This document shows, piece by piece, positions 1 through 43,207 of a stretch of DNA of 43,207 nucleotides. Source of the DNA: Dehalococcoidia bacterium (GTDB lineage Bacteria > Chloroflexota > Dehalococcoidia > Tepidiformales > Tepidiformaceae); assembly GCA_022826585.1 (NCBI GenBank), contig JAJDUR010000017.1:1-43207 (forward strand), read 5' to 3'. Under the pieces are notes generated by a model that did no database searches, was not told the DNA's origin, and was given only the letters and a program-made list of their open reading frames with translations. The first letter of the stretch is position 1; each line of letters begins with the position of its first letter. A program made the translations under genes and the position numbers.

Positions 1-1
1 C

Positions 2-280
2 ACCGCCATGGCGGCCGTCGCCGGTGTCCTCCACCCGAAGAACATCGAGGAAGGCGCCATCGTCGGCGCTGAGGGAAAGCGCATCTCGATCACCCACGGG
101 GCGAAGGACTGGATGTTCCCTGTCCAGCTTGCCCAGGCTGCCCAGCAGGCCCTCCGCGACGCCGGCGCCGACGTCCGCTACCACGAGATCCCCGACCTCG
201 CCCACGCCTACCCGCGCGAGGAGAACCCCGCCATCCTCGAGTGGTTCGACCCAGGCCTCTCCTTGCCTGCTGAGGGCTAG
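2..280 (+). CDS. Alpha/beta hydrolase, C-terminal fragment (runs off window start)
   Basis: The reading frame is open from the first bases, so the gene starts before the window and only about 93 C-terminal residues are visible. The fragment looks like the end of an alpha/beta-hydrolase or dienelactone-hydrolase/esterase. An acidic residue in GAKDWMFP and a histidine in DLAHAYP are in the usual positions for the last two members of a Ser-Asp-His triad; the nucleophile lies outside. The methionine at position 8 is probably internal. Its stop codon overlaps the stop of the convergent fmdB-like gene by four bases. The substrate cannot be told from this piece. Confidence 0.7.
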   Translation, partial: TAMAAVAGVLHPKNIEEGAIVGAEGKRISITHGAKDWMFPVQLAQAAQQALRDAGADVRYHEIPDLAHAYPREENPAILEWFDPGLSLPAEG

Positions 281-576
281 CCCTCGCCCGGCGGCAGATC
301 CTTCGACGCCTCCTCGTACCGGCGGGCGAACTTCCCGATGTCCGGCTCCGGGCCCATGGCCGCGTCCACCTCCGCCCCGTAGGTCGCCTCCGCCTCCGCC
401 ACCTTGGTGGCGAAGCTGAGGTGGTGGGCGAAGCCGCTCATAACGCGCCGCATCGCGTGCCCGGCGTCATCGGGGCAGACGGGGCAGGGCGGCGGCTCGA
501 TGTCGCTCGTCATGCGCTGCCGGAACACCTCGTCCCGCGCCCCGCAGACCTCGCAGGCGAACTCGTAGAGCGGCAC
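277..576 (-). CDS. FmdB-family zinc-ribbon protein
   Basis: A 99-residue protein beginning MPLYEFACEVCG. Cysteines 8, 11, 31 and 34 form two CxxC knuckles, the layout of the FmdB/CxxC_CxxC_SSSS putative regulatory family. The family is small and cytosolic, and its molecular role is poorly defined. The C-terminal 55 residues are Glu/Ala-rich and probably helical. It lies 10 bases downstream of trxB on the same strand, so it is probably the last gene of a trxA-trxB-fmdB transcript. That context would fit a zinc or thiol-linked role, but this is inference. Confidence 0.8.
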   Translation of the reverse strand: MPLYEFACEVCGARDEVFRQRMTSDIEPPPCPVCPDDAGHAMRRVMSGFAHHLSFATKVAEAEATYGAEVDAAMGPEPDIGKFARRYEEASKDLPPGEG

Positions 577-586
577 GCCTCTCCCC

Positions 587-1537
587 CTACCCCTCGCCGA
601 TCCCGGCCTCGGCGAGATACGCCTCCGCCGCCAGTGAGGCGGTCGCGCCGTCGCCGCAGGCGCTCACCAGCTGTCGCGCCGCCTCGGTGCGCAGGTCGCC
701 CGCGACGAACAGACCCGGCACCTTCGTCTGCATCCGCAGGTCGACCCTTGCGTGCCCGCCCTCGTCCATCTCCACCAGCCCCTTCAGCAGGTGGCTGTTC
801 GGCGTCTGCCCGATGAAGATGAAGACCGCGCCCACCGGCAGCGTGCACGTCTCCCCCGTCTGCACGTCGCGCAGCTCTGCCGCTTCCACCATCTCCCCGC
901 CCGTGATCTCCTCGACCACGCAGTTGCGGACGACGGTGATCTTCGGGTTGGCGAACACGCGCTCCTGGAGGAGCGCGCTCGCCCGGAACGTCTCCCGCCG
1001 GTGCACCAGCCAGACCTTGCTCGCGTACCGCGTCGTGAAGAGCGCCTCGTCGAAGGCTGCGTCGCCCCCGCCCACCACGACCACCTCCTCGCCCTGGAAG
1101 AAGGCCGCGTCGCAGGTGGCGCAGTAGCTCACCCCCCGCCCGATGAACTCGCCCTCGCCCGGCACGCCCAGCTTGTTGTAGTCGGCGCCTGCCGTCGCGA
1201 TAACCGCGTGCGCCTCGTAGGCGCCCTCGCTCGTCTCGACGAGAAACGGCTCGCCTTGCCGGGGCGTGATCGTCTGCACGTCCTCGTAGCGCAGCTCCGC
1301 GCCGAAGCGCTCCACCTGCGCCACCAGGTTCATCACGAAATCGGTGCCGTTGATGCCCTCGGTGAACCCCGGGTAGTTCTCGACGAGCTCCGTCGTGGCG
1401 ATCTGCCCGCCCGTGATCAGCCGCTCGAACACGACCGTCCGGCGGCGGGCGCGCGCGCCGTACAGTGCCGCCGTCAGGCCCGCCCCGCCGGCGCCGATGA
1501 TGGCGATGTCGTAGATCTCGGGCCTGTCCGCGCTCAT
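587..1537 (-). CDS. trxB: Thioredoxin reductase
   Basis: A 316-residue flavoprotein that uses NADPH to reduce thioredoxin. The N-terminal FAD-binding motif GAGGAGLTAALYG is at about residues 15-27. The redox-active CATC has Cys139 and Cys142. The NADPH-binding Rossmann motif begins at about residue 153, with GGGDAAFDEA where many homologues have GGGDSAxEEA. The C-terminal FAD motif GLFVAGDLRT is present. Length is normal for the bacterial low-molecular-weight class. It follows trxA by 43 bases and precedes the fmdB-like gene, so enzyme and substrate are made from one transcription unit. No strong Shine-Dalgarno precedes the ATG. Confidence 0.95.
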   Translation of the reverse strand: MSADRPEIYDIAIIGAGGAGLTAALYGARARRRTVVFERLITGGQIATTELVENYPGFTEGINGTDFVMNLVAQVERFGAELRYEDVQTITPRQGEPFLVETSEGAYEAHAVIATAGADYNKLGVPGEGEFIGRGVSYCATCDAAFFQGEEVVVVGGGDAAFDEALFTTRYASKVWLVHRRETFRASALLQERVFANPKITVVRNCVVEEITGGEMVEAAELRDVQTGETCTLPVGAVFIFIGQTPNSHLLKGLVEMDEGGHARVDLRMQTKVPGLFVAGDLRTEAARQLVSACGDGATASLAAEAYLAEAGIGEG

Positions 1538-1580
1538 GCCGCCGTCCCCGGGGCCAACCTGCGCACTGCCGCCGCGCTCG

Positions 1581-1907
1581 CTAGGCGATCGCCTCCTCGA
1601 GGCGCTTCTTCAGGTCGCTCTTCGGGCGGAACCCCACGATCGTGCCCTTCAGCTCGCCGCCCTTGAAGATCAGGAGCGAGGGGATGCTGCGGATGCCGTA
1701 CTGCGAGGGGACCGCGGGGTTCTCGTCCGTGTTCATCTTGTAGAAGCTCACGCGCCCGGCGTACTCCTCGCCAAGCTCCTCCACGATCGGCGCCACCATG
1801 CGGCAAGGGCCGCACCAGGGCGCCCAGAAGTCCACCAGCACCGGCAGATCGCTCTTCATCACGTCCGCATCGAACGTCGCGTCCGTCACCTCGGGGGTTG
1901 CTGCCAT
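1581..1907 (-). CDS. trxA: Thioredoxin
   Basis: A 108-residue thioredoxin with the [11 protein letters not shown] active site, followed by the expected [14 protein letters not shown] region containing the cis-proline. It is a general cytosolic disulfide reductant and is the partner of TrxB encoded just downstream. The frame stays open 30 codons further upstream, but the ATG at 1907 is chosen: GAGGAG lies about 10 bases before it and the protein then has normal family length. It is first in the trxA-trxB-fmdB cluster and divergent from the HNH gene at 2106. The roughly 200-base divergent region contains two short GC-rich hairpins. Confidence 0.95.
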
Positions 1908-2057
1908 CTCAGTTCTGCTCCTCTGCCGGCGAGCCGGCTCATTGCTGCGAAAACTCTCGCTTCGGGTCCTTCCGGACCGGCTCGCCACCGGCCCCAAAGC
2001 CCTCCTTCAAGCGTACCACCCGCGACGCACCTGAGCGCGAACGGGCCCTTTCCCAAA

Positions 2058-2086
2058 TTGCCGCCTTCTGGAGCGCTTGCTACCAT
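2058..2086 (+). promoter_or_regulatory. Promoter of the HNH gene
   Basis: TTGCCG (2058-2063) and TACCAT (2081-2086) are separated by exactly 17 bases, a good sigma-70-type pair. Initiation would be near 2093, leaving a very short leader that contains GAGG (2094-2097), eight bases before the ATG at 2106. Assigned from sequence pattern only. Confidence 0.55.
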
Positions 2087-2105
2087 CCCGCCCGAGGTCG
2101 CCCCC

Positions 2106-2633
2106 ATGAGTGGCTCGCTCGCGCTTGTTCTCAACCAGAACTACGAGCCCCTGAACGTGTGCAATGTGCGGCGCGCCCTTGTCCTCGTGCTCCGGGGCAA
2201 GGCCGAGATCATCGAGACGGCGAAGGGCGTCATCCACAGCGCCAACCACCGCTTCGCCCTCCCCTCCGTCATCCGCATGGTCTACTACGTGCGCCGCCCG
2301 CGGCCCAGGCTGCGACTCTCCCGGCGCGAGGTCTTCGCCCGCGACGGCTGGGCCTGCTGCTACTGCGGGCGCCGCTCCAAGGACCTCACCCTCGATCACG
2401 TCGTTCCCCGCTACCGCGGCGGAGCCCACAGCTGGGACAACCTCGTGAGCGCCTGCAAGCCGTGCAACCACCGCAAGGCCGGCCGCACCCCCAAGGAGGC
2501 CCGCATGCGCCTGCGCACCGCCCCCGCCGAGCCCCGGGTGCCCATCTACCACGGCTACCTCCAATACCTGCGTCGCTACCAGGACTGGGGCAAGTTCATC
2601 CCCGGCGCGGAGACGGCGAAGGCTGCCGTCTAG
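2106..2633 (+). CDS. HNH endonuclease family protein
   Basis: A 175-residue protein with a C-terminal HNH nuclease fold: CCYCG at residues 84-88, catalytic DHVVPRYRGG (His98), and CKPCNHRKA with Cys117, Cys120 and His122. The two CxxC-type pairs bind structural zinc. The N-terminal 70 residues (LNQNYEPLNVCNVRRALVLV) are typical of the common stand-alone bacterial HNH proteins, whose function is mostly unknown; roles in repair or DNA processing have been proposed. The frame is open far upstream, but the ATG at 2106 has both a promoter and a Shine-Dalgarno in the right places. The next gene's ATG follows its stop codon directly. Confidence 0.88.
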   Translation: MSGSLALVLNQNYEPLNVCNVRRALVLVLRGKAEIIETAKGVIHSANHRFALPSVIRMVYYVRRPRPRLRLSRREVFARDGWACCYCGRRSKDLTLDHVVPRYRGGAHSWDNLVSACKPCNHRKAGRTPKEARMRLRTAPAEPRVPIYHGYLQYLRRYQDWGKFIPGAETAKAAV

Positions 2634-3095
2634 ATGGCCGAACTCTCCCCCGAAGAGATCCTCAAGGAAGCGCTGCGCGTAGCCGACTCCCAGTTCGGCG
2701 GCACCCTCGCCACCATCCACGCCGATGACGGCACCCCCTACCCCGCCTTCGTCCTGTTCCATCTCACCCACGAAGGCGAGGTCATCTACGGCAGCGTGAT
2801 CGAGTCCCAGCACACCCGCGACACGGAGTCCATCCCCGAGGTCGCCTTCCTCATCGACAACCGCGACGTGCTCGGTTACGACTGGCCCGCCTTCGACCGC
2901 GTCACCATCGAGGGGACGGCCGAACGCATCGACCCCGACGACCCCCGCTACGACGGCTACTTCAGCGAGCTCGTGGCCAAGAACTGGCTCTCGAACTACT
3001 TCACCAAGATCGGGAATCTCTACTGCATCGCCCCGAGGCGCATCACGGTCGTCCTCGGCCTCGGCCCCGAACGCCACACGCTCGACTTCGATTAG
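2634..3095 (+). CDS. Pyridoxamine 5'-phosphate oxidase-fold (PPOX) flavoprotein
   Basis: A 153-residue protein of the PPOX split-barrel class. FGGTLATIHADDGTPYPAFV is the typical first strand pair, GSVIESQHTRD is where FMN phosphate or substrate contacts usually occur, and VTIEGTAERI is the central strand. Members bind FMN, F420 or haem and act as small oxidoreductases or haem-utilisation proteins; the cofactor cannot be settled here. The ATG directly abuts the TAG of the HNH gene, so the two are probably translated from one message. Its stop overlaps the convergent BKACE stop by four bases. Confidence 0.8.
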   Translation: MAELSPEEILKEALRVADSQFGGTLATIHADDGTPYPAFVLFHLTHEGEVIYGSVIESQHTRDTESIPEVAFLIDNRDVLGYDWPAFDRVTIEGTAERIDPDDPRYDGYFSELVAKNWLSNYFTKIGNLYCIAPRRITVVLGLGPERHTLDFD

Positions 3096-3991
3096 CGGCC
3101 CGGAATCCCCAGCAGCGCCGCCGCCTCGTCCGGCGTCGCGGGACGCTTCCCCGCGCGCTCGATGACCTCAAGCAACCCCCGCATCAGTTCCAGGTTCGAG
3201 GGCTCGCCCGGTCCCGCGTAGTCCTCGAGGCCGATGCGCACGTGGCCGCCCCGCGAGATTGCGAGCGCCGCCATGCCGCAGGCCGTCACGTCGCCGGCGC
3301 GCACCGCCACCGACCACGGCAGCCCCGTCCCCTCGAGCATGTCGAGGTACGCCTCGAGTCCGGCAGGCGTGGGCGGCAGGCCCGAGAGCGTCCGCTCGCT
3401 GCCGAAGTAGAACTTGACCAGCGACCCCGGTGGCAGCGTGCCCGCCTCGTGCTCCGCCAGCGCCACCCGCAGGAACCCCGGCTCGAAGATGGAGATCGAG
3501 GGCCCGAGGTCGTAACGGTGGCAGGTGTCGAACATCTTCCGCGCGTCCCGGAACGTGTTCAGGTAGGTCGCCTCGATGTCCGCCGCCCGCCCGTCCGGCC
3601 CCCGCCCCCCGACGTTCACTGACCCCGGGTCCACGAGCCCGATCCGGAGCACGCCCGCCTCCGCCAGCGCCGGGATGTGGGCGTAGCGGCGCTTGAACGT
3701 CGTGTGCGGACCCCCACTCGGCATTGTCGGGTACAGCAGCGCGTCCGGGCGCTCCGCCAGAATGACGCTCCAGGCTTCGAGGTAGGGCGCGGGGTCGTGT
3801 TCGGGGGCATCTCCCACGACCGGCTCGTCGTTGTGGTTGTGGACGATCGCCGCTCCCTCCTCAAGGCAGCGCAGCCCGTCTTCCGCGATCTCCGCCGGCG
3901 TCCGTGGCACCGTCGCGTTCCGCGACTTCGGCGTCCCCCCGTTAATCGCCGCCTCGATGATCACCGCATCGCTCAACTCAGCACTCGACAT
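3092..3991 (-). CDS. Beta-keto acid cleavage enzyme (BKACE, DUF849)
   Basis: A 299-residue TIM-barrel enzyme of the BKACE family, whose founder is 3-keto-5-aminohexanoate cleavage enzyme of lysine fermentation. Family members use zinc to condense or cleave a beta-keto acid with acetyl-CoA. Visible family features are AINGGTPK at the N-terminus, the zinc ligands His51 and His53 in VHNHND, and a late glutamate in RIGLEDYAG that normally completes the zinc site. The specific keto acid cannot be predicted. It lies downstream of a nitroreductase and directly follows a striking hairpin array. AGGAG in the last linker of that array is about 10 bases before the ATG and is its likely ribosome-binding site. 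Confidence 0.9.
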   Translation of the reverse strand: MSSAELSDAVIIEAAINGGTPKSRNATVPRTPAEIAEDGLRCLEEGAAIVHNHNDEPVVGDAPEHDPAPYLEAWSVILAERPDALLYPTMPSGGPHTTFKRRYAHIPALAEAGVLRIGLVDPGSVNVGGRGPDGRAADIEATYLNTFRDARKMFDTCHRYDLGPSISIFEPGFLRVALAEHEAGTLPPGSLVKFYFGSERTLSGLPPTPAGLEAYLDMLEGTGLPWSVAVRAGDVTACGMAALAISRGGHVRIGLEDYAGPGEPSNLELMRGLLEVIERAGKRPATPDEAAALLGIPGR

Positions 3992-4120
3992 CCCTGTAGC
4001 TCCTACTCAGCGGCGCCCCGCGCCGCGCTCTCCTCAGGCGGGCTGAGCCCGCCGCTCTCCTCAGCGAAGCGCGCAGCGCGAGCGCTCCACTCAGCCGCGC
4101 GTCAGCGCGGCGCTCTCCTA
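3992..4120 (-). repeat. Tandem array of four hairpins separated by a Shine-Dalgarno-like linker
   Basis: This fills the gap between the nitroreductase stop and the BKACE start. On the minus strand a linker close to CTGAGGAGAGCG recurs between four palindromes, with a period of about 27-30 bases. Plus-strand stems are 4010-4026 (7 bp, loop CCC), 4037-4053 (7 bp, loop TGA) and 4094-4111 (7 bp, loop GTCA). About 4064-4086 forms AGCG and CGCG stems closed by CTG, with an internal loop. The stem sequences differ completely yet three of the four pair perfectly, which implies selection on structure. Every linker carries GGAG, AGGAG or GAGGAG, and the last one serves the BKACE ATG. Confidence 0.8.
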
Positions 4121-4795
4121 TCCCAGCCAGCGATCCTGCCAGCCCTCGTCCGGCTGCTCCTCCGCGAACGGCCACGTCTTCCCGAAGCGCTCCCGGTACA
4201 CGACCGCCTTCACCGGCTTGCGCCGCACCGGACCGTGCCGGTCCGTCGGGTAGCCGATCGGGAGCAGGCAGTAGAGCTGGTTGTTCTCGGGAATGTCGAG
4301 CAGCTCCAGCAGCTCGTCGCCGCCCCGCATGGGCAGGTTGAAGACCGAGCAGCCCAGCCCCAGCCCGCGCGCCGACAGCATCAGGTTCTGCACCGCGGGA
4401 AAGGTGCTGCCGCCCGGCGTCGAGTGCCGCCCCTTCAGCCCCAGCACCGCGATGACCGCCGGGGCCTCGTGCAGGTGCGCGACCAGGTGCTCCACGCTCC
4501 GCAACGTCAGCCGCTGCGTGCGCGGCAGGTCATCGATCTTCTCCGGGTGCTCTGCGAAGTCCGGCTGGTAGCGTCGCCACCCCACCTCCGCCCAGCCCTG
4601 CAGCTTCTCCTTCACCGCCGGATCCGTGATCACGATGAAGCGCCAGTCCTGCGCGTTCTGACCGGAGGGCGCGCGGATGGCGGCGTCGAAGAGCTGGAAC
4701 AGCACTTCCTCCGGGATGGGGTCGGGGCGGAAACGCCGCAACGCCCGCATGGAGTAGATCGATTCGAAGAGCCCGGGATCGCCTTCTGCCGGCAT
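4118..4795 (-). CDS. Nitroreductase family protein
   Basis: A 225-residue FMN-dependent nitroreductase. It opens with the family signature SMRALRRFRPDPIPEE, an FMN-phosphate contact region, followed by IRAPSGQNAQDWRFIVI. GLGLGCSVFNLP and the C-terminal LLPIGYPTDRHGPVRRKP are also typical. These enzymes reduce nitro groups, quinones or flavins with NAD(P)H. LPIGYP is common in those acting on coenzyme-like substrates, but the substrate is unknown. GGAGG lies five bases before the ATG and a TAGAAT box lies just upstream. Its TAG stop overlaps the first AGGAG of the hairpin array, and BKACE follows in the same direction. Confidence 0.9.
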   Translation of the reverse strand: MPAEGDPGLFESIYSMRALRRFRPDPIPEEVLFQLFDAAIRAPSGQNAQDWRFIVITDPAVKEKLQGWAEVGWRRYQPDFAEHPEKIDDLPRTQRLTLRSVEHLVAHLHEAPAVIAVLGLKGRHSTPGGSTFPAVQNLMLSARGLGLGCSVFNLPMRGGDELLELLDIPENNQLYCLLPIGYPTDRHGPVRRKPVKAVVYRERFGKTWPFAEEQPDEGWQDRWLG

Positions 4796-4813
4796 GAGCG
4801 CCTCCCGCGCGGG

Positions 4814-4819
4814 ATTCTA
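4814..4819 (-). promoter_or_regulatory. -10 box of the nitroreductase-BKACE unit
   Basis: On the minus strand TAGAAT lies 18 bases before the nitroreductase ATG, giving a leader of roughly 10-12 bases that still includes GGGAGG. No convincing -35 hexamer is seen 16-18 bases upstream. Confidence 0.4.
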
Positions 4820-4889
4820 CTCACCGCTCCCGTGCGCTCCCGCCCCGCCCTTCTCGCCGTCCCGTACCATGCCCGCGAAGGAGCGCCCC

Positions 4890-6041
4890 ATGGATGCCGG
4901 AGCGAGCACCGCCGCCGATTGGCGCGTGGCCGTCGACCAGGCCCTCCACGGCGTCCGCACGGACGCCGACCTCGTGCTGCTCTTCGTCAGCTACCACCAC
5001 TCCGAGCGCTACCCCGAGATCGTAGGCGCCGTTCACGAGCGCCTGGCCCCTCGTGTCCTCCTCGGCTGCTCCGGGCAGGCCGTCATCACCACCGGCCGCG
5101 AGATCGAGGGGCGGCCCGGCATCACCGTCATGTCCCTCTCCCTGCCCGGCGCCGACCTCACGCTGCAGCAGGTCACCCAGGCCGACCTCGACGCCGAAGC
5201 GCCCCTCGCCGACCGCCTCCTCCCGCCCGACGACGTGAACGCGTGGGTGCTCCTCTCCGACCCCTTCACCATCGACTCGGAGAAGCTCGTCGCCGCGCTC
5301 GGGGAGGCCTATGCGGGCACGCCCATCCTCGGCGGCATGGCCTCCGCCTTCCCCGACGGGCGCAGCGCCTACCTGTTCGAAGGCGCGAACCTCGCTCCCG
5401 GCGGCGCCCTCCTGCTCGCCGTGGGCGGCGCCTGGACCATCCATCCCGTCGTCTCCCAGGGCGCCGCCCCCATCGGCGAGTCCTGGACGATTACCGAGGC
5501 CGAGCGCAACATCGTGCTCGCCATCGGCGGCCGCCCCGCCCTCGACGTGCTCATGGAGACCCTTCGCGCCCTCCCCCCGGACGTGCAGGAGCGGGCCGGG
5601 CGCAACCTCCTGACCGGGCTCGCCATGGACGAGTACGCCGACGACCTCGGCCGTGGCGACTTCCTCATCCGCAACCTGCTCGGCGTCGACCGCGAGCGCG
5701 GCGCCATCGCCATCAACGACTACGTGCGCGTCGGCCAGACGCTCCAGTTCCAGCTCCGCGACGCCGAGGCCGCCACCGACGAGCTGAACACCCTCCTCGA
5801 CCGGGCCCGCGAGGCCATGGCCGGGGAGGCCGCCGGCGGCCTCCTCTGCGCCTGCAACGGACGCGGCCAGGGCATGTTCGGCGAGCCTGACCACGATGCC
5901 GCCGCCGTCGCCGCCCGCCTCGGCGACGTGCCCATCGCCGGCCTCTTCTGCAACGGCGAGATCGGCCCCGTGGGCGGCAGGCCCTTCGTCCACGGCTTCA
6001 CCGCCAGCCTCGCCCTCTTCGTCCCGGTGGGGGAAGGCTAG
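4890..6041 (+). CDS. FIST-domain signal-sensing protein
   Basis: A 383-residue protein matching the FIST_N plus FIST_C arrangement. The N-terminal half has VLLGCSGQAVITTGREIEGRPGI and the mid-region PILGGMASAFPDG. The C-terminal half has RNLLGVDRERGAIAINDYVRVGQTLQFQLRD and GLFCNGEIGPVGGRPFVHGFT. FIST proteins are thought to bind small ligands, perhaps amino acids, as sensory modules; this one stands alone with no kinase or cyclase fused. Two in-frame ATGs compete. The one at 4890 is chosen because AAGGAG precedes it by seven bases, whereas 4869 has no ribosome-binding site. No transmembrane segment is visible. Confidence 0.87.
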   Translation: MDAGASTAADWRVAVDQALHGVRTDADLVLLFVSYHHSERYPEIVGAVHERLAPRVLLGCSGQAVITTGREIEGRPGITVMSLSLPGADLTLQQVTQADLDAEAPLADRLLPPDDVNAWVLLSDPFTIDSEKLVAALGEAYAGTPILGGMASAFPDGRSAYLFEGANLAPGGALLLAVGGAWTIHPVVSQGAAPIGESWTITEAERNIVLAIGGRPALDVLMETLRALPPDVQERAGRNLLTGLAMDEYADDLGRGDFLIRNLLGVDRERGAIAINDYVRVGQTLQFQLRDAEAATDELNTLLDRAREAMAGEAAGGLLCACNGRGQGMFGEPDHDAAAVAARLGDVPIAGLFCNGEIGPVGGRPFVHGFTASLALFVPVGEG

Positions 6042-6245
6042 AAGGGCGCGACAACAACCCGCTGAGTCGGCCCGCCCCGACCGAGCTGGTCACACCCCAC
6101 CGGCCTCCAGGGCTACTGCGCCCTCGATGGCAAAGAGTGAGCGGCTGCATCCCTGGCGAGCTGGGAGACCGAACGGGACATGGAGTCTTGCGAAGCCGGG
6201 CCTCCCGCTTGCAGCCTGCCGAGCGGGGAGAGAGTTCCCAGCGGT

Positions 6246-6713
6246 CTAGGCGTACACAACGCGCGTTCCGAATGGCTTGTCCCAGAGACACTGACGCTCC
6301 CCGTCCCACAGGCACCAGAGAGCTGCGAACACAAAGACGCCCACGATGACCGCTGCTCCCGCGAGGCCCCACTGCGCATACGCGAAGAAGTCGAGAATCC
6401 AGAAACCAAAGAAGCCCCGGAGAAACCAGTCCCTCACTACCATTGTTACCGCGCTGGGAGCGCGACCATCGTCGTCGACCACACGGATTCCGGCCAGTTG
6501 CTTTCCGGGGCTCTGCCCCTTCTCTGCACCCCGCACGTGCCACGCTATCCAGGCTAAGCCGAAGACCAATTGGTAGGGGATGTCACTAAACGGCAAGAAT
6601 GCCCACACGAACCCTCCGACCACGTACCAGACACCGAAATAGACGGCGTCGGCGATGAACGCTCCCGCACGCAGCCTGCGACCCACCCACTCAACGTCCC
6701 GAGACTGCGTCAT
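6246..6713 (-). CDS. RDD-family integral membrane protein
   Basis: About 155 residues with three hydrophobic segments (FGVWYVVGGFVWAFLPF, FFGFWILDFFAYAQWG and LAGAAVIVGVFVFAALW). The RDD hallmarks are an early RAGAFIAD helix and the cytoplasmic GQSPGKQLAGIRVVDDDGR loop before the second helix. The family's function is unknown; ion or small-molecule transport has been suggested. The frame opens 14 codons earlier at 6755, but MTQSRDVEW at 6713 gives a normal short N-terminus. Base composition is visibly less GC-rich, with more A/T-ending codons than its neighbours, which suggests recent acquisition. No operon partner is evident. Confidence 0.85.
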   Translation of the reverse strand: MTQSRDVEWVGRRLRAGAFIADAVYFGVWYVVGGFVWAFLPFSDIPYQLVFGLAWIAWHVRGAEKGQSPGKQLAGIRVVDDDGRAPSAVTMVVRDWFLRGFFGFWILDFFAYAQWGLAGAAVIVGVFVFAALWCLWDGERQCLWDKPFGTRVVYA

Positions 6714-6965
6714 CCCGTTCCCGCTTCCGCAGAAGTCTTGTCGAGCCGATAGCAAGCCAGAGGATGGATGCTGCCGACCCTTCGGGAAGCTATCACAACA
6801 CTCCTCGAATTACGCCATCCCCCACGGCCTCTTGGTTGGTCGTGAACTCGACCAAGGTGTGCGGGGCGACAATGCTGACTTAAACCCCCTCGTCACCCGG
6901 CAACTTCGCAGCGACCCCTTCGCGGCTGGCGCATACTGGAGGCACGCCCACGCGAGGTGCGCGCC

Positions 6966-8702
6966 ATGACGACCACCCCCACCCAGGACACCCTCGTCCG
7001 CGCCGGCTCCCTCGAGGAGATCCAGCGCGACGGCATGAAGGTCGTCGCCGCCGAGGGACGCACCATCCTCGTCGTCCACGATGAGGGCCGCCTCTACGCC
7101 CTCGACAACCGCTGCCCCCACATGGGCTTCCCCCTCAGCCGCGGCGCCGTGCGCGACGGCATCCTCACCTGCCACTGGCACCACGCCAAGTTCGACCTCT
7201 CGGGCGGCTGCACCCTCGACCCCTTCGCCGACGACGTGCCCGCTTTCCGCGTCGAGACCCGTGACGGCGATGTCTACGTCGATCCCCACCCCATCGAGTC
7301 CGACCGCCGCGCCCACTGGGAGGCCAAGCTGCGCGAGGGCCTCGAAGGCCAGCTCTCGCTCGTGCTCGCCAAGAGCGTCATCGGCCTGAACGAGCTCGAG
7401 GCCACCGGCGACCTCCTCCGCGACGCCGCCCTCTTCGGCGTTCGCAATCGCGCCGGCGGCTGGAGCACCGGCCTCTCCATCCTCACGGCGATGGCCAACG
7501 TTCTCCCCGTCCTCCACGAGGACGATCGCCCCCTTGCCGTCTTCCACGGCGCCGTCCACGTTGCCCGCTCGACCGCCAACCAGCCGCCCAACTTCGACCT
7601 GGCCCCGCTCGACACCGAGCTTCGCGACCCCGACCGCTACCTGGAGTGGTTCCGCCGCTTCGTCGAGACCCGCTCCACGCAGGCCGCCGAACGCACCCTC
7701 CGCTCCGCCATCCACCTGAAGCTCCCCCCCGAGGCCATCTCGGAGATGGTCTTCGCCGCCTGCACCGACCACCTCTTCCTCGATACCGGCCACACCCTCG
7801 ACTTCGCCAACAAGGCCTTTGAGCTGCTCGACCACATCGGCTGGGAGCACGCCGAGGAGGTCCTCCCTTCCGTCGTCCCCAGCCTCACAGGCGCCCGCCG
7901 CATGGAGGAGAGCTCCAGCTGGCGCCATCCAGTCGACCTCGCCACCCTGCTCGCCGGCGTCCACAGCCGGCTCGACGACGCCATCGCCGCCGGAGGCGGC
8001 CGCCTCGCCGACTGGCGCGGCCACCGCGACCTCGCCGACCAGATCCTCGACGGCGAGCCCCCCGAGACCCTCGACCGCATGCTCGCCCTCGTTCGCGAGG
8101 GCGTCCCCCTCGAGGAGCTATCGGCTGCGGTCGCCTATGCCGCCGCCCGCCGCGCCGTCCACTTCCACATCTCCAACGAATTCGGGGACTGGGACACCGT
8201 GCATCACTCGTTCACCTACGCGAACGCGGTCGACCAGGCGATGCGGCGCGCCCCTTCCAACCTGCTCGCCCGGGGCATCTTCGACGGCGCCATGTCGGTG
8301 TACCTCGAGCGCTTCCTGAACGTGCCCCGCCAGCCCCACCCGGCCCTCTCCGGCGACCCCCTCCTTCCCGACGCCCTCCTCCCCGCCTTCGACGTCCAGG
8401 GCCAGGTCGACGAGACCGCCCGCATCCTCGCCGACCTGCTCGCCGCCGACTGGCGCGATCAGGCCATCGAGGTACTCGGGCAGGCGCTCCTGCGGGAGGA
8501 CTCGACCTTCCACGAGTTCCAGATCTACGAGGCCGGCGTCCGCCAGTACCAGCACTTCGCCGGGCGGCCCGAGGGCGATCACATCCTCACCGGCGTCGCC
8601 CGCTTCCTCACGGCCCACTCCCCCACCGTCCGCTCCCGCCTCCAGACGTTCGACATCGCGGCACGCCTGCACCGGGGCGAGTCGCTCCACGGGGACGAAT
8701 AG
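6966..8702 (+). CDS. Rieske [2Fe-2S] domain fused to a large His-rich helical domain of unknown function
   Basis: A 578-residue protein. Residues 10-107 are a complete Rieske ferredoxin domain with ligands Cys50, His52, Cys69 and His72 (CPHMGF and CHWH). The remaining 470 residues are predicted helical and I cannot name their family. They carry clustered histidines at 194 and 198 (FHGAVH), 269 and 276 (DHLFLDTGH), and 399, 401, 413 and 414 (HFHISNEFGDWDTVHH). These could bind a metal, so a self-contained electron-transfer and oxidation protein is possible, but this is inference. No transmembrane helix is seen. GAGG lies eight bases before the ATG at 6966; a GTG three codons earlier is less likely. 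It appears monocistronic. Confidence 0.82.
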   Translation: MTTTPTQDTLVRAGSLEEIQRDGMKVVAAEGRTILVVHDEGRLYALDNRCPHMGFPLSRGAVRDGILTCHWHHAKFDLSGGCTLDPFADDVPAFRVETRDGDVYVDPHPIESDRRAHWEAKLREGLEGQLSLVLAKSVIGLNELEATGDLLRDAALFGVRNRAGGWSTGLSILTAMANVLPVLHEDDRPLAVFHGAVHVARSTANQPPNFDLAPLDTELRDPDRYLEWFRRFVETRSTQAAERTLRSAIHLKLPPEAISEMVFAACTDHLFLDTGHTLDFANKAFELLDHIGWEHAEEVLPSVVPSLTGARRMEESSSWRHPVDLATLLAGVHSRLDDAIAAGGGRLADWRGHRDLADQILDGEPPETLDRMLALVREGVPLEELSAAVAYAAARRAVHFHISNEFGDWDTVHHSFTYANAVDQAMRRAPSNLLARGIFDGAMSVYLERFLNVPRQPHPALSGDPLLPDALLPAFDVQGQVDETARILADLLAADWRDQAIEVLGQALLREDSTFHEFQIYEAGVRQYQHFAGRPEGDHILTGVARFLTAHSPTVRSRLQTFDIAARLHRGESLHGDE

Positions 8703-8723
8703 GGAGAAGGGAAGAAGGGGCGC

Positions 8724-9029
8724 CTACTCGGCGCTCAGCCCCAGGGCCGCCAGCCCGAATCCGAGCACGGTCAGGACGATCATCATCACGACCGCCAGCA
8801 CGATCCACGTGTTGTCGGTGCTCGTGTCGCGCTCGGCGTACTGCGGGTCGGCCACCGCCGCCTCTTCGTCGGCCTCCTGGGGACGCGCGTTCGTGGTCGT
8901 TGGCGTCGTGGGCGCTTCGGAGGCGCTGCTCGCGGGTGCGCTCTGCCCCATCGCGGGCGAGTGCGCCGCAAGTCCGGGCGCGGCGCTCCCCAGCGCCAGC
9001 ACGCCCACCAGCGCGAGGAGTCCCGCCAT
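8724..9029 (-). CDS. Small membrane-anchored protein of unknown function
   Basis: About 101 residues. The N-terminal hydrophobic stretch MAGLLALVGVLALGSAAPGLAA resembles a signal peptide. A Ser/Thr/Pro/Glu-rich spacer of about 45 residues follows. The C-terminal segment TWIVLAVVMMIVLTVLGFGL is a clear membrane helix ending three residues before the stop. The layout suggests a small exported protein with a tail anchor. The reading frame is open far upstream but that part is low-complexity Arg/Gly and antisense-like, so the ATG at 9029 is used; no clear ribosome-binding site supports it. It lies 68 bases after the unknown gene starting at 9904, so the two may be cotranscribed. I do not recognise the family. 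Confidence 0.55.
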   Translation of the reverse strand: MAGLLALVGVLALGSAAPGLAAHSPAMGQSAPASSASEAPTTPTTTNARPQEADEEAAVADPQYAERDTSTDNTWIVLAVVMMIVLTVLGFGLAALGLSAE

Positions 9030-9097
9030 CACGAACGTTCGCTGCCAGAAGGAGGTACGCAAGGCGAAATGGAAGGTACGGGCAGTGCGAGCCCCGG

Positions 9098-9904
9098 TCA
9101 AACCGCCCGCCTCGATCGACCCGTCTTCGGCACGTAGCGTTTGCTGAACTCGTCCTCGCTCAGGCGCACCCCTCGTCGGCGCTCGCTCACCGCCAACTCC
9201 ATGCGCGAAAGCTGCGCCAGCCCCTTGCGCGTGTCGCTCGCCACCCGCGCCTTGTCCTGCCGCTTCAACCGCTGCTTGAACAGCCAGTAAACGAACGTCT
9301 CCCACTCGCTCAGGGAGATGTCGTCCTCCAGCATCGTGCCCGTTTGCTCGTAGTAGGCCGCGCGAAGGTGCTCGCGGTCGGCCCCGTAGACCCGCTGGAA
9401 CATCCCTTCGTGCGCCCGCATGTCGTCGCCCCACGGGCTCGAGTGGTTCTCCTTGTGGATCTCCTCCTCCACCCCCAGTTGCAGCGCCTGCTCCACCAGC
9501 ACGCCGTACGTGTAGTTCAGGTGGGCGCTGTACTTGGCCGCCCCCAGTCGCGCCGCGAACTCGTCGTCGTCCAGCTCCACCGGCCACCGACCCGTGAAGA
9601 GCAGCGCCTCCACCTCGTTCGTAGGCGCCATCTCCGGAATCTCGTCCAGGAGGCGCTCCGCCAGCAGCAGCCAGTCGAACGCCTCGCCCGCGATCAGGTA
9701 GTCGTAGCGGCGGCCACCGTGCGTCTCGTCCGGCGCCCGCCACCGCCCGATCGCGTCCAGCAGCGCCTCGAACCAGTGCGCTCCAGCCCGCACGTCCTCG
9801 CGGAACCGGGCGATCACGTCGTCGCACGCGAGATCGCGTTCACCCGAGGCCTCCGGCTCGCCCGTGAGCACCTCGGGGCTCGCGGCGTCGACAGTGCTAG
9901 ACAT
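9098..9904 (-). CDS. Uncharacterised cytosolic protein, largely helical
   Basis: A 268-residue protein that I cannot assign to a family. It is acidic in the first two thirds (repeated Asp/Glu, for example LDDDEFAARLGAAKYSAHLNY) and basic at the C-terminus (ERRRGVRLSEDEFSKRYVPKTGRSRR). No signal peptide, membrane helix or catalytic motif is obvious. Conserved-looking aromatic runs (HWFEALLDAIGRWRAPDETHGGR and EAFDWLLLAERLLDEIP) suggest a compact helical core. The ATG at 9904 is preferred over 9940. It has no Shine-Dalgarno but TATCAT lies nine bases before it, so the message may be leaderless. It is divergent from holB and upstream of the small membrane protein gene. Confidence 0.7.
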   Translation of the reverse strand: MSSTVDAASPEVLTGEPEASGERDLACDDVIARFREDVRAGAHWFEALLDAIGRWRAPDETHGGRRYDYLIAGEAFDWLLLAERLLDEIPEMAPTNEVEALLFTGRWPVELDDDEFAARLGAAKYSAHLNYTYGVLVEQALQLGVEEEIHKENHSSPWGDDMRAHEGMFQRVYGADREHLRAAYYEQTGTMLEDDISLSEWETFVYWLFKQRLKRQDKARVASDTRKGLAQLSRMELAVSERRRGVRLSEDEFSKRYVPKTGRSRRAV

Positions 9905-9975
9905 ACGAATCGGATGATAGCAAAGGCCTGCCTGATGCACGCGGTCCCGGCCACCGCCGCTGGTAAGCTGGCTCG
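9905..9975. promoter_or_regulatory. Divergent promoter region between the unknown gene and holB
   Basis: The 71-base gap holds a -10-like TATCAT on the minus strand (plus positions 9914-9919) nine bases before the ATG at 9904. On the plus strand TAAGCT (9964-9969) lies six bases before the holB ATG. Neither gene has a Shine-Dalgarno here, so both messages may be leaderless. No good -35 hexamers were found. Confidence 0.35.
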
Positions 9976-11004
9976 ATGGCCGCGATCATCGGACACGAGG
10001 CGCTGCGGCGCGCCCTGCGCACCATTGCCGCCATGCCCGAGCCGCCCCATGCTCTCCTCTTCAACGGCCCCGCCCGCACGGGACGCACCCTCCTCGCCCT
10101 CGAGCTCGCCGCCCTCCTGAACTGCGAGGCCCCCGCGCTCGACGACCGCCCCTGCGACGACTGCCGCGCCTGCCGCCTCATCGCCGAGCGCAACCACCCC
10201 GACGTTCTTCACCTCGAACCCGGCGACAGCTTCTGCCGCGGCGGCGGGGGCCACCAGCCCCACCCCAGCTCCCGCGACATCCGCATCTGCCAGGTGCGGG
10301 GCCTCATCGAGTCCGTCTCCCGCTACCCCTTCGAGGGCCGCTTCCGCGTCATCCTCATTGAACCCGCCGACCGCATGGGCCTCGAGGCCGCCAACACCCT
10401 CCTCAAAACCCTCGAGGAGCCCCCGCCCGCCACCGTCCTCATCCTCGTCACCGCCGCCCCCGAGGCCCTGCTCGACACGATCCGCAGCCGCTGCCGCACC
10501 ATCGGCGTCTCGCTCGTCTCCGACGAGGCGATCGCCGAGGGTCTGCAGGCCCGCGGCTTCACCCCGGAGCTCGCCGGCCGCGCCGCCGCCGAGTCCCGCC
10601 GGCGTCCCGCCGACGCCCTCGCCTTCGCCGAGCAGCCCGACCTCATGGACGACCGCGGCCGCCTGCTCGATCGCTGCGCCGAGCTGGCCGGCGCCCGCGC
10701 CGCCGAGCGCATGACCTACGCCGGCGACCTGGCCGAGCGCTGGCGCCGCGACCGCGAGCTCGTCCTCACCGAGCTGGATGTCTGGGAGACGTTCTGGGAG
10801 AGCCGCCTGCGCGACCAGGTCGCCGTTGAGAACGGCGCGCGGGATGCCCTGGAAGCCCTCCAGGCCGTCGCCGAAGCGCGCCGCGATCTGGAGGCCCAGG
10901 TGGTCGCCCGCATGGCCCTCGAGCTCATGCTCCTCCGCTTCCCCGCGGTTACACTGGCCGCCGAGGGCGCCCCCGCCCCCTCCCGAAACGAGAACGAACC
11001 ATGA
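9976..11004 (+). CDS. holB: DNA polymerase III subunit delta'
   Basis: A 342-residue AAA+ clamp-loader subunit. It has a P-loop-like GPARTGRT at 31-38, with Arg in place of the usual Lys, as is common in delta' subunits that do not hydrolyse ATP. The zinc-module cysteines are 50, 60, 63 and 66. The switch region ANTLLKTLEEPP and the sensor-1 SRC motif are also present. It loads the beta clamp together with gamma/tau and delta. The stop overlaps the ricT ATG by four bases, the same holB-ricT neighbourhood known from Firmicutes. A Gly/His insertion after residue 80 (SFCRGGGGHQPHPSSRD) is unusual. Confidence 0.93.
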   Translation: MAAIIGHEALRRALRTIAAMPEPPHALLFNGPARTGRTLLALELAALLNCEAPALDDRPCDDCRACRLIAERNHPDVLHLEPGDSFCRGGGGHQPHPSSRDIRICQVRGLIESVSRYPFEGRFRVILIEPADRMGLEAANTLLKTLEEPPPATVLILVTAAPEALLDTIRSRCRTIGVSLVSDEAIAEGLQARGFTPELAGRAAAESRRRPADALAFAEQPDLMDDRGRLLDRCAELAGARAAERMTYAGDLAERWRRDRELVLTELDVWETFWESRLRDQVAVENGARDALEALQAVAEARRDLEAQVVARMALELMLLRFPAVTLAAEGAPAPSRNENEP

Positions 11005-12266
11005 CCGATCCCCGGCAGAACGTCGCCGGTGTCCGCTTCCGCAACGCCGGCCCCATCGAGTACTTCCACGCCGCCGGCATGCGCCTCGAGGTTGGCGAAT
11101 CCGTCATCGTCGAGACCAACCGCGGCCCCGAGCTGGCCCGCGTCGTCATCGCCCCCGAGCAGGTCGTCGTGAATGAGCTCGGCGAGGACAACCTCCACCC
11201 CATCCTCCGCCTGGCCACCGAGGACGACCTCGTCCACGCCAGCGACCTCGCCGCCCGCGCCGAGGAGCTCCTGCCCGAAGCCCGCGCGCTCGCCGAGGAA
11301 TCCGGCCTCGAAGGCCGCGTCGACCGCGCCGAGTTCACGCTCGACGGTGAGCGCCTTACCTTCCTCGTCAGCGGCGAGGGTGCGAACGGCCAGCGCGAGT
11401 TCTCGCGCCGTGCCGGCCGCCGCTGGGACGTGCGCGCCTCCGTGCGCCGCATCGGCGCCCGCGACCGCGCCCGCCTCGCCGGCGGCTACGGCATCTGCGG
11501 CCGCGAGCTCTGCTGCTCCAACTGGCTCGCCACCTTCCCCTCCGTCTCCATCCGCCTCGCCAAGGACCAGGAGCTGCCCCTCAACCCCGAGAAAATCAGC
11601 GGCCTCTGCGGCCGTCTCCTCTGCTGCCTCTCCTACGAGGAGGAGGGCTACAAGGAGATGAAGAAGACCCTCCCCCGCATGGGCCAGCGCTGCAGCACCC
11701 CCACTGGCGAGGGCAAGGTCGTTGGCATCAACGTCCTCCAGCGCAAGGTCACCCTAAACGTCGGCGGCCAGCGCATCGAGGTGGGCGAACGCGACCTCGG
11801 GCTCGTGGTGCGCTGGGATCCCTCCGCTCGCAACGCCGAGCCGCCGCCCAGCATCACCCGCGAGGAAGCGATCGCCCAGGGCCTCATCGAACCCGAAGAC
11901 GAGCCGGAGCCCGAACTCCAGCCCGTCGCCGCCATGCCCGAAGCCGCCCCCATCGAGCTGGGCCGCGAGTCCACCGACGCCCCCGGACGCGATCGCTCCC
12001 GACGCCGCGGACGCGGTCGCCGTGGAGGCGGCGGCAACCGCCAGTCCTCCCCGCAGCAGCTACAACAGCGCGAGGAAGCGCCGAAAGGCCGCGTCTTCCG
12101 CCGCTCCTCGGGCGGGGGCCCCTCCGGCCAACCGCCAGCCGACTCAGGATCTTCGGGCCAGTCCCCCGGCGGTTCCGGTGGCGACCAGCCCCAGGGCGGC
12201 GGCCGCAGACGCCGGCGCCGGCGACGCCGTCGCGGCGGCGGGAACGCCCCGGGCGGTGGCGACTAA
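11001..12266 (+). CDS. ricT: RicT (YaaT/PSP1-domain) regulatory iron-sulfur protein with Arg/Gly-rich tail
   Basis: A 421-residue protein. The N-terminal PSP1 region (to about residue 275) matches RicT/YaaT, which in Bacillus forms an Fe-S complex with RicA and RicF that influences RNase Y and phosphorelays. The cysteine motifs CGRELCCS and CGRLLCCL, which supply cluster ligands, are both intact. After residue 280 comes a Pro/Glu-rich linker and then a disordered Arg/Gly/Gln tail that includes ten consecutive arginines. Such a tail usually binds RNA or other acidic polymers. The start overlaps the holB stop (ATGA). The stop overlaps the convergent lipoprotein gene by four bases. Confidence 0.92.
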   Translation: MTDPRQNVAGVRFRNAGPIEYFHAAGMRLEVGESVIVETNRGPELARVVIAPEQVVVNELGEDNLHPILRLATEDDLVHASDLAARAEELLPEARALAEESGLEGRVDRAEFTLDGERLTFLVSGEGANGQREFSRRAGRRWDVRASVRRIGARDRARLAGGYGICGRELCCSNWLATFPSVSIRLAKDQELPLNPEKISGLCGRLLCCLSYEEEGYKEMKKTLPRMGQRCSTPTGEGKVVGINVLQRKVTLNVGGQRIEVGERDLGLVVRWDPSARNAEPPPSITREEAIAQGLIEPEDEPEPELQPVAAMPEAAPIELGRESTDAPGRDRSRRRGRGRRGGGGNRQSSPQQLQQREEAPKGRVFRRSSGGGPSGQPPADSGSSGQSPGGSGGDQPQGGGRRRRRRRRRRGGGNAPGGGD

Positions 12267-14146
12267 ACGTCCCTCAGCCACATGGACTCGCGCCGCAGGC
12301 TGTAGAGATTCAGCCAGTCGTCCGGCGCGAAGTCCCGCAGCCGCGAACTGACCGCGTAGTGCTGCACCGAGCTGACGGGTAGCGGCAGGACGGCCCACGC
12401 TCGGTCGAGAATCCACCGCTGGACGCCGGCCAACAGCTCCACGCGCGTGTCGAAGTCGGTCTCCTGACCTTGCTGGTCAAGCATGGCCGTCAACTCGACG
12501 GAGTCGGCGGCAATCTCGGGACGCGGTGAATCGGCGTAGTGGTTGAAAGCTATTTCGCCGTATCTCTGCGGGTCGTAGTGGATGAGGTGTGTGTCGGAAG
12601 GAATGCCGGTCGTACCGCCACTCTCACCGGTGCCGTAGCTGACCAGATCCCAGTACTTGACTGGCTCGCTGCGATCAGTCACCACATTCCCATAATTGAT
12701 GAATTCGAAGCCAGGGCCATCGAGTTCGGCTTCGATCCCGAGCCCTTCCCGAAGCGATTGCGCAAGAAAGTCGTCGGCTTTGAGGTGCTGCCCGCGGCCA
12801 GTCGCCCAGATCAAGATCCTCTCGACGGGAACGGCGAAGTCGGCGGCAGCCCAGAGAGCACGCGCCTCCTTGGGGTCGTAGCTGTACCACTGCTTCAGGT
12901 CCGTCTGGCTGAGTTGCTGGAAGTGCGGGAGCAAGTTCGAGATGGGTCCAGCGTACGTACCGCCCTCCGGACGGATGGCCTCGATGAAGCCCTCGTAGTC
13001 GAAGGCCTTCCGCAGGGCCATCCGCGAGCGTCTGTCGTGGAACTTGCCGCCGTCCATTCCCTGGTGGGCGTAGCCGCCACCGGGGGTTTCGATGACGTTG
13101 ACGTGAGCCTGACTTTCGAGCTCGTGTCGCCCGAGGGGGTCGATGGCCCCGTAGACATCCAGATCGCCTCCCAGGAAGGCCGCCTTTGCCATCGCCCCGT
13201 CTTGGACGCGCGTCTCCCATGCGTCGATGTAGGGCCCGTCTTCGACGAAGCCATCGTCTGCCGGGGTGTGCCTGTGGTAGTCGGGCCAGCGCTCGACGCG
13301 CGTGCCCGTCTCGTCGCGCCTTGTCAGGATGTAGGGGCCGCTGCCAGAACCGAAGGGCAGGTCCTGGATGCTGTACACGTCCTCCGTTGTGCCGTCCGGG
13401 GCGAGGTACGTGCCTTCGAGCACGCCCTCCGTCCCGACGACGCGGGGGTTGAGGAACGAGTAGTAGTGCCGCGCCCGGTGCACAAGCGCATCGGCGTTCG
13501 GCCAGCTCCAGTGTTCCGTCAGCGTGAGCTCGTCTGTTGGCTCGAAGCTGTCGACGAAGTCGAGGCCCTCGGGCGGGACGCCCTTGCGATAGTCCCCCAC
13601 AACCTGACTCAGCTTCGCCAGGCGCTCGAAGCTGAACGACACCGCCTCGGAGTCGACGGGGTCGCCGTTGTGGAAGTTCATTCCCGGCCGGATGCTCCAC
13701 ACGAGGGTCAGCGGATCGACCTGCTCGTAGCCGACCATTCCGTCCATGGCGAAAAGGTTCTTGCTGGGCTGGTACGTGAGGGGCTGCGTCAGCGTCGAGT
13801 AGATGACCTCCGTGTTGTTGACGCGAAAGATGCCTGGGTCCAGGCCCTCGTCTTCGTAAGGCTTCCACAACCTCAGCGTGCCCCCGCGCCGGTACGCGTA
13901 CGGATCAGGGGTTGGGGTGGCGGTGGGCGTGGGGGTGGGCGTCGCCGTCGCTGTGCTGGTTGCCGGCGGCGGTGCCGTTGTGGCGGGAGCTTCCGTCGCG
14001 ACGGGCGTTGGCGCGGGCGAGTCGCCCCCGCACCCCGCCAGCAGCGCCGCCGACCCCGCAGCCGCCACTCCGCCTCCGACAAGGAACCGCCGGCGGCTTA
14101 CCCGCCTCGTGCCCAGCCGGGCCCAATAGTTTCCGCGCGCGCCCAT
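12263..14146 (-). CDS. Peptide-type ABC transporter substrate-binding lipoprotein (SBP_bac_5) with Tat signal
   Basis: A 627-residue exported binding protein. The N-terminus carries a twin-arginine signal (SRRRFLVGGG) followed by a lipobox ending LLAGC, so it is likely folded in the cytoplasm, exported by Tat and lipid-anchored. A Pro/Thr repeat linker of about 45 residues precedes the domain. The family 5 fold starts at GGTLRLWKPYEDEGLDPG and includes LTLVWSIRPGMNFHNGDPVDSEAVSFSFER. This family binds oligopeptides, nickel or other solutes; the ligand is not evident. No permease or ATPase gene is nearby, so it is an orphan. The ATG at 14146 is chosen because the signal begins there. Codon use is more mixed than in neighbours. 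Confidence 0.9.
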   Translation of the reverse strand: MGARGNYWARLGTRRVSRRRFLVGGGVAAAGSAALLAGCGGDSPAPTPVATEAPATTAPPPATSTATATPTPTPTATPTPDPYAYRRGGTLRLWKPYEDEGLDPGIFRVNNTEVIYSTLTQPLTYQPSKNLFAMDGMVGYEQVDPLTLVWSIRPGMNFHNGDPVDSEAVSFSFERLAKLSQVVGDYRKGVPPEGLDFVDSFEPTDELTLTEHWSWPNADALVHRARHYYSFLNPRVVGTEGVLEGTYLAPDGTTEDVYSIQDLPFGSGSGPYILTRRDETGTRVERWPDYHRHTPADDGFVEDGPYIDAWETRVQDGAMAKAAFLGGDLDVYGAIDPLGRHELESQAHVNVIETPGGGYAHQGMDGGKFHDRRSRMALRKAFDYEGFIEAIRPEGGTYAGPISNLLPHFQQLSQTDLKQWYSYDPKEARALWAAADFAVPVERILIWATGRGQHLKADDFLAQSLREGLGIEAELDGPGFEFINYGNVVTDRSEPVKYWDLVSYGTGESGGTTGIPSDTHLIHYDPQRYGEIAFNHYADSPRPEIAADSVELTAMLDQQGQETDFDTRVELLAGVQRWILDRAWAVLPLPVSSVQHYAVSSRLRDFAPDDWLNLYSLRRESMWLRDV

Positions 14147-14175
14147 CCGGGCAGCATAGCCGCTGACGCGAGGAG

Positions 14176-15033
14176 TTACCCCACCCGCTCCGCCAGCTCC
14201 CGCACGTGCGTCGCTACCAGCCCCGGCGCCTCCATGGGGATGAAGTGGCTGTGTTCCTCCAGCACGATTTCCTCCGCGTTCCGCAGCTCCCCCGCCAGTC
14301 CCGGCCACGTAGGCGAGACCATCATGCTCCACTGCTGGTCGGGCGTCGGAGGCGGCGCCCGCAGGATACGGATCGGCAGATCGAGCTCGCGCAGCAGCGG
14401 GTACGGGTCCCAGGCCCGGTTCCCCGCGTACACCGCCGCCTCGACCAGTGGCGGGCAGGCGAGCACGTAGCCCTCGCCGTCGGACGCCGGCAACAGGCCG
14501 TGCTCGCAGTAGTCGCGCAGCACCCGAGGTTCCCACCGCTGGAAGGGGTCGCGGTCCGCGAACCGCTCGACCATCTCCTCCGGCGACGACCACTCGTTCC
14601 GGCGTCGCGCCACGAAGTGCTCCGCCTCGAACGCGGGTTCGCGCTCGTAGAGCGACGGCTTCATGAGCACCGGGTCGACGAGCAGCAGCGCCGAGAACGT
14701 GCCCGGCCGCAGCGCCGCCGCGGCGGCAACCGCCGCCCCACCCTTCGAGTGCCCCACCCCGATCGCGCCGCGCAAGTCCAGCGCCTCGCAGAAGGCGGCC
14801 ACGTCGTCCGCGATGTCGCTCCAGGGGTAGGGTGGCTCCGGCTTCTGGCTGCGGCCGTGCCCGCGCAGGTCGATGGCGATGCTGCGCCGGTCGACAACCT
14901 CGGCGACGGCGTCCCAGCAGCGGGCATGGAACCCCGTCGCGTGTGCGAAGAGCACGGTCGGCCCCGGGCCCTCGCGTTCGAAGCAGGCCAGCTCGACTCC
15001 GTTTGCCCGCACGCGCCGTTCCGCTGGCTGCAT
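14176..15033 (-). CDS. Alpha/beta hydrolase
   Basis: A 285-residue hydrolase. The oxyanion region is LFAHATGFHARCWDAV, where HG is replaced by HA. The nucleophile elbow is GHSKG, with Ser in a Gly-x-Ser-x-Gly context, and the C-terminal HSHFIPMEAP supplies the catalytic histidine. DLRGHGRS is the usual strand-4 motif. The substrate is unknown; lactones, esters or haloalkanes are all possible. It ends 29 bases before the lipoprotein gene on the same strand. No Shine-Dalgarno is present; GATAAT lies six bases before the ATG, suggesting a leaderless message. It is divergent from the DinB-like gene. Confidence 0.88.
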   Translation of the reverse strand: MQPAERRVRANGVELACFEREGPGPTVLFAHATGFHARCWDAVAEVVDRRSIAIDLRGHGRSQKPEPPYPWSDIADDVAAFCEALDLRGAIGVGHSKGGAAVAAAAALRPGTFSALLLVDPVLMKPSLYEREPAFEAEHFVARRRNEWSSPEEMVERFADRDPFQRWEPRVLRDYCEHGLLPASDGEGYVLACPPLVEAAVYAGNRAWDPYPLLRELDLPIRILRAPPPTPDQQWSMMVSPTWPGLAGELRNAEEIVLEEHSHFIPMEAPGLVATHVRELAERVG

Positions 15034-15094
15034 CGCGCGATTATCGCGGGGCTCGCGCTCAGGCGCTCTCCCGCCCGGCGGCTAGAATCCCCTC
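15034..15094. promoter_or_regulatory. Divergent, probably leaderless promoters
   Basis: On the minus strand GATAAT (plus positions 15040-15045) is six bases before the hydrolase ATG. On the plus strand TAGAAT (15083-15088) is six bases before the DinB-like ATG. With initiation about seven bases downstream of a -10 box, both transcripts would start at the A of ATG. No consensus -35 boxes are visible. Confidence 0.5.
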
Positions 15095-15607
15095 ATGCCA
15101 GATGACCCTGCCGTCCAGCAAGCCCTCGGCCAGCTCGTGGCCACCCCCAGCAAGCTCGCCCACCTCACCGTCGAGGCCACCGACGAGGCCCTCGACGCCG
15201 CCTCGGAGGGGGAATGGTCCGCCCGCACCGTCCTCGCCCACCTGCGCGACGCCGAGATGCTGGAGTTTCGCGTGGGCCTGGAGCGGCTGCTCGCGGAGCC
15301 GGACCCCGCCCTCTACTTCCTGCCCCCGGACGAGTGGGAGCGCGACCGCAACCGCGAACGTGACCAGAAGAGCGTCCTGCTGAGCGACTTCGCCCTCCAG
15401 CGCCAGGCCTCCGTGAACATCATCGCCACCATGCGCGAGCCCGACTGGGAGCGAACCGCCCCCGGCCCGCGCGGCGAAGCCATCACGATCGCGCAGTTCG
15501 TGCAGATCTGGGCCGGCCACGACCACGCCCACCTCGGACAACTCGAAGAGCTCCTCGGCGAGACCGTCGACGGCGCCCGGGAGCGCCGCGCCCGCCCCCC
15601 GGAGTAG
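15095..15607 (+). CDS. DinB-like superfamily protein
   Basis: A 170-residue four-helix-bundle protein of the DinB/YfiT-like type. Histidines in VLAHLRDAEM and in the late WAGHDHAHLGQLEEL motif are the usual metal-binding triad. Members include bacillithiol or mycothiol S-transferases and DNA-damage-induced proteins; the precise reaction is unknown. No Shine-Dalgarno is present, and a TAGAAT box six bases before the ATG suggests a leaderless transcript. The nucleotidyltransferase gene begins three bases after its stop codon, so the two are probably cotranscribed. Confidence 0.85.
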   Translation: MPDDPAVQQALGQLVATPSKLAHLTVEATDEALDAASEGEWSARTVLAHLRDAEMLEFRVGLERLLAEPDPALYFLPPDEWERDRNRERDQKSVLLSDFALQRQASVNIIATMREPDWERTAPGPRGEAITIAQFVQIWAGHDHAHLGQLEELLGETVDGARERRARPPE

Positions 15608-15609
15608 CC

Positions 15610-16173
15610 GTGGCCTCCGACCTCACCGATGCGCTGACCGATGTTGTTGCCCGGCTGGAGCGCGCGCGGGTCGATTACATGCTCACCGGTTCGGCGGCGG
15701 CGGCGTTCTACGGCCTGACACGGACGACAGTTGACGTTGACATCGTGATTGATCTGGCACACGAACAGGTCGCGCCTCTCGTCGAGGCCTTCTACGGCGA
15801 CTATTACATCGAGCCAGATGCCGCCTTTGACGCGGTGGAGCATGGCTACATGTTCAACGTCATCCCGTTGACTCGCGGCCTCAAAACGGACTTCATCATC
15901 CTCCGCAAGGAACCGTTTCAGATCGCTGCCTTTCTTCGGCGTCAGAAGGTGGAGCGGCCAGGAGGAAGTGTCTGGACCATCACTCCCAAGGACCTCGTTC
16001 TCAGTAAGCTCCTCTGGGCGAGAGAGTCCCACTCCGGGCAGCAACTGGCCGACGTACGCGCGATAATGGCGACAGGACTAGTGGAGGAAGACGATGAGTT
16101 CCGGTCCTGGGTCGACCGTCTCCGTCTCGGCGACGTCCTGGACGCCAGTCGTACCACGCGATACGACGCCTGA
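15610..16173 (+). CDS. Nucleotidyltransferase-fold protein
   Basis: A 187-residue protein starting at GTG, with CGGAG eight bases upstream. MLTGSAAAAFYG (Gly27-Ser28) followed by TVDVDIVIDL (Asp42, Asp44) is the G-S-plus-DxD signature of the polymerase-beta-like nucleotidyltransferase superfamily. It resembles AbiEii or MenA-type toxins and DUF6036-type proteins. KTDFIIL supplies a plausible third acidic residue. Members transfer nucleotides to RNA, protein or small molecules, and many are toxins. Codon use is less C-biased than its neighbours, which fits a mobile origin. It overlaps the following small gene by 80 bases. The toxin assignment is inference. Confidence 0.75.
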   Translation: MASDLTDALTDVVARLERARVDYMLTGSAAAAFYGLTRTTVDVDIVIDLAHEQVAPLVEAFYGDYYIEPDAAFDAVEHGYMFNVIPLTRGLKTDFIILRKEPFQIAAFLRRQKVERPGGSVWTITPKDLVLSKLLWARESHSGQQLADVRAIMATGLVEEDDEFRSWVDRLRLGDVLDASRTTRYDA

Positions 16174-16411
16174 GATGGCCGCTCGCCACCGTGCCTGGTG
16201 GCTCGCCAAGACCCCAGGGGAACGGCTGGATTACATCCTCGACCTAGCCGCGATGAACATCGAGTCGCGCATCGCCGTGCTCCGCCAGGAGCATCCCGAC
16301 GCCTCCGAGGCCGAACTGACCGCCATCTGGACCGAGGAGCGCTACCGCGACTCCCTGCCTGCCGACTTCCTCGCCCGCGCCGTCGCCGCCATCCGCGCGC
16401 GCGACCGCTAG
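16094..16411 (+). CDS. Small protein, possible partner of the nucleotidyltransferase
   Basis: Up to 105 residues. The ATG at 16094 lies inside the preceding gene and has a strong GGAGG six bases upstream, so an 80-base overlap in a different frame is plausible. The alternative is the ATG at 16175, two bases after the upstream stop and without a Shine-Dalgarno, which gives 78 residues. The conserved-looking part begins there: ARHRAWWLAKTPGERLDYILDLAAMN, then helices rich in Ala/Glu/Arg. I do not recognise a family. Position and coupling suggest a partner or antidote for the nucleotidyltransferase, but nothing in the sequence proves it. The stop overlaps dnaE by four bases. Confidence 0.6.
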   Translation: MSSGPGSTVSVSATSWTPVVPRDTTPEMAARHRAWWLAKTPGERLDYILDLAAMNIESRIAVLRQEHPDASEAELTAIWTEERYRDSLPADFLARAVAAIRARDR

Positions 16412-19400
16412 CCCCCCGCTCCCGCTGCCTGCCTGCCCCGCGTGAGCCGCGCCGTCCCCTTGTTCGCCGCCAGCACCTTCTCGATGCTGCGCGCCAGTTC
16501 CTCGCTGACCGACGCCTGCTTCCAGTCGAACTCCTGCTCCAGCCCGTCCGTGTCGTGGATCACCAGCCGCACCCCGTCCGAGCCGGGGTGGTCCCCCAGG
16601 AGCGCTTCCACCGTCTTCAGGAGCGCCCGGTCCGTGAGGTCGTCCTCCGTCTCGTAGATCGTGATCACGAGCTGCGAGCCCTCGCCTCCCACCGGCGAGC
16701 GCACCTCCGGTGACTCCGCCTCCGTCGTCGCGGCCGGTGGGGGAGGCGGAGCCGCCGCCCCGTTCCCGTTCTCGGGGCGCGGGGGCGTCGCGGCAGGTGG
16801 CGGCGGAGTGGCGGCCTGCGCCGGGGCGCGCCGCCGCCCGCTGCGACGAGGCGGCGCCTGGAACTCCTCCGGCCTGAACCCGATCAGCGTCCCCTCCGTC
16901 GCGTCCCACGGGACCGCCCGCCGCGCGCTCAGGTTCAGCCGGTCGCCCCGCTCGCGGCACTCCAGCGAGACCAGGACGATCTGCCCCTGCGCCCACGTCT
17001 CCTCGCTCGACGTCTCAAGCACGTCGCTCCACACCGCCAGCTCCGCCCGCCCCGACAAATCCTCCAGTCCCACCAGGTAGAACCGCCGGTTGTCGCGCGT
17101 GTAGCGCACGGTCACCTGCGTGATCATCCCCGCCACCGTCACCGCCTGCCCCACCAGCTCCAGCGAGAGGTCCGCGACCTGGTGGGTCGTGTGCGGCGCC
17201 AGCTCCTGGGCCGCCCGCCGGAAGGGATGCTCGCTCAGGTAGACCCCCAGCAGCTCCTTCTCACAGCGCAGTCGCTCGTCCTGATCCAGTGGCGCGTCCA
17301 CCAGCTCGACCCCCGGCATGGGCGTGTCCACCTCGCTCCCGAACAGGTCGAACATCGTCGATTGGCCGCTGTCCCGAAGTTCCCGCTCCCGCTTGGCGAG
17401 GCTCGCGATGCGCTCGCTGTTCGCCCGCAGCGTCCCCCGGTCCCCGATCTCGTCGAGCGCGCCCGCCAGCGCCAGATGCTCGATCGTGCGGCTCGTCGCC
17501 CCCTCCAGGTCGGCCCGCTTGCAGAAGTCGTCCACGTCCCGGTAGGGACCGTCCTTCTGCCGCACCGCGATGATGCCCTCAACCGCCGCCGGTCCCACGT
17601 TCTTGATGTCCCCCAGCCCGAAGCGGATCGCCAGCGCCCCGTCCTCCCGGCGCTCGATACCGAACGTGGACGTGCTGGAGTTGATGTCCGGCGGCAGCAC
17701 GTCGATCCCGAGCCGCGCGCACTCGGCCACCGCCTGCGCGATGCGCTCGTACGGATCGGGCGAGCTGCCCGCCTGCTGGAGCACCGCCGTCAGGTATTCG
17801 ACCGCGTGGTTCGTCTTCAGGTACGCCGTCTGGTACGCGATGTTCCCGTAGCACCAGGCGTGCGCCTTGTTGAAGGCGTAACCCGCGAACGGCTCGATCA
17901 GCTCCCACACGGCCCGCGCCCGGTCCTCCGGGTACCCGTTCGCTGCTGCCCCCTCGATGAAGCGCGAGCTCTCCGCCGCCATCACCTCCGCCTTCTTCTT
18001 CCCCATCGCCTTCCGCATCACGTCCGCCTCGCCCAGCGTGTAGCCGGCGAAGCGCTGCGCGATCTGCAGGACCTGGTCCTGGTAGACGATGACCCCGTGC
18101 GTGTCCGCGAGGATGTCGGCCAGGTCCGGGTGCGGGTGCTGGATTGCTTCCTCGCCGTGGCTGGCGCGGATGTACGTAGGGATGTGCGCCATTGGCCCCG
18201 GACGGTAGAGCGCCACCATCGCGCATATCTCCGCCACGCTCTTCGGCTTCAGCTCCTGCACGTACCGCCGCATCCCCGCCGACTCCAGCTGGAATACCCC
18301 GAACGTCTCCCCCCGTCCCAGCGTCTCCATCGTGGCCGGGTCCGCCTCCGGCAGCTGCAGCAGGTCCACCTCCTCCCCCGTCGTCTCCCGCACGAGGTCC
18401 ACCGCCCGGCCCAGGATCGTCAGGTTCGAGAGGCCCAGGAAGTCCACCTTGAGCAGGCCCATCGCCTCCACCTGCTCCATCGCGAACTGCGTCGTCGGCA
18501 CGGCCAGCTCGTCCCCCCGGCCGGTGCGCTGCAGGGGGACGTATTCGGCCAGCGGCTCCCGCGAGATGACGACCCCCGCGGCGTGCGTGCTTGCGTGCCG
18601 CGCGACCCCCTCGAGCTGCTGCGCCGTGTCCACCAGCCGCCGCACCTGTGCGTCCGTGTCGTACGCCTCCTTCAGGTCGGTCGACTGGGAGAGCGCGTCG
18701 TCCAGGGTGATGTGGAGCGCATTCGGCACGTAGCGCGCCACCCGATCCGTGTCCGCGTAGGTCATCCCCAGCGCCCGCCCCACGTCCCGGATGGCGGCCT
18801 TCGCCCCCAGCGTCCCGAACGTGATGATCTGCGCCACCTTGTCCTCGCCGAAGCGCTCGTAGGCGAAGCGGATCACCTCGTCCCGCCGGTCGTCCGCGAA
18901 GTCGAAGTCCACGTCCGGCATCTGCCGCCGCTCGACGTTCAGGAAGCGCTCGAAGACGAGGTTGTTCGCCACCGGGTCGATGTCCGTCACCCCCAGCGAG
19001 TACAGCGCCAGTGAAGCCGCTGCCGAGCCCCGCATCCCCATCGGGATGCGCTCCTTCCGGGCGAAGTCCGAGATCTCCTTGACCACGAAGAAGTAGTCCG
19101 TGAAGCCCGTCTCCCGCAGCACGTCCAGCTCGTAGTCGAGGCGTTGCTCCAGCTCCGGCGTGAGCGTCCCCTTGCGTGCCGTCAGTCCCTCGCGGCACAG
19201 CTGGCGCAGGTAGGCGTCGTTCGTGACCCCGTCCGGCGTCATCGGCTCGGGCAGGAGGGCGCGGTCGAACGAGAGTTCGAGGTCGCACGCCGCCGCGATC
19301 GCTTCCGTCCCTGAGATCACCTCCGGCGTCTCGGGGAAGAGGGCGCGCATCTCCTCGTCGCTGCGCAGGTAGTACCCCTCCCCCTCGATGCGGAAGCGGT

Positions 19401-20100
19401 CCTCCTGGTCCACCGTGGCGTTCGTCCCGATGCAGAGGAGCACGTCGTGCGCCTCCCCCTCGGCTTCGTGCGTGAAGTGCCCGTCGTTCGTGGCCACGAC
19501 GGGGATGTCGAGCTCGCGCCCGAGCGACAGGATCTCCGGGTTCACGCGGCTGAACCGCTCTACCCCGTGCTCCTGCACCTCCAGCGCGTAGTGCCCGTCG
19601 AATACCTCCCGGTACCAGCGCGCGACCTCCGCCGCCCCCTCCCGGTCCCCTTCCGAGAGCATCTGGAAAAACTCGCTCGAGGGGCACCCGCTCAGCACCG
19701 TGATTCCAGCGCTGTGCTCCTCCAGCAGTTCCCGGTCGATCCGGGGCTTGTAGTAGAACCCCTCCAGGTTGGACTTCGTCACCAGTTGCAGCAGGTTGCG
19801 GTAGCCCGTCAGGTCCCGCGCCAGCATCGTCAGGTGGTAGGGCTGCTGCTCGCGCGTGCGGCTGTGGCGTGACGCCGGGGCGACGTACGCCTCCAGCCCG
19901 ATGATCGGCTTGATTCCGCGCTCCCGCGCCTCCCGGTAGAAGTCCAGCGCCCCGTACAGCGCACCGTGGTCCGTCATCGCGATCGCTTCCATCCTCAGCT
20001 CCTGCGCGCGGTCCAGGAGCTGAGGGATGCGGGACATCCCGTCGAGCAGCGAAAATTCGGTGTGCGTGTGTAAGTGCGTGAACATTTCTGTGCGCGCCAT
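16408..20100 (-). CDS. dnaE: DNA polymerase III subunit alpha
   Basis: A 1230-residue replicative polymerase. The N-terminal PHP domain appears to keep all nine metal ligands (His11, His13, Asp20, His45, Glu70, His89, Cys139, Asp206, His208), so it may proofread by itself, as shown for the mycobacterial enzyme. Palm catalytic aspartates 398 and 400 lie in PDVDFDF, with a third in KVDFLGL. Fingers, helix-hairpin-helix and a C-terminal OB fold (VTVAGMITQV) follow. Beyond it is a Pro/Ala-rich linker of about 60 residues and an extra domain of about 100. AGGG lies eight bases before the ATG. The stop overlaps the convergent small gene by four bases. Confidence 0.96.
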   Translation of the reverse strand: MARTEMFTHLHTHTEFSLLDGMSRIPQLLDRAQELRMEAIAMTDHGALYGALDFYREARERGIKPIIGLEAYVAPASRHSRTREQQPYHLTMLARDLTGYRNLLQLVTKSNLEGFYYKPRIDRELLEEHSAGITVLSGCPSSEFFQMLSEGDREGAAEVARWYREVFDGHYALEVQEHGVERFSRVNPEILSLGRELDIPVVATNDGHFTHEAEGEAHDVLLCIGTNATVDQEDRFRIEGEGYYLRSDEEMRALFPETPEVISGTEAIAAACDLELSFDRALLPEPMTPDGVTNDAYLRQLCREGLTARKGTLTPELEQRLDYELDVLRETGFTDYFFVVKEISDFARKERIPMGMRGSAAASLALYSLGVTDIDPVANNLVFERFLNVERRQMPDVDFDFADDRRDEVIRFAYERFGEDKVAQIITFGTLGAKAAIRDVGRALGMTYADTDRVARYVPNALHITLDDALSQSTDLKEAYDTDAQVRRLVDTAQQLEGVARHASTHAAGVVISREPLAEYVPLQRTGRGDELAVPTTQFAMEQVEAMGLLKVDFLGLSNLTILGRAVDLVRETTGEEVDLLQLPEADPATMETLGRGETFGVFQLESAGMRRYVQELKPKSVAEICAMVALYRPGPMAHIPTYIRASHGEEAIQHPHPDLADILADTHGVIVYQDQVLQIAQRFAGYTLGEADVMRKAMGKKKAEVMAAESSRFIEGAAANGYPEDRARAVWELIEPFAGYAFNKAHAWCYGNIAYQTAYLKTNHAVEYLTAVLQQAGSSPDPYERIAQAVAECARLGIDVLPPDINSSTSTFGIERREDGALAIRFGLGDIKNVGPAAVEGIIAVRQKDGPYRDVDDFCKRADLEGATSRTIEHLALAGALDEIGDRGTLRANSERIASLAKRERELRDSGQSTMFDLFGSEVDTPMPGVELVDAPLDQDERLRCEKELLGVYLSEHPFRRAAQELAPHTTHQVADLSLELVGQAVTVAGMITQVTVRYTRDNRRFYLVGLEDLSGRAELAVWSDVLETSSEETWAQGQIVLVSLECRERGDRLNLSARRAVPWDATEGTLIGFRPEEFQAPPRRSGRRRAPAQAATPPPPAATPPRPENGNGAAAPPPPPAATTEAESPEVRSPVGGEGSQLVITIYETEDDLTDRALLKTVEALLGDHPGSDGVRLVIHDTDGLEQEFDWKQASVSEELARSIEKVLAANKGTARLTRGRQAAGAGG

Positions 20101-20294
20101 CGTACGCCCTGAGGGTGCCCCTTGGGAGTCCCTCGGAGGCGACTTCGATGAGTTGGATGCGGGAAAACTCTACCCCCGCCTCGACCCCCGAACGCGACCC
20201 CTTACGTCACCCTCGATGCACCTGAAGCCGCCGGGACGTTTATGTCCCAGACCGACTCAGGATCAGTACAGCTGCAACTCCCCGATCGGAGTGG

Positions 20295-21212
20295 CTAGCC
20301 CCGGTAGCAGTTTTCGTTGTGCCATGCGAGGGCGTCGGGGGCAGGCCGGGAACCCTCCTGATCAGGGACGCGAATGGGCTGGCCATCGAGAGCGTAGTAG
20401 GCACGGCCGTTGCGGAATTCTTGCTGGATGACTTTGCTGACCCTGAACTGCAGGGCTGGCGTCACTGTCACGTAGCCACCGTCGAACAGGCTGTGTATGT
20501 CGCGCCGTAGCAAGAGCCCATTCCTGGCGTCGTGAGAACCACCCTCGGAATAGGGCACGATGTGTGCGGCCTCAAGGGCGGGCAGCGTCCGTTCTCCTGT
20601 TACGGCACAACTGCGCTTGTAGAGCTCGGTCACCTTCACACGGAAGATGCCTTGTCCCAGGCGTGGCTTGATCGGCACGGGTTCGCCGTATCGCGCCTCC
20701 TCCTGGGGCGAGGCTGCATCGGATTGACGGATGGCCGGGTGAACCGCCTCCCAGAGTGCGCGACCCTCCTCCGTATCGGAGTCGAAGGTCTTATAGGTCA
20801 CGATGTTGGGCTTCCAGGACTCCGGCGTGTCTATCCAGTCGGGTTCTGCAAGAAAGAATGGCTGCATGAGGATCCTGCATCCAATCTCGAAGTCACCCCT
20901 GTTGCTGGAGCCTGAACGCCGATACTTGATGATGCGCTGCTGCATCTCGAGAAGCGATCCCGCGCCATTGCCTTCACCAAAGGCGTCCCATGCAAGCGAG
21001 CATGGGAGTGTGTTGGCGTAGGCGAATATCGCACCCCCGACTATCTTGTCGTGAGGGGCATGCAGCTTGAACAGGAAGAGTTCCCCTTCGTTGAGCGCTT
21101 GAAAGCCTCGAGGCGACGGTGACCAGAAGTTGATTTCCGTGAGGTCGGGGCGGCCTCGGAGCGTCGAGTACCAGTCGTAGTCTGTCACTGCGACGACGAT
21201 GTTGATGCCCAT
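20295..21212 (-). CDS. HNH restriction-type endonuclease, solitary
   Basis: About 305 residues. The C-terminal third is an HNH nuclease: SCAVTG, LEAAHIVPYSEGGSHDARNGLLLRRDIHSLFDGGYVTV, with His in AAHI and Asn in RNGLLL as the core. This resembles HNH nucleases of restriction-like and stress-defence loci. The N-terminal 200 residues (DYDWYSTLRG, INFWSPSPRGFQAL, LFLFKLHAPHDKIVGG) probably recognise DNA. No methyltransferase or other defence gene is adjacent. Base composition is less GC-rich than dnaE. The ATG at 21212 is used; a TTG three codons earlier is also possible. No Shine-Dalgarno precedes either start. It reads toward the dnaE promoter region. Confidence 0.83.
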   Translation of the reverse strand: MGINIVVAVTDYDWYSTLRGRPDLTEINFWSPSPRGFQALNEGELFLFKLHAPHDKIVGGAIFAYANTLPCSLAWDAFGEGNGAGSLLEMQQRIIKYRRSGSSNRGDFEIGCRILMQPFFLAEPDWIDTPESWKPNIVTYKTFDSDTEEGRALWEAVHPAIRQSDAASPQEEARYGEPVPIKPRLGQGIFRVKVTELYKRSCAVTGERTLPALEAAHIVPYSEGGSHDARNGLLLRRDIHSLFDGGYVTVTPALQFRVSKVIQQEFRNGRAYYALDGQPIRVPDQEGSRPAPDALAWHNENCYRG

Positions 21213-21358
21213 GAATAGCAATTCACACTTGAAGGAATAGAGGGCGTATGCCCTAGGCTTCTAGGGTTGGCGAAACATAGCGGTCGGGGCTGCGGCTGGT
21301 CAATGACCCCGGGCTGGCACAGGGCAAGCCCCGTGGGCTTGGCGTAGAAGGCCCCGCG

Positions 21359-22231
21359 TCACTCCAGCGTGGCGCCCTCGATCGCCGCCAGCCGCTCCCC
21401 GCCGCCCGTTCCCGGCCACCGCGACCGCACCATCGCCCACGCCAGCGCCACCACGAAGAGCGCCCCCTGCAGCAGCACCACCGTCGCCCCCGAGGAGACG
21501 TCGACGAACCAGGAGATGTACACCCCCACCAGGCCGCTCGCCCCGCCCAGCGCTGCCGCCAGCGCGAACATCCGCGTGAACGAGTCGGTCAGCAGTCGCG
21601 CCGTCACCGGGGGGATGACGAGCGCCGCCGCGATCAGGGTCGCCCCGAGCACCTGCAGCGATGCGATCACGGTCGCCGCCAACACCAGCGAGAAGAGCGC
21701 CTCCACCCAGGGCACGGGGACGCCGTACGTGCTCGCCACATCGGAGTCGAACGTCGTGAACAGCAGCGGTTTCCACCAGGCGAAGATGACGACCGCCGCC
21801 AGCACCAGCACCCCCGCGATCACGTACAGGTCGCCGCTCGTGATCCCGAGGATCTCGCCGAACAGGGCCGCATCGAAGTCCCGCGTGAACTGCCCGTGCC
21901 GGCTGATCAGCGCTACCCCAAGCGCGAACGCGCACGTCGTGATGATCCCGACCGCCGCGTCGCCCCCGATCTGCCGCCGTCGCGCCGCCCCGTTGATGAG
22001 CAGGACCGTGAACACGCCCCAGATCGTCGCCCCGATGTAGAAGCTGATCCCGGACACGAACGACACGACCGCCCCGCCGAAGATGCTGTGCGCGAGGCCG
22101 TGCCCGATGTAGGCAAGGGTGCGCAGCACGACGTACACGCCGACTGCCGCGCAGAGCACGCCTACGAGTGTCGCCGCCACCATGCCCCGCACGAAGAACT
22201 CGAACTCGAACGGCTCTGCCAGGCCTTCCAC
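21359..22231 (-). CDS. Metal ABC transporter permease (ZnuB/TroC family)
   Basis: A 290-residue integral membrane protein with about eight hydrophobic segments, of the ABC-3 family that imports zinc, manganese or iron. Typical stretches are VVLRTLAYIGHGLAHSIFGGAVV near the N-terminus and the late GATLIAAALVIPPVTARLLTDSF, which contacts the ATPase. The start is two bases downstream of the ATPase stop. It is the third gene in the order binding protein, ATPase, permease. After its stop a short GC-rich hairpin (AAGCCC and GGGCTT arms near 21330-21345) has no T-tract. Confidence 0.93.
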   Translation of the reverse strand: MEGLAEPFEFEFFVRGMVAATLVGVLCAAVGVYVVLRTLAYIGHGLAHSIFGGAVVSFVSGISFYIGATIWGVFTVLLINGAARRRQIGGDAAVGIITTCAFALGVALISRHGQFTRDFDAALFGEILGITSGDLYVIAGVLVLAAVVIFAWWKPLLFTTFDSDVASTYGVPVPWVEALFSLVLAATVIASLQVLGATLIAAALVIPPVTARLLTDSFTRMFALAAALGGASGLVGVYISWFVDVSSGATVVLLQGALFVVALAWAMVRSRWPGTGGGERLAAIEGATLE

Positions 22232-22232
22232 C

Positions 22233-23114
22233 CTAGCCGCCCGGGGCAGTGGCGCCGGGCATCGCCTCTTCCGTCGCCGCCTCGGAGCCGGTCATGGCCT
22301 CGTCGAGGTGCTCGACCACGTAGATGGCGTCCCCGCGCCGCAGCACGAGCATGTCCGCCCCGTAAGTCCGCCGCAGGACCTCGGGCGTGAGCACGTCCTC
22401 GGGCGCGCCGTCCGCTACGATCGCGCCCTCCCCCACGCAGACCAGCCGTGGCAGGTGCGTCGCCACCGCGTTCAGATCATGGGTCGTCATCAGGATGGTC
22501 GTGCCGCCCCGGTTCAGCTCGCCCAACAGGTGCATGATCTCGTGCCGCGTCTTGATGTCGACGCCGCTTGTAGGCTCGTCGAGCAGCAGCAGGTCCGGGT
22601 CGCCGATGAGCGCCCGCGCCAGGAACGTGCGCTGCTGCTGTCCGCCCGAGAGCGCGCGGATCTGGCGGTTCGCCAGGTGCCCGATGCCCAGTCGTTCGAG
22701 GATGTGCATCAGCAGCTCGCGGTCCCGCGGTCGTGGCCACGGCCGCCAGCCCATCTCCCGCCAGCGCCCCAGCAGCACCGCCTGCCCCACCGTCAGCGGG
22801 AAGTTCCAGTTGATCGCCTCCACCTGTGGCACGTAGCCCAGCCGGAGCTCGCGCTCCCCCTCCCGGGGGTGCGTCTCGACCGCTCCCTCGAACCGCCGCG
22901 TCTGTCCCGCGATGCTCCGCAACAGCGTCGTCTTTCCGGAACCGCTCGGCCCCACGATGCCGGCGAACTCACCGCGCCGCAGGGTGAAGTCGACGCCCCG
23001 CAGCACCGGCGTGCGCTCGTAGCCGGTGGTCAGGTTGCGAAGCTCGACCAGGGGCTCGCCCTCGGGATGAGGCGGCGGTCGGTGTCCGGGCGCGCTCGGC
23101 GCAAGCTCAACCAC
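22233..23114 (-). CDS. Metal ABC transporter ATP-binding protein (ZnuC family)
   Basis: A 293-residue ABC ATPase. Walker A is GPSGSGKTT, the Q-loop is in LGYVPQVEAINWNFP, the signature is LSGGQQQR, Walker B is LLLLDEPTSGVD and the H-loop is TTHD. Residues after about 235 form the short C-terminal extension usual for manganese/zinc importers. It energises uptake of the metal delivered by the binding protein encoded upstream. The gene overlaps that binding-protein gene by eight bases, so translation is probably coupled. Confidence 0.95.
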   Translation of the reverse strand: MVELAPSAPGHRPPPHPEGEPLVELRNLTTGYERTPVLRGVDFTLRRGEFAGIVGPSGSGKTTLLRSIAGQTRRFEGAVETHPREGERELRLGYVPQVEAINWNFPLTVGQAVLLGRWREMGWRPWPRPRDRELLMHILERLGIGHLANRQIRALSGGQQQRTFLARALIGDPDLLLLDEPTSGVDIKTRHEIMHLLGELNRGGTTILMTTHDLNAVATHLPRLVCVGEGAIVADGAPEDVLTPEVLRRTYGADMLVLRRGDAIYVVEHLDEAMTGSEAATEEAMPGATAPGG

Positions 23115-24132
23115 CGGCGTGCTCCTCGAAGGGAATCCAGCTGTAGCTCACGTCCACGCGGTCGAGGGCGCTCGCGTCGCCCCCGAGGCTCGTCACGATC
23201 GTGCGCGCGTTCTCGACCATCATCGCGAGGTAGGTGTTGCCCGGTTCGCCCGGCTCCCCCGGAAGGTCGTCGTCCCGCAGCGTGGCGACCTGCACCGCGC
23301 CCGCCTCCCGCGCGATCGTCTCCAGCACCTCAGAGGGGAACACCTCCGACCCGAAGATGGCGGGCGTGCCGGCGGCGCGAATCTGCCTGATCAGGTCGGC
23401 CACCTCGCGCGGAGAGGGCTCGGAGAAGTCCGATGGCTGGATCGCCCCGATGATGGTGAATCCGTAGCGCGGCGCGAAGTAGGGGAAGGAGTCGTGGTAG
23501 GTGAGCAGCACGCGTTGCGCCTCCGGCACGGTCGCCACCGCTTCCTTGATCGCAGCGTCCAGCGCCTCCAGCCGCGCCACGAAGGCCTCGGTGTTCGCCG
23601 TGTAGTACGCGGCCCTCTCCGGGTCGAGGCGGGCCAGCGCGTCTCGCACGTGCATGGCGTATTCGCCCGCGAGCACCGGGTCGGTCCAGAGGTGCGGGTT
23701 CGGGTCGCCCCCTTCCCTCGGGAAGGAGAAGTCGTACACGTACTCGTCGGGGCTGACCGTGGCCTCGCCCAGGAGCACGATCTCGACGCCGTCGCGCCGG
23801 TTCGCCTCCGCCAGCTCAAGCGTTGGAAGCTCGAGGTTCAGCCCGTTCGCCACGATCAGGTCCGCCGCTGCGAGCTCCCGCGCGACCGACGGCGCCGGCT
23901 CGAACGTGTGGGAGTTCGTCCCCTCCGGGACGATTGCGGTCACCGTCACACGGTCGCCGCCGACGTTCTCGATGATGTTGCGAATGGGCGAGACCGTCGT
24001 CACGACCCGGATCGTGGTCGCGCCGTCCTCCCCCTCACCGCCGCCGCACGCCGCCGCCAGCCCCGCGACCAGGAGCGGGAGCACTGCAAGCGCAAGGAGC
24101 CGGGGCGCGAAGCGGATCGCCTTCAGAAGCAC
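23107..24132 (-). CDS. Metal ABC transporter substrate-binding lipoprotein (ZnuA/TroA type)
   Basis: A 341-residue lipoprotein with a hydrophobic signal ending in AAAC (Cys29). Cluster A-I ligands are His75 (NSHTFEP), His147 (DPNPHLW), His213 (TYHDSF) and an acidic residue near 263 (GSEVF). It lacks the long His-rich loop of ZnuA, so manganese, iron or zinc are all possible. The GTG at 24132 is used because AGGA lies about eight bases upstream. It is the first gene of the importer operon, expressed from a promoter overlapped by a palindrome. A second protein of this family with a His-rich loop is at the window end. Confidence 0.92.
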   Translation of the reverse strand: MLLKAIRFAPRLLALAVLPLLVAGLAAACGGGEGEDGATTIRVVTTVSPIRNIIENVGGDRVTVTAIVPEGTNSHTFEPAPSVARELAAADLIVANGLNLELPTLELAEANRRDGVEIVLLGEATVSPDEYVYDFSFPREGGDPNPHLWTDPVLAGEYAMHVRDALARLDPERAAYYTANTEAFVARLEALDAAIKEAVATVPEAQRVLLTYHDSFPYFAPRYGFTIIGAIQPSDFSEPSPREVADLIRQIRAAGTPAIFGSEVFPSEVLETIAREAGAVQVATLRDDDLPGEPGEPGNTYLAMMVENARTIVTSLGGDASALDRVDVSYSWIPFEEHAGG

Positions 24133-24154
24133 GATCGCATCCTAACGCCAGCGG

Positions 24155-24194
24155 CTTGCAGATGCGAATAACTGCAAGAAAGGAACAGTAGCAA
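24155..24194 (-). promoter_or_regulatory. Promoter of the metal-importer operon overlapped by an inverted repeat
   Basis: On the minus strand TTGCTA (plus 24189-24194) and TATTCG (24165-24170) are 18 bases apart. The palindrome with arms CTTGCAG and CTGCAAG, perfect over 7 bp with a 10-base centre, spans 24155-24178 and covers the -10 box. An A/T-rich site of this form is where a Fur/Zur- or DtxR/MntR-type repressor would bind. The identity of the regulator is inferred from context only. Confidence 0.6.
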
Positions 24195-24271
24195 CTGGGA
24201 ACGACGCCCGCTCGCCTCCCTCTCCGCACTCGTCCCTCTTCACATCAGCCCCGTACGATCACCGCAGAGCC

Positions 24272-25624
24272 ATGAACGAAGAGCGCCTCACCGACGATTT
24301 GCTCGCCCAGCTCCGCGAGCTCGCCGAGACCGGCGAGTGGGCGAAATCCGTCGCGCTCCTCACCTCCCTCCACCCCGCCGACCTGGCCGACGTCGCCCTC
24401 GCCCTCGACGACGATGAGCGTCGCAACCTCCTCCACTACCTCCCCACCGACGTCACCGCGCAGACCCTCGAGTTCGTCGACGAGGACGGGCTCGCCGCCA
24501 TCGCCGGCTCGGTCGGGACGTCCGCCCTTTTCGCCATCCTCAACGAGGTCCCGGACGAGATCGCCACCGATGTCCTCCAGCAGCTCGAGCCGGAGCGCCG
24601 CCGCGAGGTCCTGGCCGCCCTCGACCACGAGGAGCAGGTCGCCGCCCTCCTGGAGTATCCCGACGAGTCGGCCGGCGGCATCATGCGCAGCGGCTTCGTC
24701 TCCCTGAACGAGGCCCTCCCCGTCGAGCAGGCGATCGAGACCCTCCGCCGCCTCCGCCCTCCATCCGATCGCGCCTACTACCTCTACACCGTCGACGACG
24801 ACCGGCGCCTCCGGGGCGTCGTCAGCGTTCGCGACCTGATCGTCGCCGTCCCCGGCACGGCCCTCTCCGAGATCGCCGAGCGCGACATCCACGCCGTTGT
24901 GGTCGACCTCGACCAGGAAGAGGTCGCCCGCACGCTCCAGCGCTACAACCTCCTCGCCATCCCCGTGGTGGACGCCGATGGCCGCCTCGTCGGCGCCACC
25001 ACCGCCGACGACGTCATCGACGTCCTCGCCGAGGAGGCTACCGAGGACATGTACCGCATGGTCGGCCTCGACGAGGACGAGCGCGTGTTCAGCCCCGTCC
25101 GCACGAGCGTGCGCCGCCGCCTCCCCTGGATGCTCGTGAACCTCGTCTGGGCGTTCGGGGCCGCCGCCATCGTCAGCCTCTTCGACGACACCCTCGCCCG
25201 CTTCACCCTGCTTGCCGCCCTCATGCCCGTCGTCGCCGGCCAGGGCGGGAACGCCGGCGCCCAGACCGCGACCATCGCCGTCCGCAGCATCGCCCTCGGC
25301 GACCTCGACGTGCGTGACGTGTTCCGGGCCACCCGCAAGGAGATCGTCGTCGGCCTCGCCAACGGCGTCGCCATCGGCGTCGTCGCCGGCGCCGCCGTCT
25401 ACGCCTGGGACCGGAACGTCGTCCTCTCCGCCGTGCTCGCGGGGGCCCTCGCCGGCAGCATCGCCCTCGCTACCCTGCTCGGAGTGATTATTCCGCTCGG
25501 CCTCAAGTGGCGCGGCGTCGACCCCGCCCTCGCCGCCAACATCTTCGTGACGGGCGCGACCGACATCCTCAGCTTCGTGCTCTTCCTCGGCCTCGCCGCC
25601 CTCGTCATCGAGCGCATCGCCTGA
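24272..25624 (+). CDS. mgtE: Magnesium transporter MgtE
   Basis: A 450-residue channel-like transporter with the full MgtE layout. A superhelical N domain (about residues 15-130, HPADLADVALALDDDERRNLL) is followed by two CBS domains (about 135-255), a plug helix and a five-helix pore region. LMPVVAGQGGNAGAQT in the pore is the family's selectivity-filter signature. The cytosolic domains sense magnesium and gate the pore. It is divergent from the metal-importer operon. No Shine-Dalgarno is evident; TACGAT lies about 12 bases before the ATG. Two hairpins follow the stop codon. Confidence 0.95.
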   Translation: MNEERLTDDLLAQLRELAETGEWAKSVALLTSLHPADLADVALALDDDERRNLLHYLPTDVTAQTLEFVDEDGLAAIAGSVGTSALFAILNEVPDEIATDVLQQLEPERRREVLAALDHEEQVAALLEYPDESAGGIMRSGFVSLNEALPVEQAIETLRRLRPPSDRAYYLYTVDDDRRLRGVVSVRDLIVAVPGTALSEIAERDIHAVVVDLDQEEVARTLQRYNLLAIPVVDADGRLVGATTADDVIDVLAEEATEDMYRMVGLDEDERVFSPVRTSVRRRLPWMLVNLVWAFGAAAIVSLFDDTLARFTLLAALMPVVAGQGGNAGAQTATIAVRSIALGDLDVRDVFRATRKEIVVGLANGVAIGVVAGAAVYAWDRNVVLSAVLAGALAGSIALATLLGVIIPLGLKWRGVDPALAANIFVTGATDILSFVLFLGLAALVIERIA

Positions 25625-25641
25625 GGGGAGCGCGCTTCACC

Positions 25642-25700
25642 GGCAACGACACCGTTGCCAGGCCTCTCGGCACTGGAAAGCCGGGGAGCTCCGGCTCCCC
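25642..25700. terminator. Two hairpins between mgtE and tRNA-His, no T-tract
   Basis: Hairpin one (25642-25659) has arms GGCAACG and CGTTGCC, 7 bp, loop ACAC. Hairpin two (25683-25700) has arms GGGGAGC and GCTCCCC, 7 bp, loop TCCG. Neither is followed by a run of T on the plus strand. On the minus strand the second is followed by GGCTTTCC and could weakly end tRNA-His transcription. Both are in the right place for transcript ends but are not canonical intrinsic terminators. Confidence 0.45.
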
Positions 25701-25728
25701 CAACAGCCAGGAGCCAACAGCCAGGAGC
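25701..25728. repeat. 14-base direct duplication
   Basis: CAACAGCCAGGAGC occurs twice back to back, followed by a partial third copy (CAG). It lies between the hairpin at 25683-25700 and the 3' end of tRNA-His. It is probably a slippage duplication; no function is seen. Confidence 0.85.
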
Positions 25729-25737
25729 CAGTTGCGC

Positions 25738-25814
25738 TGGGGTGGACGGAGGGATTTGAACCCTCGATCTTCAGGGCCACAACCTGACGCGTTAACCACT
25801 ACGCTACGCCCACC
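25738..25814 (-). tRNA. tRNA-His (GTG), CCA encoded
   Basis: A cloverleaf folds on the minus strand. The acceptor stem is GTGGGCG against CGTCCAC, preceded by the extra G-1 that marks tRNA-His and paired with C73. The anticodon loop is TTGTGGC inside a TCAGG/CCTGA stem, giving GTG for histidine. The T-arm is GAGGGTTCAAATCCCTC. The 3' CCA is encoded. It is antisense to the spacer between mgtE and the acyl-CoA dehydrogenase gene. Confidence 0.96.
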
Positions 25815-25884
25815 GCGCAGGCCCCGATCGTACCGAAGCCCGACGCCAGCGGCTAACGCCTATCCCCCCTACACTATCGCCGCC

Positions 25885-27063
25885 ATGGATTTCCACCTGC
25901 CCGCCGAGACGCAGGCCTGGCGCGACGACCTCGTCGCCTTCCTCGAGGCCGAGCTCCCCGAGGACTTCGAGGGCGACGACGACTTCTTCGACAACGAGGA
26001 GCAGGCCCCCTTCGCCAGGCAGTTCATGCGCAAGCTCGGCGAGCGCACCTGGCTCGCGCCCCCCTGGCCGAAGGAGTACGGCGGCATGGGCGCCACCGCC
26101 CTCGAGCAGATGGTCCTCAACGAGGAGCTCGCTTACCACCGCGCTCCCTCCGGCGGGCGCCTCTTCACCATCGGCATCACCGGCCCCACCGTCCTCGTCC
26201 ATGGCACCGACGAGCAAAAAACCCGCCTCCTCCCCGAGATGGCCTCCGGCGAGGCCTGGTACTGCCAGGGCTTCAGCGAGCCCGAGACCGGCAGCGACCT
26301 CGCCTCCCTGCAGACCCGCGCCGTCCGTGACGGCGACGACTACGTCATCCAGGGCCAGAAGATCTGGACCTCCAACGCCCACCTCGCCGACAAGATGATC
26401 GTCCTCGCCCGCACCGACCAGGAGGTGCAGAAGCACCGCGGCATCAGCGCCTTCATCCTCGATATGCACGCCCCCGGCGTCTCCGTCCAGGCCGTCCCCA
26501 ACATCGCCTACCGCAACGACTTCAACCAGGTCTTCTTCGAAGATGTCCGCGTGCCCGCCGGCGACCTCCTCGGCGGCGAGAACAACGGCTGGCGCGTCGC
26601 CATGACCGTGCTCGACTACGAGCGCTCCAACATCGCCGCCATCAGCGGCGCTCGCCGCACCGTCGCCGATCTCATCCGCTGGGCCAGGGAAGAGCATGGC
26701 GGCCGCCGCCCCTGGGACGACCTCCACGTGCGCAACAAGCTCGCCGGCCTCTACGCCGAGGGCGAGATCGGCCGCCTCGTCGCCTACCGCACCGCCTGGC
26801 TCCAGTCGAAGGGCGAGGTGCCCAACTACGAGGCCAGCATCGGCAAGGTGTGGTTCGCGATGTACGGCATCAAGGTGGCGAACGCGGGCGTGAACCTGAT
26901 GGGCGGCTACGGCCAGCTCGCCCCCGGCTCCAAGTGGGCGCAGCTCCGCGGTCGCGTCGAGACCTCGTACCTGCTCGCCGTTTCCGGCCCCATCGCGGGC
27001 GGCGCCGGCGAGATCCAGCGCGACATCATCGCCACCCGTGGTCTCGGCCTCCCCCGCGGCTAG
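25885..27063 (+). CDS. Acyl-CoA dehydrogenase family protein
   Basis: A 392-residue FAD enzyme of the acyl-CoA dehydrogenase fold. It has the N-terminal helical domain, then YCQGFSEPETGSDLASLQTRA and GQKIWTSNAHLADKMIVLART, both family signatures of the central beta domain. The C-terminal helical domain contains LMGGYGQL and GAGEIQRDIIATRGLGLPR. It probably oxidises an acyl-CoA alpha-beta bond, passing electrons to ETF. The canonical catalytic YEG glutamate is not obvious, so substrate class is open. A long open frame continues upstream, but the ATG at 25885 matches family length and a TACACT box lies nine bases before it. Confidence 0.92.
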   Translation: MDFHLPAETQAWRDDLVAFLEAELPEDFEGDDDFFDNEEQAPFARQFMRKLGERTWLAPPWPKEYGGMGATALEQMVLNEELAYHRAPSGGRLFTIGITGPTVLVHGTDEQKTRLLPEMASGEAWYCQGFSEPETGSDLASLQTRAVRDGDDYVIQGQKIWTSNAHLADKMIVLARTDQEVQKHRGISAFILDMHAPGVSVQAVPNIAYRNDFNQVFFEDVRVPAGDLLGGENNGWRVAMTVLDYERSNIAAISGARRTVADLIRWAREEHGGRRPWDDLHVRNKLAGLYAEGEIGRLVAYRTAWLQSKGEVPNYEASIGKVWFAMYGIKVANAGVNLMGGYGQLAPGSKWAQLRGRVETSYLLAVSGPIAGGAGEIQRDIIATRGLGLPRG

Positions 27064-27079
27064 GCGGGAACGCCCTCCC

Positions 27080-28864
27080 CTACTCGTCCTTCGTCACGTT
27101 CGGCACCACGATGCGGTGCTTGAGCGCCTGCTCCTCGTCCTCGTGGGCCTCCAGTTCGGTCGTGGTCTCCACGCTCGGCCCCGCGTGAACGTCGATGACC
27201 TTGATCGCCCCCTCGCCCCAGAGCGGCTCGATCGTGATCGTGCCCTGCACATCCTCGTCCTCGGGAAGCTCGTCGAGGTCCAGCGTGATGATCAGCGCCG
27301 TGTCGTGCCCTCGCTTGGTGATGAGCTCGCCGCAGGCATCCACCGTGCAGAGCACCACCGTCGTTTCCGCCCCGATCGTCACGCCCGCGTGGAGCCGCCC
27401 GTTCCCCTCCCGCCGCGCGAGGATCCAGGGCGCCGACGTCTGGATGCGGAACGGCGCGATCCACGTGCCCACGTTCTGCACCTGCACCTCGACGCTCTCC
27501 GGCTGCCCGTTCTCGTCCAGCGCGATGGAGATCGTGCCCGGGCCCGTGATCAGCGTGTTCGGCTCCCCGATCAGGCGGTGCCGCAGGGCCGGGTTCACCG
27601 GCGGCGTCGGGTCCTGGTGGGGCTCGATGCCGAGGTCGGGGAAGGACGTGGCGAAGTGCATGGCCCGGCACCCGGTCCCGCTGCTCCAGAGGGCGTTCCA
27701 GCACTCGATGAAAGCCTGTGGTGAGAGCGCGTCCGCTACCGCCTGGATCGTCACGTCCGGCATGTTGAACTGCAGGGGCGGCCACAACCGTGCGACTCCA
27801 TCAGGCCCCGGCGCCGGCCACGGATCGCCCGTGGGCGTGGCCGCTGCCTCCGGGGTCGGGGTCGCCTCTCCCGATCCTTCCCCTTCCGCCGTCTGCTCTC
27901 CATCGCCGGCGTCGGTATCGCCGCCTTCCGCCGTCGGTTCTGGGGTCGGCTCGGGCCAGGGGGTGGGCGCGTACTCCGGATCGTCGTACAGCCGTGCCGG
28001 GTATTCGGGCGGGTGGCGCATGCAGCCGTACACGCGCTCCGGATAGGTGTATGCCATGTACCCGAACCACGGCGTCACGCCGTCGCCGGAGTTGATCCAG
28101 GTAGGGGCGCTCTTGTCGTTGCAGTGCCAGACCTCTCCCCTCATTGGGTCGAGGTAGGGATTGTTGGTATGCCCGACCCAGTCCAGCCAGATCGACTCGT
28201 GGTCCGCGTAGTACTGCGGGTGGTTCACGTAGGCGAACCCGTTGTACGCCCAGACCGCGTAGTACCAGTCCTCGAGCGAACTCGGATCCCCCGCCCCGGC
28301 AATCGGCAGATAGGCATGGTTCCACTTCTCGGCGAGCATCCGCGCTGCCTCGGCCACGTTGAAGAGGAAGTGCGTCCCCACCAGTGCCTGCCTGGCCGAA
28401 GGGCTCCCCGCGTAGTTCTCCATCCCGGTCGTGATCTGTCCCAGCCCGTACCCGCAGTCCCCCGACCGCTTGATCTGGCCGACCCCGCCCCACGGGATCG
28501 CGTTGTCCGCATGCCCGAACGTCGATTCCACCCACACGATCGACTTCAGCAGCGTGGGCGGGATCCGCAGCGACGTGTCCGGCGTCTGATCGATCCGGTC
28601 CTGTTGCATCCCCGTCAGCAGCCCCGGGTACTCCAGACCGTGCGGTTCTCCCGAGGGGGTCGTCGCGGTCGTGACCGCCTCCCCCGCCGCCGCCAGCTCG
28701 ATTGCCGCCAGGTACAGGCCCGCGTTGTCGTACACCTCGTGCGTGTCGAACTCGAACGGCCGGATGCCGAAGCAGGGCTGCGCCGCCGCTTCCTCCTCCC
28801 TCCCGGAGAACACCAGCATCAGGACCGCCGCCAGCACGGCGAGTCCCGCTAGCGCGCGGACCAT
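27080..28864 (-). CDS. Secreted or anchored lytic-transglycosylase-like protein
   Basis: A 594-residue exported protein. A hydrophobic N-terminal segment (residues 2-20) serves as a signal or anchor. Residues about 103-215 look like a lysozyme-like SLT domain: IVWVESTFGHA holds the likely catalytic Glu113, then CGYGLGQITTGM and a late YNGFAYVNHPQYYAD. Next comes a Pro/Glu/Thr-rich linker (about 310-355) typical of extracellular stalks. The C-terminal 200 residues contain beta-rich stretches that may be an Ig-like or cellulose-binding-type fold. It probably cleaves or remodels peptidoglycan. The gene overlaps the upstream beta-propeller gene by 16 bases, so the pair is likely coupled. Confidence 0.75.
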   Translation of the reverse strand: MVRALAGLAVLAAVLMLVFSGREEEAAAQPCFGIRPFEFDTHEVYDNAGLYLAAIELAAAGEAVTTATTPSGEPHGLEYPGLLTGMQQDRIDQTPDTSLRIPPTLLKSIVWVESTFGHADNAIPWGGVGQIKRSGDCGYGLGQITTGMENYAGSPSARQALVGTHFLFNVAEAARMLAEKWNHAYLPIAGAGDPSSLEDWYYAVWAYNGFAYVNHPQYYADHESIWLDWVGHTNNPYLDPMRGEVWHCNDKSAPTWINSGDGVTPWFGYMAYTYPERVYGCMRHPPEYPARLYDDPEYAPTPWPEPTPEPTAEGGDTDAGDGEQTAEGEGSGEATPTPEAAATPTGDPWPAPGPDGVARLWPPLQFNMPDVTIQAVADALSPQAFIECWNALWSSGTGCRAMHFATSFPDLGIEPHQDPTPPVNPALRHRLIGEPNTLITGPGTISIALDENGQPESVEVQVQNVGTWIAPFRIQTSAPWILARREGNGRLHAGVTIGAETTVVLCTVDACGELITKRGHDTALIITLDLDELPEDEDVQGTITIEPLWGEGAIKVIDVHAGPSVETTTELEAHEDEEQALKHRIVVPNVTKDE

Positions 28865-29994
28865 CCGAAGAACCTCGAGAAGCCGCTGAGCGGCTGCCGC
28901 CCGGCGTTGTTCACGACCTGGAGCTGCGGCGTGCCCGGGTCGGCGAAGCTGCTGCCGCTCCAGTGATGCACCGCCAGCGAGCTCCCGTCGCGGCTGTAGG
29001 CCAGGGGCACGTCGAACCCGGTCGCCGACTGCGCGCTCACGCTACCCGGCGGCGTGTACGGCTCGTTTCCGAACTTCGGCGACTGTCCCGAGGGAGCCCA
29101 TGCCGTCCCCAGCGCCTGCTGGCCCGCCGCCGATGCCGCCGAGACGCCGCCGCTTCCCTCGATCCACACCAGGCGCGGCAGGTACCGCAGCCCCTGCCAC
29201 GTGTTCGCCTCCACGAACGCCAGCCGCGTGCCGTCGGGGCTGAGCGCCCAGTCGCGCGTGATGTGCGTGCTCAGCCAGCGCACCTCCGCCCCCTCGCGCG
29301 TCAGGGTCGAGCCGCGCTCGTCGATCCGCACGGCCAGCAATTGCCCCGCGCGATCGAACCCCACGGGCGCCACGATCGCCGCCCCCGCGTGCGTCTCCAG
29401 CACGGTGGCCGTGCCGTCCATGCCGATCCGCACCACCGATGTCATGGGCTCCCCCGTCGCGGTCCAGGTCCTGTGCGTCACGACGACGCCGGTGGAGTCC
29501 GGCGTCCAAAGCGCGTCCTGGAGCGGGTCGAGACCCTCGGCCAGCCTCCGGATCTCGCCCGTCTCCAGGTCGAGCGTAATCAGCGCCGCCACCGGCCTTC
29601 CGAGAACGATGGTGTCGGGTGTGATCAGCGCCACCTGGCGCCCGCTGGGCGAGACGGCTCCCCGCAGACCGGTCCCGGGGAGGTGCGCCACCGTCGCGAT
29701 CTCCATCGCCGCGGCGTTCGCCGACGTCCCCACGACCGTGACGACCGTGGACGCGCCCGTGTTCTTCGCCACCACGGCGTACTGCCCGCTCGGGGCGCGG
29801 GCGAACGCCGTCTGGGGAGGGCCGCCGTTCTGGACCAGCAGCGAGAGCGCTGTCACTCCTGCCAGCGCCCCCGCGAGCGCCAGCACCGCCAGCGCTCGCC
29901 GCCTGCCCCGCAGGCCCGCGTGCAGCCGCTCCCCGACCGCTCGCGAGAGCGCCATCAAGGGCAAAAGCCGGCCTGGAAGGGGGTGTGTGTTCAT
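28849..29994 (-). CDS. Membrane-anchored beta-propeller-like protein
   Basis: About 381 residues. After a basic cytosolic N-terminus (HAGLRGRRR) a single membrane helix (ALAVLALAGALAGVTALSLLV) is followed by an extracytoplasmic region with repeated WD40/PD40-like blades: SPSGRQVALITPD, TPDSTGVVVTHR, SPDGTRLAFVEANT and SRDGSSLAVHHWSG. The repeats (about 40-60 residues each) suggest a six- or seven-bladed propeller. Such proteins scaffold others or sense ligands at the envelope. Several starts are possible; the ATG at 29994 is used, and 30030 (GTG) or 29955 are alternatives. It reads into the transglycosylase-like gene with a 16-base overlap. Confidence 0.75.
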   Translation of the reverse strand: MNTHPLPGRLLPLMALSRAVGERLHAGLRGRRRALAVLALAGALAGVTALSLLVQNGGPPQTAFARAPSGQYAVVAKNTGASTVVTVVGTSANAAAMEIATVAHLPGTGLRGAVSPSGRQVALITPDTIVLGRPVAALITLDLETGEIRRLAEGLDPLQDALWTPDSTGVVVTHRTWTATGEPMTSVVRIGMDGTATVLETHAGAAIVAPVGFDRAGQLLAVRIDERGSTLTREGAEVRWLSTHITRDWALSPDGTRLAFVEANTWQGLRYLPRLVWIEGSGGVSAASAAGQQALGTAWAPSGQSPKFGNEPYTPPGSVSAQSATGFDVPLAYSRDGSSLAVHHWSGSSFADPGTPQLQVVNNAGRQPLSGFSRFFGWSAR

Positions 29995-30083
29995 CGTCCG
30001 GGAACCCGCGATTCCAGCCGTGGCGAGCACCCGAACCCGCTCGACCGGGCCCGTACTCGACAGGCGCAGGACTATCCCCGCAC

Positions 30084-30111
30084 CTTCGGCGAACGCGCTC
30101 GTTCGCCGAAG
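30084..30111. promoter_or_regulatory. Perfect 12-bp palindrome in divergent intergenic region
   Basis: The arms CTTCGGCGAACG and CGTTCGCCGAAG pair perfectly around a CGCT centre. It sits between the divergent beta-propeller gene (start 29994) and the site-2 protease operon (start 30219). It could be an operator or a strong RNA hairpin. About 40 bases further on, CGGTCAA is repeated at 30146-30152 and 30155-30161. No T-tract follows on either strand. Confidence 0.7.
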
Positions 30112-30218
30112 AACACCACCGCGAACCTAGCAAGCGCCCCGCGATCGGTCAATGCGGTCAACCTTTCCGAAAGAACCTGCATGGCCGGCAAGCGGGCGGC
30201 TGCTAGCATGGTTCGAGC

Positions 30219-30908
30219 GTGATCCTCCAGCTCATCGACGTCCTCCGCGAGAACCCCCCCGCGTTCTTCGTCTACCTCGGGGCCATCGCCATCGCGATGG
30301 TCACGGGCATCGCCTTCCACGAGTTCAGCCACGCCTGGGCCGCCAACGAGCTGGGCGACGACACCGCCGCGCGACAGGGCCGCCTCACGCTCAACCCCCT
30401 CGCCCACCTCGACCCGCTCGGAACCGTGCTGCTCTTCATCGTCGGCGTCGGCTGGGGCAAGCCTACCCCCGTCAATCCCTACCGCCTGAGCGCCGGCGTG
30501 AAGCGCGGCAACATGCTCGTCGCCCTCGCCGGGCCGCTCTCCAACTTCGCCTTCGCCTTCATCGCTTCCATCCCGCTCATCTTCGGCTGGGTCGAGCCCA
30601 TCGGACACTTCAGCCGCATCGAGTACGCAAGCGGCACCGAGATCCTCGGGACCTTCCTCCTCCTGATCGGCTTCCTCAACGTCATCCTCGGCGTCTTCAA
30701 CCTCATCCCCATCCATCCGCTCGATGGCTTCAAGGTGCTCCTCGGCGTCCTGCCCGACGACCTCTCGCGCCCGCTCGCCTCGCTCAGCCGCTGGGGCCCC
30801 GCTCTCCTCATCGGACTCATCGTCATCAGCTTCGTCGCGCCCGAGTACAGTCCCCTCCGCTGGATCTTCAACGGCGCCATCGACCTCTTCCTGGAGGTCA
30901 TCGCCTGA
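30219..30908 (+). CDS. Site-2 protease family (M50) zinc membrane protease
   Basis: A 229-residue intramembrane metalloprotease. HEFSH at residues 34-38 gives two zinc histidines and the catalytic glutamate. NLIPIHPLDG at 161-170 supplies the aspartate ligand. About five hydrophobic segments match the short SpoIVFB-like or rhomboid-context M50 group without PDZ or CBS domains. Such enzymes cleave membrane-bound regulators. The start is GTG, without a Shine-Dalgarno; TAGCAT (30204-30209) lies nine bases before it, so it may be leaderless. Its stop and the next ATG overlap in TGATG, beginning an operon with HD, tyrA, aroA and gmk. Confidence 0.93.
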   Translation: MILQLIDVLRENPPAFFVYLGAIAIAMVTGIAFHEFSHAWAANELGDDTAARQGRLTLNPLAHLDPLGTVLLFIVGVGWGKPTPVNPYRLSAGVKRGNMLVALAGPLSNFAFAFIASIPLIFGWVEPIGHFSRIEYASGTEILGTFLLLIGFLNVILGVFNLIPIHPLDGFKVLLGVLPDDLSRPLASLSRWGPALLIGLIVISFVAPEYSPLRWIFNGAIDLFLEVIA

Positions 30909-31390
30909 TGCTCCATCGCGCCCGCCAGGTCCGCGAAGCCTCCCTCGGCCCCGATGCCGCCGACCTCGCCGTCGCCCGCGACTACCTCGCCGGAGACCTC
31001 CTCGCCCTTTTCGGCGCCCAGGAACCCCGCGACCAGCGCCACTCCGCCCGTACCGCCCGCTGGCTCCTCGACCGCGGCCACGACAGCGACCACGACCTTA
31101 TCGTCGCCGCGCTCCTGCACGATGCCGGCAAGGGCGCCCAGCGCACCCGCGACCGCATCGTCCACGTTCTGACGGACTGGCTCCCCGAACCCCTCGTCGC
31201 CGGCGAGGCCTCCCGCTTCGAGATGCGCCGCGCCCTCGCCCGCAGCCGCGCGCACAGCGAGCGTGGCGCAGACCTCCTCGTGAGCGCCGGCGCCTCTCCC
31301 CGCGTCATCGAGCTCACCCGCCTCCACCATCGATCGCCGGGGCGGGATGCTATGCTAGCCCTCCTGCAGCGCGCCGACGCTGCCACCTGA
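30908..31390 (+). CDS. HD-domain hydrolase
   Basis: A 160-residue protein with a compact HD domain. His45 (DQRHSARTARWLL), then the His71-Asp72 pair in ALLHDAGKG and a later LTRLHHRSP complete the metal-binding pattern. HD proteins hydrolyse phosphate bonds of nucleotides or cyclic dinucleotides. The substrate here is unknown. Translation is probably coupled to the M50 gene by the TGATG overlap. tyrA begins 18 bases downstream of its stop. Its presence between a protease and aromatic amino-acid genes is not explained by any pathway I know. Confidence 0.87.
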   Translation: MLHRARQVREASLGPDAADLAVARDYLAGDLLALFGAQEPRDQRHSARTARWLLDRGHDSDHDLIVAALLHDAGKGAQRTRDRIVHVLTDWLPEPLVAGEASRFEMRRALARSRAHSERGADLLVSAGASPRVIELTRLHHRSPGRDAMLALLQRADAAT

Positions 31391-31408
31391 TTGCATCGGA
31401 ACAGGGAT

Positions 31409-32515
31409 ATGGCTGACTCAAAGATCGCCATCATTGGCACCGGCCTCATCGGCGCCTCCGTGGGCCTCAACCTCATGGCCCGCAAGGATCGCCAGTACGA
31501 GGTCGTGGGCATCGACCGTAGCCGCCAGAACGCTCGCGCGGCCAAGGAGATGGGCGCCGTCGACCGCACCGTCCGCTACCTCGACGAGGGCGTCGAAGGC
31601 GCCAGCATGATCGTCCTCGCCGTGCCCGCCTCCGCCGCCGAGGAGCTCCTCGCTGCGATGGAGCCGCACGTTTCTCCGGGCACCATCATTACCGATACCT
31701 GCAGCACCAAGTCTTCCTTCATGCGGAAGGCCGAGGAGGTGTTCGGGAACAACGTGAGCGTCATCGGCGGGCACCCCATGGCGGGCTCCGAGCGCAGCGG
31801 CCCCTCCGCCGCCAGCGTCGACCTCTTCAAGGGGGCCGCCTGGGCCATCACCCCCTCGGCCGTCGCCCGCGAGTCCTCCGTCCGTGTCGTGATCGGCCTT
31901 ATCGAATCCGCCGGGGCCGTCCCCATCTACATCGATCCGGCCGAGCACGACGAGATCGTCGCGGCCGTCAGCCACGTGCCCCTGTTGCTCTCCGTGGCCC
32001 TCTTCAAGCTCGTGCGCGACAGCGCCTGCTGGGAGGACGCCGAGCAGCTCGCCGGCCCCGGCTTCCGCGACATGACCCGGCTCGTCATGGGCGATCCCGA
32101 GATGGCGACCGGCATCGTCTCCACCAACCGCCCCGCCATCCTCTCCTGGCTCAGGCGCTACCAGGGCGAGCTCGACACCATCATCGAGGCCCTCGAGATC
32201 AGCGACGAGGAGACCGAGCGCCTGGCCGAGGGCATCGAGCTTCCCAAGGACGGGGAGGAATCGGCCGGCGCCACCGCCGACGCGCTCATCGGGAGCCTCT
32301 TCGACCGCGCCCGCCTGGAGCGCTTCGTCTTCGACGACCGCATCGTTGGCCGCCAGGTTCCGAAGGACGGCGCCGAGACCCCCCGCGCCGGGGACGTCAT
32401 GGCCCAGATGTTCATCGGCGCCTACCTCTACGGCCGCCTCAAGGAGCAGCTCAATCGCGGCGAGCAGCGGGAGAAGGAAGCCGCCCTCCGTCGGGGAGAA
32501 CCGCCGAAGCGGTGA
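31409..32515 (+). CDS. tyrA: Prephenate dehydrogenase
   Basis: A 368-residue NAD(P)-dependent enzyme oxidising prephenate to 4-hydroxyphenylpyruvate in tyrosine synthesis. It has the Rossmann motif IIGTGLIGASVG, then LAVPASAAEELL, the DTCSTKSSF segment and GGHPMAGSERSGP, the substrate-binding hallmark. VSHVPLLLSVALFKLV is the C-terminal dimer helix. After about residue 290 comes a charged extension of some 75 residues that is not an obvious ACT domain, so feedback control by tyrosine is not predicted from sequence. ATG at 31409 is preferred to the TTG six codons earlier because AGGG precedes it. Its stop overlaps aroA. Confidence 0.94.
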   Translation: MADSKIAIIGTGLIGASVGLNLMARKDRQYEVVGIDRSRQNARAAKEMGAVDRTVRYLDEGVEGASMIVLAVPASAAEELLAAMEPHVSPGTIITDTCSTKSSFMRKAEEVFGNNVSVIGGHPMAGSERSGPSAASVDLFKGAAWAITPSAVARESSVRVVIGLIESAGAVPIYIDPAEHDEIVAAVSHVPLLLSVALFKLVRDSACWEDAEQLAGPGFRDMTRLVMGDPEMATGIVSTNRPAILSWLRRYQGELDTIIEALEISDEETERLAEGIELPKDGEESAGATADALIGSLFDRARLERFVFDDRIVGRQVPKDGAETPRAGDVMAQMFIGAYLYGRLKEQLNRGEQREKEAALRRGEPPKR

Positions 32516-33810
32516 TCGTTCGCAGCCCCGCCCGCCTCCGCGCCACCCTGCGCGTTCCACCCGACAAGTCAATCTCGCACCGCGCCCTCATCCTCAACGC
32601 CATCGCCGAGGGCGAGGCCCGCGTCGAGAACCTGCTCGATTCCGACGACGTGCGCTCCACCGCCGCCTGCATGGCCGCCCTCGGCGTCGAGATCGACTGG
32701 CCCGCCGGTTCTACCGACGCGCGAATCCGCGGCGGCGGCCTCCACGGGCTCTACGAGAGCGAGGACGCGCTCGATTGCGGCAACAGCGGCACCACCATGC
32801 GCCTCCTTACCGGACTCCTCGCCGCCCACCCCCTCTTCAGCGTCCTCACCGGCGACGACTCCCTGCGCGGTCGCCCGATGGGACGCGTCATCGAGCCCCT
32901 CCGCCTCATGGGCGCCCGCATCAGCGCGCGCCGCGGCGACACCCTCGCCCCCATCGCCATCCGCGGCGGCAACCTGCGGGCCATCCAGTACGAGATGCCC
33001 GTCTTCAGCGCCCAGGTGAAGTCGGCGCTCTTGCTCGCCGGACTCTCCGTCGAGGGTCGCACCCGTATCACCGAGCCGGTTCCCACCCGCGACCACACCG
33101 AGAAGATGCTCGCCGCCATGGGCGTGCCCGTCGCCCGTGAAGGCCGCTCGGTCACCGTCCGCCGTCCCGGCCGCCTTCAGCCCCTCGGCATGCGCGTCCC
33201 CGGCGACATCTCCAGCGCCGCCCCCTGGCTCGTGCTGGGCGCCTGCCACCCCGACGCCGAGCTGCACATCGAGGGCGTCGGCATCAACCCCACCCGCACG
33301 GGCCTGCTCGATATCCTCGCCCGCATGGGCGCCACCATCGAGCACCGCGAGGAGCGCGAAACCAGCGGCGAGCCCGTCGCCGACCTCGTCGTGCGTTCCT
33401 CCCCCCTCAGCGGCGTCACCGTCCAGGGCAGCGAGATCCCCCGCGCCATCGATGAGCTCCCGCTCGTCGCCCTCCTCGGCTGCTTCGCCCACGGGACGAC
33501 CGTCGTACGCGATGCGGAGGAACTGATCGTGAAGGAGTCGAACCGCATCGAGACCGTCGTCACCATGCTCTCGGCCATGGGCGCCTCGATCGAGGCAACG
33601 CCGGATGGCTTCGTCGTCGAGGGACCCTGCCAGCTCCGCGGCGCCCGCCTCGATGCCGCCGGCGATCACCGCATGGGCATGCTCGGCGCCGTCGCCGGCG
33701 CGCTCGCGAGCGGCGAGACGCGCATCGACAACGACGCCGTCTCCGTCTCCTACCCGGACTTCTGGCAGGCGCTCGAGGCCGCCGCGCCCGAGGCCGCGCA
33801 GACCGCGTGA
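32512..33810 (+). CDS. aroA: 3-phosphoshikimate 1-carboxyvinyltransferase (EPSP synthase)
   Basis: A 432-residue enzyme joining shikimate-3-phosphate and phosphoenolpyruvate in the shikimate pathway. Signature segments are PPDKSISHRALILNAIAEG, DCGNSGTTMRLLTG, RDHTEKMLAAMG, VKESNRIETVVTML and DAAGDHRMGMLGAVAG, all intact. Lysine and arginine contacts for both substrates are present. The start is GTG inside the tyrA stop (GTGA), so translation is coupled. With tyrA it places chorismate and tyrosine synthesis in one operon. The stop overlaps the gmk GTG start in the same way. Confidence 0.97.
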   Translation: MIVRSPARLRATLRVPPDKSISHRALILNAIAEGEARVENLLDSDDVRSTAACMAALGVEIDWPAGSTDARIRGGGLHGLYESEDALDCGNSGTTMRLLTGLLAAHPLFSVLTGDDSLRGRPMGRVIEPLRLMGARISARRGDTLAPIAIRGGNLRAIQYEMPVFSAQVKSALLLAGLSVEGRTRITEPVPTRDHTEKMLAAMGVPVAREGRSVTVRRPGRLQPLGMRVPGDISSAAPWLVLGACHPDAELHIEGVGINPTRTGLLDILARMGATIEHREERETSGEPVADLVVRSSPLSGVTVQGSEIPRAIDELPLVALLGCFAHGTTVVRDAEELIVKESNRIETVVTMLSAMGASIEATPDGFVVEGPCQLRGARLDAAGDHRMGMLGAVAGALASGETRIDNDAVSVSYPDFWQALEAAAPEAAQTA

Positions 33811-34409
33811 GCGCGGAGCCTCGCCCCCTCATCGTCGTCCTCCACGGACCCTCGGGCGTGGGCAAGGACTCCGTCATCGCCGAGCTGCGCGAACGCACCG
33901 GCATCCACCGCGCCACCAGCAGCAACAGCCGTCCGCCGCGCCAGGGCGAGCGCCAGGGCGTCGACTACCACTTCCTCAGCTCCGAAGAGTTCCAGCGCAA
34001 GATCGATGCCGGCGACTTCATCGAGCACGCCCGCGTCTACGACGACCTCAAGGGCCTCGAGCGGCGGGAAGTCCTGCAGCCCCTCGCCGAGGGCAAGGAC
34101 GTCCTCATCCGCACCGACCTGCAGGGCGCCCGCACCCTGCGCGGCCTGCTACGTGGCGCCGTCTTCGTGCTGTTGCGGGCGGAGAGCCGGGAAGCCCTGC
34201 GCGAGCGCCTTACTGCCCGCGAGAGTGAGAGCCCCGAGTCCCTCGCCCGCCGCCTCGCCGAGGTCGACGCCGAGCTCGCCGACGCCCCCAACAACGACTA
34301 CGTGGTCGAGAACCGCGAGGGCGCCCTCGACGCTGCCGTCGAGGAGTTCGTCGGCATCATCGAGCGCGAACGGGCGAACCCCGATCGGGAGCCTGCGGGC
34401 GTCCGCTAG
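33807..34409 (+). CDS. gmk: Guanylate kinase
   Basis: A 200-residue kinase converting GMP to GDP. The P-loop is GPSGVGKDS (usual form GPSGVGKGT), then the GMP-binding SSNSRPPRQGERQGVDYHFLS and DFIEHARVYDD. The C-terminal ENREGALDAAVEEFVGII helix is typical. The P-loop Gly-Thr to Asp-Ser change and SSNSRPPR in place of the usual TTRPPR differ slightly from consensus but keep the key lysine and arginine. GTG start overlaps the aroA stop (GTGA). It ends six bases from the convergent NYN gene. Confidence 0.93.
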   Translation: MSAEPRPLIVVLHGPSGVGKDSVIAELRERTGIHRATSSNSRPPRQGERQGVDYHFLSSEEFQRKIDAGDFIEHARVYDDLKGLERREVLQPLAEGKDVLIRTDLQGARTLRGLLRGAVFVLLRAESREALRERLTARESESPESLARRLAEVDAELADAPNNDYVVENREGALDAAVEEFVGIIERERANPDREPAGVR

Positions 34410-34415
34410 AGGCGC

Positions 34416-35543
34416 CTACTTCTTCTTCTGCGCGAAGTCCAGCTCGATGTACTGGTCGGCGGCGTTCTTCAGCGTTCCCGCGACCGATTGCCCGAGCCCC
34501 GCGACCTCGACGCGAATGCCCCGGCTCTGCAGCACCTCCACGAGGTGCTGGAAGTCGCCGTCGCCCGAGATCAGCACGGCCACGTCCAGCCGGTCCGCCA
34601 TCGTGATCACGTCGAGCGCCAGCTCGATGTCGACGTTCGCCTTGATCGACCCGTCGGCGAAGCGCTTCAGCGGCTTCGTCACGATCTTGTAGCCCTTCCC
34701 CAGGAACGGCTCGACGAAACGCTGCGTCTCGCGGCTCACGCCCGGGTCGTCGTGCACGGGGGAGTAGGCGATGGCCCGAACGAGCCGCCGTCCCTCGGTC
34801 ACCCGGTCGAGCACGAGCCCCCAGTCGATGGCCCGGCCGCCGCGGGTGCGGTCGCGCGCCAGCTCAACGTTCGCGCTGTCCACGAACACGCCCACGCGCG
34901 GCATCGTCCCGACTCCGGCCTTGCCGTTGCCGGCGAGCCGGTCGATCGCCCGCTCCTGCAGCTGGACCAGCCGCGAAAGCTGCTCCGTCTGCTCCTTCAG
35001 GGCGTCCAGGAGGGCGGCGTCGGCGACGGTGTCCTCGGCTGCCGCCGCAGCGCGCGAGCGCCGGCGCGGAGCGGCGCGCTTGGGCGCCTCCTGCTCCTCT
35101 TCCGGGGCCTTCGCGGCCGGAGCGCGCCGCCGGGTCGGTCGTGGCGCCGGCGCGTCGTCCTCCTCCTCGCTCTTCTTGGCCGCCGGGGCTCGCCTGCGCG
35201 AGGGGCGTGGCCGTGGGGCCTCGTCCTCGTCATCGGCTGCCCTGGCCGCCGGCGAACGCCGCCGCGAGGGTCGCGCCGGGGGTGCGTCGTCGCCGTCGTC
35301 GCTTGCGCGTCGGCGGGAGCTGGCCCGCCTGGGCGCGGGGGCCTCTTCCTCGGTGGTCTCAGCCGCGGGAGTCGCGGCCTTGCTGCCCGAGCGGGAGCGC
35401 CCGCCCCGCGTGCCGCGGCGCCGCCTTGCGGGAGCCGGGCTCTCGTCGTCGTCGGTGGTGTTGGTGGTCGTGCTTTCCGGTTCGGTTGCTTCCGGCGCCT
35501 CCTCCTCGGAGGGGCGGCTGCCGGTCAGAAAATTGAGTGCCAT
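34416..35543 (-). CDS. NYN-domain protein with basic N-terminal repeats
   Basis: A 375-residue protein. Residues about 220-370 form a LabA/DUF88-type NYN (PIN-like) ribonuclease domain: VGVFVDSANVE, KANVDIELALDVITMADR and LISGDGDFQHLVEVL hold the usual aspartates. The N-terminal 190 residues are low complexity, with four diverged ~22-residue units of the form RPSRRRAPAA plus an acidic patch. Such tails bind RNA. It may process or degrade RNA. It follows mrp by six bases on the same strand. ATG at 35543 has no strong Shine-Dalgarno. Confidence 0.85.
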   Translation of the reverse strand: MALNFLTGSRPSEEEAPEATEPESTTTNTTDDDESPAPARRRRGTRGGRSRSGSKAATPAAETTEEEAPAPRRASSRRRASDDGDDAPPARPSRRRSPAARAADDEDEAPRPRPSRRRAPAAKKSEEEDDAPAPRPTRRRAPAAKAPEEEQEAPKRAAPRRRSRAAAAAEDTVADAALLDALKEQTEQLSRLVQLQERAIDRLAGNGKAGVGTMPRVGVFVDSANVELARDRTRGGRAIDWGLVLDRVTEGRRLVRAIAYSPVHDDPGVSRETQRFVEPFLGKGYKIVTKPLKRFADGSIKANVDIELALDVITMADRLDVAVLISGDGDFQHLVEVLQSRGIRVEVAGLGQSVAGTLKNAADQYIELDFAQKKK

Positions 35544-35549
35544 GTGGGG

Positions 35550-36617
35550 TTACGTTCCCATCCTTTGCAAAACGCTGATTCGGGCGGCGACGGCCCCCGC
35601 GATCGCCCGGAAGCCCTCCGCCGAAGCGGAGTCCCCCTTGTCGACCACGAGCGGCACGCCCTGGTCCGAGCCCTCGCGTATCTGGGGCTCGATCGGGATC
35701 TCGCCGAGGAAATCGATGCCGAGTTCCTCGGCCGCGTCACGTGCGCCGCCATGCCCGAAGATGTCGTATCGCGTCCCCGTGTCGGGTGCGATGAAATAGC
35801 TCATGTTCTCGATCATGCCGAACACCGGCACATCGAGTTTCTCGAACATGGAGACCGCCTTCATGGCGTCCTCCAGCGAGACATCCTGTGGAGTCGAAAC
35901 GATGACGGCTCCGGCGATGGGCGCTTCCTGCGCCATGCTCATCGAGGCATCGCTGGTGCCGGGTGGCAGATCGATGATCAGATAGTCGATGTTCTCCCAG
36001 GGCACGTCGTGCAGTAGCTGGCGCACCGCGCTGCCGATCATCGGCCCGCGCCACACCACCGGTGTGCCCTTCGGCAGCAGGAACCCCAGCGAGACCAGCT
36101 CCACGCCGTACTTCTCGATCGGACGCAGCCCCTCTGTCTGGTTCGCCTGCAGTCCTGCTGCCAGCCCGAACATCGTCGGGATGTTCGGGCCCGTGATGTC
36201 CGCGTCGACCAGCCCCACCTTCGCCCCCGTGGCGGCCAGCGCGACCGCCAGGTTGGTGGCCACGGTCGACTTCCCCACGCCCCCCTTGTTGGAGGCCACC
36301 GCGATCACGTTGCGCACGCCCTCGATCGGCTTCTGGCCCTCCCGCGGGTCGCTTGCGCGCACCTGCGCCCCCCAGTCGAGTTCGACCGACTCGACTCCGG
36401 GAAGCCCCTCGAGCGCGGCGCGCACGTCCGTCTCGATCACGTCCTTCAGCGGGCAGGCGGGCGTCGTCAGCTCCACCTTCACGCCCACGGCCCCGCCCTC
36501 GATGGTCAGCTCCTCGATCATCCCCAGCGAGACGATGTCACGGTGAAGCTCGGGGTCGTTGACGGTGGCGAGTGCTGCGAGAACGGCGTCCCGGTCCACA
36601 GCGGGGGGAGCGGTCAT
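35550..36617 (-). CDS. mrp: Mrp/ApbC-type P-loop ATPase lacking the CxxC motif
   Basis: A 355-residue protein with an N-terminal MIP18/DUF59 domain (residues 8-85, VNDPELHRDIVSLGMI and TTPACPLKD). A deviant Walker A KGGVGKST follows at 111-118, with DADITGPNIPTMFG and IIDLPPGTSDA in the ATPase core. Mrp proteins carry Fe-S clusters to apo-proteins. The C-terminal CxxC that normally bridges a cluster between two subunits is absent: residues 276-279 read IAPD in NMSYFIAPDTGTRYD. It may therefore bind cluster differently or have another role. The NYN gene follows six bases downstream. Confidence 0.92.
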   Translation of the reverse strand: MTAPPAVDRDAVLAALATVNDPELHRDIVSLGMIEELTIEGGAVGVKVELTTPACPLKDVIETDVRAALEGLPGVESVELDWGAQVRASDPREGQKPIEGVRNVIAVASNKGGVGKSTVATNLAVALAATGAKVGLVDADITGPNIPTMFGLAAGLQANQTEGLRPIEKYGVELVSLGFLLPKGTPVVWRGPMIGSAVRQLLHDVPWENIDYLIIDLPPGTSDASMSMAQEAPIAGAVIVSTPQDVSLEDAMKAVSMFEKLDVPVFGMIENMSYFIAPDTGTRYDIFGHGGARDAAEELGIDFLGEIPIEPQIREGSDQGVPLVVDKGDSASAEGFRAIAGAVAARISVLQRMGT

Positions 36618-36812
36618 TACGGCTTTGGCATCCTGATGGCGGCAGTTCTCTTCAACGAAGTGTGCGCCGTACGGGTGGGAGTGTCCGCGGGGAAATCACG
36701 GCGGAAACGCGAGAGAAGGGCGGCCCTTGAGTGGGTTATGCGCACGGTGCCCGCTCGATCGTACCCCGCCTGCCCGCCACAGGCCAGCCAAACCGGATCA
36801 TAATCGAAACTG

Positions 36813-36842
36813 TTGCCATCAAAATACATGTTCCCGTAGAAT
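36813..36842 (+). promoter_or_regulatory. Promoter for a leaderless small gene
   Basis: TTGCCA (36813-36818) and TAGAAT (36837-36842) are 18 bases apart. The ATG at 36849 is six bases after the -10 box, where transcription should begin. This is the clearest leaderless arrangement in the window. Confidence 0.65.
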
Positions 36843-36848
36843 GCTCAT

Positions 36849-37115
36849 ATGGCTCAAGCAGAACATCCCACGCCCGAGAGCACAATGCCTCCGCTCCCAC
36901 GAACAGTGGCGACCAGAGAAGACCTTGATGCCGAGTGGGGCAACCAGGTCGTTGTCTACCTCGGGGCCCTCAACGACAAGGTCGACACCATGGGGCGCCG
37001 CCTGGAAGCGAAGATCGAGGGCGAGACGGAGGATCTGGAAGCGAAGATCGACGGGGTGAACGACAACATCGAGCGCCTGTTCCAGCGCGTCTACCCTAGC
37101 GTGGACTTCGAGTAG
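36849..37115 (+). CDS. Small coiled-coil-like protein of unknown function
   Basis: An 88-residue protein. The second half (VVYLGALNDKVDTMGRRL to DNIERLFQRV) has heptad-like spacing of Leu, Val, Met and Ile with charged residues and the repeated EAKI segments, so a short coiled coil or oligomerising helix is likely. The first 35 residues are Pro/Thr-rich and probably flexible. There is no signal peptide. I recognise no family; comparable small proteins pair with DUF1640-like or phage-tail helices, but that is only resemblance. A good promoter places transcription start at the ATG, and no ribosome-binding site exists. Confidence 0.7.
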   Translation: MAQAEHPTPESTMPPLPRTVATREDLDAEWGNQVVVYLGALNDKVDTMGRRLEAKIEGETEDLEAKIDGVNDNIERLFQRVYPSVDFE

Positions 37116-37135
37116 TCGAGCCTTCCGCCCCGGCC

Positions 37136-38506
37136 CTACTGCCCCCAGGGCGTGATCGCCTGCTTCAGTTGCGCGTACCCGTCCAGGAACCCCGGACGCT
37201 CCCCCGAGTACACCTCGTCGAACTTCGCCAGCGCGTCGTCCAGCCACGCGTGTAAGGCACCGTTGTCGGGATTCGCGTCGCGGTAGGCGTCCCGGATGAG
37301 CACGAAGTGGATGCGCGGGTCGTAGGGGCGCTTCGTGCCCCCCATCGACTCGTCCCCGTCCAGCAGCCGCAGCAGCATCGCATCCGCCGACCCCAGTGTC
37401 TGTTCGTGGATGGGCGGGCCGTGCATGCGGTACATCACGGACGTCATGTCCCGACCGTTCCCGGTCGTGTAGCCCATCTCCCCCCAGAGGTCGCGCATCT
37501 TCGCGTTGCTGCCGACGGCGTCGACCACGCGCTGGCCGAAGGCCCGCAGCGGCTCCGACACGTCCGCCAGCAGGTCCGTCAGCCGGTCGCCGTCCAGGTC
37601 GGTGGCGAGGACGATCGTGTCCTGCTGCTCGATCAGGTCCCAGAGCAGCAGCCCGTAGTTCGTGTCCGAGATGTGCTGCTCAATCTGGCCGCTCCAGTCC
37701 TCCATCCCTTCCTTGAAGTCGTCCGGCAGCAGGTTGACGATGCGGTCCACCCGCTCGCGGTGCTCGACGTACCCGTCGACCGCGTACTTCCGCCCGACGT
37801 TGAACTTCGTGCCGTCGAGCAGCCACGAGAGCAGCCCCGAGTTGATGCCGTCCTCCATCGCCTGCGTGGGCTTGAAGGCGATCCGCCCCAGGTGGCCCGT
37901 CTCATGCACCATCTGCAGGAAGCGCCGCCCCGCGTAAGCCATCTGGATGCCCGGTGTGTTCATCTCCGAGTGGATGTTCCCCGTCTCGGCGTCCACCTCG
38001 AACACCGAGCGGTTCTGCGAGTACGGCAGGCAGGGCATGCAGCGTACGACCGTGATCGGCCCGTAGGGACGCACGTTGCAGTACACCCCCGCCTGCGTGC
38101 GCAGCGGCGCGTTCCCCGACTTCCCCATCACCACCACGCGCCCGCCCTGGCCGTCGTTCACGTACGCGTCGCCCGCCGTCGACCACTTGATCGACGTGCA
38201 GGGCATGTTCCCGAACCAGCTCAGCGCCTCCAGCTTCGTGTCGTGCCGGTACTGCGCCCACATCGGCACCGCGTAGAACGGCAGCCCGAGGATGTCGACC
38301 GCTGCCAGCGTCCCCAGCAAGGCATAGGCGTCGGTGAGCGAGTGCGCGACCGGGTTCACGGGCCCGTCGAAGTTCCCGCCCTGCCAGATGACCGCGTCCG
38401 GGTACCCCTCCGGGCGCACGTCGGCGGGCTCGAACAGCTCGCTCAGCGCTCCCAGCAGGTCGCCGCCGTCGTGTTCCGTGCGGGCAATCGTCATCAGGTC
38501 GGGCAT
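37136..38506 (-). CDS. Uncharacterised protein with a zincin-like HETGH motif
   Basis: A 456-residue protein that I cannot place in a family. It has no signal peptide. At 201-205 it carries HETGH in the helical context RFLQMVHETGHLGRIAF, matching the HExxH zinc and catalytic motif of metallopeptidases. Conserved-looking cysteines are at 103, 143, 156 and 159 (RCMPCLPY). The C-terminal half is helical and acidic, with a DTNYGLLLWDLIEQQD region. GGAGAG six bases before the ATG is a good ribosome-binding site. It follows acnA by 51 bases on the same strand, so it may be expressed with aconitase. Peptidase activity is an inference from the motif alone. Confidence 0.75.
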   Translation of the reverse strand: MPDLMTIARTEHDGGDLLGALSELFEPADVRPEGYPDAVIWQGGNFDGPVNPVAHSLTDAYALLGTLAAVDILGLPFYAVPMWAQYRHDTKLEALSWFGNMPCTSIKWSTAGDAYVNDGQGGRVVVMGKSGNAPLRTQAGVYCNVRPYGPITVVRCMPCLPYSQNRSVFEVDAETGNIHSEMNTPGIQMAYAGRRFLQMVHETGHLGRIAFKPTQAMEDGINSGLLSWLLDGTKFNVGRKYAVDGYVEHRERVDRIVNLLPDDFKEGMEDWSGQIEQHISDTNYGLLLWDLIEQQDTIVLATDLDGDRLTDLLADVSEPLRAFGQRVVDAVGSNAKMRDLWGEMGYTTGNGRDMTSVMYRMHGPPIHEQTLGSADAMLLRLLDGDESMGGTKRPYDPRIHFVLIRDAYRDANPDNGALHAWLDDALAKFDEVYSGERPGFLDGYAQLKQAITPWGQ

Positions 38507-38557
38507 GTCGTCTCTCCAGCGAGTCGTCTCGGTGGCCCCTGGCCGTGTGGTTCGTTG

Positions 38558-41227
38558 CTAGCCGGCCGCGAGCTGCCGCAGCACGTACGGGAGGATCCCC
38601 CCGTTGCGGTAGTACTCCAGCTCGACCGGTGTGTCGATGCGCACCAGCGCCTCGAATGTCGTGGTTGTCCCGTCATCGCCCGTCGCGGTCACGGTCACGC
38701 GACCGCCGGGGCGCAGCCCCTCCGCGATGCCGTCGATGGCGAACGTTTCCTCCCCGCTCAGCCCCAGCCCCTCGCGGCTCTCGCCCGCCAGGTACTGGAG
38801 CGGCAGGATGCCCATCCCCACCAGGTTGCTGCGGTGGATGCGCTCGTAGCTCTCCGCGATCACGGCCCGCACGCCCAGCAGCCGCGGACCCTTCGCCGCC
38901 CAGTCCCGTGACGATCCCGTCCCGTACTCCTTGCCCGCCAGCACCATCAGGGGCACGCCCTCGTCCCGGTACTGGATGGCCGCTTCGAAGATGCTCGTCT
39001 CTTCGCCGTCTGGAAGGTGGCGCGTCACGCCCCCCTCGGTCCCGGGCGCGAGCTGGTTGCGCAGGCGGATGTTCGCGAACGTGCCGCGCATCATCACCTC
39101 GTGGTTCCCCCGACGCGCCCCGTACGAGTTGAAGTCCGCCCGCTTGATGTCGCGGTCGAAGAGGTAGGCCGCCGCCGGGCTGTTCGGCGCGATGCTGCCC
39201 GCCGGCGAGATGTGGTCCGTCGTCACCGAGTCGCCCACCATCACCAGCACGCGCGCGCCGGCAATGTCCTCGAGCTCGCCCGGCTCTTCCGCCAGGTCCT
39301 CGAAGTAGGGCGGGTTCTTCACGTAGGTCGAGCCGTCGTCCCAGCCGTAGCGGCTGCCCTCCGGCGCCTCCAGCGTCCGCCAGGCGGGATCGCCCTCGAA
39401 CACCGAGCCGTACTGCTCCCGGAACATCTCCGACCGCACCGCCTCGCGCATGGCCCCCTCGATCGCGTTCTGCGAGGGCCAGAGGTCGGCCAGCATGACG
39501 GGATTGCCGTCGCCGTCGTTGCCCAGCGGCTCCGTCGTCGGGTCGAAGTCCATGTGTCCCGCGAGCGCATACGCCACGACCAGGGGCGGCGAGGCAAGGT
39601 AGTTGGCGCGCACGACCGGGTTCACCCGCCCCTCGAAGTTGCGATTCCCCGAGAGCACCGCCGCCGCCACCAGCTCCCCCTGGTTGACCGCCGCCGCCAC
39701 GTCCGCGTCCACCGGCCCCGAGTTCCCGATGCAGGTGGTGCATCCGTACCCCACCAGGTTGAAGCCGAGCTCGTCCAGGTACGGCGTCAGCCCTGCCGCG
39801 TCCAGGTAGTCCGTCACCACCTTCGAGCCGGGCGCGAGGCTCGTCTTCACCCACGGCTTCCGCTCCAGGCCGCGTTCGACCGCCGCCTTCGCCAGCAGCC
39901 CCGCCCCCACCAGTACCTCCGGGTTCGACGTGTTCGTGCAGCTCGTGATCGCCGCGATCACCACCGACCCGTGCCCCACCTCGAACGACGACCCGTTCCG
40001 CGCCACTTCCACCGGCGGCGCACCGGCGGCGTCGCCCGCCAGCTCCGCCAGCGCGCCCTGCCAGGCGTCCTTCGACTCGCGCAGCAGCACGCGGTCCTGC
40101 GGGCGGCGCGGGCCCGCCAGCGATGGCTCCACCGACCCCATGTCCAGCTCCAGCATCGCCGAGAAGCTCGGGTCCGGCGTGGCGTCCGTGCGGAAGAGGC
40201 CCTGCTCCTTGCAGTACGCCTCCACCAGCGCCACCTGGTCCTCGTCCCGACCGGTGAAGCGCAGGTAGCTCAGCGTCTCGTCGTCGACCGGGAAGAACCC
40301 GACCGTCGCGCCGTACTCCGGCGCCATGTTCGCGATCGTCGCCCGCGTCGGCAGCGGCAGCTGCGAGAGCCCCGGCCCGAAGAACTCGACGAACTTCCCG
40401 ACCACGCCCAGCTCGCGCAGCATCTGCGTCACCGTGAGCACGAGGTCGGTCCCCGTCGCCCCCTCCGGAAGCGCGCCCGTCAGCCGGAAGCCCACCACCT
40501 CGGGGATCAGCATCGAGACGGGCTGGCCCAGCATGGCCGCCTCCGCCTCGATGCCGCCCACGCCCCAGCCAAGCACGCCCAGGCCGTTGATCATCGTCGT
40601 GTGCGAGTCCGTCCCCACCAGGGTGTCGGGATAGACCAGCCCGGTGTCGTCGTTCTCGAAGACGACGCTCGCGAGGTACTCCAGGTTCACCTGGTGGACG
40701 ATCCCCGTCCCCGGCGGCACCACCCGGAAATTCCGGAACGCCTGCTGCCCCCAGCGCAGGAACAGGTAGCGCTCGTGGTTGCGCTCGTACTCCATGCTCA
40801 CGTTCTGCTCGAACGCCCCGTCCGTGCCGTAGGCGTCCACCTGCACCGAGTGGTCGATGACGAGGTCGACCGGCTGCAGCGGGTTGATCCGCTCCGGGTC
40901 TCCCCCCATCGACTCCAGCGCCTCGCGCATCGAGGCGAGGTCGACGACCGCCGGCACGCCTGTGAAGTCCTGCAGCAGCACGCGCGCCGGTGCGAACGCC
41001 ACCTCCCGCTCCTCGCCCGAGCTCGGCCGCCAGTTCGCGAGTGCCTCGATGTCCTCCCGCGAGACGGCGTCGCCGTCCTCGCGACGCAGCAGGTTTTCCA
41101 GCAATACCCGCTGTGTGAAGGGGAGGCGGTTTGCCGCCTCCCCCTTCAGGACGGAATCGAGCCGGTGGAAGGCGACCGAGCGTCCCCCCACCGTCAGCGT
41201 GTCGCGGCTGTTGAAACTGTCGAGCAT
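38558..41227 (-). CDS. acnA: Aconitate hydratase
   Basis: An 889-residue [4Fe-4S] enzyme interconverting citrate and isocitrate in the TCA cycle, of the AcnA/IRP-like class. The N-terminal [15 protein letters not shown] start is typical. Cluster cysteines lie in [11 protein letters not shown] and in the [11 protein letters not shown] motif. [24 protein letters not shown] is the substrate region. The C-terminal swivel domain carries [14 protein letters not shown]. The frame stays open to a GTG at 41257, but ATG at 41227 matches family N-termini and the GTG has no ribosome-binding site. It is divergent from the tRNA at 41378. Confidence 0.96.
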
Positions 41228-41313
41228 GGTGGAATCGCCCCCGCCTGTTCCCTTCACGCGGTCTCTTGCCCGGGGCCCGTCGGGCCCGCGTTCGGCGCCT
41301 TCGGGACGAAGCT

Positions 41314-41375
41314 CCGGCAGTATACCGCGAGCCGCCTTCCCGAACCCCTCGCCGGCCTCCCGCCTATACTGCCGG
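41314..41375. promoter_or_regulatory. Mirror-image promoters for aconitase and the tRNA
   Basis: CCGGCAGTATA (41314-41324) and TATACTGCCGG (41365-41375) form a perfect 11-bp inverted repeat 40 bases apart. Each half holds a -10 box TATACT followed by a GC-rich discriminator. One points left toward acnA (leader about 85 bases) and the other right toward the tRNA, seven bases before its first base. No clear -35 hexamers are seen. Confidence 0.6.
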
Positions 41376-41377
41376 CA

Positions 41378-41450
41378 GGGCCTGTAGCTCAGTGGTTAGA
41401 GCGCCCGGCTCATAACCGGTTGGTCGGTGGTTCGAATCCACCCGGGCCCA
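41378..41450 (+). tRNA. tRNA with CAT anticodon (Ile2-like or Met)
   Basis: A full cloverleaf: acceptor GGGCCTG against CGGGCCC with discriminator A73, D-arm AGCTCAGTGGTTAGAGC, anticodon loop CTCATAA, and T-arm GGTGGTTCGAATCCACC. The anticodon is CAT. The D-arm and variable loop (TTGGTC) closely resemble bacterial tRNA-Ile2, in which C34 becomes lysidine and AUA is read; elongator Met is the alternative. It is not initiator-like, since the acceptor pair 1-72 is a normal G-C. CCA is not encoded. A TATACT box lies seven bases upstream. Confidence 0.93.
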
Positions 41451-41535
41451 GAAGACGCGGGGACTACCGTCCGTTCTCTGCCACCACCTCCAGTGCTCCC
41501 CTCAAGGCGGCAACGTCCCCTGGGTTCAAGGAGCA

Positions 41536-42480
41536 GTGAGGGGGCGGCGCTCACTCCACCGCGCATTGGCGGACTCGGCCTCCCCCTCTTGTGCGACCGG
41601 CGCGGTTGTACACTGCGAGTCAGGAGGCGCCGCCACGAGTTCCGTACAGACCGTGCTCCTGCTGGCGGCTCTCTCCCTCGTTGCCGGCATGGGGGTGCTG
41701 CTTCCGCAGGATCGCGCCAGCGGCGGCGCGGAAGACAACATCACGGTTCGCCTCACCCTCAGGGATGACGGCACCGTCACCATCATGCGCGACTACACCC
41801 AACCCTGGGGCTGGGTGGCAGTCGGATCGCTCATCCCCAGTGACAGTACGGCGGGCCTCCTGCCGGTCACACATGCCCTGGCGGTGGAGTTCATACCCGA
41901 GTGGCGCTGGCCACTGCAGGGGGATGCGGAGTTCCACACCCAGAGCGTTCGCGCTCCCGACGAGCGGCAACCTGAGCCGGTCTGGGAAGAGACTGAGTGG
42001 GATGAGGAAGGCAGACCCATCAGGTGGTCCAGCACCTTCACGCCCGTAATCGATACGATCTTGACGCTCTCCTGTGGGTGGGGGTTCAGCGTCAGGATTG
42101 GTCCGTTCGAGAGCCTTGGGGACGCCCTCGGCGCCGGCGTGTGGGGCGTGCAAATCTGCGACCACGGCAGAACGCTGCTCGCGGGCGGCCTAACGAGTCC
42201 CGCAGGGATGATTCGGTTCGACCAATTGAAGGCGCTGGTCACGTCCGCGTTCGCAGCCACGGGGGAGACTCGCCCGATAGAGGCAATCCCGGTACTGGGC
42301 TCGGAGGAACACCCCATCCACTCCGAGACGACCTACGTTGACTTCTACGCCGCCAGGGACGGAAATGGCGAAGTCGTCATCATCGCCCAGCCCCGGGGCG
42401 GGGGTGAGCAAGTCACCCTCGAAATAGGGAAGAGGACCACGATCCCCGTCTTCAGCCTGAGCCCTGATCGTCCGCACTAG
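41536..42480 (+). CDS. Predicted exported protein of unknown function
   Basis: Up to 314 residues; the start is uncertain. A hydrophobic segment VLLLAALSLVAGMGVLLPQD, best read as a signal peptide, begins at about 41653 (GTG). The reading frame is open from the GTG at 41536, which has AAGGAG only two bases away. The mature part is beta-rich (NITVRLTLRDDGTVTIMRDY, WGWVAVGSLIPSDS, TFTPVIDTILTLSCGWGFSVRI) with two cysteines 45 residues apart. No catalytic motif or known fold is evident. Codon use is more mixed than neighbours. It lies between the tRNA and the zinc-binding protein gene, which is transcribed toward it. Confidence 0.65.
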   Translation: MRGRRSLHRALADSASPSCATGAVVHCESGGAATSSVQTVLLLAALSLVAGMGVLLPQDRASGGAEDNITVRLTLRDDGTVTIMRDYTQPWGWVAVGSLIPSDSTAGLLPVTHALAVEFIPEWRWPLQGDAEFHTQSVRAPDERQPEPVWEETEWDEEGRPIRWSSTFTPVIDTILTLSCGWGFSVRIGPFESLGDALGAGVWGVQICDHGRTLLAGGLTSPAGMIRFDQLKALVTSAFAATGETRPIEAIPVLGSEEHPIHSETTYVDFYAARDGNGEVVIIAQPRGGGEQVTLEIGKRTTIPVFSLSPDRPH

Positions 42481-42567
42481 GCACGCGTGATCCCGGGTCG
42501 GGCGCAGTTGCCCGAGAGGCGGGGGAGTGAGGAACCTGCGTGGTGAGGCGCCGGTTGCCGCTCGCGA

Positions 42568-42593
42568 AGCGGGGGGGCTGCAGCCCCCCCGCT
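42568..42593. repeat. Perfect 26-base palindrome with poly-G/poly-C arms
   Basis: Half-site AGCGGGGGGGCTG is followed by its exact reverse complement, so the 26 bases are fully self-complementary. It lies in the 200-base gap downstream of both convergent genes, where it could end either transcript, but no T-tract follows on either strand. It is nested inside inverted arms at 42524-42538 and 42647-42687. Confidence 0.85.
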
Positions 42594-42680
42594 CGGCTTC
42601 CCTGCCCGACACGTCCTCGATGGCCGTGTGCGCGGTAGCCCGCCGTCAGGTTCCCGACTCCGCTAAGCGGGGAAGGGTCC

Positions 42681-43207
42681 TCACTCCGCGATGCCGTTGG
42701 CGATGGCCCGGAGGAACTCCACATACGTTGGGTACTCCTCGGCCAGGGCCCCGGAGGGAATCCTGCGGACCGTCGTGCCCGTGTCGCGGGCGATCTGCTC
42801 GATCACGCGCGCACTGAACTGCGGTTCGCTGAAGATGTAGGGGATCCCCAGTTCCTCGATGCTCTCCACCAGCTCGGTGATTGCCGACGCGCTCGGCTCC
42901 TCTTCGGGACCCTCCACGACGAAGCCCAGGATCGTCAGACCGTAGCGGTCCGCGAAGTACCCGTAGGCGTCGTGGAACGTCACCAGGTAGCGCCGCTCCT
43001 CCGGCAGCCCGGCGAGCTTCTCGCGGATCTCGTCGTCGAGCTCGCGCAGCTCCGCGATGAAGTTGTCCGCGCGCTCGGCGTAGTAGTCCGCCCCGTCGGG
43101 ATCGAGTCGTGACAGCTCGTCGCGGATTGCCTCGACGGCCTGGATGGTGAGGTCGATGTCCATCCAGAAGTGCGGGTCGAATTCGCCATGGGCGTGGCCG
43201 TGCTCGT
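42681..43207 (-). CDS. Zinc-binding lipoprotein of an ABC importer (ZnuA-like), start missing
   Basis: The C-terminal 174 residues; the frame is open to the window end, so the N-terminus lies outside. The visible part begins EHGHAHGEFDPHFWMD: a His-rich loop followed by the DPHFW ligand motif, both typical of ZnuA. VTFHDAYGYF carries the next histidine and YIFSEPQFSARV the late acidic ligand. The His-rich loop, absent from the homologue at 23107, points to zinc. Helix EAIRDELSRLDPDGADYYAERADNF matches the family backbone helix. No permease or ATPase for it is in the window; they may lie beyond the right edge or it may share the other importer. Confidence 0.9.
   Translation of the reverse strand, partial: EHGHAHGEFDPHFWMDIDLTIQAVEAIRDELSRLDPDGADYYAERADNFIAELRELDDEIREKLAGLPEERRYLVTFHDAYGYFADRYGLTILGFVVEGPEEEPSASAITELVESIEELGIPYIFSEPQFSARVIEQIARDTGTTVRRIPSGALAEEYPTYVEFLRAIANGIAE

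Follow-up and report, generated by a model that had tools for sequence, protein, structure and literature searches.

The array of four hairpins that separates a nitroreductase gene from a BKACE gene in this Dehalococcoidia genome is, judged by genome comparison, one copy of a genus-wide dispersed repeat family that resembles mobile DNA, with constant linkers and differing stems. Its copies are dispersed, are present in one species and absent from close relatives, lie mostly in sense orientation at gene ends, and share recognisable linkers while their stems differ. We consider a genus-specific, non-autonomous mobile hairpin repeat of REP/BIME-like kind to be the best explanation, taken as a whole with its mechanism, with a probability of about 0.6. 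The REP-like mobile reading is well supported; the manner of movement and any RNA role at 3' ends are inferred.

Architecture of the array in the window

The window (the whole stretch of DNA analysed, 43,207 nt) carries the array on its minus strand from 4120 to 4000. Here four hairpins alternate with near-constant linkers, three with perfect 7-bp stems and one with a 4+4-bp stem and an internal loop, just as the earlier note had described. The order on the minus strand is TAG-GAGAGC-hairpin 1-TGAGTGGAGC-hairpin 2-TGAGGAGAGC-hairpin 3-TGAGGAGAGC-hairpin 4-TGAGTAGGAG, followed after 8 nt by the BKACE ATG. The array start reads TAGGAGAGCG, in which TAG is the nitroreductase stop, the internal linkers are CTGAGTGGAGCG (once) and CTGAGGAGAGCG (twice), and the array end reads CTGAGTAGGAG, with its GGAG 8 nt upstream of the BKACE ATG. 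The parts are given below with their matches to R1, a covariance model made from 28 units.

4118..4795, minus strand: nitroreductase gene (PF00881, domain match), upstream
4118..4120, minus strand: nitroreductase stop codon TAG, joined directly to a first linker that is partial (window sequence)
4112..4117, minus strand: first linker part GAGAGC; the TAG-GAGAGC junction recurs at many other arrays, in a list of array starts that misplaces the first unit in some rows
4094..4111, minus strand: hairpin 1, GCCGCGC-TGAC-GCGCGGC, loop TGAC; R1 match 4123-4084, 57.0 bits
4084..4093, minus strand: linker TGAGTGGAGC (window sequence)
4063..4086, minus strand: hairpin 2, AGCG-CTC-GCGC-TGC-GCGC-TT-CGCT (outer stem AGCG/CGCT, internal loop CTC/TT, inner stem GCGC/GCGC, loop TGC); B class, overlapping the linker ends, unmatched by R1
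4054..4063, minus strand: linker TGAGGAGAGC (window sequence)
4037..4053, minus strand: hairpin 3, GGCGGGC-TCA-GCCCGCC, loop TCA; R1 match 4065-4027, 56.5 bits
4027..4036, minus strand: linker TGAGGAGAGC, second copy (window sequence)
4010..4026, minus strand: hairpin 4, GCGGCGC-GGG-GCGCCGC, loop GGG; R1 matches 4026-4003, 23.5 bits, and 4038-4000, 49.2 bits
4000..4009, minus strand: terminal TGAGTAGGAG; GGAG at 4003-4000 is the apparent BKACE ribosome-binding site
3092..3991, minus strand: BKACE gene (PF05853, domain match), downstream

Tandem Repeats Finder did not report the window array, and within the window the linker with up to two mismatches occurs 15 times against 27 in shuffled sequences, which is no excess. 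The window by itself showing nothing, the non-randomness of the array rests on its clustering and on the genome-wide counts. Rfam has no family over the array; the scan of the window returned two tRNAs only, and every match over the array scored far under the gathering threshold. Between 3850 and 4250 no promoter- or terminator-like site was detected. TAGGAG stands on both sides of the window array, while the other arrays inspected have no such flanking repeat; no consistent target-site duplication was found at arrays, and no terminal inverted repeats were seen at array ends.

Distribution of the repeat family

Copies were sought in the window's own genome (G000), in its congeners (G001-G008) and, with the linker pattern, in 27 genomes from other genera of the family. 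The search for further copies of the linker with a variable palindrome, proposed in the earlier note, yielded many within the genus. The own genome holds 23 copies of the exact linker, the majority grouped with similar hairpins, and the pattern CTGAGKRGAGCG has 39 matches there against 3 for its reversed control. The same pattern has 40, 11, 9, 27, 1, 30, 28 and 1 matches in G001 to G008 (reversed controls 0-2) and 0-3 in each of the 27 genomes of the other genera. At E ≤ 0.5, R1 matched 62, 53, 24, 21, 56, 13, 46 and 55 times in G000 to G007, once in G008 and not at all in G009. At E ≤ 1e-4 it matched 8 of 393 genomes of the class, every one of them from the own genus (the own genome and seven congeners). 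A chance or purely local repeat is ruled out by the reversed-pattern control together with the unbiased pairing counts given below. We also observed that one genome from another family of the class (G038) has nine linker matches against none for the reversed pattern, and five weak R1 matches with a best E of 0.017.

Spread outside the genus was considered and rejected. Among 34 matching stretches, those from SAR324 and Actinocorallia resemble pentapeptide-repeat genes, and those from Hormoscilla, CSMAG_882, Bacteroidota and Oscillospiraceae lack variable hairpins, being coding sequence or repeats of fixed sequence (all judged by eye). The stretch from Hormoscilla sp. GUM202 (L084) holds a different tandem array, ATATATTCCTCCTTCCTGAGGAGAGCG, whose near-fixed units fit the linker pattern. 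A contig filed under Gemmatimonadetes (L093, JAJDVR010000240.1) shows the same rplL locus, with the array of the Dehalococcoidia genus, and is probably mis-binned. No copy was found in the viral contigs scanned. From some MAG names we suspect that the hosts of the genus are sponges.

No description of this hairpin-array family was found in the open-access literature searched, which mostly leaves subscription journals outside. Of the options raised in the earlier note it is the third, a mobile repeat family not described before, that genome comparison upheld, through the copies reported here and the empty sites reported below.

Anatomy of arrays and units

We examined 91 regions from genomes G000-G007, chosen among the matches listed, so that array numbers are lower bounds. 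These regions contain at least 97 arrays with two or more linkers, namely 20, 18, 4, 6, 16, 2, 16 and 15 in G000 to G007. At least two linkers with no more than two mismatches each were required, and 107 chains minus ten single-linker chains gave the 97. Flank clustering covers 98 arrays (the 97 and that of L093) and resulted in 34 flank clusters, one of which, with 18 arrays, merges several loci where neighbouring arrays share flanks.

The unit consists of NN-GAGC, a hairpin and CTGAG, and units are joined head to tail; in 233 internal units NN is GA (113), TG (73), AA (23), GG (14) or other (10). GAGC flanks the stem on its 5' side and TGAG follows the last C, a constancy that arises by construction, these letters having served to pick the units. 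Each strand was searched for chains separately, and in the arrays inspected no unit of opposite orientation lay between consecutive linkers. When units were picked by linker only, 93 distinct cores of 16-18 nt were obtained, which are Watson-Crick paired at 92.2% of 651 stem cells, compared with 65.3% (sd 1.5, maximum 70.0%) in 1000 arm swaps, and 57 of the 93 have a perfect 7-bp stem. The 120 units of 16-18 nt use 36 different 7-nt left arms, two of which account for 56 units. The 4-nt loop tips are partly constant: T occupies position 1 in 50 of 60 distinct 18-nt cores, and C occupies position 4 in as many. A second (B) class, which includes hairpin 2 of the window, usually has a CTC internal loop and a TGC tip (21 of 32) and a varying inner 5-bp stem. 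This inner stem is perfect in 28 of the 32 distinct units, with nine left arms, in a count that takes the best of two registers, while the linker-only count of 93 cores for the first class is unbiased. Array ends other than that of the window read TGAGTGGG or similar and have no U-tract.

Two further sequences were seen in the examined regions. A second repeat of approximate form CGCTCGACTGCTGCGCGCTCGCG, frequently preceded by ATTTCT, has 16 copies; 15 copies lie inside a same-strand array or at most 150 nt away from one, often nested in a hairpin (L116, L117, L120, L139, L142, L161, L166, L181, L185, L192, L196 and L203). CA-rich tracts of the CCACCAACCACCAGCCA type lie 3' of several arrays (for example G004:C4:8469, G000:C97:9175 and G003:C49:85388) and might be a separate repeat or Rho-site-like sequence.

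Placement relative to genes

Genes were called from the GC phase of ORFs, with no gene finder. Arrays with a 5' neighbour within 150 nt are sense to it in 65 cases and antisense in 12 (12 of 77 the wrong way). The array starts 2-8 nt after a sense stop in 48 of 97 cases, at exactly 2 nt in 29 of these, and overlaps the gene end (negative stop distance) in 7 further arrays; the distance is that to the nearest [GA]AGC[GA] after the stop, and orthologous arrays are not independent. For the 62 arrays with a sense 5' neighbour and both gaps within 1000 nt, the median 5' gap is 2 nt against a 3' gap of 173 nt (Wilcoxon p = 2e-8). Counted by flank cluster, 20 are sense, 4 antisense and 10 far (p = 0.0015), and in codirectional gaps 23 arrays are sense and 7 antisense. 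All 12 opposite-strand array pairs within 700 nt face each other 3' to 3', none being back to back, and most members are sense to their own gene. In two cases a tRNA gene of the same sense immediately precedes the array start, tRNA-SeC in G001 and tRNA-Gly in G003. Most R1 units lie between called genes, and some arrays adjoin a divergent gene at its start or at its -10-like box, or come after a further terminator-like hairpin (by eye). ARAGORN placed tRNA-SeC genes (anticodon tca) at 452-549 of L127 (G001) and 2439-2535 of L171 (G005), and an array is close to each.

Two more specific preferences were tried and rejected. TAG as a strict insertion target is contradicted by the background, in which TAG is likewise the commonest stop (197 of 326 ORFs; array genes 47 of 61; Fisher p = 0.014 on genes that are not independent), and by two species that retain TGA at the G004:C2 site. 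Enrichment at convergent gene ends was not significant (17 of the 51 array-bearing gaps are convergent, as are 63 of the 275 array-free ones, p = 0.11). Array-free ORFs in the G000-G007 regions end in TAG (197 of 326), TGA (106) or TAA (23); TAG as the commonest stop is unusual for a GC-rich bacterium.

Presence and absence at matched sites

At the nitroreductase-BKACE junction, five congeners (G001, G002, G003, G006 and G007) have no array and the two genes abut; their nitroreductase is three codons longer, with a stop that overlaps the BKACE start (read by eye), and a purine-rich stretch lies at the boundary. Because the genes abut without it in these five, with 82-91% identity around the site among the species compared, the window array is on this comparison a lineage-specific insertion, and its TAG, now the nitroreductase stop, is part of the new state. 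The array-free junctions have counterparts of the GGAG at the same place (GGAGG in G001, G003 and G007, GGAG in G002, GGGGGA in G006), so the GGAG is probably BKACE's own ribosome-binding site. The earlier note had taken the final linker copy for the apparent BKACE site, and its position 8 nt before the ATG stands. In the stretch seen, G005 has no adjacent BKACE, and G008 has no match to the window junction. In G004 this junction (C4, near 292525-293196, L065) holds another kind of insert, about 650 bp long and with an apparent ORF, and the junction may be an insertion hot spot.

Other sites likewise vary between species, the same unit being present or absent at orthologous positions as in a mobile element. 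One site has four hairpins in G002, three in G000 and a single one in G006, and is empty in G001, G003, G004 and G007; by eye, the array at this site would encode a new C-terminus. At G004:C2 an array is carried by G004, G001 and G006 and lacking from G000, G002, G003 and G007, and the G006:C7 site is empty in four species, all of which end in TAG at the array edge. There are three, three and one hairpins in G000, G006 and G003 at G000:C119. The G000:C25:90880 array is absent from six species, and that at G000:C25:89791 is shared by G001 and G006 and missing from G002, G003 and G004. At several loci (rplL, locus 2 and locus 5) arrays occur in 4-6 genomes, and five genomes of the genus have arrays with different stems at the rplL stop (gene named by eye). 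Against mobility alone, such multi-genome loci and the slower change of stems described below could mean selection for function.

In L246 (G000), L264 (G002) and L249/L252 (G006) an array replaces the last codons of a conserved gene (..YYTLVVE..). As read by eye, the first hairpin there would be translated as a new C-terminus, and related species keep another, array-free end.

How the stems stay paired

Pairing at matched loci, a check suggested by the earlier note, proved to be largely conserved. Over 72 unit pairs of at least 70% identity, which are not independent and some of which are paralogous, the share of differing positions is 12% in stems and 33% in loop tips. The stem differences comprise 38 changes from one Watson-Crick pair to another on both sides, 4 G-T, 15 A-C, 21 other mismatches and 3 that are neither. 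Where both sides have changed, most cases are flips from C-G to G-C, and G-T intermediates are few. G-T and A-C mismatches number 5 and 16 in one unit class, and 8 and 17 over two classes (p = 0.11). An antisense RNA, considered on the strength of the A-C excess in the one class (16 vs 5, p = 0.027), was dropped when the second class was included (17 vs 8). The RNA fold predicted for the window array has -76.6 kcal/mol and a z-score of -2.62 (antisense -1.54), with hairpin 2 pairing with hairpin 4 around hairpin 3; the four-hairpin ladder as naked RNA has -54.7 kcal/mol and is not the predicted minimum.

That different bases keep their pairing had been taken to point to selection for RNA structure. 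The pairing part of this claim stands (92% vs 65%). The part on selection does not, since sense-RNA selection should give a preference for G-T over A-C and there is none, so that on these sequences a selected RNA is not established and is not claimed. The slower change of stems than of loops is a point for some structural constraint. DNA-level processes, either template switching or module exchange, could give the same pairing pattern, and template switching can keep stems perfect in DNA according to the part of PMC8794818 available.

Comparison with known repeats

The usual marks of a REP-like palindrome are a terminal tag, a stem common to the family and a transposase of its own. A BIME comprises several palindromic REP units regularly spaced in one intergenic array, in alternating orientation. 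The hairpin family has in common with REPs that a short extragenic palindrome occurs in many copies, with 13-62 R1 matches per genome in eight genomes of the genus. As in a BIME, several palindromic units are regularly spaced in each intergenic array, and here a second repeat is nested in some hairpins; unlike a BIME, unit orientation is constant within an array, and only separate arrays face each other (12 gaps). Array hairpins also differ from intrinsic terminators, as no U-tract follows them.

The closest comparison is with the GTAG/CGTC-tagged REPs, which the available text of Di Nocera 2013 (PMC3733652) presents as short dispersed intergenic palindromes near gene 3' ends, often supplying TAG stops and sometimes lying inside ORFs, in families that include alternative complementary stem residues. 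GTAG repeats are reported there in Chloroflexi, with a GTAG-23 family in Thermomicrobium roseum. The hairpin arrays are similar in lying beside gene 3' ends and supplying TAG stops. They differ in that units have GAGC 5' and TGAG 3' in place of a GTAG or CGTC tag, GTAG appearing at array starts only where G happens to precede TAG, and in that no RAYT was found with them (PF01797, nine genomes). As to a REP stem consensus, 120 units here have the 36 left arms noted above, and REPs also occur with alternative stems (PMC3733652). A 2025 REP survey (PMC12306157) names Dehalococcoides mccartyi among Chloroflexota, and the portion available has no mention of this Dehalococcoidia genus.

Two organellar systems are also comparable. 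Yeast mitochondrial GC42 clusters are described, in the text available of PMC4478555, as mobile GC-rich palindromes with AG target nucleotides, sporadic presence, and merger and shuffling. Their loop positions change more than their stem positions, as at our matched loci, but they are organellar and have one consensus, whereas the hairpin family has many stems sharing linkers. Mitochondrial double and repetitive hairpin elements, including the sponge RHE (PMC2800124), are dispersed single and tandem hairpins, some of them GC-rich, in intergenic or genic positions; in these elements the stems are conserved and the loops change, and the part of that account available describes no stop-codon anchoring and shows no sequence relation to our repeats.

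Proposed mechanism

As a non-autonomous element, the repeat would be mobilised in trans as folded single-stranded DNA. Each unit would insert after AG, as a rule one that belongs to a stop context of TAG or TGAG, and would regenerate AG at its own 3' end (CTGAG) so that the next unit could insert behind it; repeated insertion would then build head-to-tail ladders outward from the stop codon. AG insertion and AG regeneration would jointly explain the head-to-tail order, the direction from stops and the constant linkers. If the machinery reads the linkers and the hairpin shape, stem sequence would be free to differ between units, and stem complementarity might be maintained through template switches that perfect a palindrome, or through arrays exchanging hairpin modules. 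In the window the insertion would have separated the tightly abutting nitroreductase and BKACE genes, providing a new stop for the former, while the latter kept the ribosome-binding site that it had. An effect at the RNA level would probably be secondary, with rigid structure past the stop shielding the 3' end or dampening read-through into BKACE.

Of 35 array starts whose choice did not depend on a linker, 28 have AG two bases ahead of GAGC, compared with 788 of 7726 such motifs (10%) in the same regions, arrays included. At linker-defined starts the figure is 59 of 62, which detection favours, and only the 28 of 35 are free of bias. By eye, AG is already at the boundary in four of six empty sites, namely the window junction (in four of five congeners), G002:C159, G006:C7 as in G002, and G000:C25:89791; it is not at, or unclear at, the boundary of G004:C2 and G000:C25:90880, and AG is a mere dinucleotide. 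The Y1 transposase (PF01797) is absent from 9 of 9 genomes of the genus, in a search for mobilising enzymes that covered PF01797 only; a control found it in 5 of 14 known genomes. On its absence from these nine genomes we rejected a RAYT-driven REP. We put forward only tentatively the fully specified version, a self-extending mobile hairpin in which units of about 28 nt would insert after AG at stops, regenerate the target and build oriented ladders one rung each, moved by a non-RAYT machinery that would read linkers and shape and not the stem, so that every rung may differ.

Alternative explanations

The array could instead be a selected RNA module of 3' ends, a post-stop ladder that terminates transcription or blocks 3' exonucleases or read-through and spreads as it is useful at gene ends. 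Sense orientation and placement at stop codons suit such a module, as do the 12 facing pairs with most members sense to their own gene, the arrays kept at one locus in several species despite differing stems, the slower change of stems than of loop tips at matched loci and the two array starts behind tRNA genes; hairpin clusters without U-tracts have moreover been proposed as terminators (PMC8355165, in the part available). It is harder to see why a useful module would number only 2-20 arrays per genome (at least, from the regions examined), have no R1 match at E ≤ 1e-4 outside the genus among the 393 class genomes, be gained or lost between close species, and sometimes sit beside a divergent gene start or behind another terminator-like hairpin (by eye). 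The stems show no G-T over A-C preference, there is no U-tract, the terminator scan of 3850-4250 finds none, and in the window the ladder is not the predicted minimum-energy fold. We regard this module as possible but rather unlikely. Stepwise covariation in an old structured RNA, with no mobility, would fit both-sided changes at 6 of 7 stem pairs, in a unit set selected for pairing and biased in that way, and the strong pairing of the unbiased set. It is disfavoured because empty alleles exist: sites are cleanly empty and unit numbers change between species that are 82-91% identical around the window site. Copies are moreover spread over 34 flank clusters, and the both-sided changes are flips with few G-T intermediates, and we consider it very unlikely.

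The suggestion of the earlier note that the array is a ladder of ribosome standby sites, with Shine-Dalgarno-like linkers regulating downstream translation, draws on the GGAG or GAGGAG within linkers and on the window GGAG 8 nt before the BKACE ATG. Across the family, however, arrays follow stops and do not precede starts: the nearest called downstream gene is on the opposite strand for 52 of 97 arrays (within 600 nt for 39 of the 52), and a sense start within 30 nt past the array end is found for only 9 of 97. Two arrays lie directly behind tRNA genes and the BKACE GGAG has counterparts in array-less congeners, which makes such a ladder highly improbable. Ordinary GC-rich sequence or an assembly artefact, to which the very GC-rich stems and the metagenome assemblies might lend colour, is refuted by 9-40 linker matches in the own genome and six congeners against 0-3 for the reversed control, and by the presence of the family in five MAGs with different accession prefixes (p16x63bins.9, IRC1_bin_31, IRC3_bin_22, APA_bin_86 and SB0661_bin_22), titled Dehalococcoidia or Chloroflexi.

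Implications

A mobile hairpin repeat of this kind, with conserved linkers, many stems, head-to-tail order, anchoring at stops and no Y1 transposase in nine genomes, offers a natural test of how short palindromic repeats spread without RAYT. At a locus with 0, 1, 3 and 4 rungs in related species, array growth is directly observable. The family equally puts to a natural test whether RNA selection or DNA-level palindrome repair gives rise to compensated stems, and strong covariation within a repeat family does not on its own prove that an RNA is functional.
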